Origin: Treponema sp.
GTDB taxonomy: Bacteria > Spirochaetota > Spirochaetia > Treponematales > Treponemataceae
Assembly: GCF_024696245.1 (NCBI RefSeq)
Contig: NZ_JAILGZ010000107.1
Location: 1-46,115, forward strand
Direction: 5' to 3'
DNA: 46,115 nt
Part shown: positions 1-46,115 of the stretch, piece by piece
Numbering within the stretch: the first letter of the stretch is position 1
Layout: each line of letters starts with the position of its first letter
Translations under genes and position numbers: made by a program
Notes under the pieces: model-generated
What the model was told of the DNA's origin: nothing
The model's database searches: none
Seen by the model: the letters and a program-made list of their open reading frames with translations, nothing else

Positions 1-2
1 AT

Positions 3-230
3 GATGTTTTGCATAAGTTATGTAATTACTCCATAAAAGGAAAAAGTCATAATGAAGTCGCAAAAAAATTCTTTTTTGCAAGAGGTGTTGTTTCTGGATT
101 GTTAGATTCTGGAAAAATCAATTATACAAAAGATTGGAAAAACGATATTAAGAGTATTATGGTTTATGATCGAGAAACATTTAATATATTAAAACAATTA
201 AAAAAAGAATTAGATAAAATTGGAGATTAG
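3..230 (+). CDS. Hypothetical small protein, 5' end cut by window edge
   Basis: The frame is open from the first bases of the window, so the true start may lie outside; the first possible internal start is the TTG at 9. The visible product is about 75 residues, basic and lysine-rich, with no signal peptide or membrane segment, and I do not recognise the family. The middle (VAKKFFFARGVVSGLLDSGK) looks helical and could be a small DNA-binding or antitoxin-like fold, but no diagnostic motif is present. It ends two bases before the TTG start of the next gene, so the two are probably cotranscribed and translationally coupled. DNA here is more AT-rich than the conserved genes to the right, in keeping with an accessory segment. 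Confidence 0.45.
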   Translation, partial: DVLHKLCNYSIKGKSHNEVAKKFFFARGVVSGLLDSGKINYTKDWKNDIKSIMVYDRETFNILKQLKKELDKIGD

Positions 231-231
231 A

Positions 232-411
232 TTGGACAGTTTTAAGAATTATATATTGCAAACTTTTGTTGTTTTTATTGTTGTTTTAATAGGCGCTTTT
301 ATCAGATTTTTATTTTATGGTATTCCTTTTAAGGAATTGAAATGGATTTTTTTGTTTTACTTTCTTTTAATGTTTAGTGGGGGCATCTATATATTTGTCT
401 TAAAGAGATAA
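232..411 (+). CDS. Small two-helix membrane protein
   Basis: A 59-residue protein read from the TTG at 232, chosen because GGAG at 222-225 sits 6 nt upstream; an in-frame TTG at 220 would leave no ribosome-binding site. Two hydrophobic stretches, about residues 9-29 and 38-56, predict two membrane helices joined by a short charged loop (FKELK). No family is recognised. The Shine-Dalgarno lies inside the end of the preceding gene, so the pair is likely translated together. A small cytoplasmic protein paired with a small membrane protein is reminiscent of toxin/immunity or phage accessory pairs, but nothing in the sequence proves that. Confidence 0.5.
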   Translation: MDSFKNYILQTFVVFIVVLIGAFIRFLFYGIPFKELKWIFLFYFLLMFSGGIYIFVLKR

Positions 412-557
412 ATAATTCCCATCAATAGAAATTTGTCTGCCTCATGTCAGCAAACCGCAAGCCCTGCATACAAAACGCAGCCAAGCAGTAATTTGTATCA
501 CTAAGGGGGGCGGGAGAAAGCTTGTCTTATCTGAGTCAGTTTTTTAATTCAATGGGA

Positions 558-1189
558 CTAATCTCTTTCCTTGTAATAAGGGCCCAGTCTGAGAATTTTG
601 TAGTTGTATAAACTATCTTTTGAAATTTTGATATAAGGAATTTCAGATGATTTGCGGAAGAGTAAAGCTTCGTCGTGGGGCATACCGTGATTATAGCTGA
701 GGAAGACAGCATCCAGATAAACTTCCGGGGCTGAATCGGATTCTCTTTCATAAAAGTAAAAAGTACAATCAATCATGATATCAGAAAGGCTTTTGATTTT
801 AAGAAATTTTACCAGGTTTCCATCGACGATTGAATAACAAAAAACTTCAATGTGATAAACCATTTCATTATCGTAAACTTTTTTTGCAGACACAGGAGTG
901 GACCTGGGATTTCGGAAAGTTCATCAAAGTAAATGTCCGTGTAGCTTTGTCCTTCATAATAGTCTTTTAAATATCCTCTAAAGATCCAGCCAAATTCAGG
1001 ATCACTGTTTGTCCAGAGATATTTTGGCAGGAGGATTTCGACCCAGGCGCTTTTAATTCCATCAATGCAGTCTTCCGGACCAAGACAGGTGACATTCACA
1101 TTAAAGTTGTGAGGCAGTGTGCAGAGATTCTCCTCATCGTGCAAAATCGTGTACTTTCCTCTTTTTACAGCATAAGTCTGTGGAGAATA
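558..1189 (-). pseudogene. Frameshifted SH3-like protein gene
   Basis: Two overlapping minus-strand frames appear to be one broken gene. The upstream frame (open from 1189, TTG at 1144) encodes YAVKRGKYTILHDEENL and ends in a bacterial SH3-like pattern, WVEILLP then PEFGWIFRGYLKDY. The downstream frame (from about 893 to 558) continues with YDNEMVYHIEVFCYSIVDGN and LDAVFLSYNHGMPHDEA. The switch must occur near 890-930, before a run of seven A residues on the coding strand. The upstream frame also has no ATG after two adjacent in-frame stops at 1190-1195, so the N-terminus may be lost as well. The SH3 assignment rests on the GW(I)xxxYL ending only. A sequencing error is an alternative to a true pseudogene. 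Confidence 0.45.
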
Positions 1190-1246
1190 TTATTAAAACT
1201 ATGACGGTGGATGTATTGAAGAAGGAATGGATTGGAAAGAAAGGGC

Positions 1247-1301
1247 CTCCTGAAATTGGATTCAGTTTATATAATACAATTTCAGGAGTTGTCTTTTTTT
1301 T
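1247..1301 (-). terminator. Bidirectional hairpin after ldhA
   Basis: Perfect 12-bp arms CTCCTGAAATTG (1247-1258) and CAATTTCAGGAG (1277-1288) enclose an AT-rich 18-nt loop. On the minus strand the hairpin lies just after the ldhA stop and is followed by a pyrimidine-rich stretch. On the plus strand it is followed by a run of eight T, so it could stop transcription from either side. Confidence 0.6.
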
Positions 1302-2292
1302 ATTTGATTTCGTTTACAAGGGGACTTCCATTATTAAAGTCACGGATGTTCTCAAGGGTTGTTTCGCTGATGTTCTTAAGGGCATTTGTTGTAAGGAATG
1401 CCTGGTGGCCTGTGATTATTACGTTAGGGAATGTAAGGAGGCGGGCAAGAACGTCATCTGTCATAATGTCTGTGGACCAGTCGTTAAAGAAATACTTGCT
1501 TTCTTCTTCGTAAACATCCATACCGATACCACCAATGTGCTGATGCTTAAGTGCGTGAACAAGTGCTTTTGAATCAATGAGGGCACCGCGTCCGGTATTG
1601 ATGATAACTGCATCATGCTTCATCATCTTCATGCGGTCGTGGTTTACGATGTGTTTTGTTTCTTCTGTAAGAGGACAGTGAAGGCTTAAAACATCGCTCT
1701 GCTTAAATAATTCATCAAGAGAAACATAAGTAGCTTCTCTTGATTTTGCCCATTCTTCATTAGGGAATGGATCGTAAACAATAAGTTTCATTCCAAAGGC
1801 CTGAAGAAGTTCTGCCATGATGCGGCCGATTTTACCTGTACCAAGAACACCGGCTGTTAATCCGTGAAGGTCGCGGCCTGTTAATCCTTCGATATTAAAG
1901 TTAGCAGTTTTTGTGCGAAGGTATGCCTGAGGAATGTGTCTTGTAAGTGACATAAGAAGGGCGATTCCGTGTTCGGCTACTGCGTAAGGAGAGTAAGCTG
2001 GTACACGTACAACTTTAATTCCTGCTTCTGCTGCGGCTTTTAAATCAACGTTGTTAAATCCGGCACAGCGTAAGGCTATCAGTTTTACACCATAGTTTTT
2101 AAGGCTCTGGATAACCTGTGCATTTACGACATCGTTTACAAATACACAGACTGCTTCATAGCCCTGGGCTGTTACTACAGTGTTTTCATTCAGTTTGAAC
2201 TCATGAAAAGCAATATCAAAGTTAAAGTCTTTGTTTGTTTCTTCAAAGGACTTTTTGTCATAAGAATGGGTGTCGTAAAATGCAATTTTCAT
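1300..2292 (-). CDS. ldhA: D-lactate dehydrogenase (2-hydroxyacid dehydrogenase family)
   Basis: A 330-residue NAD-dependent 2-hydroxyacid dehydrogenase expected to reduce pyruvate to D-lactate in the cytoplasm during fermentation. The Rossmann motif GTGKIG is at 151-156, followed by an acidic residue after the next strand (VYDPF). The catalytic residues of D-LDH are in place: Arg235 in NTGRG, Glu264 in DVYEEE and His296 in GHQAF, and length and spacing match classical D-lactate dehydrogenases. The substrate loop (ALRCAGFNNVD) also fits D-LDH better than phosphoglycerate or formate dehydrogenases. The start has GAGG 6 nt upstream. It is transcribed divergently from the neighbouring cation exporter. 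A related 2-hydroxyacid (for example hydroxyisocaproate) remains possible as substrate. Confidence 0.9.
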   Translation of the reverse strand: MKIAFYDTHSYDKKSFEETNKDFNFDIAFHEFKLNENTVVTAQGYEAVCVFVNDVVNAQVIQSLKNYGVKLIALRCAGFNNVDLKAAAEAGIKVVRVPAYSPYAVAEHGIALLMSLTRHIPQAYLRTKTANFNIEGLTGRDLHGLTAGVLGTGKIGRIMAELLQAFGMKLIVYDPFPNEEWAKSREATYVSLDELFKQSDVLSLHCPLTEETKHIVNHDRMKMMKHDAVIINTGRGALIDSKALVHALKHQHIGGIGMDVYEEESKYFFNDWSTDIMTDDVLARLLTFPNVIITGHQAFLTTNALKNISETTLENIRDFNNGSPLVNEIK

Positions 2293-2423
2293 TTTTTACC
2301 TCGCAATAAGATTATTCTGAATAAAATTCAGTTCTACTTTAAAGATAATCAAATTTTTAGAAACAAGCTAGTTTTTTATGTTATATTTAATATATAAAAA
2401 ATAAGTATTATTAAGAGGTTTTT

Positions 2424-3542
2424 ATGGGTGCTGGTAAGAGAGAATTTGTAATCATCCGTACAAGTATAGTTGGTGTTCTGGTGAATATAGCCCTTTCTGT
2501 TTTTAAGGCTGTTGCCGGGCTTATGTCTCATTCCATTGCTATCGTTCTGGATTCCGTTAACAATCTTAGTGATGCTTTATCTTCGGTTATTACAATTATT
2601 GGAACAAAGCTTGCAAGTAAACCGGCAGATAAAAAACATCCTTTTGGTCATGGCCGTATTGAATATCTTACTTCCATGATTATTGCTGTAATCATTTTGT
2701 ATGCAGGTATTGCATCTTTTGGTGAGGCTGTTAAAAAAATCGTAAAGCCGGTTCTGCCTGATTACGAAAAAGTTGTCCTTATTATTGTGGCAGTTTCTGT
2801 AGTTGTAAAAATTCTTTTGGGGCTTTATTTTAAGCGTACTGGTAAAAAGGTAAATTCAGATTCTCTTTCTGCTTCGGGTCAGGATGCCCTTATGGATTCA
2901 ATTATTTCTGCAGCAACTCTGGCAGGTGCATTTGTTTTTTTAATTACTGGAATTTCTACAGAGGCTTACCTTGGTGCTGTGATTTCTGTTTTTATTGTTA
3001 AGTCCGGCTGTGAAATGATCAGGGATGGTGTAAGTTCAATTTTAGGTGAACGAATTGACAGCAGTTATGCTAAAGAGATAAAGCATACTATTGTAGAAAC
3101 AGATCCTGAGATTCAGGGGGCATTTGATCTTGTGCTGAATAACTATGGCCCGGATAAACTTTTAGGTTCCGTTCATATTGAAGTGCCGTCGGTCTGGAAT
3201 GCTGCCAAGATTGATGAGGTTACCCGTAAGGTTCAAACAGCTGTTTTTGAAAAACATTCAGTTGTACTTACTGGTATTGGTATTTATTCAGTAAATGTAG
3301 ACGACGAAGAAACCATGAATATCCGTTCCCGTGTTGCCCATATCGTTATGAATCATAGTAATGTTCTTGGTATGCATGGTTTTTATCTGGACAAAGTAAA
3401 CAAAGCAATTTCTTTTGACGTTATTATTTCCTGGGAATCAAGAGACATGCAGTATTTGTGGAAGCATATTACTGATGACATTCAGAATGAATTTAAAGAT
3501 TATTCCGTTAATGTTGCCCTTGATACAGATATCAGTGACTAA
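2424..3542 (+). CDS. Cation diffusion facilitator (CDF) metal exporter
   Basis: A 372-residue CDF-family antiporter that exports divalent metal in exchange for protons across the inner membrane. About six transmembrane helices fill residues 10-215, followed by a cytoplasmic ferredoxin-like domain that dimerises and senses metal. The family motif HPFGHGRIEYL follows TM2. The transport-site residues differ from the zinc exporter YiiP: TM2 has D43-x3-N47 and TM5 has D154-x3-D158 (SGQDALMDS). DxxxD in TM5 is typical of manganese-type CDFs, so Mn(II) or Fe(II) is likelier than Zn(II); this is inference from residue identity. The C-terminal part, to residue 372, is longer than in minimal CDFs. AGAGG precedes the ATG, and a strong terminator follows. 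Confidence 0.88.
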   Translation: MGAGKREFVIIRTSIVGVLVNIALSVFKAVAGLMSHSIAIVLDSVNNLSDALSSVITIIGTKLASKPADKKHPFGHGRIEYLTSMIIAVIILYAGIASFGEAVKKIVKPVLPDYEKVVLIIVAVSVVVKILLGLYFKRTGKKVNSDSLSASGQDALMDSIISAATLAGAFVFLITGISTEAYLGAVISVFIVKSGCEMIRDGVSSILGERIDSSYAKEIKHTIVETDPEIQGAFDLVLNNYGPDKLLGSVHIEVPSVWNAAKIDEVTRKVQTAVFEKHSVVLTGIGIYSVNVDDEETMNIRSRVAHIVMNHSNVLGMHGFYLDKVNKAISFDVIISWESRDMQYLWKHITDDIQNEFKDYSVNVALDTDISD

Positions 3543-3590
3543 ATATTTTTGAATTTATTGAAGTTTAACAAATAGAACTTTATAAAAAGA

Positions 3591-3655
3591 AAACCCTGGA
3601 GCTGCCATTTATTTGTTCTGTAAAGAACTTTATTCAGCTTCCAGGGTATTTTTTT
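3591..3655 (+). terminator. Rho-independent terminator after the CDF gene
   Basis: The arms CCCTGGAGCTG and CAGCTTCCAGGG pair with one bulge, enclosing a smaller inner hairpin (GTTC/GAAC), and are followed by seven T. It separates the plus-strand exporter from the convergent DUF134 gene and may serve both. Confidence 0.75.
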
Positions 3656-3679
3656 AGTGCAGTTAATTTTACTTACTGC

Positions 3680-4123
3680 TTATTTAGAAGGGTTAAGGAT
3701 TCCCTTGTGTTCATCTGAACCACAGTGACCTGCACCGTGGGATCCGCATGAGTGGGAAGAAGAGCCGCAGTTGTGTTCGTGGCCTTCTCCGTGATGATTG
3801 CATTTTACATCAGGGTTGTACTGCAGACTGTCAGAAAGAAGGGCATTTACTGCATCATCAGCTTTACCGTTTACACCGCCGTAAAGTTTGATTCCTGCTT
3901 CTGCAAGTGCTGACTGAGCACCTCCACCGATTCCACCGCAAATAAGAACATCTACATTTGCTGTTTTAAGGAAGCCGGCAAGAGCACCGTGACCCTGTCC
4001 GTTTGTTCCGGTTACTTCTGTTTTTACGATTTTGTTGTCTTCTACATCGTAAATTTTAAATTCTTCTGTGTGTCCAAAGTGCTGGAATACATTTCCGTTT
4101 TCGTAAGTTACTGCGATTCTCAT
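3680..4123 (-). CDS. Possible internal translation product: free NifX-type domain
   Basis: Inside the fusion gene, AAAGGAGAT lies 7 nt before the in-frame ATG at 4123, which begins exactly at the NifX-like domain (MRIAVTYENG). This is a strong Shine-Dalgarno. It would yield a separate 147-residue metal-binding protein as well as the full fusion. Homologues in other bacteria often occur as separate adjacent genes, so the signal may be a relic of a recent fusion. Whether it is used cannot be seen from the sequence. Confidence 0.45.
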   Translation of the reverse strand: MRIAVTYENGNVFQHFGHTEEFKIYDVEDNKIVKTEVTGTNGQGHGALAGFLKTANVDVLICGGIGGGAQSALAEAGIKLYGGVNGKADDAVNALLSDSLQYNPDVKCNHHGEGHEHNCGSSSHSCGSHGAGHCGSDEHKGILNPSK

Positions 4124-4456
4124 AGTTTTATCTCCTTTGTCTTTTAATGTATTTGGAATTTCCGGTTGCTGACTTAACTGCCAGGAGCCGCCTGAAATTA
4201 CCAGACGATTTCCGTTAACCAGACAGTCTGCAACTTTTTTTCGTGCTGAATCATAAAGGGCAGTTACAGTTGTGCGGGCAACATTCATCATGGCGGCACA
4301 TTCTTCCTGAGTTAAACCTGCACAGTCTAAAAGGCGGATTGTCTCCAGTTCATCCAGTGACATAACAACATCGATGTTTGTACAGCCTTCTTCTGTGGCA
4401 AAAGTCCAGTACTCCGGAAGGGATTTAATCTGTCTGCATCTAACAGGTCTAGGCAA
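3680..4456 (-). CDS. DUF134 HTH protein fused to a NifX/NifB-type metal-cluster domain
   Basis: A 258-residue two-domain protein. The start is the TTG at 4456 because AAGGAG lies 6 nt upstream and DUF134 proteins typically begin MPRPxxCR, as here (PRPVRCRQI); an upstream start would extend into the operator. Residues 1-100 are DUF134 with a helix-turn-helix-like region (LTQEECAAMMNVARTTVTAL). Residues about 112-225 form a dinitrogenase iron-molybdenum cofactor (NifX/NifB-C-like) domain: MRIAVTYENG, FQHFGHTEEF, ICGGIGGGAQ. The tail is rich in His and Cys (HHGEGHEH, HSCGSHGAGHCG), a likely metal ligand set. No nif genes are nearby, so a role in iron-sulphur or other metal-cluster handling is likelier than nitrogen fixation. 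An internal ribosome-binding site precedes Met112. Confidence 0.8.
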   Translation of the reverse strand: MPRPVRCRQIKSLPEYWTFATEEGCTNIDVVMSLDELETIRLLDCAGLTQEECAAMMNVARTTVTALYDSARKKVADCLVNGNRLVISGGSWQLSQQPEIPNTLKDKGDKTMRIAVTYENGNVFQHFGHTEEFKIYDVEDNKIVKTEVTGTNGQGHGALAGFLKTANVDVLICGGIGGGAQSALAEAGIKLYGGVNGKADDAVNALLSDSLQYNPDVKCNHHGEGHEHNCGSSSHSCGSHGAGHCGSDEHKGILNPSK

Positions 4457-4473
4457 TTGCGTCTCCTTGTTAT

Positions 4474-4520
4474 TGACATTTGTCATTAATAAAAATAATA
4501 GTATATTTGACATTTGTCAA
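4474..4520 (-). promoter_or_regulatory. Twin palindromic operators over the DUF134 gene promoter
   Basis: The palindrome TGACATTTGTCA occurs twice, at 4474-4485 and 4508-4519, 34 bp apart (about three helical turns). On the minus strand the distal copy contains a consensus -35, TTGACA (4520-4515). Seventeen bases on lies a -10-like TATTTT (4497-4492), which places the transcription start inside the proximal copy. This is the layout of a repressed, possibly autoregulated promoter; the DUF134 HTH domain is an obvious candidate repressor. Confidence 0.6.
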
Positions 4521-4637
4521 GAACCCTTAATTCCAGAATCTTTTGATTGAATGTACAATATTTTATATTTATGGAATAATTCTTTGGGAAAAAAAGGGGT
4601 GTAAAGATAATACCCTGGAATTTTTAAGGAGGGCTTT

Positions 4638-5024
4638 ATGAAAAAGTTGTTTTGCAAAAGTATTATTATAGGATTGTTTTTATCACTTTTAGTTATACCT
4701 TTATTTGCAAAAGAGAAGCTGGACTGGTACATAATGGATAATGCAATTACCGTTACAAGCAGGGGTGAAGTTCACGAAAAGTATTATATACAGCTTGCAA
4801 TTGGATATAACATAAGCGAAAAAAAAGCTCAGGCAGAACTTAAATCCCGTAAAATTGAATTGATAGATTTTTTAAGAAGATTTTTTTCTAATTGCAGTGC
4901 AGAAGATTTAAAGCCAGAAAATGATGCAGTACTTAGAGCTAAGCTTAAGGATGAAATAAACCAGAACCTGCTGACAAAACCTTTTGTTGAGGATGTGAAA
5001 TTTATTCAGAAAAGAAAATTATAA
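4638..5024 (+). CDS. Secreted FliL-like protein
   Basis: A 128-residue protein with a signal peptide or N-terminal membrane anchor (residues 5-23, ending LFAKEK) and a soluble domain outside the membrane. The C-terminal half resembles FliL, the flagellar basal-body protein that supports stator function: RKIELIDFLRRFF, then LRAKLKDEINQNL and VEDVKFIQ near the end, in the order seen in FliL proteins (helix, Leu-rich strand, V-DV-F). It lies alone, not in a flagellar operon, so it is a divergent FliL-domain paralogue at best. AAGGAGG lies 6 nt upstream of the ATG, and a terminator follows directly. The family call is from pattern only. Confidence 0.55.
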   Translation: MKKLFCKSIIIGLFLSLLVIPLFAKEKLDWYIMDNAITVTSRGEVHEKYYIQLAIGYNISEKKAQAELKSRKIELIDFLRRFFSNCSAEDLKPENDAVLRAKLKDEINQNLLTKPFVEDVKFIQKRKL

Positions 5025-5061
5025 ATTAAAAAGATATTTGCAGTTTGTAAGGTAAAGAAGG

Positions 5062-5090
5062 CGTAAGATAATAAATCTTACGTCTTTTTT
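5062..5090 (+). terminator. Rho-independent terminator
   Basis: CGTAAGAT (5062-5069) pairs with ATCTTACG (5075-5082), followed by CTTTTTT. It ends the FliL-like gene and abuts the first copy of the 77-bp repeat. Confidence 0.8.
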
Positions 5091-5167
5091 ATTGAGGGTT
5101 TATTACAAAACCCTCAAAACGGCGAAGTCAAGGCTTTAAGCGTGAGCGTGCCTTGACTCGACGTATT
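5091..5167 (+). repeat. 77-bp two-hairpin dispersed repeat, copy 1
   Basis: Identical over 77 bp to 23647-23723. It contains two hairpins: TGAGGGTTT/AAACCCTCA with a 6-nt loop, and AGTCAAGGC/GCCTTGACT with a 15-nt loop. It begins immediately after a terminator T-run. On the minus strand it encodes the last codons and stop of the cysteine-cluster gene (YVESRHAHA). Read on that strand, the second palindrome is preceded by GTCG, similar to the tetranucleotide that marks REP elements; that comparison is inference. Confidence 0.85.
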
Positions 5168-5639
5168 TGCCTTTTTCCTCCTCCATAAGCTGCAGGACTT
5201 CTTCCCGGGTGATGGGGGTGTTGTTCTGGTAGGCTGTGGAGTCGGCCAGGATTTTTTCTTTGGGCCAGAGTTTGCCTGAGTTCATTCCGGGGCAGTCTTT
5301 AGCACATTCGTTCCAGGTGTCCTGGTCTTCTATCATCCAGGTCCAGAAGGGGTAGGTGGAGCACTGGACTGGTCTTGCAGGGTAAGCGGTACAGCCATTG
5401 TTCCAGAGGATGCAGTCGTAGTTCTTTTTTTCAAATAGGGCCAGTACTGTTTTGCCTTCGTAGTAGCCTGCCCAGCGGCAGTATTTTTTTACAAAGTCTT
5501 CTATATTACAGTCAAAATATTTGCAGAGGGTAAGCAGGTCTCTTTTGGAGAGGTAGACGTAACCAGGTGAGTGTCCGCAGCAGAAGGAGCATCTTTTGCA
5601 TTCAAAGTGCAGGCCTTCCTGATAAAAAGGTTTTTCCAT
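5136..5639 (-). CDS. YkgJ-family cysteine-cluster protein
   Basis: A 167-residue cytoplasmic protein of the zinc- or iron-chelating cysteine-cluster family (YkgJ, formerly UPF0153). The metal-binding pattern is complete: CKRCSFCCG at 14-22, then CRW, YDCILWNNGCTAYPARPVQCSTYPFW, where RPxxCxxYPF is the family hallmark. The role is unknown; a bound iron-sulphur or zinc centre is expected. The C-terminus is unusual: the last nine residues and the stop codon come from the 77-bp repeat, so the original C-terminal end has probably been replaced. It is divergent from purL, and no clear Shine-Dalgarno precedes its ATG. Confidence 0.85.
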   Translation of the reverse strand: MEKPFYQEGLHFECKRCSFCCGHSPGYVYLSKRDLLTLCKYFDCNIEDFVKKYCRWAGYYEGKTVLALFEKKNYDCILWNNGCTAYPARPVQCSTYPFWTWMIEDQDTWNECAKDCPGMNSGKLWPKEKILADSTAYQNNTPITREEVLQLMEEEKGKYVESRHAHA

Positions 5640-5659
5640 AGCTATAAGGATAGTGATAT

Positions 5660-5747
5660 TTGCCTGGGAGTAAAAGGGCTAGCCCGGATTGGAATGGGTG
5701 CGGAGCACGTCCGGAACAGGGTGGAGGACCGGCCGGGAGGGTAAGCC
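5660..5747 (+). promoter_or_regulatory. GC-rich structured leader upstream of purL
   Basis: This stretch is far more GC-rich than its surroundings and can form several hairpins: GGGC/GCCC, CCGGA...TCCGG with an inner GTGC/GCAC, GTCC/GGAC, and ACCGGC pairing with GCCGGT just downstream. It ends in GGGAGGG, which serves as the ribosome-binding site of the leader peptide. I could not match it to a known riboswitch; the ZTP and THF classes were considered and their conserved cores were not found. Confidence 0.45.
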
Positions 5748-5816
5748 ATGGAAAGCCGGTTTACTTTTACATGGCTGCTTTTATTGAAACTCCTACTTAT
5801 TCTCAATATAATTTGA
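5748..5816 (+). CDS. Leu-rich leader peptide coupled to purL
   Basis: A 22-codon reading frame starts at ATG 5748, 5 nt after a strong GGGAGGG, and stops with TGA at 5814-5816, two bases before the purL ATG at 5819. The peptide begins MESRFTFTW and continues with LLLLK and LLLIL, ending in NII. purL itself has no Shine-Dalgarno, so ribosomes finishing this peptide would be expected to restart on purL. It is too short for a stable protein. An attenuator or coupling role is inferred from geometry. Confidence 0.6.
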   Translation: MESRFTFTWLLLLKLLLILNII

Positions 5817-5818
5817 GA

Positions 5819-8800
5819 ATGTACCGCATTTACGTAGAAAGAAAGGACGGGTTTCAGAATGAGGCTAACCGCATTTATTCTGAAATCACAGGATTTTTGG
5901 GCATATCTGGTGTAACAGGTGTGCGTTACTTTAATCGTTATGATATTGAAAATGTTGCTGATGAGGTTGCAAAGGCTGCAGCTGTGCGTATTTTTTCTGA
6001 GCCTCAGAGTGACAGTGTGACTTTTGAAAAGCTGGAAGTTCCTTCTGGTGCTACTGAGATTATCTGGGAGTATCTTCCAGGTCAGTATGATCAGCGTGCC
6101 GATAGTGCTGCCCAGTGTCTTTCTCTTCTGCGTGAGGGAATGAAGAATTCTGCAAAGGTTGGAACAGAGCCTCCACGTGTTCGTTGTGCAAAGATTGTTT
6201 TTCTTGAGGGAGCGGTGTCTGCTTCTGATGTTGAGAGAATCCAGCACTATCTTATAAATCCAGTTGATTCACGTTTGACTGATGAAACTAAGCCTGAAAC
6301 ACTTGAGATGAAAGTAGAAGTTCCTGCTGACATTCCGACTGTTACAGGCTTTATTTCTTTAAATGATGATGATCTTGAATCTTACAGGCAGAAGCTTGGT
6401 CTTGCTATGGATCTTGCTGATATAAAATTCCTGCAGGATTATTTTAAATCTATTAAGCGTGATCCAACCCTTACAGAAATTCGTGTTCTTGATACTTACT
6501 GGTCTGATCACTGTCGTCATACAACTTTCCTTACTCAGCTTGATGAGGTAAAAGTAGAGAATGGTCCTTATCAGGATCTCTTCCTTCGTTCCCTTCAGAA
6601 TTACAATATTCTTAGAACTGATCTTTACAAGGACAGGACTGACAAGCCGGTTACTTTAATGGACATGGCATGTATTGGTGCAAAGTTCCTTCGTGCTCAT
6701 GGTAAGCTTGATGATCTTGAAGTTAGTGCAGAAATAAATGCATGTTCTGTTTATATTGATGTTCATGTTACTGATTCTTCTGCTGGCTCTGCAGGTCAGG
6801 ATAAAGTTGAACGCTGGCTGCTTCAGTTTAAGAATGAAACACATAACCATCCTACAGAAATTGAACCTTTTGGTGGTGCGGCTACTTGTATTGGTGGTGC
6901 GATTCGTGATCCTTTAAGTGGTCGTTCCTGGGTTTATCAGGCTCTCCGCGTAACTGGTGCAGGGGATCCTACTGTTCCTTTAAATCAGACTCTTAAGGGA
7001 AAACTTCCTCAGATGAAGCTTACTCGTGAAGCTGCTCAGGGATTCTCTTCTTATGGTAATCAGATTGGTCTTACTACAGGTCAGGTTGCAGAAATCTATC
7101 ATCCTGGTTTTGTTGCAAAGCGTATGGAGCTTGGTGCTGTTATAGCTGCTGCTCCTGCTGATCAGGTTATGAGGGAAGAGCCGGAAGCTGGTGATGTTGT
7201 TATTCTTCTTGGTGGTGGTACTGGTCGTGATGGTATTGGTGGTGCAACCGGTTCATCTAAAGTTCATGATGTTAAGTCAGTAACAACTGCTGCTGCAGAA
7301 GTTCAGAAGGGTAATGCGGTAGAAGAGCGTAAGATTCAGCGTCTCTTCCGTAATAAAGATGTTTGCCGCATGATCCGCCGTTCAAATGACTTTGGTGCAG
7401 GTGGTGTTTCTGTAGCTGTTGGTGAACTTGCTCCTGGTCTTGATATTAATCTTGATAATGTTCCTAAGAAGTATGATGGTCTTGATGGTACTGAGCTTGC
7501 AATTTCTGAAAGTCAGGAACGTATGGCTGTTGTAGTTCGTAAGGGTGATGTAGAAAAATTCATTAAGTATTGTAATGAAGAAAACCTTAATGCTGTTCTT
7601 GTTGCAACTGTTACAGATACAGACAAGCTTGTAATGAAATGGCGCGGTAAAACAATCGTAGAGCTTGACCGTTCATTCCTTGATGCAGCCGGTGCTCCTC
7701 ATCATGCAGTTGCTTCTATTGAATCTCCAGAAGTTCAGGAAAAGTCTCCTCTTGTTAATCCACTTGATAGTGTAAAGAAGATTCTTGATGAAGATAAAAA
7801 CTCTCCTGACCTTAAGGCTGCATGGCTTGCAGATATGAATGATCTTGCCTGCTGTTCTCAGCGTGGTTTGTGTGAACGTTTTGACGGATCAATTGGTTCT
7901 TCTTCAGTACTTTTCCCATTTGGCGGTAAGTATCAGGGTACTCCGGAAGCAGGTATGGCTGCAAAGATTCCTGTGGTATCTCCTGCAGAAACAACAACTG
8001 TAAGCCTTATGTCTTATGGTTATGATCCTCGTGTTGCCCAGTGGTCTCCATGGCACGGTGCACAGACAGCTGTTCTTTCTTCTCTTGCAAAGATTGCCTG
8101 TCTTGGTGGTAAACCAGAAGCATGTCGTCTCAGCTTCCAGGAATTCTTTGGTCGTGCAGTAAGCGAAAAGACCTGGGGTTATCCTGCTGCAGCACTTCTT
8201 GGTTCTATTGATGCTCAGATTGCAATGGGAACAGGTTCTATTGGTGGTAAGGATTCAATGTCTGGTACATTTGAAGATCTTAACGTTCCACATACACTTG
8301 TTTCTTTTGCTGTTGATACAGATGATGTTAAAAACGTAACAAGCGGTTCATTTAAGAGTGCCGGTTCTTCCGTTTATCTTGTAACTGTTCCTTACAGTAA
8401 GCAGCTTGCTCCAGACTGGGAAGCTTTTAAGAAGAATGCGGCTGCCCTTTATAAGCTTAATTCTGATAAAAAAATAAATGCCATGTATCCTGTTCAGGCT
8501 GGTGGTATTGCAGAAGCTGTTACAAAGATGGCTTTAGGAAACAGAATCGGTCTTGAACTTGATGAAGTTCCTTTAAGTGCAACATGTTCCGGTCTTGAAA
8601 AGGCTGCCGGTGCAGAAGATCTCTTTACTCCACTTTATGGTTCAATTATCGTAGAGACAAATTGTAATCTTGAAGAGGATTCTTCTTTTGAAAATGGAAC
8701 TGTTTATAAAATCGGTACAACAATAGCAGCTCCAGAGATTGTTATTGAAGATGTAAAGATTGGTCTTGATGAAATTAATTCTGTATGGGAAGAAAAGCTA

Positions 8801-9766
8801 AGTAAGGTATTCCCACCTGTTTCTGGTGCAAAGGAACAGCCTTCACTTCCTGGTTTTGCAAAGAAGATTCATAAGTCCCTTAAGAAGGAACGCAAGTCAT
8901 TTACTCCAATCGTTGCTTCTGCAAAGCCAAGGGTAATTGTTCCTGCATTCCCTGGAACAAACTGTGAATACGATATGGCACGTGCATTTAATCTTAATGG
9001 TGCAGAGACAAAGATTCTTGTATTTAAGAACCGTACACCGGAAGATCTTGCAGAAAGCCTTGATGCCTTTAAGAAAGAAATTGATCAGTCACAGATTATT
9101 GCTTTCCCTGGTGGATTTAGTGCTGGTGATGAACCTGATGGTTCTGCTAAGTTTATTGCAAATGTTATCCGCGAAGGAAGAATTGCTGACAGTATCATGA
9201 ATCTTCTTAAGAAGCGTGATGGTCTTGTTCTTGGTATCTGTAATGGTTTCCAGGCTCTTATAAAGACAGGTCTTGTTCCTTATGGAGAAATCCGTGAGCC
9301 TTCAGAAGAAATGCCTACACTTACTTTCAATAAGATTGGCCGTCATATCAGCCGTGTTGTTCGTACAAGAGTTGTATCTGCTGCAACACCTTGGGCTATG
9401 GATGAAAGTGTTCTTGATGAAAGAAATCACCTTATTCCTATAAGCCATGGTGAAGGACGTATCTTTATTGATCCAAAGCTTGCAAAGAAACTCTTTAAGA
9501 ATGGTCAGGTATTCTCTCAGTATGTAGACGAAAAAGGTCGTCCTTCTATTTCTGAACCTGACAATCCTAACGGAAGTCTTTTTGCAATCGAAGGTCTTAT
9601 CAGTCCTGATGGTCACGTTCTTGGAAAGATGGGTCATAACGAAAGAACAATGGGCATGTGCTCAGATGGTTCAAGTATTGACCTTATTAAGAATGTTACC
9701 TGGGATGGTGCTAAAGAAACTTCATGTGAAAATATTTTCCGTGCAGGTGTAAGATACTTTAAATAA
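5819..9766 (+). CDS. purL: Phosphoribosylformylglycinamidine synthase (large single-chain PurL)
   Basis: A 1315-residue cytoplasmic enzyme that converts FGAR, glutamine and ATP to FGAM, the fourth step of purine synthesis. The length matches the large gammaproteobacterial and eukaryotic type, which carries its own glutaminase. In order: an N-terminal PurS-like region; the linker and ATPase motif DHCRHTTF; HNHPTEIEPFGGAATCIGG; a second synthase half (GGKDSMSGTFED); and a C-terminal class I glutamine amidotransferase with PAFPGTNCEYD, the nucleophile in GICNGFQAL, and SHGEGR. The start MYRIYVERK is chosen from family likeness and its coupling to the leader peptide. The same frame stays open back to a TTG at 5660, but that extension is unlike PurL. 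No other pur genes are adjacent. Confidence 0.95.
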   Translation: MYRIYVERKDGFQNEANRIYSEITGFLGISGVTGVRYFNRYDIENVADEVAKAAAVRIFSEPQSDSVTFEKLEVPSGATEIIWEYLPGQYDQRADSAAQCLSLLREGMKNSAKVGTEPPRVRCAKIVFLEGAVSASDVERIQHYLINPVDSRLTDETKPETLEMKVEVPADIPTVTGFISLNDDDLESYRQKLGLAMDLADIKFLQDYFKSIKRDPTLTEIRVLDTYWSDHCRHTTFLTQLDEVKVENGPYQDLFLRSLQNYNILRTDLYKDRTDKPVTLMDMACIGAKFLRAHGKLDDLEVSAEINACSVYIDVHVTDSSAGSAGQDKVERWLLQFKNETHNHPTEIEPFGGAATCIGGAIRDPLSGRSWVYQALRVTGAGDPTVPLNQTLKGKLPQMKLTREAAQGFSSYGNQIGLTTGQVAEIYHPGFVAKRMELGAVIAAAPADQVMREEPEAGDVVILLGGGTGRDGIGGATGSSKVHDVKSVTTAAAEVQKGNAVEERKIQRLFRNKDVCRMIRRSNDFGAGGVSVAVGELAPGLDINLDNVPKKYDGLDGTELAISESQERMAVVVRKGDVEKFIKYCNEENLNAVLVATVTDTDKLVMKWRGKTIVELDRSFLDAAGAPHHAVASIESPEVQEKSPLVNPLDSVKKILDEDKNSPDLKAAWLADMNDLACCSQRGLCERFDGSIGSSSVLFPFGGKYQGTPEAGMAAKIPVVSPAETTTVSLMSYGYDPRVAQWSPWHGAQTAVLSSLAKIACLGGKPEACRLSFQEFFGRAVSEKTWGYPAAALLGSIDAQIAMGTGSIGGKDSMSGTFEDLNVPHTLVSFAVDTDDVKNVTSGSFKSAGSSVYLVTVPYSKQLAPDWEAFKKNAAALYKLNSDKKINAMYPVQAGGIAEAVTKMALGNRIGLELDEVPLSATCSGLEKAAGAEDLFTPLYGSIIVETNCNLEEDSSFENGTVYKIGTTIAAPEIVIEDVKIGLDEINSVWEEKLSKVFPPVSGAKEQPSLPGFAKKIHKSLKKERKSFTPIVASAKPRVIVPAFPGTNCEYDMARAFNLNGAETKILVFKNRTPEDLAESLDAFKKEIDQSQIIAFPGGFSAGDEPDGSAKFIANVIREGRIADSIMNLLKKRDGLVLGICNGFQALIKTGLVPYGEIREPSEEMPTLTFNKIGRHISRVVRTRVVSAATPWAMDESVLDERNHLIPISHGEGRIFIDPKLAKKLFKNGQVFSQYVDEKGRPSISEPDNPNGSLFAIEGLISPDGHVLGKMGHNERTMGMCSDGSSIDLIKNVTWDGAKETSCENIFRAGVRYFK

Positions 9767-9781
9767 TAAAGGGTAACACAG

Positions 9782-9822
9782 AGGGGTTCATATTGTTATA
9801 ATATGTAACAATATGAACCCCT
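9782..9822 (+). terminator. Long perfect hairpin between purL and the next gene
   Basis: Seventeen-base arms (9782-9798 and 9806-9822, AGGGGTTCATATTGTTA and its exact complement) surround a 7-nt loop. There is no T-run afterwards (ATTAATTA), so it may be a processing or mRNA-stabilising element rather than a classical terminator. Confidence 0.65.
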
Positions 9823-9841
9823 ATTAATTAAAGGAAACAGA

Positions 9842-10852
9842 ATGAAGATGAATAAATGTATTCTTAAACTTACAGCAGCTCTTGCACTGGTTTTTGCAGT
9901 AAGCTCCTGTTCAAAAAAAGTACAGAAAGTACCGGAACTTGTATGGCATGAAGATTTTGAAGCTGCAAAAAAAGCTGCCGCTAAGGAAAACAAGGGCATC
10001 ATGCTTTTGTTTACAGGCTCGGACTGGGATAAGTACAGTAAGAAGTTTAAGAAGAACGTTGTTGAATCAGAAAAGTTTCTTATTAAATTTGCAAATGACT
10101 ATGTTTTTGTAAATCTTGATTTTACAGAAAAAGAATTTAATGCTGCATATCTTGTAAGGGAAAGAACGGAAGAAGAACAGCAGCGTCATGAAGAACTTCA
10201 GCGCAGATTTTTTGAAAAGGAACATCTTGGCAGGGATGTTTATAATGTAAATCAGTATCCTTCAGTTTTCTTTTTAACTCAGGAAGGCTGGTATCTTGAT
10301 TCAATTATTTATACAGATGAAGTTTCTACTTTTGAAGGTTTTGAAAAAACAGTTCACTATGATCAGATAAAAAAGCTTTCGGCTTGTGCTGATAAAATCC
10401 GTGAGTCATCCGGTGTAGAAAAGGCAGAGGCAGTAAATACTTTTTACGAAACAATTCCTCCTGTTTATATTTCTTCAATTACAGATTTAATTGAAAATTT
10501 CCCTGCATATGATCCTGAGAATAAAACAGGTTATCTTGGAAAATTTGAACAGGCAGAAGCTTATTTTGAAGCTTATGCCCTTAACTCTAAGGGAGAAGAT
10601 GCGTCTGTTGTATATATAAAGGTTGCAGAAGATGTTACAAATCATCTTAGTGCAGCTGAACGTCAGAATATGTATTCAATGGCTGTTCTTGTAAAGCTTC
10701 AGCTGGGTAAGGATACAGGCAAGTATGATTATGAAGGTATTATTAATTATCTTCAGAAGGCCTATGATATTGATCCTCAGAATGAGATTGCTCCGGATAT
10801 TCTTTATCAGCTGGAAAAGGCAAAGCAAGTTTACAGGGAACAGAAACAGTAA
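9842..10852 (+). CDS. Thioredoxin-fold lipoprotein without CxxC
   Basis: A 336-residue predicted lipoprotein: signal peptide residues 1-22 with lipobox VSSC and mature Cys23. Residues about 36-150 resemble a Thioredoxin_7/DUF255-type domain (WHEDFEAAKKAAAKENKG, IMLLFTGSDWDKYSKKF, FVNLDF, and VNQYPSVFFLT with a cis-Pro-like P). The redox motif is absent: the CxxC position reads SDWDKYSK. The C-terminal half (about 180-336) is helical and TPR-like, with YLQKAYDIDPQNEIAPDIL. It is likely a periplasm-facing binding or scaffold protein rather than an oxidoreductase. AAAGGA precedes the start. The next gene begins 3 nt after its stop, so the three genes to 13385 probably form an operon. Confidence 0.7.
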   Translation: MKMNKCILKLTAALALVFAVSSCSKKVQKVPELVWHEDFEAAKKAAAKENKGIMLLFTGSDWDKYSKKFKKNVVESEKFLIKFANDYVFVNLDFTEKEFNAAYLVRERTEEEQQRHEELQRRFFEKEHLGRDVYNVNQYPSVFFLTQEGWYLDSIIYTDEVSTFEGFEKTVHYDQIKKLSACADKIRESSGVEKAEAVNTFYETIPPVYISSITDLIENFPAYDPENKTGYLGKFEQAEAYFEAYALNSKGEDASVVYIKVAEDVTNHLSAAERQNMYSMAVLVKLQLGKDTGKYDYEGIINYLQKAYDIDPQNEIAPDILYQLEKAKQVYREQKQ

Positions 10853-10855
10853 TAG

Positions 10856-12109
10856 ATGGTTTTAATTTTAGTCGCAGTTTTTCTTATAATACTCTCCATG
10901 ATTTTTTCTGCAACGGAAAGTGCTTTTCTTGCAGCAAATAAACTTCGTATAAGGGTATTAAAAAATCAAAAGAACAAGGCAGCCATAAGGGTGTGGAAGC
11001 TTTTAAATGATAAGGAAAGGCTTATTAACACACTTCTTGTGGCTAATGATATTGTAAATATTTCTTTGTCATCAATCCTTGCATATATTTCCATTCAGCT
11101 TTTTGGTAATGCCGGTGTTGGTATTGCTACTTTTGCTGCAACAATTCTTCTTTTAATATTTGGTGAGATTTCTCCAAAAACTTTTGCTACTCATCATCCG
11201 GAGCCTATTGCTTTTTTCTTTAGCGGCTTTGTGGTTTTTCTTGAGTTTCTTTTGTATCCTTTTGTAATTGTCTTTTCTGCTTTTTCCAGATTTGTCCTGA
11301 GAGTTTTTAAGGTTCAGATTAATCACAACAAGGTTTCTTTTACTGAGGAAGAAATAAAAACTTATATCGATGTAAGCGGTGAGCATGGTGTTCTGGAAAG
11401 AAGTGAAAAGAACATGATGCATAAGGTTTTTAAATTCAGTGACCTGGAAGCAAAGGACATTATGATTCCCCGTAAAGAAATTAAGGCTGTGCCTCTGGAT
11501 GAAAGTTATAAAAATCTTGTAGAGCTGTCAGAAAGATTCAGGTTGTCCAGGTTCCCTGTTTATAAAAAAGATATAGATGATATCGTAGGTATTCTTTATG
11601 TTAAGGACCTTTTGTTTTATAAGAACAGGCAGGAGGATTTTTCTATAGAAAAGGTTATGAGGCCTCCTCTCTTTATTCTTGAAACAAAAAAGATGTCTTC
11701 CATTCAGCAGATGCTTACAGAAAATCATCAGGGTATGGCAGTTGTAATTGATGAGTATTCGGGAACAAATGGTGTTCTTACAACGGAAGATATTGCCAGG
11801 GAAATCTTTGGTCCTATTGCAGATGAATACAAGCCTTATGCAAAGAGGGTTGATGTTGTAATCAACAATAAAAAGAATACGGAAGTCAGCGGCTTATCAA
11901 GAATCCTTGATATTAATGAGCAGCTTAATATTAAACTTTACTCTGAAAATTGTGAAACTATCGGCGGTTATATTTCCGAAGCTCTTGGTCATATTCCGGA
12001 AGAGGGAGAAGGAATTTCCAGGGACAACTATCGCTTTACGGTTAAAGAGATGGATGATAAAAGAGTGTCTTCTGTTTTAATCAGATGTCTGGGGGATGAC
12101 CATGAATAA
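10856..12109 (+). CDS. CorC/HlyC-family CNNM-CBS membrane protein, copy 1
   Basis: A 417-residue protein with the order CNNM transmembrane domain (about 1-140, FSATESAFLAANKLRIRVL), paired CBS domains (about 200-320, MIPRKEIKAVPLDE and VVIDEYSGTNGVLTTEDIAREIFG) and a C-terminal CorC_HlyC domain (about 335-415). Relatives are linked to magnesium or cobalt efflux and are often annotated as haemolysin-like TlyC proteins; true haemolytic activity is usually unproven. The start follows the previous stop by 3 nt without a good ribosome-binding site, so translational coupling is likely. It is paralogous to the next gene, with which it overlaps by 8 nt. Confidence 0.85.
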   Translation: MVLILVAVFLIILSMIFSATESAFLAANKLRIRVLKNQKNKAAIRVWKLLNDKERLINTLLVANDIVNISLSSILAYISIQLFGNAGVGIATFAATILLLIFGEISPKTFATHHPEPIAFFFSGFVVFLEFLLYPFVIVFSAFSRFVLRVFKVQINHNKVSFTEEEIKTYIDVSGEHGVLERSEKNMMHKVFKFSDLEAKDIMIPRKEIKAVPLDESYKNLVELSERFRLSRFPVYKKDIDDIVGILYVKDLLFYKNRQEDFSIEKVMRPPLFILETKKMSSIQQMLTENHQGMAVVIDEYSGTNGVLTTEDIAREIFGPIADEYKPYAKRVDVVINNKKNTEVSGLSRILDINEQLNIKLYSENCETIGGYISEALGHIPEEGEGISRDNYRFTVKEMDDKRVSSVLIRCLGDDHE

Positions 12110-13385
12110 TTTTCTTATGATTGCTTGTCCTATACTGGCAGAGATTATTCTTTTAATCTGCGGTGCATTTTTTGCTTCTACAGAAACGGCTTATACTGCT
12201 ATTTCGAGAATTACAATTCGTCAGATGATGAAGGATAACGAAAAGCATGCAAAGAGGGTTTTTCTTTTAAAAAGCAATCTTGACCGCCTTATTTCTACTG
12301 TTCTTATTGGAACAAACTTTGTTACAGCCCTTGCTTCTTCTCTGGCAACAGCCTTTACCATGAATGTGGCAGGTCCTGCTTATGTTTCTTATGGAACTGC
12401 CGTGATGAGTATTTTTATTATTATCTTTACGGAAGTTCTTCCAAAGACTTATGCCGGTGTTAAAACTAAAGAGACTGCTCAGATGGCTGCGGTGCCGGTA
12501 AGTATAGTTCAGTTTTTGATTTTTCCTATAGTATGGATTTTTTCTTACCTTACAAAATTTATTGAGCTTATAGAAAAAATATTCTTCAGAAAAAAGCGTC
12601 CTATTATCACTGAAGACGAATTTAAAACCCTGCTGGAAGTTGGAGAAACAGAAGGTACTCTGGAAGCGGAACAGAAGAAGATGCTGGACAGAATCTTTGA
12701 ATTTTCTGACCTTACTGTTCACGGAATAATGAAGCATCGTTCCCTGATAAAGTATGTAAGTATTGATTCCAGTCTTGAAGAAGTAATTAAGGTTTTTGCA
12801 GAGTCAGGTTATTCCCGTATTCCTGTTTATGATGGAACTTCGGAAAACATTGTAGGTGTGCTGCATTATAAGGCTGTTCTTTTTGCAAGTGAACTTATTA
12901 CTCAGAGTCATGACTTTGTAAAGATTTGTATGAGGCCTGTGCTTTTTGTTCCGGAAACTTTTTCTGCAGAAGAACTGCTTAAAACCTTTAAGAAGGAACA
13001 TAATAATTTTGCAGTCGTAGTTGATGAATATGGCAGCATGGCCGGTATTGTTACAATGGATGATATCCTTAGGGAAGTTTTTGGCCGTATGTCTGATGAG
13101 TACGGTAGTTCTGAACTTGCTCCGGAAAGCCGTATAACTGTTATCGGCACCTGGGAGTTCCTTGTTCCTGGGGATATGAAAATTGATGATTTAAATGAAG
13201 TCTTAAACCTTAAACTGGACAGTTCTTATTTTGATACTTTAGGTGGCTGGCTTCTTGAACGCTTTGGTGAACTTCCAAGTATTGGTGCGGTTTATAAAAA
13301 AGACGGCGTGCTTTACATGGTAGAAGACCAGAGTGCACGCCGTATTCAAAGTGTAAGAATTAAGTTTATTGACAACAGGAGTTAA
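12102..13385 (+). CDS. CorC/HlyC-family CNNM-CBS membrane protein, copy 2
   Basis: A 427-residue paralogue of the preceding protein with the same architecture: CNNM membrane domain (FFASTETAYTAISRITIRQM), CBS pair (MKHRSLIKYVSID to VVVDEYGSMAGIVTMDDIL) and a C-terminal CorC_HlyC domain. The ATG at 12102 is preferred over the one at 12096 because GGGGGA (12091-12096) then has normal spacing. It overlaps the first copy by 8 nt, so expression should be coupled and stoichiometric, and a heterodimer is conceivable because CNNM proteins dimerise through their CBS domains. Divergence between the copies is substantial, arguing for an old duplication. It converges on psd, with only 5 nt between the stop codons. 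Confidence 0.85.
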   Translation: MNNFLMIACPILAEIILLICGAFFASTETAYTAISRITIRQMMKDNEKHAKRVFLLKSNLDRLISTVLIGTNFVTALASSLATAFTMNVAGPAYVSYGTAVMSIFIIIFTEVLPKTYAGVKTKETAQMAAVPVSIVQFLIFPIVWIFSYLTKFIELIEKIFFRKKRPIITEDEFKTLLEVGETEGTLEAEQKKMLDRIFEFSDLTVHGIMKHRSLIKYVSIDSSLEEVIKVFAESGYSRIPVYDGTSENIVGVLHYKAVLFASELITQSHDFVKICMRPVLFVPETFSAEELLKTFKKEHNNFAVVVDEYGSMAGIVTMDDILREVFGRMSDEYGSSELAPESRITVIGTWEFLVPGDMKIDDLNEVLNLKLDSSYFDTLGGWLLERFGELPSIGAVYKKDGVLYMVEDQSARRIQSVRIKFIDNRS

Positions 13386-13390
13386 GTTTT

Positions 13391-14206
13391 TTAACGGGCA
13401 GAAGCTATAAACTGTCCGCACTTAACCCTGTATTCTTTATCTCCTGCAGTTGCTTCTTTTATTTCTTCAAGAATATCAACTTTATCTTTTTTAATCAGAA
13501 GTACGATTGTTGAACCATGTAAATCAAAGTAACCTTTTTCTGTGCCTTTTTTAAAGTCAGCATTCTGGTCGTGATTTATGATTCCTCCAACGCTAAAGGC
13601 TCCAACTTCTATCTGTGCAATATCACCAAAGTTTTCTGTATGAAGAATTGCCCAGCTGCGTCTGTTCTTTGTAAAGACGCGGAACTTTTCTAAAGGAAGG
13701 GGCTGTACGCTGTAAAGCTTTCCGGGAATAAAGTGATTGTCATCAATATGTCCGTTATCGATGTAGCAGTATCTGTGATAATCTGTTGCACAAAGACGGA
13801 ATACAAGACAAAGGCCCCCCTGATATTCTTTTTCTAAATCGGGGTTCTGTAAAAAGTCACTAATTGTATAGTCAGCTCCCTTAATAAAGAAGCTGCTGTT
13901 TTCTTTTATGTCGTAAATACTTAAAAGGCTGTCACTTGGACTGATTAAATGTTTTGGATCCGGGTCAAAGGTAATTTCTTTTTTGCGGGTAAAAAAATCG
14001 TTAAAGGTCTTAAACTTTGCGTTTGGCCAGGCATCCATGTTAATGCCGTTCTTTTTAATAAATTTTTTAATGTAAAAGTGGGAGAGAGGGCTTCTTAAAA
14101 AAGCTCCAAGGAGTTTTGGTACTCTTATAGCAAGGGCAAATTCAAGAAGTGCCCTTCCTATTTTTGTGCCGTATAAAAATTCTACTGATTTGTCATTTGC
14201 TGCCAT
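13391..14206 (-). CDS. psd: Phosphatidylserine decarboxylase proenzyme
   Basis: A 271-residue membrane-associated enzyme that decarboxylates phosphatidylserine to phosphatidylethanolamine. It self-cleaves at a Gly-Ser bond and converts the serine to a pyruvoyl group. The cleavage site is HGST at 230-233 (Ser232), a variant of LGST. The other self-processing residues are visible: Asp92 in SPSDS and His144 in DYHRYCYIDNG, the family YHRxH region. N-terminal helices (GRALLEFALAIRVPKLLG) fit membrane association. It lies 6 nt downstream of pssA, whose product makes its substrate, so the two genes are one operon. AGGA stands 10 nt before the ATG. Confidence 0.93.
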   Translation of the reverse strand: MAANDKSVEFLYGTKIGRALLEFALAIRVPKLLGAFLRSPLSHFYIKKFIKKNGINMDAWPNAKFKTFNDFFTRKKEITFDPDPKHLISPSDSLLSIYDIKENSSFFIKGADYTISDFLQNPDLEKEYQGGLCLVFRLCATDYHRYCYIDNGHIDDNHFIPGKLYSVQPLPLEKFRVFTKNRRSWAILHTENFGDIAQIEVGAFSVGGIINHDQNADFKKGTEKGYFDLHGSTIVLLIKKDKVDILEEIKEATAGDKEYRVKCGQFIASAR

Positions 14207-14212
14207 AAAAAA

Positions 14213-15067
14213 TTATTCCTGACTTACAATTTCTTCTGTTGATGGAGGTATTTCGCCTGCTGTTCCATCTTCTGAAGTTATTACTGGACTTCCATCAGGA
14301 TTAAGGGCAGGGTCTGCTGGAATCGAATGTTTTTCTGAATCCCAGATAAGGCTCTGCTGTGGTGCATCAGGACTTGCTGCAGCTGTTTTTGTTTCCCTTA
14401 CATAAGCTTTGCCGCAAAGAAGGAGGGCAAGTTCCATAAGGCCGATAACTATCATAATGATTTTACCGATAAAGAGGGGCTTTATAAGCTTAAATGGAGT
14501 AATAAAGGCAATCCCCATTACTGCAAGAAGGAAGGCACAAGGAACAACAGGCGGCTCTGAAGAACCGGAAAAATAACTTACGATAAATACAAATGGAAGG
14601 ATAAGGGCAATGCTTGTTACAGGAAGACCGCGGTATTCGTGACGGCATTCATCTGTTTTAGTCTGGCGTTCCATTTCTTCAACATTAAAATATGAAAGTC
14701 TGATAAGGGCACAGAGAAGATAAGCTGCACAAATGCAAATAACTACATATTTTCCGCTTGGGTGTGCTGATTTAAATTCAGACAGGGTTGCAAGTTTGTA
14801 AACTATAAGTGAAGGGAAAACACCGTAGCTGATAATGTCAGCCATGGAATCAATTTGAATACCAAATAATTTTTCGCTTGGTGTGCGGTCTTTTTTTGTT
14901 GAAGCAACTTTGCCGTCAAACATATCCATGACAGCAGAAATCATTAAACAAAGAAGAGCAAGGATAAAGCTTCTGTCCATTTCTGAGAACACAAAGTGTA
15001 TTCCTGCAAAAGAAAAAAGCATTCCTAAATAAGTAAGAATAACTGTATAATTGTAAACACCTAACAT
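14213..15067 (-). CDS. pssA: CDP-diacylglycerol-serine O-phosphatidyltransferase
   Basis: A 284-residue integral membrane enzyme that joins CDP-diacylglycerol and serine to give phosphatidylserine. The CDP-alcohol phosphotransferase signature spans about 43-79: DMFDGKVAS, then after a longer than usual spacer GIQIDSMADIISYGVFP, giving the four aspartates (D..DG...G...D...D). The Arg normally after the first Ala is Ser here, and the spacer is expanded by about four residues. Several membrane helices follow. The last 60 or so residues are a Pro/Ser/Glu-rich tail (SPDAPQQSLIWDSEKHS onwards) not usual in the family. GGGAGAG gives the start. It is upstream of psd in the same operon. Confidence 0.9.
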   Translation of the reverse strand: MLGVYNYTVILTYLGMLFSFAGIHFVFSEMDRSFILALLCLMISAVMDMFDGKVASTKKDRTPSEKLFGIQIDSMADIISYGVFPSLIVYKLATLSEFKSAHPSGKYVVICICAAYLLCALIRLSYFNVEEMERQTKTDECRHEYRGLPVTSIALILPFVFIVSYFSGSSEPPVVPCAFLLAVMGIAFITPFKLIKPLFIGKIIMIVIGLMELALLLCGKAYVRETKTAAASPDAPQQSLIWDSEKHSIPADPALNPDGSPVITSEDGTAGEIPPSTEEIVSQE

Positions 15068-15158
15068 TTTTTTATCTCTCCCGAAGTTAATTCTACATCA
15101 TTGAAAAAAAATATACCACAAGTCTACCATTTATATGGAAAAAAGTGGATTTTAAGGT

Positions 15159-15812
15159 TTAGTGGAAATTTAAGCCGAAAATCAGGCTGTATCCCAGAAT
15201 ACTCCATATTTTTGCTGTAATTATAATAAGGATGAACCTTCTGTATGACATGCCGGAAGCTCCTGTAAAGTAACAGAGAAAGTCATCCGGTGCGATTGGT
15301 GAACAGATGGCAAGCCAGAGGAAGATGGAATAATGCTTCTTGTACTTTTTCATCCAGTTCATGTACTTGTTGATTTTCTTTTCAGAAAAAAGAGCCTGCA
15401 TAAAGGAAGGACCAAATTTCTTAGAAATGCAGAAGGCCAGTATTGAGCCGCTTACCAGGCCTAAGTAATTGCATATAAAACCTACCAGAGGACCAAAGAG
15501 GGCGCCACCTGCGGCACATCCGATTCCTCCGGCAATTACAACATAAAGAACTTTTATGCACTGGAAAACAGTAAGGAAGAGAGGTCCAAAAAGACCAAAG
15601 CTGTTAATGTAGCTTTTAAAAGTCTTCCAGTTACTGAAGCTTCCCTGACGGTACTGGTAAATTAAAAAACCAGCAACGATTACAAATGCAATTAAAAATA
15701 ATATTGTAAGTACTAATTTAAAAGAGGACTTCTTTTTTGGAGTGGTCAGCTGTATTTTCTGAGGGGCAGTATTGTCTGTAGTTATATCTTCAACCTTGTT
15801 TTCAGAAACCAT
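15159..15812 (-). CDS. VTT-domain (TVP38/TMEM64-like) membrane protein
   Basis: A 217-residue inner-membrane protein. A hydrophilic N-terminus is followed by a helix (VLTILFLIAFVIVAGFLIY) and a VTT/SNARE-associated domain with the re-entrant patterns FQCIKVLYVVIAGGIGCAAGG and SPIAPDDFLCYFTGASGMSYRRF. TVP38 and DedA relatives are lipid scramblases or transporters, which fits a location between phospholipid synthesis and lipid-kinase genes; the substrate cannot be told. The ATG at 15812 is chosen because a -10 box lies 8 nt upstream and no Shine-Dalgarno is visible; a GTG at 15830 would add six residues. The gene probably forms its own unit. Confidence 0.8.
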   Translation of the reverse strand: MVSENKVEDITTDNTAPQKIQLTTPKKKSSFKLVLTILFLIAFVIVAGFLIYQYRQGSFSNWKTFKSYINSFGLFGPLFLTVFQCIKVLYVVIAGGIGCAAGGALFGPLVGFICNYLGLVSGSILAFCISKKFGPSFMQALFSEKKINKYMNWMKKYKKHYSIFLWLAICSPIAPDDFLCYFTGASGMSYRRFILIIITAKIWSILGYSLIFGLNFH

Positions 15813-15820
15813 AATGGATA

Positions 15821-15849
15821 AATATAACACCTTATTTAAATAAAGTCAG
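15821..15849 (-). promoter_or_regulatory. Predicted promoter giving a leaderless mRNA (VTT gene)
   Basis: On the minus strand, CTGACT (15849-15844) and TATATT (15826-15821) are separated by 17 bp. The ATG at 15812 begins 8 nt beyond the -10 box, where transcription should start. Confidence 0.45.
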
Positions 15850-15875
15850 TCATTTTGGCCGTATACGATACGATT

Positions 15876-16829
15876 TTATACAAGGACAGAAAGCTTGTTG
15901 TGAAGGCATGTATAGTGAATTTTCCTTACATTTGGAAAGAATTCACCGTCGGTATGCACTGTCACAGGATTTTCTGCCTCTATTGTAAAGCAGCTTGTGT
16001 CCCGGAACATAAAATTCTTGCTGAAAACATGGAGGCCTGTGGTAAGCTGGGCAAACTTAAACAAAAGCAGGGGTTTTTTTACGTTGTGTACTGCACAGAC
16101 AGTAAAGCAGCCGTCATCAGGGCGGGCCATAGGGCTCATTTTAATACCACCGCCTTCTGCCTTAAAGTTCATTGCTGCAAGGAAAACCATGTTATTAAAA
16201 TCCAGGCTTTCGCTTTTACCCTGGTCTTCAAAGTGAACTTTTGCCTTAAAGGGTTTCATTAAGAAGATTGTCTGCAGGGAAATTGCCAGGTAGCTGAATT
16301 TACCCATGTGGAGTTTATTAAGGGCCTTTTTAATTTTTGAAGAATCGTTTTTTTCGCAGATAAGGGCGTCAAAACCCATGCCGCTGCTTATGGAAAAAAG
16401 CAGGTCTTTTTCCTGCCCCTCCTGGTTACAAAACTGGGCCCGGCCTATGTCTATGTATTTTTTTATTCCTGAATCATGGGTCTTTTGTATTTTCTTAAAG
16501 GCTTTTACAGGCTGATGGCGGGGAATTTTAAACTGTCTTGAGAAGTCATTGCCTGAACCTGCAGGAATTATGGAAAGGGATATTTTGCTAAAGTCAGTAA
16601 TGCCGTTTATTACTTCGTTAAGGGTGCCGTCTCCTCCTACAACGATAATGTTTATGTCGGGGTCATTAAGGCTGCATAAGTCTGCGGCTATTTTTTTAGC
16701 GTGCATTACGTATTCAGAATAAAGAACTTTGTATTGTATATGGTTTTTATCAAGGAATTTACTGAGTTTTTTCCAGCGTTTTACGGATTTTCCGCTTCCG
16801 CCGGTTTTATTAATTATAAAATAATACAT
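15876..16829 (-). CDS. Diacylglycerol kinase-family lipid kinase (YegS/BmrU type)
   Basis: A 317-residue soluble or peripheral membrane enzyme of the DAGK catalytic family. It begins with FIINKTGGSGKSVKRW, followed by the nucleotide-binding signature VVGGDGTLNEV at 63-73, IPAGSGNDFSRQF and SSGMGFDALICE, then a C-terminal beta domain (AEGGGIKMSPMARPDDG, VHTDGEFF). Members phosphorylate diacylglycerol, returning it to phospholipid synthesis, or related lipids. The neighbours psd, pssA and the VTT protein support a lipid role. The start has no Shine-Dalgarno but lies 7 nt after a near-consensus -10. It is divergent from the 954-residue beta-propeller protein. Confidence 0.85.
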   Translation of the reverse strand: MYYFIINKTGGSGKSVKRWKKLSKFLDKNHIQYKVLYSEYVMHAKKIAADLCSLNDPDINIIVVGGDGTLNEVINGITDFSKISLSIIPAGSGNDFSRQFKIPRHQPVKAFKKIQKTHDSGIKKYIDIGRAQFCNQEGQEKDLLFSISSGMGFDALICEKNDSSKIKKALNKLHMGKFSYLAISLQTIFLMKPFKAKVHFEDQGKSESLDFNNMVFLAAMNFKAEGGGIKMSPMARPDDGCFTVCAVHNVKKPLLLFKFAQLTTGLHVFSKNFMFRDTSCFTIEAENPVTVHTDGEFFPNVRKIHYTCLHNKLSVLV

Positions 16830-16836
16830 CTCAAAA

Positions 16837-16865
16837 AGTATAACATCGATTTGAACAAGTGTTAA
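16837..16865 (-). promoter_or_regulatory. Predicted promoter giving a leaderless mRNA (lipid kinase)
   Basis: Minus-strand TTAACA (16865-16860), 17-bp spacer, TATACT (16842-16837), then 7 nt to the ATG at 16829. Both boxes match five of six consensus bases, and no Shine-Dalgarno is present. Confidence 0.6.
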
Positions 16866-16880
16866 TGTTTATAATATAAT
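16851..16880 (+). promoter_or_regulatory. Predicted promoter giving a leaderless mRNA (beta-propeller gene)
   Basis: TTGAAC (16851-16856), 18-bp spacer and a perfect TATAAT (16875-16880) are followed after 7 nt by the ATG at 16888, with no Shine-Dalgarno. This promoter overlaps the divergent one serving the lipid kinase. Confidence 0.6.
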
Positions 16881-16887
16881 TTCTTGT

Positions 16888-19752
16888 ATGGAAGAAAATA
16901 TTAATCAAAGTGATGAATCTCAGGTAGAGAAGAAAGTTGAATCTTTATCAGAAAATGAATCAGATGTAAAAGTTGAATTCAAGACTGATGATGTAGAGAA
17001 TCAGACTATTTCTGAAAGTAATCTTGAAAACTCTCAAGCTTCTGACTCAAGTGAAAGTGTCAGAACAAATGAGGCAGGTGATTCAGAAGACAAGTCGGAT
17101 AAGGAAGCAGAAAAAAAGGATAGTGCTGACAAGAAAAAGAAGAAGCCTTTTATTCTTCGTTTTATTTTTGGCATCCTTAAGTTTATCTGTGCAATCCTGG
17201 TAATACTTTTTGTTGCAATGGTAGTTTGTGCATTCCATAAAAAGAATGTGCTTGAAGTAATACCACAGGGCTTTAGTCTTTATGTTCATACTGATTCAGT
17301 TTGGGAAGCTGTAGAGCCTCTTGCTGAACTTGATGCAGCCGACTTGCTTTTTAGCGATCCTGAGTTTGCAGATTTCCGTGAACCTTTTATGGAATTCAGA
17401 AGCAACGAATGGAGAAAGAGTCCTTTCCTTTCGTTTATAGCTTCACGTAAGGCAGACGTTGCTTTGTATCCAAACGAAAAAGGTGAATTTGATTTTCTTG
17501 CTGTAGTTGATTTAAGTTATCTTTCTTTAGCTACCCGTCTTGTTGAACCAGCCCTTTCATTTATAGATGTTGAGGGAGTTACTCTTAATAAGGAAACCGG
17601 CTTAATTGAATATTGTGATCCTTCTTCAGTTAATGCTGATGGTACAAGAAAAGAAGAAGATGTTATTTACATTAAGCCAATGCGCAATCTTGTTCTTGTA
17701 GCACAGAAAGAAGAGCTTCTTATAAAAGCAGTTGCTTCTGACAATAATAATTATTCTGCAAAAGAAGCAGAACTTATGACAGGTAAATCTTCTGATGCAA
17801 TCAAGCTTCTTGTTGATTCAAGAAAGTTTGCAGATCAGGCTGTGGAAAACAGTCCAATGCTTTCCCGTCTGTCTTCAGTAATTTCAAATGACAGTCTTAC
17901 AGAAGTTTCTCTTTCCATTACAAATGACAACATTAAGCTTAAGGCAAAACTTCCTCTCAGTAAGGAAAACGTAGATTCTGCGGCTCTTGCAAAAATCATT
18001 AACCGTGACTCTAAGGAACCAAAGCTTTTGTCTAAACTTACAGAAAATGTTCAGTACTATACAATCTTGAATGCAGGCAGCCTTGCAGAATTAAAGGATG
18101 TGGCATTCAGCTATATTCCAAAATCAGAGAAGGCAGATGAACTCTGGGCTACAGGTAACAAACTGTCACGTACAGTATTTGGTCTTTCCCTTGAAGAAAT
18201 GATTTTCTCATGGACAGGTGGAGAGTTTGCAGCCCTTGGTCTTGAAAATCAGAATGACCCTGTATTTGTAATTAAGATTGAAGATGAGAACCAGCGCGGA
18301 ATTGTATTTGATAAGTTTATTTCTTCCATCGTTATTGAAGAAGATTCAAGCCTGATCCTTGACGGAATGAGAATGCGCAGAATTATGCTCCCTGGATTCC
18401 TTCAGGATATCATTGCCCTCTTTGACGTAAATATTCCACGTCCATACTACATGGTTAAAGACGGATACATCTACTTCTCAGAAAATCCGGAAACTCTTGC
18501 CGGTATAAATGGCGCTTCCAAAAAAGAACTTTATCTTACAGACAGCGAAGTTTATAACTCTGTAATCGGTTCAACCGGTGATAAAAATACAATCGATCTT
18601 TACTATAACCTTGAGCGCAGTATTCCATTCTTCTTAAGAAGCAATGCGGGTCTTGCAAAGATTCTTCAGTTGTATTCAAACGGACGCTTTACTCTTGGTC
18701 TTCACGGAGACAATGTTGAAGTTCAGGTTGAAGCAGTTTCTAAACACATAATCGACCTTCACTGTGTACCAGGCTTCCCTGTAAGTCTTGAAGGAAAGGC
18801 TGATGGTATTCTTGAAAAAAGCGGCTCTACAATTTTCTGGCTGGAAAATTCAAGAAATATAAAATCCATGGGTATTCCAAGTACAAAGACTTACACTTAT
18901 AAATCAGATGATAAGCTTTACATTAAAGCCGGCAGTGAATCCCTTAAGAAGGGCGGTTGTCTCTGGGTTGTCAGTGACAGAGGTAAGGTAACTCTTCTGG
19001 ATAGCAAGCTTAAGGAAGTATTTGTTCCTGTAAATATTGAATCCCGTCCTGCTTCTGGTCCTGCATGTACAAAAGACAAGGTTGTGATTCCAACTGTAGA
19101 CGGAAACCTTGTTTTTGTTGATAAAAAAGGAAACGTAACATCTAAGGCTTTGAATCTTACCGGTTCATTAAAGTCTGCTCCTGTTGTTCTTGGCGATACA
19201 ATTGCTGTTTATGACAAGAGCTTTATGGGAAGCATTATTCTTCTTAAAGAAAATTCTTCAGAAGAAAAGAGGCTTAATGTTTCTTCAATCGGATTTGAAT
19301 CTCCTGCCCTTATGAAAAAGGACAAGGATATTTACACAGCATTTGTAACTCAGAACGGTCAGGCTTTTGTATGGAAGAATGACAAAATTGTGACAGGCTT
19401 CCCACTTAAACTTGATGGTGTATTCTTTAAGAACTTTGTAACAGACGGAAAATATTTCTATGCACTTTCTTATGGTTCAATTCTTTACAGGGTTGGAATT
19501 GATGGTTCAGTTCTTTCTGTAAAGGTTCCATGTGAATCTGCAAAAGACGGATTTATCAGTGCCGGAAAAAATATTTACGTAACACCGGATTCAAATGTAA
19601 TTTATGGATTTGATTCTAACCTTGAAATGCTTTACGGATATCCTCTTCTTGGATGGGGTAAACCTGCATTTGCTGACGTAAACGGTGACAATAAGGATGA
19701 ATGTTTTGTTCTTACTGTTGATAAAAAATTGTATGCATGGAATATAAAATAA
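16888..19752 (+). CDS. Large membrane-anchored beta-propeller protein
   Basis: A 954-residue protein of unknown role. Residues 1-85 are acidic and Ser/Glu/Asp-rich and end in a lysine run (DKKKKK), so this part is probably disordered and cytoplasmic. One membrane helix spans about 88-116 (FIFGILKFICAILVILFVAMVV). The rest should lie outside the cytoplasmic membrane: a mixed domain (about 120-640), then a C-terminal PQQ/WD-like propeller (about 640-954) with repeating VVSDRGKVTLLDSK, VIPTVDGNLVFVDKKG, YGFDSNLEMLYGYP and a final DVNGDNKDE that resembles an FG-GAP calcium loop. A scaffold in the periplasm is plausible. A lipoprotein gene follows after 24 nt, with AGGAGGA before it, so the pair is likely one operon. 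Confidence 0.65.
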   Translation: MEENINQSDESQVEKKVESLSENESDVKVEFKTDDVENQTISESNLENSQASDSSESVRTNEAGDSEDKSDKEAEKKDSADKKKKKPFILRFIFGILKFICAILVILFVAMVVCAFHKKNVLEVIPQGFSLYVHTDSVWEAVEPLAELDAADLLFSDPEFADFREPFMEFRSNEWRKSPFLSFIASRKADVALYPNEKGEFDFLAVVDLSYLSLATRLVEPALSFIDVEGVTLNKETGLIEYCDPSSVNADGTRKEEDVIYIKPMRNLVLVAQKEELLIKAVASDNNNYSAKEAELMTGKSSDAIKLLVDSRKFADQAVENSPMLSRLSSVISNDSLTEVSLSITNDNIKLKAKLPLSKENVDSAALAKIINRDSKEPKLLSKLTENVQYYTILNAGSLAELKDVAFSYIPKSEKADELWATGNKLSRTVFGLSLEEMIFSWTGGEFAALGLENQNDPVFVIKIEDENQRGIVFDKFISSIVIEEDSSLILDGMRMRRIMLPGFLQDIIALFDVNIPRPYYMVKDGYIYFSENPETLAGINGASKKELYLTDSEVYNSVIGSTGDKNTIDLYYNLERSIPFFLRSNAGLAKILQLYSNGRFTLGLHGDNVEVQVEAVSKHIIDLHCVPGFPVSLEGKADGILEKSGSTIFWLENSRNIKSMGIPSTKTYTYKSDDKLYIKAGSESLKKGGCLWVVSDRGKVTLLDSKLKEVFVPVNIESRPASGPACTKDKVVIPTVDGNLVFVDKKGNVTSKALNLTGSLKSAPVVLGDTIAVYDKSFMGSIILLKENSSEEKRLNVSSIGFESPALMKKDKDIYTAFVTQNGQAFVWKNDKIVTGFPLKLDGVFFKNFVTDGKYFYALSYGSILYRVGIDGSVLSVKVPCESAKDGFISAGKNIYVTPDSNVIYGFDSNLEMLYGYPLLGWGKPAFADVNGDNKDECFVLTVDKKLYAWNIK

Positions 19753-19776
19753 AAACAGAATCCGGAGGAAGATTGA

Positions 19777-20892
19777 ATGAAGAAACTGTTTTTTTATGGT
19801 GCGGTTCTTTTTGCCGCTGTAAGTTTTTTTAGCTGCCGTTCCCTTCAGAGGGACATCATTATGTCTACTGACTCACAGGTTCAGACAGAAGATGTTCTCC
19901 GTATAGAAAAGAAGCTTGCAAAAGTTGACTGTAATTCTATTTGTAATCTTTCTGATGCAAAGACACTGCAGGCAGACTGTAATTACATTCTTTCTGATAT
20001 ACAGGAATCAATAGAGAAGGCTGGAATGAATAAAGCCCTTCTTGCCCGTCTCTATGCTCTTGAGGGAAGAACATATCTTATTGCCGGAAAGAGATCTAAG
20101 GCAGAAGATTATTATGAACTTTCAAGGGATTCATGTAAGGGTGACTCTCAGACAATTATTCTTGGAGTGCGTCTGGGAGAAATAAAAAACCTTAACAGTG
20201 AAGACCTGGTTGCCGGAAGTAACGAAAACGGACTTCTTATTCTTGAGAGGGGTGTTCAGGCTTACTTGAACAAGAGCTTCTCTGAAAGCGTTGTTTATTT
20301 TGACAAAGCTTTTATGATGCTTCCTGACCACTATGCAGAAAACTATGGTCTTATAAAAAGTTCTGCATGGGAGCTTCGTGCTGTAGAAGATGTTACTGAT
20401 GATAAAAAAATAAAGGAACTTCTTCTTAAGAATCAGGTTACCCTTAGCGAAATGCTTTTGATTACTCAGGAAACAACTGACCTGCTGGATGAATACACAG
20501 GTGGAGAGACTCTTTCTGAGAAAAAGCTTTATAAGATTTTAAAGAACAAGGGTATCTTTACTGCAGCTTCAGATATGAATCTTTCTGAGAAAGACCAGTC
20601 TGTTATAGAAAGGGATCAGGTTATGACAAAGATTCTTTGTGCCCGTATCCTCTGGAATCTTTATGCTGCCCGTCAGGGTGAAGGTTTTGTTATGAGCAAG
20701 TATTCACAGTTCTATATTGAAAATAGTTTTGATTCACCAATCACAGATGTGCCTGCAGATAACAAGGATTTTGATGCAGTTCTTGGTTGTGTAGAAAACG
20801 AAGTTATGGATCTTGAAGACGGAAGCAACTTTGACCCTGACCTTAAGCCAAGTGGTGTTCAGGTTAATAAGTGGGCTCAGAAAGTTAAATAA
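19777..20892 (+). CDS. TPR-like lipoprotein with a possible SLH-like C-terminus
   Basis: A 371-residue predicted lipoprotein (signal peptide 1-19, lipobox FFSC, Cys20). Residues about 75-215 form helical pairs of TPR type (LARLYALEGRTYLIAGKRSKAEDYYELS and YLNKSFSESVVYFDKAFMMLPDHYAENYG). The C-terminal third has the cadence of a degenerate S-layer-homology domain: RDQVMTKILCARILWNL, SPITDVPADNKDFDAV, VENEVMDLEDGSNFDPD. In SLH domains such segments bind cell-wall polymer; in treponemes the meaning is unclear. AGGAGGA lies upstream. It is likely cotranscribed with the beta-propeller protein, and a bidirectional terminator follows. Confidence 0.65.
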   Translation: MKKLFFYGAVLFAAVSFFSCRSLQRDIIMSTDSQVQTEDVLRIEKKLAKVDCNSICNLSDAKTLQADCNYILSDIQESIEKAGMNKALLARLYALEGRTYLIAGKRSKAEDYYELSRDSCKGDSQTIILGVRLGEIKNLNSEDLVAGSNENGLLILERGVQAYLNKSFSESVVYFDKAFMMLPDHYAENYGLIKSSAWELRAVEDVTDDKKIKELLLKNQVTLSEMLLITQETTDLLDEYTGGETLSEKKLYKILKNKGIFTAASDMNLSEKDQSVIERDQVMTKILCARILWNLYAARQGEGFVMSKYSQFYIENSFDSPITDVPADNKDFDAVLGCVENEVMDLEDGSNFDPDLKPSGVQVNKWAQKVK

Positions 20893-20916
20893 GTTTTACT
20901 GATTTTATAAAACAAA

Positions 20917-20969
20917 AAAACCGGCTTTTATTTTGCATCAGTTTGCATTTGAATAAAGCCGGTTTTTTT
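20917..20969 (+). terminator. Bidirectional rho-independent terminator
   Basis: AAAACCGGCTTTTATT pairs with AATAAAGCCGGTTTT with one small mismatch, and there is an A-run before and a T-run after. It sits between the convergent TPR lipoprotein and uppP genes and can serve both. Confidence 0.85.
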
Positions 20970-20984
20970 ATGTAAAAATATTTT

Positions 20985-21815
20985 TTAGAAGAAAATTATT
21001 CCGCAGATTCCCAGAGGAATAAGGTAGGCTGCAAACCATTCAAGCTTTCCTTTTTTTATAAGACGCATAAGAAAGGCCAGGGCAAGGAGTCCGCTTACAA
21101 ATGCTGTAAGGCAGCCTGCTGCAAGTGGCAGCATTCCAATGCTTTCCTTAACGGCAGACAAATCTTTTGCTTCAAGAATAAAGGCTCCAAGAATTGCAGG
21201 TATGGAAAGTATAAAAGAAAATTCTCCTGCATTTACCCTGTCGATTTTGCAATAGAGGGCGCCGGCAATTGTAGAACCGCTTCTGGAAATTCCAGGGAGG
21301 GTACCAAAACCCTGAGCCAGTCCTATAAGCAGGGCTTTTGGCCATGAAGGAACAGGGCTTTTGTTAATAGTAAGCTTTTCTATTTTTGCAGATGAAATAA
21401 GAAGAAAAGAAGTTACAAGAAAACCTGCAGAAACAATTTTTAAGGAAATCAAGTCATCGTTAAGAAGCTTTGATGTAAAAATACCGATAACTCCTGTTAC
21501 CAGCGTTGCCAGAATAACTGCAAGTATCATTTTGCGGTTCTGTGTTTCTTTAGCAGCTTCTTCCGGGGCAAGGCTGCTGCTTTTTTTAAAAGTGATGATT
21601 CTAAAAAAAGAAAGGAGAAGTTCCAGTATTTTCTTTCTGAAAAATAAGAAAACTGAACAAAGGGTGGCAAGATGAAGCATGACATCAAATAGAAGGGGTA
21701 CTTCATCAAGTCCAAACAGATGCTGGGCTATTTTAAGGTGGGCAGAAGAAGATATTGGTAAGAATTCAGCTATGCCCTGAATAAGTCCTAAAAAAATTCC
21801 TTGTAAAACAGACAT
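20985..21815 (-). CDS. uppP: Undecaprenyl-diphosphatase (UppP/BacA)
   Basis: A 276-residue polytopic membrane enzyme that dephosphorylates undecaprenyl diphosphate so the lipid carrier can be reused for peptidoglycan; overexpression of relatives gives bacitracin resistance. Family motifs are intact: QGIAEFLPISSSAHL near the N-terminus (Glu-rich motif and SSSAH) and PGISRSGSTI in the second half, whose Arg and Ser are catalytic in the family. The ATG at 21815 is chosen over longer in-frame starts because GAGGAG lies 6 nt upstream and the length then matches the usual 270 or so residues. It is a single gene ended by the shared terminator. Confidence 0.95.
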   Translation of the reverse strand: MSVLQGIFLGLIQGIAEFLPISSSAHLKIAQHLFGLDEVPLLFDVMLHLATLCSVFLFFRKKILELLLSFFRIITFKKSSSLAPEEAAKETQNRKMILAVILATLVTGVIGIFTSKLLNDDLISLKIVSAGFLVTSFLLISSAKIEKLTINKSPVPSWPKALLIGLAQGFGTLPGISRSGSTIAGALYCKIDRVNAGEFSFILSIPAILGAFILEAKDLSAVKESIGMLPLAAGCLTAFVSGLLALAFLMRLIKKGKLEWFAAYLIPLGICGIIFF

Positions 21816-21943
21816 TTTTATCTCCTCATTTAGAGTATAAGATTTTAGAAAAAGTTGAAATATGACGATTTTATAGAAAAGACTGCCTTGCAGGTGAAAA
21901 AATTTTATATACTTAGTATAATCTTTGGCATTGGAGTTAAAAT

Positions 21944-22438
21944 ATGAACGAATCAGAAGAAATCTTGAATTTGCTGCGTGATAATGGACGTATTTCGGTT
22001 GAAGATATTTCAGCCATGACAAAAAGATCCGTTGAAGAAGTTAATGCTATTATTCAGAAGTTAGAAAACGACGGCGTTATCATGAAGTACGCGGCGATTA
22101 TTAACCCGGAAAAAGATTTAAGTGCAAAAGAAAAGGTTCGTGCAGAAATAGAGATTCAGGTAACACCTGAGCGTGAACACGGTTTTGACGGAATTGCAGA
22201 CCGTATTTACAGATTCCCTCAGGTTAAGTCTTTATATCTTATGAGTGGCGGTTATGATTTTAAGGTAATCATAGAAGGAGACACTCTTCAGGAAGTGGCG
22301 GATTTTGTCGCCCGTAAGCTTTCTACACTTCAGGGTGTAAGGGCAACAAAAACATGTTTTATTTTAAAGACTTACAAAGAAAACGACATCGTATATGTAG
22401 AAACAGACTGCGACCGTCGTGAAGGAGCTATGGCATGA
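21944..22438 (+). CDS. Lrp/AsnC-family transcriptional regulator
   Basis: A 164-residue regulator with an N-terminal winged HTH (about 1-50, RISVEDISAMTKRSVEEVNAII) and a C-terminal RAM effector domain (about 65-150, VKSLYLMSGGYDFKVIIEG), the order seen in Lrp and AsnC proteins, which sense amino acids. TTGGAG precedes the ATG, and a good -10 (TATAAT, 21917-21922) lies farther upstream. Its last codons overlap the aminotransferase start (ATGA), so the two are translated together. It probably senses an amino or keto acid related to the partner enzyme and controls this operon; the ligand is unknown. Confidence 0.87.
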   Translation: MNESEEILNLLRDNGRISVEDISAMTKRSVEEVNAIIQKLENDGVIMKYAAIINPEKDLSAKEKVRAEIEIQVTPEREHGFDGIADRIYRFPQVKSLYLMSGGYDFKVIIEGDTLQEVADFVARKLSTLQGVRATKTCFILKTYKENDIVYVETDCDRREGAMA

Positions 22439-23604
22439 ATACTCGCGAAGACAGGTTAAGCAAAACAATACAGAACATTCCCCCAAGTGGAATCCGTAAA
22501 TTTTTTGAGATGCTCATCGGACATGATGATGTAATTTCCCTTTCTGTAGGTGAACCGGATTTTCCTACACCATGGTGTATGAGGGAAGAAGCTTTTTATC
22601 ATCTTGAAAAGGGTCACACCAGCTATACAAGTAACTGGGGTCTTCTTGAACTCAGGGAAGAAATTGCTAAATACATGAGCAGATATGGTATGGATTATAA
22701 CCCTGTTAATGAAATTCTCATTACAGTTGGTGCCAGTGAAGGTGTTGATGCAGCTCTCCGTGCAATCCTTAATGAAGGAGACGAGATTCTTGTAAGCCAG
22801 CCTTGCTATGTAAACTATACTCCTCTTGCTGAATTGTGCCACGCAAAGGTTGTGCCTGTTGATTCAAGTAAAAACAATTTTTACCCGACAGCAGCACAGA
22901 TAGAAGAGCTTATTACACCAAAAACAAAGGCTCTTATGATTTGTAGTCCAAACAATCCTACAGGAACAATGATTCCTAAAGAAGAACTGGCTAAAATTGC
23001 AGAAGTTTGTAAAAAGCATCAGATCTGGGTTATCAGTGACGAGATTTACTGTGAACTTGCCTATGAAGATGCAGAACATGTAAGTATCGGTTCCTTTGAC
23101 GGCATGAAGGATTACACAATCGTACTTAACGGATTTTCTAAATCCTTTGCCATGACAGGATGGCGTATTGGTTATATTGCAGCTCCTGCAGAAATCCTTG
23201 CCCAGATAGTTAAGCTTCATGGTTACAATACAATCTGTGCTCCAATTTTCAGTCAGTATGCAGCTCTTGAAGGCTTAAGGCATGGCTGGAAAGATGTAGA
23301 AAAAATGCGCATCAGTTACCAGCAGAGAAGAAACCTTATGGTTAAAGCCTTTAATGATATGGGACTTCCTGTTCCGGAACCAAAGGGTGCCTTTTATATG
23401 TTCCCGGATATTTCTTCTACAGGAATGACAAGTGAAGAGTTTGCTACAAAACTTTTTCAGCAGCATAATGTAGCAGTTGTTCCAGGCAGCGTCTTTGGTC
23501 TTGGTGGTGAGGGGCATATCCGTGTCTGTTACGCTACCAGCATAGAAAAAATCAAGGTGGCTCTGGACAGAATCAAGCAGTTTGTAGAAGAAAACAGAAA
23601 GTAA
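22435..23604 (+). CDS. PLP-dependent aminotransferase, class I/II
   Basis: A 389-residue fold-type I aminotransferase. Cofactor residues are visible: the Asn-Pro motif in SPNNPTGT, the Asp/Tyr pair in VISDEIYCELAY, the Schiff-base lysine in NGFSKSFAMTGWRIGY, and the C-terminal substrate-binding Arg in GHIRVCYA. The pattern fits the aspartate/PatA-like subgroup that handles Asp, aromatic or N-acetyl-diaminopimelate-type substrates; the exact substrate cannot be assigned. It overlaps the Lrp-type regulator by 4 nt, the usual arrangement for a locally regulated amino-acid enzyme. A terminator follows within 10 nt. Confidence 0.88.
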   Translation: MNTREDRLSKTIQNIPPSGIRKFFEMLIGHDDVISLSVGEPDFPTPWCMREEAFYHLEKGHTSYTSNWGLLELREEIAKYMSRYGMDYNPVNEILITVGASEGVDAALRAILNEGDEILVSQPCYVNYTPLAELCHAKVVPVDSSKNNFYPTAAQIEELITPKTKALMICSPNNPTGTMIPKEELAKIAEVCKKHQIWVISDEIYCELAYEDAEHVSIGSFDGMKDYTIVLNGFSKSFAMTGWRIGYIAAPAEILAQIVKLHGYNTICAPIFSQYAALEGLRHGWKDVEKMRISYQQRRNLMVKAFNDMGLPVPEPKGAFYMFPDISSTGMTSEEFATKLFQQHNVAVVPGSVFGLGGEGHIRVCYATSIEKIKVALDRIKQFVEENRK

Positions 23605-23612
23605 TATTATAT

Positions 23613-23646
23613 GGGCTGTTCCTTTTATACGGGCAGCCCTTTTTTG
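23613..23646 (+). terminator. Rho-independent terminator
   Basis: GGGCTG (23613-23618) pairs with CAGCCC (23634-23639), followed by TTTTTT. The second 77-bp repeat starts directly afterwards. Confidence 0.75.
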
Positions 23647-23723
23647 ATTGAGGGTTTATTACAAAACCCTCAAAACGGCGAAGTCAAGGCTTTAAGCGTG
23701 AGCGTGCCTTGACTCGACGTATT
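23647..23723 (+). repeat. 77-bp two-hairpin dispersed repeat, copy 2
   Basis: Identical to 5091-5167, in the same orientation, and again placed directly after the T-run of a terminator. Here it is intergenic and touches no reading frame. The same two hairpins are present. Confidence 0.85.
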
Positions 23724-23808
23724 ATAGTTAAATATTTTTAAAAAAAGTGCCGATATTATATAAGTATAGAAGTCGATTTTTATTTGTAAGTTTGAGGTTA
23801 ATTGTAAA

Positions 23809-25149
23809 ATGACATATCTGATAGCCGCAGTAGTTGTAGTTTCTCTTATTGCAGTCCTGATGCTTGTTTTTGGGAAGAAATCATCTTCCGGTATTTCAAG
23901 TCCCGGGGACCATAAAAATCAGGCTCAGATACTCCGCATGGCTAATAAAAAACTTGCAAAAGACCCTTATGATCCGGAAGGACTTATTACTATTGGTGAG
24001 ATTTATTTTTCAAAGCAGATCTGGGATAAGGCTTTTCCTGTTTACCTTCAGCTTTCAAAACTTCCACGGGAAAAACTTACTGATGAACAGCATTTTAATG
24101 TAATGCTCAGATGCGGAATGTGTGCAGTTCATCAGAATAAATTTCAGGAAGCTGTAGTTTCTCTTTCTGATGCCTACAAAATGAATTCCCGCAATTTTGA
24201 AGTGAATTATTATCTTGGTCTTGCCTGTTTTAAGAGCCAGCAGTACGAAAGGGCAATTCCATGTTTTAAGAAAGCTCTTATTTCTAAGGCTGATGCAGAA
24301 GGTGTTTATTTTTACCTTGGACAGTCCCTTTACTTTACAAAAAAATTCAGGGACAGCCTTCCATGTTTTAAGAAAGCCCTGGATGAAGATCCTTCAAATA
24401 AAGAGGCCCTGTATGACATGGCAGACGCTATGACAGAAGAAGGTCACGGAGAAAAGGCAATTAAAGTATTTATGCATTTAAGGCCGGACCCTGTTTATGG
24501 TTCAAAGTCCTGTCTTCATGCAGGTATTTACCATAGAAAAGTAGGTGACACAGAAACTGCCATTCAGGATTTTGAGATTGGTCTTAAACATGAAAATGCT
24601 TTACCGGATGTTCGTCTGGAAATTGAATACAACCTTGCTCAGGTTTACTTTGAAAGGAATCAGGTTGCAAAGGGTCTTGCTCTTTTAAAGACAATCAGAA
24701 ATGTAAATTCAAATTATAAAGATGTTAATGCCCTTATCAGCCGCTATCAGGAATTAAGCCAGAACTCAAACCTGCAGATTTACCTTAGTGCAGGAAGCAG
24801 TGACTTTGTTACCCTTTGCCGTAAATTTATTGCAGTCCGCTATAAGAATGCCAGGGTAAAAATTCAGGATATAAATGTTGGTCCGGTATTTACTGATATT
24901 GTTGCAGATGTTTCTACCCTTAAGTGGAGCAACGTAGAGGTTTACAGATTCTTCAGGACTTCAGGTTCTACAGGTGAATTGTATGTACGTGAATTCCACG
25001 GCCATATTCAGGATATAAAAGCTGACCGTGGTTTTTGTGTAAGTGCAGGAACTTTTACAGAAGAAGGCCGCAAGTATACAGAAGGCCGCCCTATAGATTT
25101 GATAGAAAAATCTGATCTTGTAAAAGTCCTTAAATTAATTTCAATCTGA
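23809..25149 (+). CDS. Membrane-anchored TPR protein with a decayed Mrr-like domain
   Basis: A 446-residue protein with one N-terminal membrane helix (residues 3-21), a solenoid of TPR repeats (about 40-310; clear units include FEVNYYLGLACFKSQQYERA and AEGVYFYLGQSLYF) and a C-terminal domain (about 330-446) with the cadence of a restriction-endonuclease-like Mrr fold: FVTLCRKFIAVRY, FTDIVADV, VEVYRFFRTSG, and the typical GTFTEEGRKYTEGRPIDLIE. In active Mrr nucleases the middle strand carries (E/Q)xK; here it reads VEVYRFF, so catalysis is unlikely. A scaffold or DNA/protein-binding role is inferred. It overlaps the convergent hydrolase gene by 9 nt. Confidence 0.7.
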   Translation: MTYLIAAVVVVSLIAVLMLVFGKKSSSGISSPGDHKNQAQILRMANKKLAKDPYDPEGLITIGEIYFSKQIWDKAFPVYLQLSKLPREKLTDEQHFNVMLRCGMCAVHQNKFQEAVVSLSDAYKMNSRNFEVNYYLGLACFKSQQYERAIPCFKKALISKADAEGVYFYLGQSLYFTKKFRDSLPCFKKALDEDPSNKEALYDMADAMTEEGHGEKAIKVFMHLRPDPVYGSKSCLHAGIYHRKVGDTETAIQDFEIGLKHENALPDVRLEIEYNLAQVYFERNQVAKGLALLKTIRNVNSNYKDVNALISRYQELSQNSNLQIYLSAGSSDFVTLCRKFIAVRYKNARVKIQDINVGPVFTDIVADVSTLKWSNVEVYRFFRTSGSTGELYVREFHGHIQDIKADRGFCVSAGTFTEEGRKYTEGRPIDLIEKSDLVKVLKLISI

Positions 25150-26136
25150 CATTGCCGGAATAAAATATTTGTCTGCAAAAGCATCTACAGTGTTCCAGTA
25201 GGTTTCTGGATCCTTAAATGCAGAGCGGGCATGTTTAGCACCTTCAATCTTAAGCATTTCCTTTTCACACTTTGCAGCATTAAAGCATTTGTAAAGATGG
25301 TCACTTGGAACGTAATCGTCTTCCATTCCATGAATAAACAAAGTTGGTGTAATGGATTTTTTTACAGCTGCAAGACAGTCTGTTTTTTTAAGATTGTAGT
25401 CGTATTTTTTTTCTATAATATAATTTGCGGCATACATTAAAGGGAAGGCAGGCAGGTTATATTCAACCTGGAGTCTGTAGTTAATCTGATCCCAGGCGGT
25501 AGTGTAACCGCAGTCTTCTATTGCACAGAGAACGTTTACCGGCAGCTTTAATCCTGTGGTAAGCATTACTGTTGCACCACCCATGGAAACTCCCCACAAA
25601 AGAATTTTTGCATGAGGGTCCTGGTCAATTAAATAACGGCACCAGCTTTTAATATCGTATTTACAGTAATAACCCATGTCTACAAAGTTTCCGTCACTCC
25701 AGCCGTGGCCTCTTAAACCTGGAACAAGAACATTAAAATCTTTTTCAAAAAAATGCTGGGCGTAAGGAGAAACGTTTTTTGGTTCAGACTTCCAGCCATG
25801 AATAACAATGGCATACTTGTGACTGTCTGTAGAGGTTTTTGCAAGGTAGGCATTAAGCTGAAGTCCGTCAGTACTTTGAATTGAAGCAAGGGTTGAATTT
25901 TCCCTGAGCCACTGGTAGCTGGAATTAAAGGAATCGTTGGCAAATATTTCTACAGGGTCATCTGAATCACATTCTTCTGTAAGCTGACCTGTATAGTAAT
26001 CGGAATCCCTGGATTCATTTGGAAGGATAGGTGCAACTGCTTTGTTTGCCATAAAGTTTGCACCAAGGAAAAGTGTAAGTATTATAAAAAGAAAGATGAT
26101 ACTTACAGGTATAAGAATCTTTGAAATCTTTTTCAT
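25141..26136 (-). CDS. Membrane-anchored alpha/beta hydrolase
   Basis: A 331-residue alpha/beta hydrolase with an N-terminal membrane helix (about 7-30), so the catalytic domain should face the periplasm. The oxyanion motif VIHGWKSE, the nucleophile elbow LWGVSMGG, the acid in HGMEDDYVP and the His in EGAKHARS complete the triad. The closest pattern is the BAAT/S9-like group of the YqkD or extended esterase type. The substrate is unknown; an ester or peptide substrate is possible. It lies just after the riboflavin operon on the same strand, with 21 nt between it and ribH, so read-through is possible, but no functional link is evident. Confidence 0.8.
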   Translation of the reverse strand: MKKISKILIPVSIIFLFIILTLFLGANFMANKAVAPILPNESRDSDYYTGQLTEECDSDDPVEIFANDSFNSSYQWLRENSTLASIQSTDGLQLNAYLAKTSTDSHKYAIVIHGWKSEPKNVSPYAQHFFEKDFNVLVPGLRGHGWSDGNFVDMGYYCKYDIKSWCRYLIDQDPHAKILLWGVSMGGATVMLTTGLKLPVNVLCAIEDCGYTTAWDQINYRLQVEYNLPAFPLMYAANYIIEKKYDYNLKKTDCLAAVKKSITPTLFIHGMEDDYVPSDHLYKCFNAAKCEKEMLKIEGAKHARSAFKDPETYWNTVDAFADKYFIPAMSD

Positions 26137-26157
26137 ACCTGTAAGTATAGCAATTAT

Positions 26158-26634
26158 TTAGAATTGATTCATCATGTTAACCATTTCGATAGCACCAAGA
26201 GCACAGTCGTAACCCTTGTTACCTGCTTTAGTTCCGGCTCTTTCGATAGCCTGCTGGATTGTATCAGTTGTAAGGATACCGAACATTACAGGCATCTTTT
26301 CGTTAAGGCCAACCTGAGCTACACCCTTAGAAACTTCTGCACAAACATAATCATAGTGGCTTGTTGAACCGCGGATTACTGCACCAAGACAAATAAGGGC
26401 ATCGTATTTTTTGCTTTCTGCCATTTTCTGAGCTGCTACAGGAATTTCAAAGCTGCCTGGTACCCAGCAAAGGTCGATGTTTTCTTCCGGAACATCATGG
26501 CGGAGGAGGGCATCCCTTGCACCTTCAATAAGTTTTGAAACAATGAATTCGTTAAAGCGTGCTGCTACGATTCCAACCTTGATTTTGCTTCCGTCTTTTT
26601 TAGAAGCTACCATTTTTCCTTCAATAATGTTCAT
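26158..26634 (-). CDS. ribH: 6,7-dimethyl-8-ribityllumazine synthase
   Basis: A 158-residue cytoplasmic enzyme that condenses 5-amino-6-ribitylamino-uracil with 3,4-dihydroxy-2-butanone 4-phosphate, the penultimate step of riboflavin synthesis; relatives form 60-mer or pentameric shells. The motifs [41 protein letters not shown] and FGILTTDT are all intact, with the catalytic His in [14 protein letters not shown] lies 7 nt before the ATG. It is the last gene of ribD-ribE-ribBA-ribH, 73 nt after ribBA. Confidence 0.97.
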
Positions 26635-26707
26635 ATATTTCTCCTTGATATTTTGATAGGGCCTTTTGTAAAATCAGCACCTTCTTGTTTTTATTATTTA
26701 AGCCTGC

Positions 26708-27919
26708 TCAGACATTGGTCAGAATATGACCCATGCGGACAGCCTTTGTTGTAAGGTAAAACTTATCCTGGGCATGAACCGGCATCTGAATCGGAACACG
26801 TTCTGTAATTTCAAGACCGCACTCCTTACTGTTAAGACCGTAAATCTTTTTAGGATTATTTGTCATAAGCTTAAGCTTGCTTATTCCCAGGTCACGAAGA
26901 ATCTGGATTCCGCAGTTATAGTCGCGGGCATCTTCCGGAAGTCCAAGGGCAAGGTTTGCATCTACGGTATCCATTCCCTGGTCCTGAAGGGCATAGGCCT
27001 TTATTTTGTTTAAGAGACCGATACCTCTTCCTTCCTGTCTCAGGTAAACAAGAACGCCTCTTCCTTCCTGAGCTATGTGCTTCATTGCAGAGTCAAACTG
27101 TTCACCACAGTCACACTTTAATGAACCAAAAGCATCTCCTGTAAGACATTCACTGTGAACACGGCAGAGAACTGGATTTCCGTCAGAAACATCTCCCATT
27201 ACAAGGGCTGCATGTTCTACTCCGGAAATCAAATCTTTGTAACCGTACATTTTAAACTGGCCGTATCTTGTAGGAAGGTTAGCAACAGCAGCTCTTTCTA
27301 CAATTTTTTCGTGGCTCTTTCTGTAAGTAATAAGGTCTGCAATGCTTACAAGCTTCATTCCCCATTCCTTAGCAAGCTGTCTAAGTTCAGGAAGGCGGGC
27401 CATGTGTCCGTCCTGGCTCATAATTTCGCAGCAGAGACCTGCTTCTTCAAGACCTGCAAGGCGGCAGAGGTCAACAGTTGCTTCTGTGTGTCCGTTACGT
27501 TCAAAAGTTCCTTTTGGTTTTGCAATAAGAGGGAACATGTGTCCAGGACGTCTGAAATCTTCCGGCTTAGCTTCTGGATTGACAAGAGCCATTGCTGTAG
27601 CAGAACGATCGAAGGCACTGATTCCTGTGGATGTAGAAACGTGGTCTACAGAAATTGTAAAGGCAGTTTCGTGGTTGTCTGTATTGTTTGAAGTCATAGG
27701 AACAAACTCAAGTTTTTTTGCAAGGGAAAGACTTACAGGCATACAGATAAGTCCCTTTGCATAACTTGCCATAAAGTTTACGTTCTCTGGAGTAGCATAG
27801 CGGGCAGCAACAATAAGGTCACCTTCGTTTTCCCTGTTTTCGTCATCGGTAACCATTATGATTTTACCATTGCGAAGATCTTCAAGAGCTTCTTCTATTG
27901 TGTTAAAAACTTCTTCCAT
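26708..27919 (-). CDS. ribBA: Bifunctional DHBP synthase / GTP cyclohydrolase II
   Basis: A 403-residue fusion supplying both starting materials of riboflavin. Residues about 1-200 are 3,4-dihydroxy-2-butanone 4-phosphate synthase ([30 protein letters not shown]). Residues about 205-400 are GTP cyclohydrolase II, with the zinc site in [20 protein letters not shown] (three Cys) and the catalytic [13 protein letters not shown] and LMTNNPKKI. Both halves look intact. AAGGAG precedes the ATG; ribE lies 13 nt upstream. Confidence 0.97.
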
Positions 27920-27932
27920 GTTCTTCTCCTTA

Positions 27933-28592
27933 TTAATGAAAACTTGTAAAGCCGGTCATAAAATCCTGGGGAATTGAATCGTCTGCCGGATTATTTTCAA
28001 AATTCATAAAGTGTTCTATATACTTGCCTACCATGTCACATTCAATGTTAACAGGGGCACCTGTATTTTTTTTGCTGAGGATTGTGTTCTCCCAGGTGTG
28101 GGGAATCACTGCAACGCTAAAGACATAATCCTGTCCGTCTTTAGTAAGGCTTGCTACAGTAAGGCTGATTCCGTCTATGGCAACGGAACCCTTTTCTATG
28201 ATGTAGCGGCCAAGCTTGCTGCTAGCACAGAAATAAACGTTTACTGCATTTTCTTCTTTTTCTGTTTTTACTAAACGTCCGCATCCGTCAATATGTCCGC
28301 TGACTATGTGTCCACCAAAGCGGCCGTCTGCCTTCATGGCACGTTCAAGATTTACAGGACTTCCGCTTGATAAAATATTTAAGGAAGTACGCCTGAAGGT
28401 TTCCGGAGTTACGTCTGCACTAAAAGAAGAAGGGGTAATGTTTGTTACGGTAAGACATACACCATTAACTGCAACGCTTTCTCCTAAAGTAAGTTCTCTG
28501 GCAAAAGAGCAGTTAAGCTCAAGAACAAGGGAGGAGCCGTTTTGAGTTATCTGGGATACGCTTCCTAATTCTTCTACAATTCCTGTAAACAT
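27933..28592 (-). CDS. ribE: Riboflavin synthase, alpha chain
   Basis: A 219-residue cytoplasmic enzyme that dismutates two 6,7-dimethyl-8-ribityllumazine molecules to riboflavin. The N-terminal [10 protein letters not shown] and the two homologous barrels are present ([12 protein letters not shown] and [12 protein letters not shown]), with [12 protein letters not shown] between. The C-terminal tail ([14 protein letters not shown]) is slightly longer than usual. Its ATG directly follows the ribD stop (TAAATG), with GAGGTG as an overlapping ribosome-binding site. Confidence 0.95.
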
Positions 28593-29738
28593 TTACACCT
28601 CGTATTTTAAAAGGATGTCATTGTCAAAAAATTCAACTGAAGGCTTTTTTAACTCAAGGGCATCCTTTGCAAGTTCAACACCAAGACCTCTTACCGGATT
28701 AAAAATACTCTGGCCGTCATTACCAAAGAATTTTGCAGCAAGGTAAACATGTACTTCGTTTACAAGAGGCATGCTTTTCTGAAAGAGGAAAGAAGCATTA
28801 AGGTAGCCGCCGCTTTCTATAAGTATGCTGTCTATACCTTCCTGACCTAAGAGAGTCAGAAGTTTTTCAAGATCGATTTTTCCGTCACAGCTTTCTGTCT
28901 GAATGAATTTTACCCCAAGACTTTTAAGATGTTCCATGCGGCTGTTTTCTTCTTCTGTAAGGTCCAGGGCACAAACTTCAATAAGGGGAATATCTTTTGC
29001 ACTTTTAACAAGAGCTGAATCTTCCTTTAACTGAACATGGGAATCAAGAATAATTCTTGTGGGATTAAAATGTTTTTCTCCGTCATTAAGGCGGCAGTTA
29101 AGCATAGGGTTGTCACAAAGGGCTGTCTGTATTCCTGTAAGAACAGCTGCTACATTTGCCCTGGTTTTGTGAACGTTAAGCCTTGAAGCTTCTCCGCTTA
29201 TCCATTTACTGTCTTTTGTATAGGTTGCAGTCTGGCCGTCTAAGGTCATTGCATATTTTAAAATTACATAAGGTTTTTTATGCTGAATATAATGGAAGAA
29301 AATTTTATTTATTGAATCACATTCATCTTTAAGAAAATCCTGAACTACTTCTATGCCTGCAGCTTTTAAAAGTTCTACGCCTTTTCCGTTTACAAGTGGA
29401 TTTGGATCACGGCTGCCTATATAAACCTTTTTTATTCCTGATTCAATAATTGCCTGGGTACAAGGAGGCTGTTTACCCTGGTGACAGCAAGGTTCAAGAG
29501 TTATATAAATCTCTGCACCCTTAACATCTATATTATTGTCAGCTGCATTTTTAAGGGCATCCCTTTCTGCGTGAAGATTGCCGTAATTATGATGATATCC
29601 TTCTGCAATTATTTTATTGTCACGAACAATTACGGCTCCAACCATAGGATTAGGATGTACAAAGCCTTCTCCCTTTTGAGCCAGTTGAATTGCGCGGCGC
29701 ATAAAATCTTCAGAATAGTTTGATATCGAACTTTTCAT
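28593..29738 (-). CDS. ribD: Bifunctional riboflavin deaminase/reductase
   Basis: A 381-residue enzyme that deaminates and then reduces the pyrimidine product of GTP cyclohydrolase II. The N-terminal cytidine-deaminase-like domain (about 1-145) carries the zinc site HAERDAL and PCCHQGKQPPCTQAI; the C-terminal reductase domain (about 150-381) shows ILKYAMTLDGQTAT, VLTGIQTALCDNPML and LIESGGYLNASFL. It is first gene of the operon. No Shine-Dalgarno is visible; a weak -35/-10 pair (TTGATT, 17 bp, TACAAA) ends 6 nt before the ATG, so the operon mRNA may be leaderless. No FMN riboswitch lies upstream. Confidence 0.95.
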   Translation of the reverse strand: MKSSISNYSEDFMRRAIQLAQKGEGFVHPNPMVGAVIVRDNKIIAEGYHHNYGNLHAERDALKNAADNNIDVKGAEIYITLEPCCHQGKQPPCTQAIIESGIKKVYIGSRDPNPLVNGKGVELLKAAGIEVVQDFLKDECDSINKIFFHYIQHKKPYVILKYAMTLDGQTATYTKDSKWISGEASRLNVHKTRANVAAVLTGIQTALCDNPMLNCRLNDGEKHFNPTRIILDSHVQLKEDSALVKSAKDIPLIEVCALDLTEEENSRMEHLKSLGVKFIQTESCDGKIDLEKLLTLLGQEGIDSILIESGGYLNASFLFQKSMPLVNEVHVYLAAKFFGNDGQSIFNPVRGLGVELAKDALELKKPSVEFFDNDILLKYEV

Positions 29739-29961
29739 ACTTTATTTGTATATCTTATAAGCTATTTAATCAAGTACAAGGATATTGTAAAAAAAAGAAG
29801 GATTTATAAAATTTCTTAACTTTTTTCAATAATTTTACACACTATTGAATTAATATTACTAATATTTATAATTTTGTTTCCTATAAGTAACACTTAAATA
29901 TTGATGACAATGTTATTGTTTTTATTTAGTGATTACATCTGGGTATTTAGGAGTATTTACG

Positions 29962-30420
29962 ATGAAAAAGATTTTTGCAGTCGTATTAGCAATGGTTGCT
30001 GCCCTTTCACTTGGAAGCTGCAGCAAAAAAGATTCAGCAAAATCAGTAGAACTTAAAGGAAGAGTTTTTGAATCCTCTGAAGCTTCTGCTACAATTAAAT
30101 TTGTTGATGAAAAAAATGTAAAGCTTGAATCTGGATGGCAGGAATATGAAGGAACTTATTCTGTAAGTGGAAACAATATTGCTGTTACTGTTCAGGGAGA
30201 AAAAGGTAAATTCGTTTATAAGGATAACACAATCATCGACAAAACATCTGACGTAGAATTTGTTTATAAAGAAGTAAAAGCTGACTCTGATGACGAAGAA
30301 ACAGCTGACGAAGATGAAGACGAAGATGAAGACGAAGACGAAGATGATGACGACGATTATAGCGAAGATGAATTTGATTTAGATGATCTTGAAGATGCAT
30401 TAGATGGTTTAGATTTCTAA
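29962..30420 (+). CDS. Small lipoprotein with a highly acidic tail
   Basis: A 152-residue predicted lipoprotein. The ATG at 29962 is chosen because AGGAG lies 8 nt upstream and it gives a standard signal peptide ending LGSC (Cys20). Residues about 25-105 look like a small beta domain (LESGWQEYEGTYSVSGNNIAVT), similar in feel to lipocalin-like or copy-number lipoprotein domains. The C-terminus is a Glu/Asp tract encoded by near-perfect GAAGAC/GATGAA repeats (about 30300-30400), a likely site of length change. Ca2+ or cation binding is possible but unproven. A terminator follows. Confidence 0.7.
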   Translation: MKKIFAVVLAMVAALSLGSCSKKDSAKSVELKGRVFESSEASATIKFVDEKNVKLESGWQEYEGTYSVSGNNIAVTVQGEKGKFVYKDNTIIDKTSDVEFVYKEVKADSDDEETADEDEDEDEDEDEDDDDDYSEDEFDLDDLEDALDGLDF

Positions 30421-30443
30421 TCTGTCATAAATTTCTTTAAGGG

Positions 30444-30475
30444 AAGGCTTCCTGCAATGCGGGAGGCCTTTTTTC
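30444..30475 (+). terminator. Rho-independent terminator
   Basis: AAGGCTTCCTGC pairs with GCGGGAGGCCTT around a 3-nt loop, followed by a T-rich run. Confidence 0.85.
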
Positions 30476-30567
30476 TTTTAAACATAACTTTCTGTGTAAT
30501 TATCAGGATTATTGATTTTAGCTTGAAATCTGTTATTTAACATGATACCTTTTAAAAAGAGGATGAT

Positions 30568-30792
30568 ATGAAAAAGTTTGTTCTGTTGATATTAACAGTA
30601 GTTATGTCTCTGACTTTATTTAGCTGCGGCAAAAAAAAGGCTAAGGCAAAGAAAGATACCCGTTCAGCTGCAGAAAAAAAATATGAAGTAAAGCTTTCTC
30701 CACCAGAATATGCTGATGATGCCTTTGATCTTGAAGATATAGAAGTAGATGATTTTGGCTTTAAGGCATCTGATTTTGAGTATATAGAATAG
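30568..30792 (+). CDS. Very small lipoprotein
   Basis: A 74-residue predicted lipoprotein: signal peptide ending LFSC (Cys20), a lysine-rich segment (GKKKAKAKKDTR) and an acidic C-terminus (DAFDLEDIEVDDFGF). AGAGGATG lies upstream of the ATG. The mature part is only about 55 residues with no recognised fold. It shares the charge pattern, Lys-rich then Asp/Glu-rich, of the preceding lipoprotein, and both acidic tails contain an FDL(E/D)D segment, so they may be related. Confidence 0.6.
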   Translation: MKKFVLLILTVVMSLTLFSCGKKKAKAKKDTRSAAEKKYEVKLSPPEYADDAFDLEDIEVDDFGFKASDFEYIE

Positions 30793-30812
30793 TTGTCTGG
30801 TAAAATCTTTCG

Positions 30813-30841
30813 TTGACAGAAGAAAATATTTCTTAAATAAT
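30813..30841 (+). promoter_or_regulatory. Predicted promoter giving a leaderless GTG-start mRNA
   Basis: Consensus TTGACA (30813-30818), 17-bp spacer and AATAAT (30836-30841). The GTG at 30850 lies 8 nt past the -10 box, at the expected transcription start, and no Shine-Dalgarno is present. Confidence 0.6.
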
Positions 30842-30849
30842 AAACTATC

Positions 30850-31317
30850 GTGTTCAGAAAATTATTTGCAATTTCAGTTTTAATTCTAACTCCCCTTCTT
30901 TTGCTGTCCTGCAATAAAAATAATAAAAAGAGTTCTGTAATTACAGTTGATGATTTTTCTACTGCCTGGCTTAAGGGAAGCTGGGATGCAGAAATCTCAG
31001 AGACAAAAGGCATATATCAGGTAAACAGGAATTTTACCGTAACAGTAGATTCAGAAGATAAGGTAGAGATTGTCCGTCAGTCAGGTTCTAAGGAAAGCAC
31101 TGATATGGATGGTCTTAGGGATGAAGTCTTCTATTATTATGTATCAGATGTGCCTTCTCCTGAAGATATAAAAAAACTTGAATATGATGGATTAAAAATA
31201 GAAGGAGATGCACTTTTGTATTTAAATCCATCAAAAACTAAAATTACATCGGAAATAAAAATTACTGAATTAGATGGCCGTACTGAATTTTATTCATTCA
31301 GTATGACAAAAAAATAA
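30850..31317 (+). CDS. Lipoprotein, divergent paralogue of the next gene
   Basis: A 155-residue predicted lipoprotein with the signal peptide FAISVLILTPLLLLSC (Cys21). The only workable start in frame is the GTG at 30850. The mature domain runs DDFSTAWLKGSWDAEIS, then FTVTVDSEDKVEI, GLKIEGDALLYLNPSK and FYSFSMTKK. The following secreted protein repeats the same layout (DDLNSKWIVGNWTLEVS, GITIGGDTAWRL, MTFTKKD), so the pair came from duplication. The beta-rich pattern suggests a lipocalin-like or copper/lipid-binding barrel, but the function is unknown. Confidence 0.65.
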   Translation: MFRKLFAISVLILTPLLLLSCNKNNKKSSVITVDDFSTAWLKGSWDAEISETKGIYQVNRNFTVTVDSEDKVEIVRQSGSKESTDMDGLRDEVFYYYVSDVPSPEDIKKLEYDGLKIEGDALLYLNPSKTKITSEIKITELDGRTEFYSFSMTKK

Positions 31318-31357
31318 TGTAGTTTTTAGAAATAGAAATACCATCTAGGAGGATGAT

Positions 31358-31813
31358 ATGAAAAAGTTAATGGCAGTACTTGCAGGTTTATTCCTGGCTT
31401 CAGCAGTAACATTTGCTGACAAAGTAATTGAAGCAGACGATTTGAATTCAAAGTGGATTGTAGGAAACTGGACACTTGAAGTTTCAATGGAAGAAAATGG
31501 AGAAGCTCAGACAGAAACTGCAGAAGTAGAAATTAAGGGAAAGAAGGACTCTTCTAAAGTAATCATTAAGTCTGAAGGTGAAGAAGAAGAAACAACACTT
31601 GAAGAACTTAAAGACATGATGTTTGTTGAACTTCCAGGCCAGATTCCTTTAACAGACGAAATTATTGCTCAGTCTGCTGACTACGGAATTACAATTGGTG
31701 GTGATACTGCATGGCGTTTAACTGATGACAAGAAACAGTTCTATTTTGCACTTTCTATTGCTGCAGAAGATCAGTCAATGGTTGTAAAAATGACATTTAC
31801 TAAGAAAGACTAA
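31358..31813 (+). CDS. Secreted protein, soluble paralogue of the preceding lipoprotein
   Basis: A 151-residue protein with a type I signal peptide (LAGLFLASAVTFA, cleavage before DKV) rather than a lipobox, so it should be soluble in the periplasm or exported. It has the same domain as the lipoprotein at 30850-31317: an N-terminal WxxGxW motif (KWIVGNWTLEV), a middle acidic stretch (EGEEEETTLEELKDM) and a closing strand KMTFTKKD. AGGAGG stands 5 nt before the ATG. A double-hairpin terminator follows. Confidence 0.65.
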   Translation: MKKLMAVLAGLFLASAVTFADKVIEADDLNSKWIVGNWTLEVSMEENGEAQTETAEVEIKGKKDSSKVIIKSEGEEEETTLEELKDMMFVELPGQIPLTDEIIAQSADYGITIGGDTAWRLTDDKKQFYFALSIAAEDQSMVVKMTFTKKD

Positions 31814-31836
31814 TTGATTCTTTCTGTAAAAAAAAA

Positions 31837-31910
31837 GCCTGATGCTTAAGAAAATAAAACTTAAAACATCAGGCCTGAGTGCCCGGCAGTTAAAGCCGGG
31901 TATTTTTTTT
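31837..31910 (+). terminator. Double-hairpin terminator
   Basis: GCCTGATG/CATCAGGC (31837-31874) is followed by CCCGGC/GCCGGG (31882-31900) and a run of eight T. It overlaps the 3' end of the convergent minus-strand gene. Confidence 0.8.
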
Positions 31911-32406
31911 ATTGTGTAAGTTCAAGATATTTATATGAGAGGGCTGCACATTTTGCATCGTCTCCGTCTACTGTGTAGCTGTAAGGATCATCACTTGTTG
32001 CACGATAAACACAATATTCATGTCTTATATAAAGATCATCATCACTTGCAAGCTTAATAGCCTTCCATGTTACATAACCGTCTGAAGAACCTGCATCATT
32101 TGTTCTGTAAGAAGAATAATCTTCCATATAGAAAGTAGCAGTCTTGTAGTTGCCAATCAGGGTGTTGATTGTATCAGTATCTTTAATAAAGAGTTTGTTT
32201 GTTCTTGCATTATTGTCATCTACTGTAGTGTTCCATGCGGACATAGATGTACCTTCTTCTATTTCCAGAGTGTCGCTGGTATCTGCAAAGAGATAAAGGT
32301 TAGAGAGGGTACCTACTGTTGTAATGCTGCTGTAGCTGCTGTTGCCGCCGGTACAAGCCATAAGACTGAAGGCGTCAGGGTTTGTATCATCACATAAGCC
32401 AGGCAT
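31909..32406 (-). CDS. Ser/Asp/Thr-rich protein, probably with disrupted N-terminus
   Basis: A 165-residue reading frame of unknown family, rich in Ser, Asp, Thr and Tyr, like extracellular or carbohydrate-associated proteins (TLSNLYLFADTSDTLEIEEG and GYVTWKAIKLASDDD). The ATG at 32406 overlaps the stop of an 11-codon frame that has the strong ribosome-binding site (GGAGGG, ATG at 32438). Shifting that short frame by one base near the ACCG at about 32421 would join it to RYWLVMPGL in the main frame. So either this is a coupled leader/gene pair or a frameshift has broken one gene. A LacI-type operator lies upstream, pointing to sugar-dependent control. Confidence 0.5.
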   Translation of the reverse strand: MPGLCDDTNPDAFSLMACTGGNSSYSSITTVGTLSNLYLFADTSDTLEIEEGTSMSAWNTTVDDNNARTNKLFIKDTDTINTLIGNYKTATFYMEDYSSYRTNDAGSSDGYVTWKAIKLASDDDLYIRHEYCVYRATSDDPYSYTVDGDDAKCAALSYKYLELTQ

Positions 32407-32438
32407 TACAAGCCAGTAACGGTATTCATTTTAGTCAT
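32406..32438 (-). CDS. Short upstream frame (leader peptide or broken gene start)
   Basis: Eleven codons including the stop (MTKMNTVTGL), with GGAGGG 6 nt before the ATG. The stop and the next ATG share a base (TAATG). It is either a translational leader for the gene at 31909-32406 or that gene's real start, separated by a single-base indel. Confidence 0.4.
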   Translation of the reverse strand: MTKMNTVTGL

Positions 32439-32461
32439 AGTTTTCCCTCCTTAAGTATTTA

Positions 32462-32475
32462 TGAAAACGTTTTCA
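32462..32475 (-). promoter_or_regulatory. LacI/GalR-family operator (cre-like palindrome)
   Basis: The perfect 14-bp palindrome TGAAAACGTTTTCA has the central CG and outer TGA/TCA typical of LacI-family and CcpA cre sites. It lies 24 nt upstream of the ATG at 32438 and would block transcription of the minus-strand gene. No LacI-type regulator is in the window. Confidence 0.6.
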
Positions 32476-32648
32476 CGTAATTATAAATCCGGCCTTTAAA
32501 AAGTGCAATTTTTTTAGATTTATAAGCTAATTTTAAGCAGACAGGGCCTTTATAGGGGACTTCATTTATGGACAACAGACATTTTCAATGTTATTATTGT
32601 ATAGATAGATAATTAGTAAAAAAAAATAAGACGGAATGCGAGGTAAAT

Positions 32649-33443
32649 ATGGCAAATATACTTGTAGATGTAGTAATTCCTGAAGGTACTATCGAAATTA
32701 CAGAAGATACTATCGAAAATCACAGAAACGTACGTTCTGTAAAAATACCTGAAAGCGTTCTTGTAATAGGTGACAGGGCTTTTTCTGATTGTATTCACCT
32801 TACTAATATCGAAATTCCCCCAACAGTTATGGCTATTGGTAAATATGCCTTTGCAAACTGCGAAAGTCTTGATTCAGTAGAGATTCCTGATGGAATTGCT
32901 GTTATTGATGACGGTACTTTCTGTGACTGTGTAAATGTTGAATCCATAATTCTTCCGGAAAGTGTTACAGCTATTAAAGAAAGGGCTTTTGCCAACTGTA
33001 CTGGTGTAAAAAACCTTGTTCTTCCGGATAATCTTACTTCCTGTGCAGCATCGGCTTTTCCAAATACCAATAAATATCTGTCTGTAAACAAGAATTATCT
33101 TTACCAGGATAATATGATGATTAATACAGGCAACAGCATGCTTCTTTTTTATAACGGCGACAGTGATGTAGTAAAAACTACCCGTGAAGTTCGTGGTATT
33201 TCTCCAAGAGCATTCTATGGAACAAAGGCAAAGCTGGTTCGTATTTCTGAAGGCGTTACTTCTATTAGTGAAGAAGCTTTTGCCGGTACAAAGGGAATCA
33301 GTGTAATTCTTCCTGAGACTGTTGATTACATAGAGTTGAGTGCTTTTGATAAACATGTTAAAGTCTTATGTCAGAAAGGTTCTTATGCAGAGAACTGGTG
33401 CCATGAAAGTGGCCTTAGACAACTTGAAGACGAGATTGCATAA
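32649..33443 (+). CDS. BspA-type leucine-rich repeat protein (LRR_5)
   Basis: A 264-residue protein made largely of BspA/TpLRR-type leucine-rich repeats of about 23 residues: VLVIGDRAFSDCIHLTNIEIP, then AIGKYAFANCESLDSVEIP and AIKERAFANCTGVKNLVLP. The spacing is regular in the first 130 residues, then interrupted by a non-repeat segment (about 135-185) and resumed (IPRAFYG-like, SISEEAFAG). No signal peptide is evident, which is unusual because many BspA-like proteins are surface adhesins; an intracellular role, or export by another route, must be considered. A weak AGG lies before the ATG. Confidence 0.85.
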   Translation: MANILVDVVIPEGTIEITEDTIENHRNVRSVKIPESVLVIGDRAFSDCIHLTNIEIPPTVMAIGKYAFANCESLDSVEIPDGIAVIDDGTFCDCVNVESIILPESVTAIKERAFANCTGVKNLVLPDNLTSCAASAFPNTNKYLSVNKNYLYQDNMMINTGNSMLLFYNGDSDVVKTTREVRGISPRAFYGTKAKLVRISEGVTSISEEAFAGTKGISVILPETVDYIELSAFDKHVKVLCQKGSYAENWCHESGLRQLEDEIA

Positions 33444-33452
33444 AGTACAGCT

Positions 33453-33803
33453 ATGTTTAGATTATTAAAAAAGTTAACCTCTAAAAAAGACAGGGAAGAC
33501 CCAAACAGTTCCCTGAGTCAGATTAAGACCCATATGGTGACTCTTAATGAAAAAGCTACAGCTCTTCCGGATCTTTATTCAGAAGAAAAGGAAAAGATTG
33601 CTTCTATTTGTGAGATTGTAAGGGGAATTAAGCCTGAAACAAATCCAACTGCCCTTAAATTTGAACACAATATTCTTGAGCGTCTTACTACTGCTCATTA
33701 CTCATGTTCACAGGCTATCATCGGAAGAAAAGGTGACGAGTTTAAAAAAGACGTCGCTTCCCTGGCTCATGCAGTAAAGCAGCGCACTGTTTTTGAAAAG
33801 TAA
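33453..33803 (+). CDS. Conserved-looking small cytoplasmic protein
   Basis: A 116-residue protein, mostly helical and highly charged (LLKKLTSKKDREDPN at the start, EFKKDVASLAHAVKQRTVF at the end), with no signal peptide or known motif. It starts 9 nt after the LRR protein stop and is probably cotranscribed with it. Codon use matches the conserved neighbours. I do not recognise the family; a partner or regulator of the LRR protein is only a guess from position. Confidence 0.6.
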   Translation: MFRLLKKLTSKKDREDPNSSLSQIKTHMVTLNEKATALPDLYSEEKEKIASICEIVRGIKPETNPTALKFEHNILERLTTAHYSCSQAIIGRKGDEFKKDVASLAHAVKQRTVFEK

Positions 33804-33844
33804 AAAACTCTTTAAAATTTATTATTGACTCCCGTAAAAAGTAT

Positions 33845-33888
33845 AAAAAAAGAGGACCCGACTTCTGTATTAACAGGGCCAGGTCCTT
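33845..33888 (-). terminator. Terminator of hsp20
   Basis: On the minus strand AGGACC pairs with GGTCCT around an inner CTGT/ACAG hairpin, followed by TTTTTTT. It ends hsp20. Confidence 0.65.
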
Positions 33889-33916
33889 TGTTGTCAGGTT
33901 AAAGCTCTTGTTTTAA

Positions 33917-34336
33917 TCAGGCAGCTGTGATTGCAATCTTCTTTACTGAAGGTTCAGGGCGTTTCTTCATAGAGATGCTGAGAACACCGTTTTTGAAGGT
34001 TGCATTAACCTGTTCAGGATCAATGTCGTTTGGAAGCTGGAAGGTTCTTCTAAAGTCAGAGTTGCGGCGTTCTTTAATGAGCCACTTTTTCTGTTCTTCT
34101 TCAGATTCTGCTTCTTTATCATCAGTTTTTTCATCAGCCTTTCTTACAGAAGAAATTGTAAGGATTCCTTCTTTAAGGGAAAGGTCAATGTCGGATTCAG
34201 TTTTTCCAGGAAGATCCATCTCCAGAACGTATGAATCCTTTGTTTCCATTACATCAACCTGTGGCATTGTGTTGCATCCAGTTAATGCAAAGCCGTCGTT
34301 ACCAAAAAGTGTGTCAAAAAGTGAAAGTGTATTCAT
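33917..34336 (-). CDS. Small heat-shock protein, Hsp20/alpha-crystallin family
   Basis: A 139-residue ATP-independent chaperone that holds unfolded proteins in the cytoplasm. The alpha-crystallin domain (about 24-130) begins PQVDVMETKDSYVLEMDLPG and ends with the family hallmark ATFKNGVLSISMKKR. A short acidic insert (KTDDKEAESEEEQ) lies between beta strands. The expected IxI tail is represented by IAITAA. AGGAGGT precedes the ATG. A sigma-54-type promoter lies about 50 bp upstream, which is unusual for hsp20, more often under a heat-shock sigma factor or a HrcA/CIRCE-type element. No CIRCE was seen. Confidence 0.93.
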   Translation of the reverse strand: MNTLSLFDTLFGNDGFALTGCNTMPQVDVMETKDSYVLEMDLPGKTESDIDLSLKEGILTISSVRKADEKTDDKEAESEEEQKKWLIKERRNSDFRRTFQLPNDIDPEQVNATFKNGVLSISMKKRPEPSVKKIAITAA

Positions 34337-34386
34337 ATCGTTACCTCCTGCAGTACGATTTAATTTTTGTTTTCATATATAGTTAT

Positions 34387-34403
34387 AGCAATTTCTGTGC
34401 CAA
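34387..34403 (-). promoter_or_regulatory. Sigma-54 (RpoN) promoter of hsp20
   Basis: On the minus strand TTGGCACAGAAATTGCT matches the sigma-54 consensus TGGCAC-N5-TTGCW, with GG and GC separated by exactly 10 bases. The transcription start would be near 34374, leaving a leader of about 38 nt that carries AGGAGGT. Confidence 0.75.
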
Positions 34404-34785
34404 GTTAAAGTTTTGATTGGAAAAATCCTGAAAATTTGTGGATTTTTTGAAAATTTCTTATTTTTAAGCTGAATTCCGGGGCAAAGAGGCAAAAAAATGG
34501 GTTAAACATAGAAGAAAAGTGCTTTTTGGGATGGAGCAGGGGTGCCGGCAGGAGTTTTTTTGGGACAAAAAAAGGCTGAAATTTTTTTTTACAGAGCTTT
34601 TTTTAAGGGTAAGGAGAGGGCTTTTGGGCTTTGAACGGCCAGTTTTATGGTGAATTGGGGCAGGATGGGTAATTTTGACCCAGTGGCATGTGTCATTTTG
34701 ATGCATTTTGATTCAGGCTGACGCTTTTTACTAAAGATTATTTTTAAGTAAGTGACTTTCCTTATAAAATTTCAATAAATTTCTG
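34404..34785 (+). other. Gene-free stretch between hsp20 and the FadL-like gene
   Basis: About 380 bp without a convincing gene. A frame on the minus strand (34464-34706) lacks a ribosome-binding site and has low-complexity Lys/Ser/Pro/His content. The plus strand is strongly purine-rich with long A and G runs (about 34480-34660). An RpoN activator binding site might be expected 80-150 bp upstream of the hsp20 promoter, but I could not identify one. Confidence 0.5.
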
Positions 34786-34814
34786 TAGACAAAGCTTTTA
34801 CTTGTAAGTATATT
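34786..34814 (+). promoter_or_regulatory. Predicted sigma-70 promoter of the FadL-like gene
   Basis: TAGACA (34786-34791), 17-bp spacer, TATATT (34809-34814); each box matches five of six consensus bases. The leader to the ATG is about 110 nt and includes an ATGACA/TGTCAT hairpin near 34823-34847. Confidence 0.5.
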
Positions 34815-34930
34815 GAAGTTCTTATGACAAAAAGACGTAAAATGTCATTTTGTACAGGCTGAAGATGAAAGTGTCAAAGTCATTCAGGCATTTTCTTTTT
34901 ACCCTTCATGGGTTTAACAAGGAGAGTTTT

Positions 34931-36310
34931 ATGAAAAAGTTGGTACTTACTGTAATTGCAGCTCTTAGTACAGCAGCTGTTTTTGCCAGTGGCGTAGAAA
35001 ACAAGACAAACATGAGCACTGGTTACCTTCGTAATCCAAGCCGTAACACAGAAGCAAAACGTCCAGAAGCTTCTTATTACAATGTTGCCGGAACAGTATT
35101 TATGGAAGACGGTCTTTATTTAGAAGCAGGAAACCAGTTTGTATTTAAGGAATATGGTAACGAACTGCAGACAGGTAATGCTTATGCTTCTTATGGTATA
35201 AACGATTACTATTCAAATGACGAAACAACTGTATGGGTATACCCTGATGCTGATTTTGTTTACAAGCGCGGTAAGTTTGCAGTATTTGGAAACTTTGGTG
35301 TTTATGCTGGCGGTGGTTCCCTTTCTTATAGTGAAGGTACTTCTGCTACAACCCTTCTTTTTGCTTCTGCAGCTTTAGATTATCAGACTCAGGCAACACA
35401 GGCTTATACAGCAGCAGCAGCTTATACAGCAGCAGGTGATTCTACTACAGCAGCAGCTTATACAGCAGCAGGTGATCAGGCATCAGGAGCAGCAACAGCT
35501 CTTGTTGGAGCAGCTACAAATCATTCCCTGGATGTAACTTCAATTACTTACGGTGGACAGCTGGGCGTTGCTTACATGTTCCTTGATAACCTTTCTTTTG
35601 CAGCAGGTCTCCGCTATGTACACGGAACCCAGAGCATGGAAATTCAGTCTGCATATTTTACTTCTTTAGGAAATGGAAGCGATTCAATTTCTTATGAAGC
35701 AAACGGCTATACAGTAAGTGGTGTATTTGGCATTCACTACCGCCCTATTGAAGAAGTAGACCTGGCAGTTCAGTTCCAGTCAAAGTCTTCTGTTAAATAT
35801 GAAGTTACAGAAGTAAAGGGTGCACTTGCTTCCAGCTTTGGTATTTATGACGGAAAAACTTTCCATACAGATCTTCCAGCTGCCCTTAACCTTGGTGCAG
35901 GATGGCAGGTAATTGAACCTGTTTACGTAAGTGCAAGCTTTAACTATTACTTTAACAAGTTTGCTAATCAGGATTCAATTCTTGGAGAAACAGACTATGA
36001 TGATTCATGGGAAGTTGCTCTTGGTGCTGACTGGGATATCTGCAAATGGGTTTCTTACAGCCTTGGTATTCAGTACGGAAAGCAGGGAACTAAGGATGAT
36101 TCAAACTCTACATTCAACCCTGTTCTTGACAGCTTCTGTGTAGGAACTGGTTTTGAAGTTTACCCTGTAGAAAACCTTACAGTTACAGCTTCATGTCTTT
36201 GGGCAAAATACTTTGACACTGATTATTATATTGAAGGAAACAAGACAGAACTTAGTAAGTCAGTTACTAACCTTTCACTTGGTGTAACTTACGTGTTCCC
36301 TAACTTATAA
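34931..36310 (+). CDS. FadL-like outer-membrane beta-barrel protein
   Basis: A 459-residue outer-membrane protein. The ATG at 34931 is chosen for the GGAG 6 nt upstream and the signal peptide it gives (LVLTVIAALSTAAVFA). The mature start GVENKTNMSTGYLRNPSRN resembles the FadL N-terminal hatch region, and the rest is alternating beta strands ending in TYVFPNL with an aromatic near the C-terminus. FadL-family proteins admit hydrophobic molecules such as long-chain fatty acids; treponemes carry several. An Ala/Thr/Tyr-rich repeat (12-residue period, 35402-35476) interrupts the barrel, likely in an exposed loop. It overlaps the convergent phosphatase gene by 11 nt. Confidence 0.75.
   Translation: MKKLVLTVIAALSTAAVFASGVENKTNMSTGYLRNPSRNTEAKRPEASYYNVAGTVFMEDGLYLEAGNQFVFKEYGNELQTGNAYASYGINDYYSNDETTVWVYPDADFVYKRGKFAVFGNFGVYAGGGSLSYSEGTSATTLLFASAALDYQTQATQAYTAAAAYTAAGDSTTAAAYTAAGDQASGAATALVGAATNHSLDVTSITYGGQLGVAYMFLDNLSFAAGLRYVHGTQSMEIQSAYFTSLGNGSDSISYEANGYTVSGVFGIHYRPIEEVDLAVQFQSKSSVKYEVTEVKGALASSFGIYDGKTFHTDLPAALNLGAGWQVIEPVYVSASFNYYFNKFANQDSILGETDYDDSWEVALGADWDICKWVSYSLGIQYGKQGTKDDSNSTFNPVLDSFCVGTGFEVYPVENLTVTASCLWAKYFDTDYYIEGNKTELSKSVTNLSLGVTYVFPNL
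35402..35476 (+). repeat. 36-bp tandem repeat inside the FadL-like gene
   Basis: A 27-bp core (35414-35440) recurs exactly at 35450-35476, a period of 36 bp, with a partial copy at 35402-35417. It encodes AAAYTAAGD units and keeps frame, so copy number can change without breaking the gene. Confidence 0.8.
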
Positions 36311-36752
36311 TTTTATTCAATAAACCCTGGCAGCCTTCCATTACATCAGTGAAGGTTTGATCAAAGTTGCCGGTATACCAGGGATCGGCAATCTGACCCG
36401 GACGGTTTGTGTAATCCAGCAGGAGAGACACTTTCTGATCCGGGTCATTTTTTATTATCCCCATAATGTTGCGGTAGTTCCATTCATCCATTCCGATTAT
36501 CAGGTCAAAGTTATCGTAATCTGCTTTTGTCATTTGAGAGGCGCGGTGCTTTAAAACGGGAATATTCATCTGGCGGAGTTTGTTTACGGTGCCATGGTGA
36601 GGCGGATTGCCGATTTCTTCTGTACTTGTGGCTTTTGAATCTATATAAAACTTTTCAGAAAGGCCGGCTTTGTTTACAAGATCTGTCATTACAAACTGTG
36701 CCATTGTTGAGCGGCAGATGTTGCCGTGGCAGATAAAAAGTATGCGTGTCAT
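36300..36752 (-). CDS. Low-molecular-weight protein-tyrosine phosphatase
   Basis: A 150-residue cytoplasmic phosphatase. The P-loop CHGNICRS (Cys8 to Arg14, C-x5-R) is at the N-terminus, and the catalytic acid lies in ADPWYTGNF, the usual DP motif of the family. Length is typical. In bacteria such enzymes often act on tyrosine kinases of capsule synthesis or on arginine phosphate; no kinase partner lies nearby, so the substrate is unknown. There is no strong Shine-Dalgarno before the ATG. Confidence 0.92.
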   Translation of the reverse strand: MTRILFICHGNICRSTMAQFVMTDLVNKAGLSEKFYIDSKATSTEEIGNPPHHGTVNKLRQMNIPVLKHRASQMTKADYDNFDLIIGMDEWNYRNIMGIIKNDPDQKVSLLLDYTNRPGQIADPWYTGNFDQTFTDVMEGCQGLLNKIIS

Positions 36753-36852
36753 GGTGGTATTGTAAAATAAAAGAAGGCTTTTTTACAGACCTTTGCCTGG
36801 GACTTTAGCAGCTGATGATGACAGGATTGGGGACATGGGGTATTATTAGGGC

Positions 36853-37248
36853 ATGGAATTAACTAAAGTCAGTGATGGCTCCATAAGATTAACAGGTCCT
36901 CAGAAGGCAGCAATTCTTTTGTGCGAAATAGGTTCTTCGCCGGAAGGACATGGTGTAGCCCGTTCCCTTTATAAAAGGCTTAAGCTTAAACCGGAACAGG
37001 TAAAAAGACTGACTGAAGAAATAAGGGCTCTTGGATATTACGATCCTTTTGATGAAAAAATGGTCCGCAGGGAAAATTCCGTACTGGAGTTTTTCAGGTC
37101 CTGGGGAAAAAACAAGGGCTTTGCCGTAAAAGAGCTTACTGATTTTGAAGCTGCAGCAAAGGCAAAAGTAGATCCGGATTACCTTAAGAAGCTTAGGGAA
37201 AATCCGGATGTTGTTACAAATGTTCTAAAAAACTGGCTTAAAGATTAG
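36853..37248 (+). CDS. Small protein resembling the FliG N-terminal domain
   Basis: A 131-residue helical protein. Residues 13-28 (LTGPQKAAILLCEIGS) closely follow the opening of FliG, the flagellar rotor protein (T/S-G-x-QKAAILL-x-x-L/I-G), and are followed by helices compatible with FliG-N (LKPEQVKRLTEEIRALGYYDP). The middle and C-terminal FliG domains that contact the motor are missing, and the C-terminus (YLKKLRENPDVVTNVLKNWLKD) is different. Either it is a stand-alone rotor-associated protein or the likeness is by chance. There is no ribosome-binding site close to the ATG. The neighbours are not flagellar. Confidence 0.5.
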   Translation: MELTKVSDGSIRLTGPQKAAILLCEIGSSPEGHGVARSLYKRLKLKPEQVKRLTEEIRALGYYDPFDEKMVRRENSVLEFFRSWGKNKGFAVKELTDFEAAAKAKVDPDYLKKLRENPDVVTNVLKNWLKD

Positions 37249-37269
37249 GCTTAGTTATTTTTGCAAAAA

Positions 37270-37476
37270 TCATTCAGCCTGGTTATTAATCTTTTCTGCC
37301 TTTTCTATATTTTCTACAGCCTGGGCAGCACCTGAACCACCACCTTCTCCAGGGCGGGCAGTTGAATCCTGAATCTCAAGCTTTTCTTCATTTTCCTGAG
37401 GGGGATTTTCTTTTTTAGAAGAACAGCAGCTGCTTAAAAGTAAAAAAAGACTGCTGATAAAAATAAGCTTTTTCAT
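37270..37476 (-). CDS. Very small lipoprotein
   Basis: A 68-residue predicted lipoprotein: signal peptide ISSLFLLLSSC (lipobox LSSC, Cys17) and a short, hydrophilic, Glu-rich mature part (KKENPPQENEEKLEIQD), ending in a Gly/Ala segment and a charged tail. AAGGAG lies 7 nt upstream of the ATG. It starts 33 nt after the M29 aminopeptidase stop on the same strand and may be cotranscribed. The function is unknown. Confidence 0.6.
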   Translation of the reverse strand: MKKLIFISSLFLLLSSCCSSKKENPPQENEEKLEIQDSTARPGEGGGSGAAQAVENIEKAEKINNQAE

Positions 37477-37509
37477 TCAATTTGCTCCTTAAAAATTATT
37501 CCTTAAAAC

Positions 37510-38613
37510 TTAAATCTGAAGTTCACCATCTTTTAAAACAGTAAATTCACTTTTATCTTTATAGCTGATTACGATTGTAGGATTACGAACAACGCCGTCA
37601 AAGTGGATGAGGGCATTTCCGTCTCCGTCGTAGTTTTCTCCCACAGCAAAGTGGCAGGTGCGGAAAGCTTTTTCGTCTTCAAGCATATTGCCGGTAATTG
37701 TGGCATTTGGATTAAGACCGATTCCCAACTCTCCGATACTGCGGGCATTTCTTGCGTAAAATTCTCCCTGTCCCTTAGGAAGGGTTCCCTTGTTTTCCAT
37801 TTCTACAGCGGCCTTTTCTGCTGCAGTAATATCTTTAAGAAGACGCTTTGCTTCTTCTCCACCGCTGATGTCTGTTATATAGCCGTTTTCGATTTTTACA
37901 TCGATTGGTGTTTCAAGAATAGAATCCCCGTCACTAAAGGTCATGCTTCCGTCGTAAACAATGCGGCCGTGGGTTTTACCTACAACAGGACTGATAAAAA
38001 CTTCTCCTGCAGGAATGTTGCCACCTGAGCCGGGCTTAGAAAAGTCACCGTCGTCTACAAGACCTTCCCTGCCTTCTACGTTAATAATTACGTCTGTTCC
38101 ACCAGAGGCTGTTACATGTACGCTTACTGCATCCTTGTATTTTTCGCAGATTTTTTTACAGCGTTCACCAAGAAGTTTGTAGTCAATCTGTACCGTACGG
38201 TTAAACATGTCCTGAGTAAGACCAGGTGTCCATACAGCACGCATGGTTTTTTTACCGTCAAGAAGGTAGTCAAAGGCAGAGTCATAGCTTTTGCCGTCTT
38301 CTGTCTTGTAAGGATTTGCCTGAGCTTCTTTGTCCTTACCAAGTTTTACTGCACTGATAGAAAAACATACGTCAGGTTCTGATTTAATTGCTGCAACAAC
38401 TGCATCTTCTGCCGCATCCATAGATGTTTTTTTAGGCTGAAAGATAAGGGTGGGATTTGCACCATTATCACTGGCGGCTGTGTATAAATCCTGGGCAATA
38501 AGATTTGTTTCCGGATTTGCAATGATTAAAACTTTTTCACCTTTTTTTACTTTGCACACATCCTGAATGACTGTCTGCGCTGGTGTTTTGTCTTTAGAAG
38601 AAAAGATGCTCAT
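37510..38613 (-). CDS. M29-family aminopeptidase
   Basis: A 367-residue cytoplasmic metallopeptidase of the M29 (thermophilic aminopeptidase T, PepS, AmpS) family, which removes N-terminal residues with a two-metal centre. Metal ligands are recognisable in order: Glu in GNIPAGEVF, Glu in GELGIGLNP, His in FRTCHFAVGEN and His/Asp in ALIHFDGVV. The N-terminal half (VKKGEKVLIIANPETNLIAQ) is the usual Rossmann-like domain. There is no signal peptide. AAGGAC lies near the start, and a terminator hairpin separates it from the upstream protease gene. Confidence 0.85.
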   Translation of the reverse strand: MSIFSSKDKTPAQTVIQDVCKVKKGEKVLIIANPETNLIAQDLYTAASDNGANPTLIFQPKKTSMDAAEDAVVAAIKSEPDVCFSISAVKLGKDKEAQANPYKTEDGKSYDSAFDYLLDGKKTMRAVWTPGLTQDMFNRTVQIDYKLLGERCKKICEKYKDAVSVHVTASGGTDVIINVEGREGLVDDGDFSKPGSGGNIPAGEVFISPVVGKTHGRIVYDGSMTFSDGDSILETPIDVKIENGYITDISGGEEAKRLLKDITAAEKAAVEMENKGTLPKGQGEFYARNARSIGELGIGLNPNATITGNMLEDEKAFRTCHFAVGENYDGDGNALIHFDGVVRNPTIVISYKDKSEFTVLKDGELQI

Positions 38614-38626
38614 AGTGTGTCCTTAT

Positions 38627-38672
38627 AAAAAAACTGCATGCCTTAACTTGAGAAAAGACAATGCAGTTTTTT
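38627..38672 (-). terminator. Terminator between protease and aminopeptidase genes
   Basis: AAAACTGCAT pairs with ATGCAGTTTT, with A and T runs on both sides, so it works in the minus direction after the M30-like gene. Confidence 0.7.
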
Positions 38673-38682
38673 GATTTAGAAA

Positions 38683-40530
38683 TTACTCTACAGCGTTATC
38701 AAATTCATCCTGAATGAGGATAATTACATCTTCATTGGAATTTGACTGACTTGTAAATGTAAGGGTTACTGTATCAGAATTTGCCACACCTGCATAGTGA
38801 ATCTGGAAACCGTGTGGTCTCAGGTTTGAAAGTGTATATCTTTTATTGTTGTAAGATATAGCATCCGGATATGACTGATCATCATAGATGGCAGGACCAA
38901 GAAAATCACTGTCTGAGTAGACAAAGTCAGTGGAATAAATATCCAGGGCATTCATTACACTGATAAAGTTGTCGTCGGTAATTTCTCCACCGGCATCCTG
39001 GTAAAGAGTTGGCAGGTCATTTGCCGTTGCAAAATTATTTCTGAAGGCACAGGCTTGAATGAATCTTCTGCGCAGCTGGTTTGCAGAAAGGTTTTCTCCT
39101 GTAAGTTCATAGATAGCCTTTCTTATGGATTCCATTCCGGTATAGTCGTTCTGACTGATTGAGCTTATAAGTTCAGGGCCTCCAAATTCACGGGCAAGCC
39201 AGGCTCCAAAAGTATATGCAGTTGAATAAGAGAATACTGCCAGGTCTGACATATCATCATCTTCACCCAGGTATTCATCAATTCCGGAAACATAATAATA
39301 GGCATTAAAGGTAGGGAGACGGGCACCCCATGGAGCATCATCGTCACTTACACCAAGATTTGTAGCAAACATATCTTCTGCAAGCATGGAAAGCATTTCG
39401 TTATACCAGGTTTCTACAGAACCGTAGCCCTTCTGGTAATAATTAATCATGTGCTGGAATTCGTGGAAGAGGGTAGTAAGGGCAGTATCGCTGGCAATAG
39501 AGTTACCATCTGAATCCTGAACACCTGCATATCTTACTGATTTACTGTCTGATGAACTTGAAGAACTTACATAGTTACAGAAAGAAGAATCAAGATAGAA
39601 GTATTTTCCTTCGTTAGAATACATGGCCATTGAGCTGCTGTTGTCACAAGGAACCCAGTAGTCTTTTGAATAGAAGTAACCAACTATACCACTGGTATTG
39701 TCATCAGAATAATCATTACCGATATCATAAATTACAATGTTTACAAGAGAACCTGTATCACTGTCTCCGTTTTCCATGGAAGTTGAAGAAATATATCCTG
39801 AGCCTGATGAAGTTTCGTGGATAAGATATTCACCTTCTTCTCCAAAGACTGTGCGTTCATGATTGTAAAGGCTGGCAAATTTTGAAGCTATGTATTCAGC
39901 CAGATCTGTGTTTACATATTTACCGTTGGCCTTGTTTTCCGTTGTATAACCGGAAATTACCCATACAAGACAAACAGAATTTTTTGCATAAAGGGTAGCT
40001 GTCTTGGACTTAAACTGAGAAATAGAAGAGTTAACGTCAACGTAAAGGGATTTAGTATCTCCTACATTAAAATCACTGGCACTTACAGTTGAATACCTTG
40101 GCTCTTCTATAGAAGCAGAACGGTCGCTGGAAGTAAGAACCTCTCCCATGTCAGCTTTTGGAATAAAGTGCTTGATTGGACTCGATTCAACTTCTACAGT
40201 TTCTTCAGATTCATCCTGAACATCAGCACTTCTTGTAGTGATGCTGCTGCTTGTGGTAAGACCGGTGGAAGAAGACAGGTATCTGAGGTAACTTTTGCTT
40301 ATGGTTGATGATGAACTTTCGTTGTAGTTTACATAAAGAATAGTTTTGCCGCTGACGTTGTTCAGTGTAATAGTATTTGCAGAACCCAGGGTTTTTACGT
40401 AGTCAGTATCTTCGTCACTTGCATAGTATTCACTTGTTTCTTCAGTTGAATCGATAAAAAAACATCCGCTAAAGGCAAAAAGTGAAGCTGCCAGAAGGAT
40501 TCCCTTTGAATAAAGCTTAAATATTTTCAT
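38683..40530 (-). CDS. M30-like zinc metalloprotease lipoprotein
   Basis: A 615-residue predicted lipoprotein: signal peptide ending FSGC (Cys23), a Ser/Thr/Asp-rich linker, then a protease domain. The zinc motif HEFQH lies at 356-360 and is followed by MINYYQKGY and WYNEMLSMLAEDMF, the Glu-containing helix typical of hyicolysin-like M30 peptidases. The C-terminal region (after about 540) looks like a beta domain for substrate binding (GPAIYDDQSYPDAISYNNKRY). Exposed on the cell surface or in the periplasm, it could degrade host or dietary protein. GGAG precedes the ATG. The downstream M29 aminopeptidase is separated by a terminator but may act on the same peptides. Confidence 0.8.
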   Translation of the reverse strand: MKIFKLYSKGILLAASLFAFSGCFFIDSTEETSEYYASDEDTDYVKTLGSANTITLNNVSGKTILYVNYNESSSSTISKSYLRYLSSSTGLTTSSSITTRSADVQDESEETVEVESSPIKHFIPKADMGEVLTSSDRSASIEEPRYSTVSASDFNVGDTKSLYVDVNSSISQFKSKTATLYAKNSVCLVWVISGYTTENKANGKYVNTDLAEYIASKFASLYNHERTVFGEEGEYLIHETSSGSGYISSTSMENGDSDTGSLVNIVIYDIGNDYSDDNTSGIVGYFYSKDYWVPCDNSSSMAMYSNEGKYFYLDSSFCNYVSSSSSSDSKSVRYAGVQDSDGNSIASDTALTTLFHEFQHMINYYQKGYGSVETWYNEMLSMLAEDMFATNLGVSDDDAPWGARLPTFNAYYYVSGIDEYLGEDDDMSDLAVFSYSTAYTFGAWLAREFGGPELISSISQNDYTGMESIRKAIYELTGENLSANQLRRRFIQACAFRNNFATANDLPTLYQDAGGEITDDNFISVMNALDIYSTDFVYSDSDFLGPAIYDDQSYPDAISYNNKRYTLSNLRPHGFQIHYAGVANSDTVTLTFTSQSNSNEDVIILIQDEFDNAVE

Positions 40531-40679
40531 GTGTAACTCCGTCTAAAAATATTCTCCATTAAATTATATAGCAAAAATATTGATAGAACATAAGATTTTT
40601 ACAGATTCAATTTAATTGAGAAAAAAATGCTTATATAAGGTAGAACACGGCTCTTTGCCCCATGTTACGGCTTTCTTTA

Positions 40680-40708
40680 TTTACTAAAGTATTTTTCTCC
40701 TCTAAAAT
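40680..40708 (+). promoter_or_regulatory. Predicted promoter giving a leaderless mRNA (ettA)
   Basis: TTTACT (40680-40685), 17-bp spacer, TAAAAT (40703-40708). The ATG at 40715 is 6 nt beyond the -10 box, and there is no Shine-Dalgarno. Confidence 0.5.
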
Positions 40709-40714
40709 ATGGGT

Positions 40715-42478
40715 ATGGCTAAAACAGTTGACGATAAGAAAATCATTTACACGATGGATCGCGTTTCCCGCGCGTATGGTACAAAAGTTGTTTTAAAGGA
40801 CATCAGTATTTCCTATTATTATGGAGCAAAGATTGGTGTAATCGGTGAAAACGGTGCAGGTAAATCTTCTCTCTTTAAAATTTTTGCAGGAAAAGATACT
40901 GAATATACCGGCGAGACTCATCTTGAAAAGGGTTATTCAATGGGATATCTGGAACAGGAGCCTTATCTTGAACCAGGCAAAACCGTTATGGAAATCGTTA
41001 AGGAAGGTGTTAAACCTATAACAGACCTTCTTGAAGAATTTGATAAAGTGAATGAAGCATTTGGTGACCCTGATGCTGATTTTGATAAGCTTTGTGCCCG
41101 TCAGGCTGAACTTCAGGAAAAACTTGATGCAGCTGATGCATGGAATCTTGATGCAAATCTTGAACTTGCTATGGATGCCCTTCGCTGTCCACCTGCTGAT
41201 CAGGTAGTAGACGTGCTCTCCGGAGGTGAACGCCGCCGTGTTGCCCTCTGCCGCCTTCTTCTTCAGCAGCCTGATATTCTTCTCCTTGATGAACCTACAA
41301 ACCACCTTGATGCAGAAACTGTAGCATGGCTTGAACGTCACCTTCAGAATTACCCTGGAACAATTATTGCAATTACTCACGACCGCTACTTCCTTGATAA
41401 CGTTGCAGGATGGATTCTTGAAATGGACCGTGGTGAAGGCTATCCGTTTAAGGGTAACTATTCTGAATGGCTGGAAGCTAAAGAAAAGAGAATGGCCCTT
41501 GAAGAAAAACAGGCTTCAACCCGCCGCCGTGAAATGCAGGAAGAATTGGAATGGATTCACGCAGGAGCAAAGGGACGCCAGGCTAAACATAAGGAACACA
41601 TCACTAAGTATGAACAGCTCCTTGCCGAAGAATCAAAACGCATTCAGCTTAAGGACACACAGATTTCTATCCCTGCAGGTCCTCGTCTTGGAAATGTTGT
41701 TATTGATGCAGAAAAAATTACCAAGAGTTTTGACGACCGCGTTCTTTTTGAAAACCTGGACTTTCATATTCCGGCAGGTGCAGTTGTTGGTATTGTCGGC
41801 CCTAACGGTGCAGGTAAAACAACTCTCTTTAAGATGATTGCAACAGCTGCAGGTCAGCAGGTTGAACTTCCTGATGGAAAACTTGGTGAAGAAAAACCTG
41901 ATTCTGGAAACATTAAAATCGGTGAAACAGTTAAGCTTGTTTACGTTGACCAGATGAGATCTAAGCTTGATATGAACAAGACCATTTACGAAACTTTAAG
42001 CGGCGGTTCTGACTTAATTAAACTTGGTGCCGTTGACGAAAAGGGACGCCCTCTTAACGGTGGTGTTCGTGAAATAAATGCACATGCTTACTGTTCATGG
42101 TTTAACTTCTCTAATGCAGAACAGAATAAAAAGATAAACGTACTCTCTGGTGGTGAACGCAACCGCCTTAACATGGGCCTTATGTTTAAGGAAGCCGGCA
42201 ACGTCCTACTCCTTGACGAACCTACAAACGACCTTGATATTGCAACAACCCGTTCACTGGAAGAAGCAATCAATTCTTTTGCAGGTGTAGTTCTTGTTGT
42301 AAGCCACGACCGCTACTTCCTTGACCGTATCTGCACCCACATACTTGCCTTTGAAAACAACTCAGAAGTTAAGTGGTTTGAAGGCAACTGGTCTGAATAT
42401 GCTGAATGGCGCAAGAAGGAACTTGGCATTGACGACGATCACCCACACAAGACCGTCTACCGCAAACTTACAAGATAA
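40715..42478 (+). CDS. ettA: Energy-dependent translational throttle protein, ABC-F family
   Basis: A 587-residue soluble ABC-F ATPase that binds the ribosomal E site and gates the first elongation step according to the ATP/ADP ratio. It has two ATPase cassettes: Walker A GENGAGKSS and GPNGAGKTT, signatures LSGGERRRVAL and LSGGERNRLNM, Walker B LLLDEPTNHLD and LLLDEPTNDLD. The linker between them (residues about 240-320, EKQASTRRREMQEELEW) is the P-site interaction motif, and an arm insert sits in the first cassette. Length and layout match EttA rather than Uup or the resistance-type members. The ATG at 40715 (MAKTVDDKK) is preferred over 40709, because transcription should start there. Confidence 0.93.
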   Translation: MAKTVDDKKIIYTMDRVSRAYGTKVVLKDISISYYYGAKIGVIGENGAGKSSLFKIFAGKDTEYTGETHLEKGYSMGYLEQEPYLEPGKTVMEIVKEGVKPITDLLEEFDKVNEAFGDPDADFDKLCARQAELQEKLDAADAWNLDANLELAMDALRCPPADQVVDVLSGGERRRVALCRLLLQQPDILLLDEPTNHLDAETVAWLERHLQNYPGTIIAITHDRYFLDNVAGWILEMDRGEGYPFKGNYSEWLEAKEKRMALEEKQASTRRREMQEELEWIHAGAKGRQAKHKEHITKYEQLLAEESKRIQLKDTQISIPAGPRLGNVVIDAEKITKSFDDRVLFENLDFHIPAGAVVGIVGPNGAGKTTLFKMIATAAGQQVELPDGKLGEEKPDSGNIKIGETVKLVYVDQMRSKLDMNKTIYETLSGGSDLIKLGAVDEKGRPLNGGVREINAHAYCSWFNFSNAEQNKKINVLSGGERNRLNMGLMFKEAGNVLLLDEPTNDLDIATTRSLEEAINSFAGVVLVVSHDRYFLDRICTHILAFENNSEVKWFEGNWSEYAEWRKKELGIDDDHPHKTVYRKLTR

Positions 42479-42771
42479 GCCCCTTTGCTGTAAGGACGGC
42501 TCTTCTTAAAATACTAACCCCTGCTTCCCGGGATGTCTGGCTGCTGTAGCTGTCTGGATGGCTCCGGGGGCGGGGGTGTTTTTTTGTTTTGGGGCTGGTG
42601 GTGCTGGGGTTACCTGGGGCGGTGTTGCTGGTGGAGGGTGGCTGGTTATCCGGGGTTGTGTGAGGGGCTGGGTAATGGGGGCGACTTATTAAGTGGTGGC
42701 GGTTGGTTACGGGGGAGGGCTGGGTATCTGGTTGAGTTTTTTGGGGAAATGGAAATAGGGGAAATTTTCTC
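42479..42771 (+). other. G-rich intergenic tract
   Basis: About 290 bp between ettA and the Fic gene, with very strong G over C skew on the plus strand and dozens of GGG or GGGG runs from 42565 onwards, unlike any other part of the window. A plus-strand frame (42533-42775) is an artefact of this composition. It could form quadruplexes or R-loops behind ettA transcription. It ends in the first Fic-flanking palindrome. Confidence 0.6.
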
Positions 42772-42786
42772 TTAATTTCCCCTAAT
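42750..42786 (+). repeat. Palindromic repeat flanking the Fic gene, right-hand copy
   Basis: TAGGGGAAATT pairs with AATTTCCCCTA around a 7-nt loop. A near copy lies at 44110-44147 in the same orientation. On the minus strand it encodes the last residues and stop of the Fic gene. Confidence 0.7.
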
Positions 42787-44073
42787 TTCTTTTAGGCGGG
42801 AATCGAAGGTTTTACTTCTGGTGTAGGCTGTGAGTCTTTTGTTTAGAGGGATAGATTCCATTAAACCGGCGGAAACAAGACCTTCTAAATCTGAACGAAT
42901 CGTTTTTACCGAAACATTAAACCTTGTTTGCAAATCCCTGCTTGTAAACATGGAAGATGGTTTTTCTGCACAGATTTTTATTATCTGCATCTGGCGTTCA
43001 TTAAAGCCTGGAATCATGTATTGGAGAATTGCTGCATCTTCTTTAGATTTTCTATCCAGATAAATCTTTAATTCTTCAAAAGCTTTATTTAAAACAAGAA
43101 GATTGTAGTTAATAAAATAACCTAAATCAAAATCATCATGTTCTGTATAAAGGAATGCCTTTTCGTACTGACTTTTTGCCTTGTAAATAATTCTTGAAAT
43201 AGAAAGATATTCAGTAAGCCAGTAACCTTTTTTAAGCATATACCAGTAAAAAAGAGAGCGGGCTGTACGACCATTACCATCTACAAAGGGGTGAAGATAG
43301 GAAATCATAAAATGAAGAATTATTGCCTTAATAATGGGATGAATAAAATTTTTTGATTCAGTATTAATGAATTTGCAAAGTTCTTTTATTGTTTTTTTAA
43401 TTGCTGTGTAAGAAGGAGGTTCGTGAGCAACTTCTCCAGTAATTCCGTTTACAACAAAAATATTGTCGTCACTTCTAAAGCGGCCCTCATCCTTTGGATC
43501 ATCTAAAGTTTTTTCTGTAATCTGCCTGTGAATTTCCAGTAAGAGTTCCAGGGAAAATTCATCATCCTTATGTTCAGAAAGATATCGGATTGTATTGTAA
43601 TTGTTTAATATCATCTGCTGGCTTTTATCTTTTGCTTTAGCCTGCTTTCTGAGCATTTCCTTAGCAATCTTTCTGGTAGTAGAAGCACCTTCCATTTGAC
43701 TTGAAGCAATAGCTTCTTCCATGATTGAACTTAAAAGATAGTACTGCCTGTTTTTGTCAGAGAGAATATCAGAAGAAGCCAGAGTACCACCAAAATTCAT
43801 ATCAAAACTATGGAGATATTCCTGCATCTTATTTGTTTCTTTATAGAAAAAAGTACAGGCAGAAAAACTGAACTGCTTATTACCAATGAGCCGGCTTTGC
43901 TTTACTGCATTCCAAAAATCTTCTGCCTTTACTCCTTTTGGAACATGATACTTTACCTTATCCCAGTAATAATACTCATTATTTATTTTTTCTATTTGAG
44001 AAACATATTCCGGATTAGTGAGAATATCAAAAACCGCATGTGTTCCTTTTGTTTTAGGAGCTTCTTCTATCAT
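42772..44073 (-). CDS. Fic-domain AMPylase with HTH, inhibitory-helix type
   Basis: A 433-residue Fic protein, which transfers AMP or another nucleotide group to a protein side chain. The core motif HPFVDGNGRTAR is complete at 261-272, including the catalytic His and the Asn/Gly/Arg that bind phosphate. An N-terminal inhibitory motif SSQMEG (124-129) matches the (S/T)xxxE(G/N) of self-inhibited class II Fic proteins. The last 70 or so residues form a winged HTH (SRDLQTRFNVSVKTIRSDLEGL), so it may bind DNA. The ATG at 44073 fits the promoter 6 nt upstream; longer starts would translate the repeat. It lies downstream of jetD and could belong to the same defence island. Confidence 0.88.
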   Translation of the reverse strand: MIEEAPKTKGTHAVFDILTNPEYVSQIEKINNEYYYWDKVKYHVPKGVKAEDFWNAVKQSRLIGNKQFSFSACTFFYKETNKMQEYLHSFDMNFGGTLASSDILSDKNRQYYLLSSIMEEAIASSQMEGASTTRKIAKEMLRKQAKAKDKSQQMILNNYNTIRYLSEHKDDEFSLELLLEIHRQITEKTLDDPKDEGRFRSDDNIFVVNGITGEVAHEPPSYTAIKKTIKELCKFINTESKNFIHPIIKAIILHFMISYLHPFVDGNGRTARSLFYWYMLKKGYWLTEYLSISRIIYKAKSQYEKAFLYTEHDDFDLGYFINYNLLVLNKAFEELKIYLDRKSKEDAAILQYMIPGFNERQMQIIKICAEKPSSMFTSRDLQTRFNVSVKTIRSDLEGLVSAGLMESIPLNKRLTAYTRSKTFDSRLKEIRGN

Positions 44074-44079
44074 ATCAAA

Positions 44080-44108
44080 ATCATAACACCGGAAAAATAA
44101 ATAGGCAA
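44080..44108 (-). promoter_or_regulatory. Predicted promoter giving a leaderless mRNA (Fic gene)
   Basis: On the minus strand TTGCCT (44108-44103), 17-bp spacer, TATGAT (44085-44080), then 6 nt to the ATG at 44073. No Shine-Dalgarno is seen. It lies directly beside the second palindromic repeat. Confidence 0.5.
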
Positions 44109-44109
44109 G

Positions 44110-44147
44110 AAAATAGGGGAAATTTTCCCTTAATTTCCCTTGTTTTC
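44110..44147 (+). repeat. Palindromic repeat flanking the Fic gene, left-hand copy
   Basis: AAATAGGGGAAATTTTC, then CTTAATTTCCC, matches 42750-42786 with a few differences and the same orientation. It lies upstream of the Fic promoter, so the two copies enclose the whole gene. A G8 run follows at 44152-44159. Confidence 0.7.
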
Positions 44148-44262
44148 TTTGCGGGGGGGGCAAACAAGGGGATTTTGTAAACTGTCGCCAATCCAATAAG
44201 ACAAAGTGTAGTAATATTCTTAAAAGCTTGTTAAGGCTGCCTCAGGAGTAATTCCTTGTTTG

Positions 44263-45486
44263 TTATTTTTTATACTCCATCCAGCTGATAATTTCTTGCT
44301 CAAGTTTGCAGTTATTTTCCAGCATATATTTCATTGTATTCAGATATAATCCTTGAGAAATAAGTCCAGTGGCTTTTGTAATATCGTTTTTTTCCAGTGA
44401 TTTGGTATAAGTTGAATAATTTTGTAGTTCAGTAACTGTCATTTTATATTCTGAAAAAGGAATTCCTGTTTTTCGTTTTAGATTTTCTAATATTAAAAAT
44501 CCGTCTGGATCTATATCGCCAAAATGATAGTATTTTTTGTTTTTATTATTTTCATATATTAGTTTTAAAAAATTCTGTTTTGTTGAGTTATGGTAGCCGC
44601 TTAAATAAATACAGAATAAATCGTCTTTATTTACTCTATTAAATGTAGTCAGATTTTCAATAGTAATGATTTGTGTATTAATGATTTCCAGTTTTGTAAT
44701 GTTTTTTAACGAAACAGAAGACAGGGCAATAGGATTTTCTTGTGAAATAGTAATAAGACTTCCATCAGAAAAGTGAATATTTGCTTTTCCTTTAAAATAC
44801 ACATAAGTCGGATTATCAAAAATATTATACTGTTCAAGAATTATTTTGTTTGCTTCTTTTTCATCTGCATTTTGAATTAGGTCGAAAGTATTTATTTTTT
44901 CTTTTAGAAGTTTGCAAATCTTTGATTTATATTTTTTTTCCCAAAGCTTGGAATCATGAAGAACTGAAATAGAAAGTTCACGTTCGAGAATCTCTTCTTT
45001 GTTGTTTAGAATAAACAGAAGTAAGTTAAATATTTTTTCTGCTTCTGTTCTTTCATATTTTGCTTCTTTTCCAAGATTAAGACGCTCAATTTGTTCTTTT
45101 GCTAATTCTGTTATTATTTGATTTGTATTAATATACTTTGAGTAATATTCAATTTCCTCTTTTAATCGTGTGTTTTTATCTTTTACCTCAAGAATATTTC
45201 TATATTTTTCCCAATTTTCAGGATTATCGTATGCAGTAATTCTAGAAATTCTATCATATTTCCAGTTAAGGTGAATAAGGTTTTCATTCTCAAGATATTT
45301 ACATTGTTTTTCAAAATCATCGATGGTGTTAATATCCGCTGAATCTTTTTCATAATCTTTGAACACATCAGTAGGTTTTATTGAAAAGTTTTGATTTACA
45401 GAGTTTTGACCTTTGTATGTTTTACTGGATTCATATTTAGTGAGAAGTTTTTGTAATATTTGCTTTTGAATTTTTGAATAATTCAT
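44263..45486 (-). CDS. jetD: Wadjet system protein JetD (Toprim-like nuclease subunit)
   Basis: A 407-residue JetD-like protein (DUF2220 family), the nuclease subunit of Wadjet, which cleaves closed circular DNA such as plasmids after the SMC-like JetABC motor extrudes it. The C-terminal topoisomerase VI/Toprim-like domain shows Glu in IITIENLTTFNRV and the DxD motif in HFGDIDPDGFLILENL, with YLSGYHN between. The N-terminal half is helical and winged-helix-like (PTDVFKDYEKD). It overlaps jetC by 4 nt (ATGA), the usual gene order. Base composition is more AT-rich than the core genes, suggesting horizontal transfer. Confidence 0.88.
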   Translation of the reverse strand: MNYSKIQKQILQKLLTKYESSKTYKGQNSVNQNFSIKPTDVFKDYEKDSADINTIDDFEKQCKYLENENLIHLNWKYDRISRITAYDNPENWEKYRNILEVKDKNTRLKEEIEYYSKYINTNQIITELAKEQIERLNLGKEAKYERTEAEKIFNLLLFILNNKEEILERELSISVLHDSKLWEKKYKSKICKLLKEKINTFDLIQNADEKEANKIILEQYNIFDNPTYVYFKGKANIHFSDGSLITISQENPIALSSVSLKNITKLEIINTQIITIENLTTFNRVNKDDLFCIYLSGYHNSTKQNFLKLIYENNKNKKYYHFGDIDPDGFLILENLKRKTGIPFSEYKMTVTELQNYSTYTKSLEKNDITKATGLISQGLYLNTMKYMLENNCKLEQEIISWMEYKK

Positions 45487-46115
45487 CTTGTTGTTACACT
45501 CCTGGAATACCAGCTTCCTTCTACAGGTTTGGTGTATTTTCCTTGTGTATAAAGTGAAACTGTATTATCAATATGCTGTCCAATACTGTTTATTTTTTCT
45601 GGAGGAGCAGCATAGAAAACCTGAAAATTATTATCTTCCAAAAATTTTACCATTTGCTCAATTCTTTCTTTAGACAAGGCTGAAAAGGCTTCATCTATAA
45701 AAGCAATTCTGGCACAACAAACATCTTTAGGATAAAACTGCAGGAGACTGGCTGCAAGGACAATAAAATATGGAGTTTGTTTTTCACCACCGCTGGCTGA
45801 TCCCTGCTTTTTTGATAAATCCATTTCGGATTCTTCATCTTCGATGTGACTTCTGATTGTCATGTCATAGGTAAAATAATTTCTATAATCTGAATAGTCT
45901 TCTTCGTCATCTGTATCAAGAATTTTATTGAGAAAGCTTTGCACATCATCTGCTAATTTCTCATTACTAACAGCACGTTCGGTAAATAAATCCGGGCTCT
46001 CTGAATATAGCTCAAGATTTTGACAGATGGTGAAAAATATCTGTCTGTCAGGTTTTTCTTCCATTTTGAATTGATAAATATCTCGGCCAAACGGAATGCG
46101 TTTTAGTTCTGAATT
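45483..46115 (-). CDS. jetC: Wadjet system SMC-like ATPase JetC, C-terminal part (truncated by window edge)
   Basis: The last 210 residues of an SMC/MukB-like ATPase; the frame remains open to the window end. It begins with ELKRIPFGRDIYQFKM, the region before the ATPase head typical of JetC. The ABC signature is in SASGGEKQTPYF and Walker B in ARIAFIDEAFSALSKERI, followed by the D-loop and a switch region (VFYAAPPEKI). Both should function with a Walker A and coiled coils encoded beyond 46115. The overlap with jetD and the partner identity support the Wadjet call. JetA and JetB should lie further right. Confidence 0.88.
   Translation of the reverse strand, partial: NSELKRIPFGRDIYQFKMEEKPDRQIFFTICQNLELYSESPDLFTERAVSNEKLADDVQSFLNKILDTDDEEDYSDYRNYFTYDMTIRSHIEDEESEMDLSKKQGSASGGEKQTPYFIVLAASLLQFYPKDVCCARIAFIDEAFSALSKERIEQMVKFLEDNNFQVFYAAPPEKINSIGQHIDNTVSLYTQGKYTKPVEGSWYSRSVTTR

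Follow-up and report, generated by a model that had tools for sequence, protein, structure and literature searches.

The window analysed here, a contig of 46,115 nucleotides from Treponema sp. (NZ_JAILGZ010000107.1), holds a 77-bp sequence at 5091-5167 that recurs exactly at 23647-23723 on the same strand. What kind of element is this repeat, and how did it come to lie twice at the end of a terminator T-run? The initial annotation had described it as two palindromes, either recently copied or under strong constraint, and had likened it to REP/MITE elements moved by a transposase acting in trans. The features that bear on the question are as follows.

4638-5024: fliL-like ORF upstream of copy 1 (Pfam match FliL)
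5058-5090, + strand: terminator hairpin and T-run after the fliL-like gene, 12-bp stem plus T6, DNA fold z -6.3; insertion target of copy 1
5091-5167, + strand: first copy (copy 1) of the two-hairpin element, including the ATT at either end; 85.7 bits with model R1
5092-5117, + strand: hairpin P1 of copy 1, TTGAGGGTTT..AAACCCTCAA, from the fold and from P1 covariation in 57 diverse copies
5116-5118, + strand: putative guide bases N'AA between P1 and P2 of copy 1, from N'-N complementarity
5119-5164, + strand: hairpin P2 of copy 1, with the conserved head GTCAAGGC..GCCTTGAC, from the fold and pair counts
5136-5639, - strand: convergent CxxCxxCC-domain ORF (ORF list, Pfam)
22435-23604: aminotransferase ORF upstream of copy 2
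about 23614-23647, + strand: weak terminator behind the aminotransferase gene (hairpin with a 6-bp stem, then T6; z -1.2), the target site of copy 2
23647-23723, + strand: copy 2 of the element, from sequence identity and the model match

Both copies start at the end of a terminator T-run, as noticed at first, and the two palindromes were confirmed by folding. The 77-bp repeat forms two hairpins far better than shuffles do, with a z of -5.9 as RNA (0 of 200 shuffles as stable) and of -7.95 as DNA. The convergent CxxCxxCC gene runs into copy 1, which at 5136-5163 supplies its stop codon and final nine codons and so gives the protein the C-terminal tail YVESRHAHA; the alignment with the orthologous protein of G001, another genome of the genus, extends only up to residue 156 of 167. 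The G001 spacer orthologous to the site of copy 2 contains neither the element nor the terminator, and therefore provides no clean empty site. Elsewhere in the window, tandem 18-bp short coding repeats (family D1) were observed at 35393-35482.

The genome-wide count revealed 14 copies in this genome (G000, a draft of 2.66 Mb in 163 contigs). Nine of them, namely copy 1, copy 2 and seven more, are identical over 77 bp, one is identical over 76 bp, one matches at 99% and one at 94%, and the two others are partial, with 97% and 93% over 60 bases. With 14 copies in the genome, 11 of which directly follow a hairpin and T-run, chance is ruled out, and the suggestion of recent copying is borne out. 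Among the relatives searched, matches were found in 18 of 39 genomes, all of the same genus, and every genome has its own version. Scanning GTDB genomes for the pattern of the P2 head yielded at least 117 stretches. Among the matches listed, the titles were Treponema, Spirochaetaceae, Spirochaetales or Spirochaetia, except for one contig of a 'Bacillales' MAG (L163), whose left flank is nearly the same as that of the T. porcinum locus L129.

A covariance model (R1) was built from an alignment (A1) of 57 diverse copies, 10 of the 67 representatives being omitted as P2-only, near-duplicate, degenerate or phage copies. When the genus was searched with R1, 42 of its 59 genomes proved to contain the element; G001 has 47 copies and G040 has 52, the maximum for one genome. 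In all, 14 of the 59 genomes are copy-rich, having at least 10 copies. Across the order, R1 detected the element in 18 of 116 genomes, of which 14 belong to the genus (G000 among them) and four to sister genera in the same family, and it was found in no other family of the order among the 116. By these relatives, the window itself would be placed in Treponema. The element carries no gene and is spread among gut treponemes. The data show that the copies were amplified separately in each species. The element is mostly intergenic, as 17 of 167 copies fall in any predicted ORF and many of those ORFs are doubtful. Phage and plasmid collections gave no match to the element. In IMG/VR, a viral contig of 161 kb (L204) carries the exact P2 head at 1002-1031 on the minus strand, with a longer stem, before an ORF of 328 aa.

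In G000, 11 of the 14 copies start exactly at the end of a hairpin and T-run, and P1 faces the terminator in all of these. Two of the cases are weaker, L002 having a longest T-run of 3 in the last 10 bases and L008 a stem score of 6; L012, L013 and L014 are not behind terminators. A terminator-like left flank was found in 30 of 50 copies of the GCGAA/TCGACG subfamily, which is the commonest one and that of the window, compared with 10 of 85 copies of other subfamilies and 56 of 3,000 random ATT sites. Of 20 additional copies, two from other species of the genus and 18 from sister genera, 10 have such a flank as well. The repeat is more than a pair of identical copies, and its relation to terminators extends beyond this strain. 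The fixed register at the T-run end suggests target recognition, beyond selection for harmless sites.

The unit of about 74-79 bp consists of AT(N), P1, the linker N'AA, P2 and the end CGTAT(N). P1 has a stem of 9-10 bp or more with a variable loop. P2 has 15-16 bp with an internal loop, its outer stem being followed by the head GTCAAGGC-YTTNA-GC..GC-GT-GCCTTGAC. In P1 and the outer P2 stem, the sequence is free to vary while pairing is kept: 15 of 26 pairs of A1 have changed on both sides, among them every one of the 10 in P1 and five of the 14 in the P2 stem. The covariation score of A1 is 0.436, compared with 0.112 for shuffles and at most 0.067 for slid controls, and 95.3% of the cells pair, compared with at most 49% when the partners are slid. 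The foot arms of P2 differ among subfamilies (TCGACG, CGTTCC, CATTCG, CAGACG and others), with a compensating 5' arm. The GTCG that had been noted beside a palindrome turned out to be this paired foot in the commonest subfamily only, the TCGACG arm occurring in 65 of 167 copies. Because the GTDB scan used the exact head pattern, conservation of the head is built into the copies from that scan. Among 60 copies detected with the model, only L278, L265 and L289 deviate from the exact head stem, and in sister genera GGG/CCC replaces GGC/GCC in the head, a compensatory change. This conservation points to a protein that may read the head by sequence and the remainder by shape. At the gathering score, no Rfam match was found in the window and no family reaches the cut-off; the weak Rfam matches on six loci were discarded, none being relevant.

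The mode of insertion is revealed at L132, where one palindromic host repeat occurs twice, once with the element (150 bp) and once without it (71 bp). The extra length is exactly 79 bp and is bordered by ATTG on each side (CATAG-ATTG / ..CGT / ATTG-CCACG), showing that the element inserts precisely. This sole direct empty site has the target ATT(G). The host, CATTGCGAG..CTCGCAATGA, is a separate abundant palindromic repeat of 64-71 bp, which hosts one subfamily (L132, L039, L117 and L164). In addition, tandem units with one common ATT were found in G001, G014, G156, G150 and L126/L192. Beyond ATN, a clear target duplication was not seen.

For the linker and its flanks, 161 copies were reduced to 136 with a clear P1 by dropping those with N or short flanks, with a P1 score below 6.5 or without A at the right end, and then to 92 by collapsing like P1. 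The two bases before P1 are AT in 130 of the 136 copies. N' is the complement of the target base N in 133 of the 136 copies and in 89 of the 92, and the N-N' classes T-A, A-T, G-C and C-G are all present, with targets ATT, ATA, ATG and ATC. The same relation to N' holds for the right-end base in 74 of the 92 copies, against a mean of 51 and a maximum of 64 in 10,000 shuffles, which ignore relatedness. The linker is therefore able to pair with the ATN at either border. However, in the GGAACGA/CGTTCC subfamily the bases behind the right-border CCTA vary, with a constant ATT on the left, so that right-end pairing is not general. Alternatively, N-N' could simply close P1 and be passed on as part of the element, without any reading of the target.

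A distinct group of copies lies at start codons. Eight of 153 copies are reversed and directly precede the ATG of an ORF of at least 150 aa (L118, L128, L146, L156, L166, L176, L182 and L190). An SD-like motif is found in P1 of seven of these eight, against 0 of 96 other distinct P1. The genes behind them are unrelated (leucyl-tRNA synthetase, Hsp70, GH94, class II aldolase, AAA, exonuclease and flagellar rod), and leuS carries a start-codon copy in two genomes.

The mobilising enzyme was searched for in four families. The TnpA-REP (Y1) transposase proposed in the initial annotation was not found in the 163 contigs of G000, either by PF01797 or by a RAYT protein query; RVT_1 (reverse transcriptase) and Y2 likewise gave none in G000, which has one IS110-type gene. 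A Y1 gene of RAYT size (~250 aa) is present in seven of the 59 genus genomes, four of the 14 copy-rich ones (G006, G010, G014 and G040) and three of the 45 others (Fisher p 0.048, uncorrected). Ten of the 14 copy-rich genomes thus lack Y1, so the current abundance of the element does not require it. The RAYT-like proteins of the four copy-rich genomes match NF047646 at 52-62 bits, under the 80-bit cut-off. An element copy lies in the fetched stretch at one of 13 RAYT-size Y1 loci, about 320 bp away in G010; roughly 0.13 such neighbours are estimated by chance, and several loci stop at contig ends. IS110 genes occur in 19 of 59 genomes (six of the 14 copy-rich), Y2 genes in two (none copy-rich) and RVT_1 genes in 17 (two of the 14 copy-rich). 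Thus the copy numbers are left unexplained by the four families tested, and the search for an autonomous relative or a Y1 TnpA source with shared ends found none. Two further candidates were rejected. In G001, the RAYT query matched weakly, but in antisense within an ORF that by eye resembles metH, and this match was dismissed. The P2-only copies L111, L121 and L175, considered as ends of an autonomous element, have by eye upstream ORFs without a transposase.

We propose, with the chances about evenly balanced on the sequence data, that the repeat is a non-autonomous miniature element of Treponemataceae that moves as a single strand in an IS200/IS605-like manner, using a shared guide. The element would move as folded single-stranded DNA, and a trans-acting enzyme, not necessarily Y1, would bind the P2 head. 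Pairing of the guide N'AA with the target ATN would lengthen P1, and its pairing with the ATN at the right end of the element would lengthen P2; one guide base would set the target. The logic would be that of IS200/IS605 Y1 transposition, but with one shared guide, and we infer the Y1-like mechanism from the anatomy. A tenable though less than even alternative is that the repeat is moved by another enzyme or by one lost recently, such as one carried by a phage or plasmid, and that the guide pairing is the closing pair of the hairpin. This would agree with the missing Y1 gene in most copy-rich genomes, including G001 (six contigs, 97% complete, 47 copies), and with IS110, Y2 and RVT_1 genes that do not track copy number. 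However, the fixed register at hairpin and T-run, the lack of a clear target duplication beyond ATN and the covarying folds are predictions of single-strand transposition.

Readings without such movement, or with a known mobiliser, fared worse. The strongly conserved structure, the SD-like motif of the start-codon copies and the recurrence of leuS would fit a functional RNA, that is, a non-mobile regulatory part of a 3' or 5' untranslated region. This is very improbable, since the genes behind the start-codon copies are unrelated, no Rfam family was found at the gathering score, the copy sets are species-specific, and most copies of the window subfamily lie beyond the terminator and hence outside the upstream transcript. 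Membership in a RAYT/REP system whose RAYT is missing from the draft appears likewise very improbable: the RAYT-like proteins in four copy-rich genomes and their weak association (p 0.048) speak for it, whereas the gene is absent in the other 10, one of 13 RAYT loci has a copy nearby and the GTAG/GTCG tag is not conserved. The single-strand, shared-guide reading may be carried further, in a speculative and rather doubtful form, to a new kind of element. A trinucleotide guide between the hairpins would pair with the target and then with the element's own end, and natural single-base changes in it would have shifted some subfamilies away from ATT (terminator T-runs) and towards ATG, ATC and ATA. 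The start-codon subfamily would then be a mobile 5' leader whose first hairpin brings along a ribosome-binding site, and the mobiliser might be non-Y1.

Comparison with known systems places the element near several of them. The likeness to REP/MITE elements holds as an analogy, in that the repeat works like them, but not for the Y1 transposase in trans or the GTCG tag. Similar to REP/REPIN sequences with RAYT, the element is short, extragenic and palindromic, has many near-identical copies, lies preferentially 3' of genes and would be mobilised in trans. Unlike REP, it has no conserved unpaired GTAG/GGAG/GTCG tag, its foot being paired and covarying; it has two dissimilar hairpins with a fixed 1-nt spacer and the putative guide between them; a RAYT gene was not found in G000, and of the 13 RAYT loci elsewhere one has an element copy nearby. 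With IS200/IS605 miniature elements it shares hairpins at both ends (here P1 and P2), insertion 3' of a short target and a putative guide just 5' of the hairpin foot that would pair with the target; pairing of guide and cleavage site in IS608 is described in PMC6006769. It differs from these in that one guide would serve both ends and in the target ATN, and no autonomous IS or Y1 was found. Group IIC introns insert just behind terminator hairpins and T-runs, and the element likewise inserts behind a hairpin and T-run, but it is 77 bp long, lacks intron domains, and G000 has no reverse transcriptase.

Small palindromic mobile repeats are a known kind, and searches of open-licence papers gave no report of such repeats in Treponema. 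The start-codon subclass with its SD-like motif appears to be new, and so would be the proposed guide shared by both ends and its retargeting in nature. If the guide reading is true, the element would represent a compact case of insertion naturally reprogrammed by base pairing, with four guide/target classes in nature, and a repeat family without an obvious transposase could be tested in cultured Treponema bryantii and T. porcinum. CGTC-REPs and Rickettsia elements are likewise without an obvious transposase. The start-codon subclass would show a repeat slipping a structured leader with a ribosome-binding site into essential genes.

PMC3733652 reports that Rickettsia palindromic elements and CGTC-REPs can lie in frame in proteins and that no dedicated transposase was found, and describes CGTC-REPs with 8-9 bp stems, 4-5 nt loops and a CCA tail. 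Unlike the CGTC-REPs of that paper, the present element has no CGTC tag, 8-9 bp stem or CCA tail, and has two hairpins with a P2 of 15-16 bp. Similar to the Rickettsia elements, it lies in frame inside proteins: four copies (L030, L127, L130 and L134) are inside long ORFs in one common frame, VKALSEACLD, with L127 and L130 coming from one MAG. The remaining copies called CDS are at ORF ends or in short doubtful ORFs. In L024 (1400-1640) and L037 (1400-1610), what appears by eye to be a sugar-kinase gene has the element at its 3' end, and behind the element lies a second, diverged copy of the last codons of this gene.
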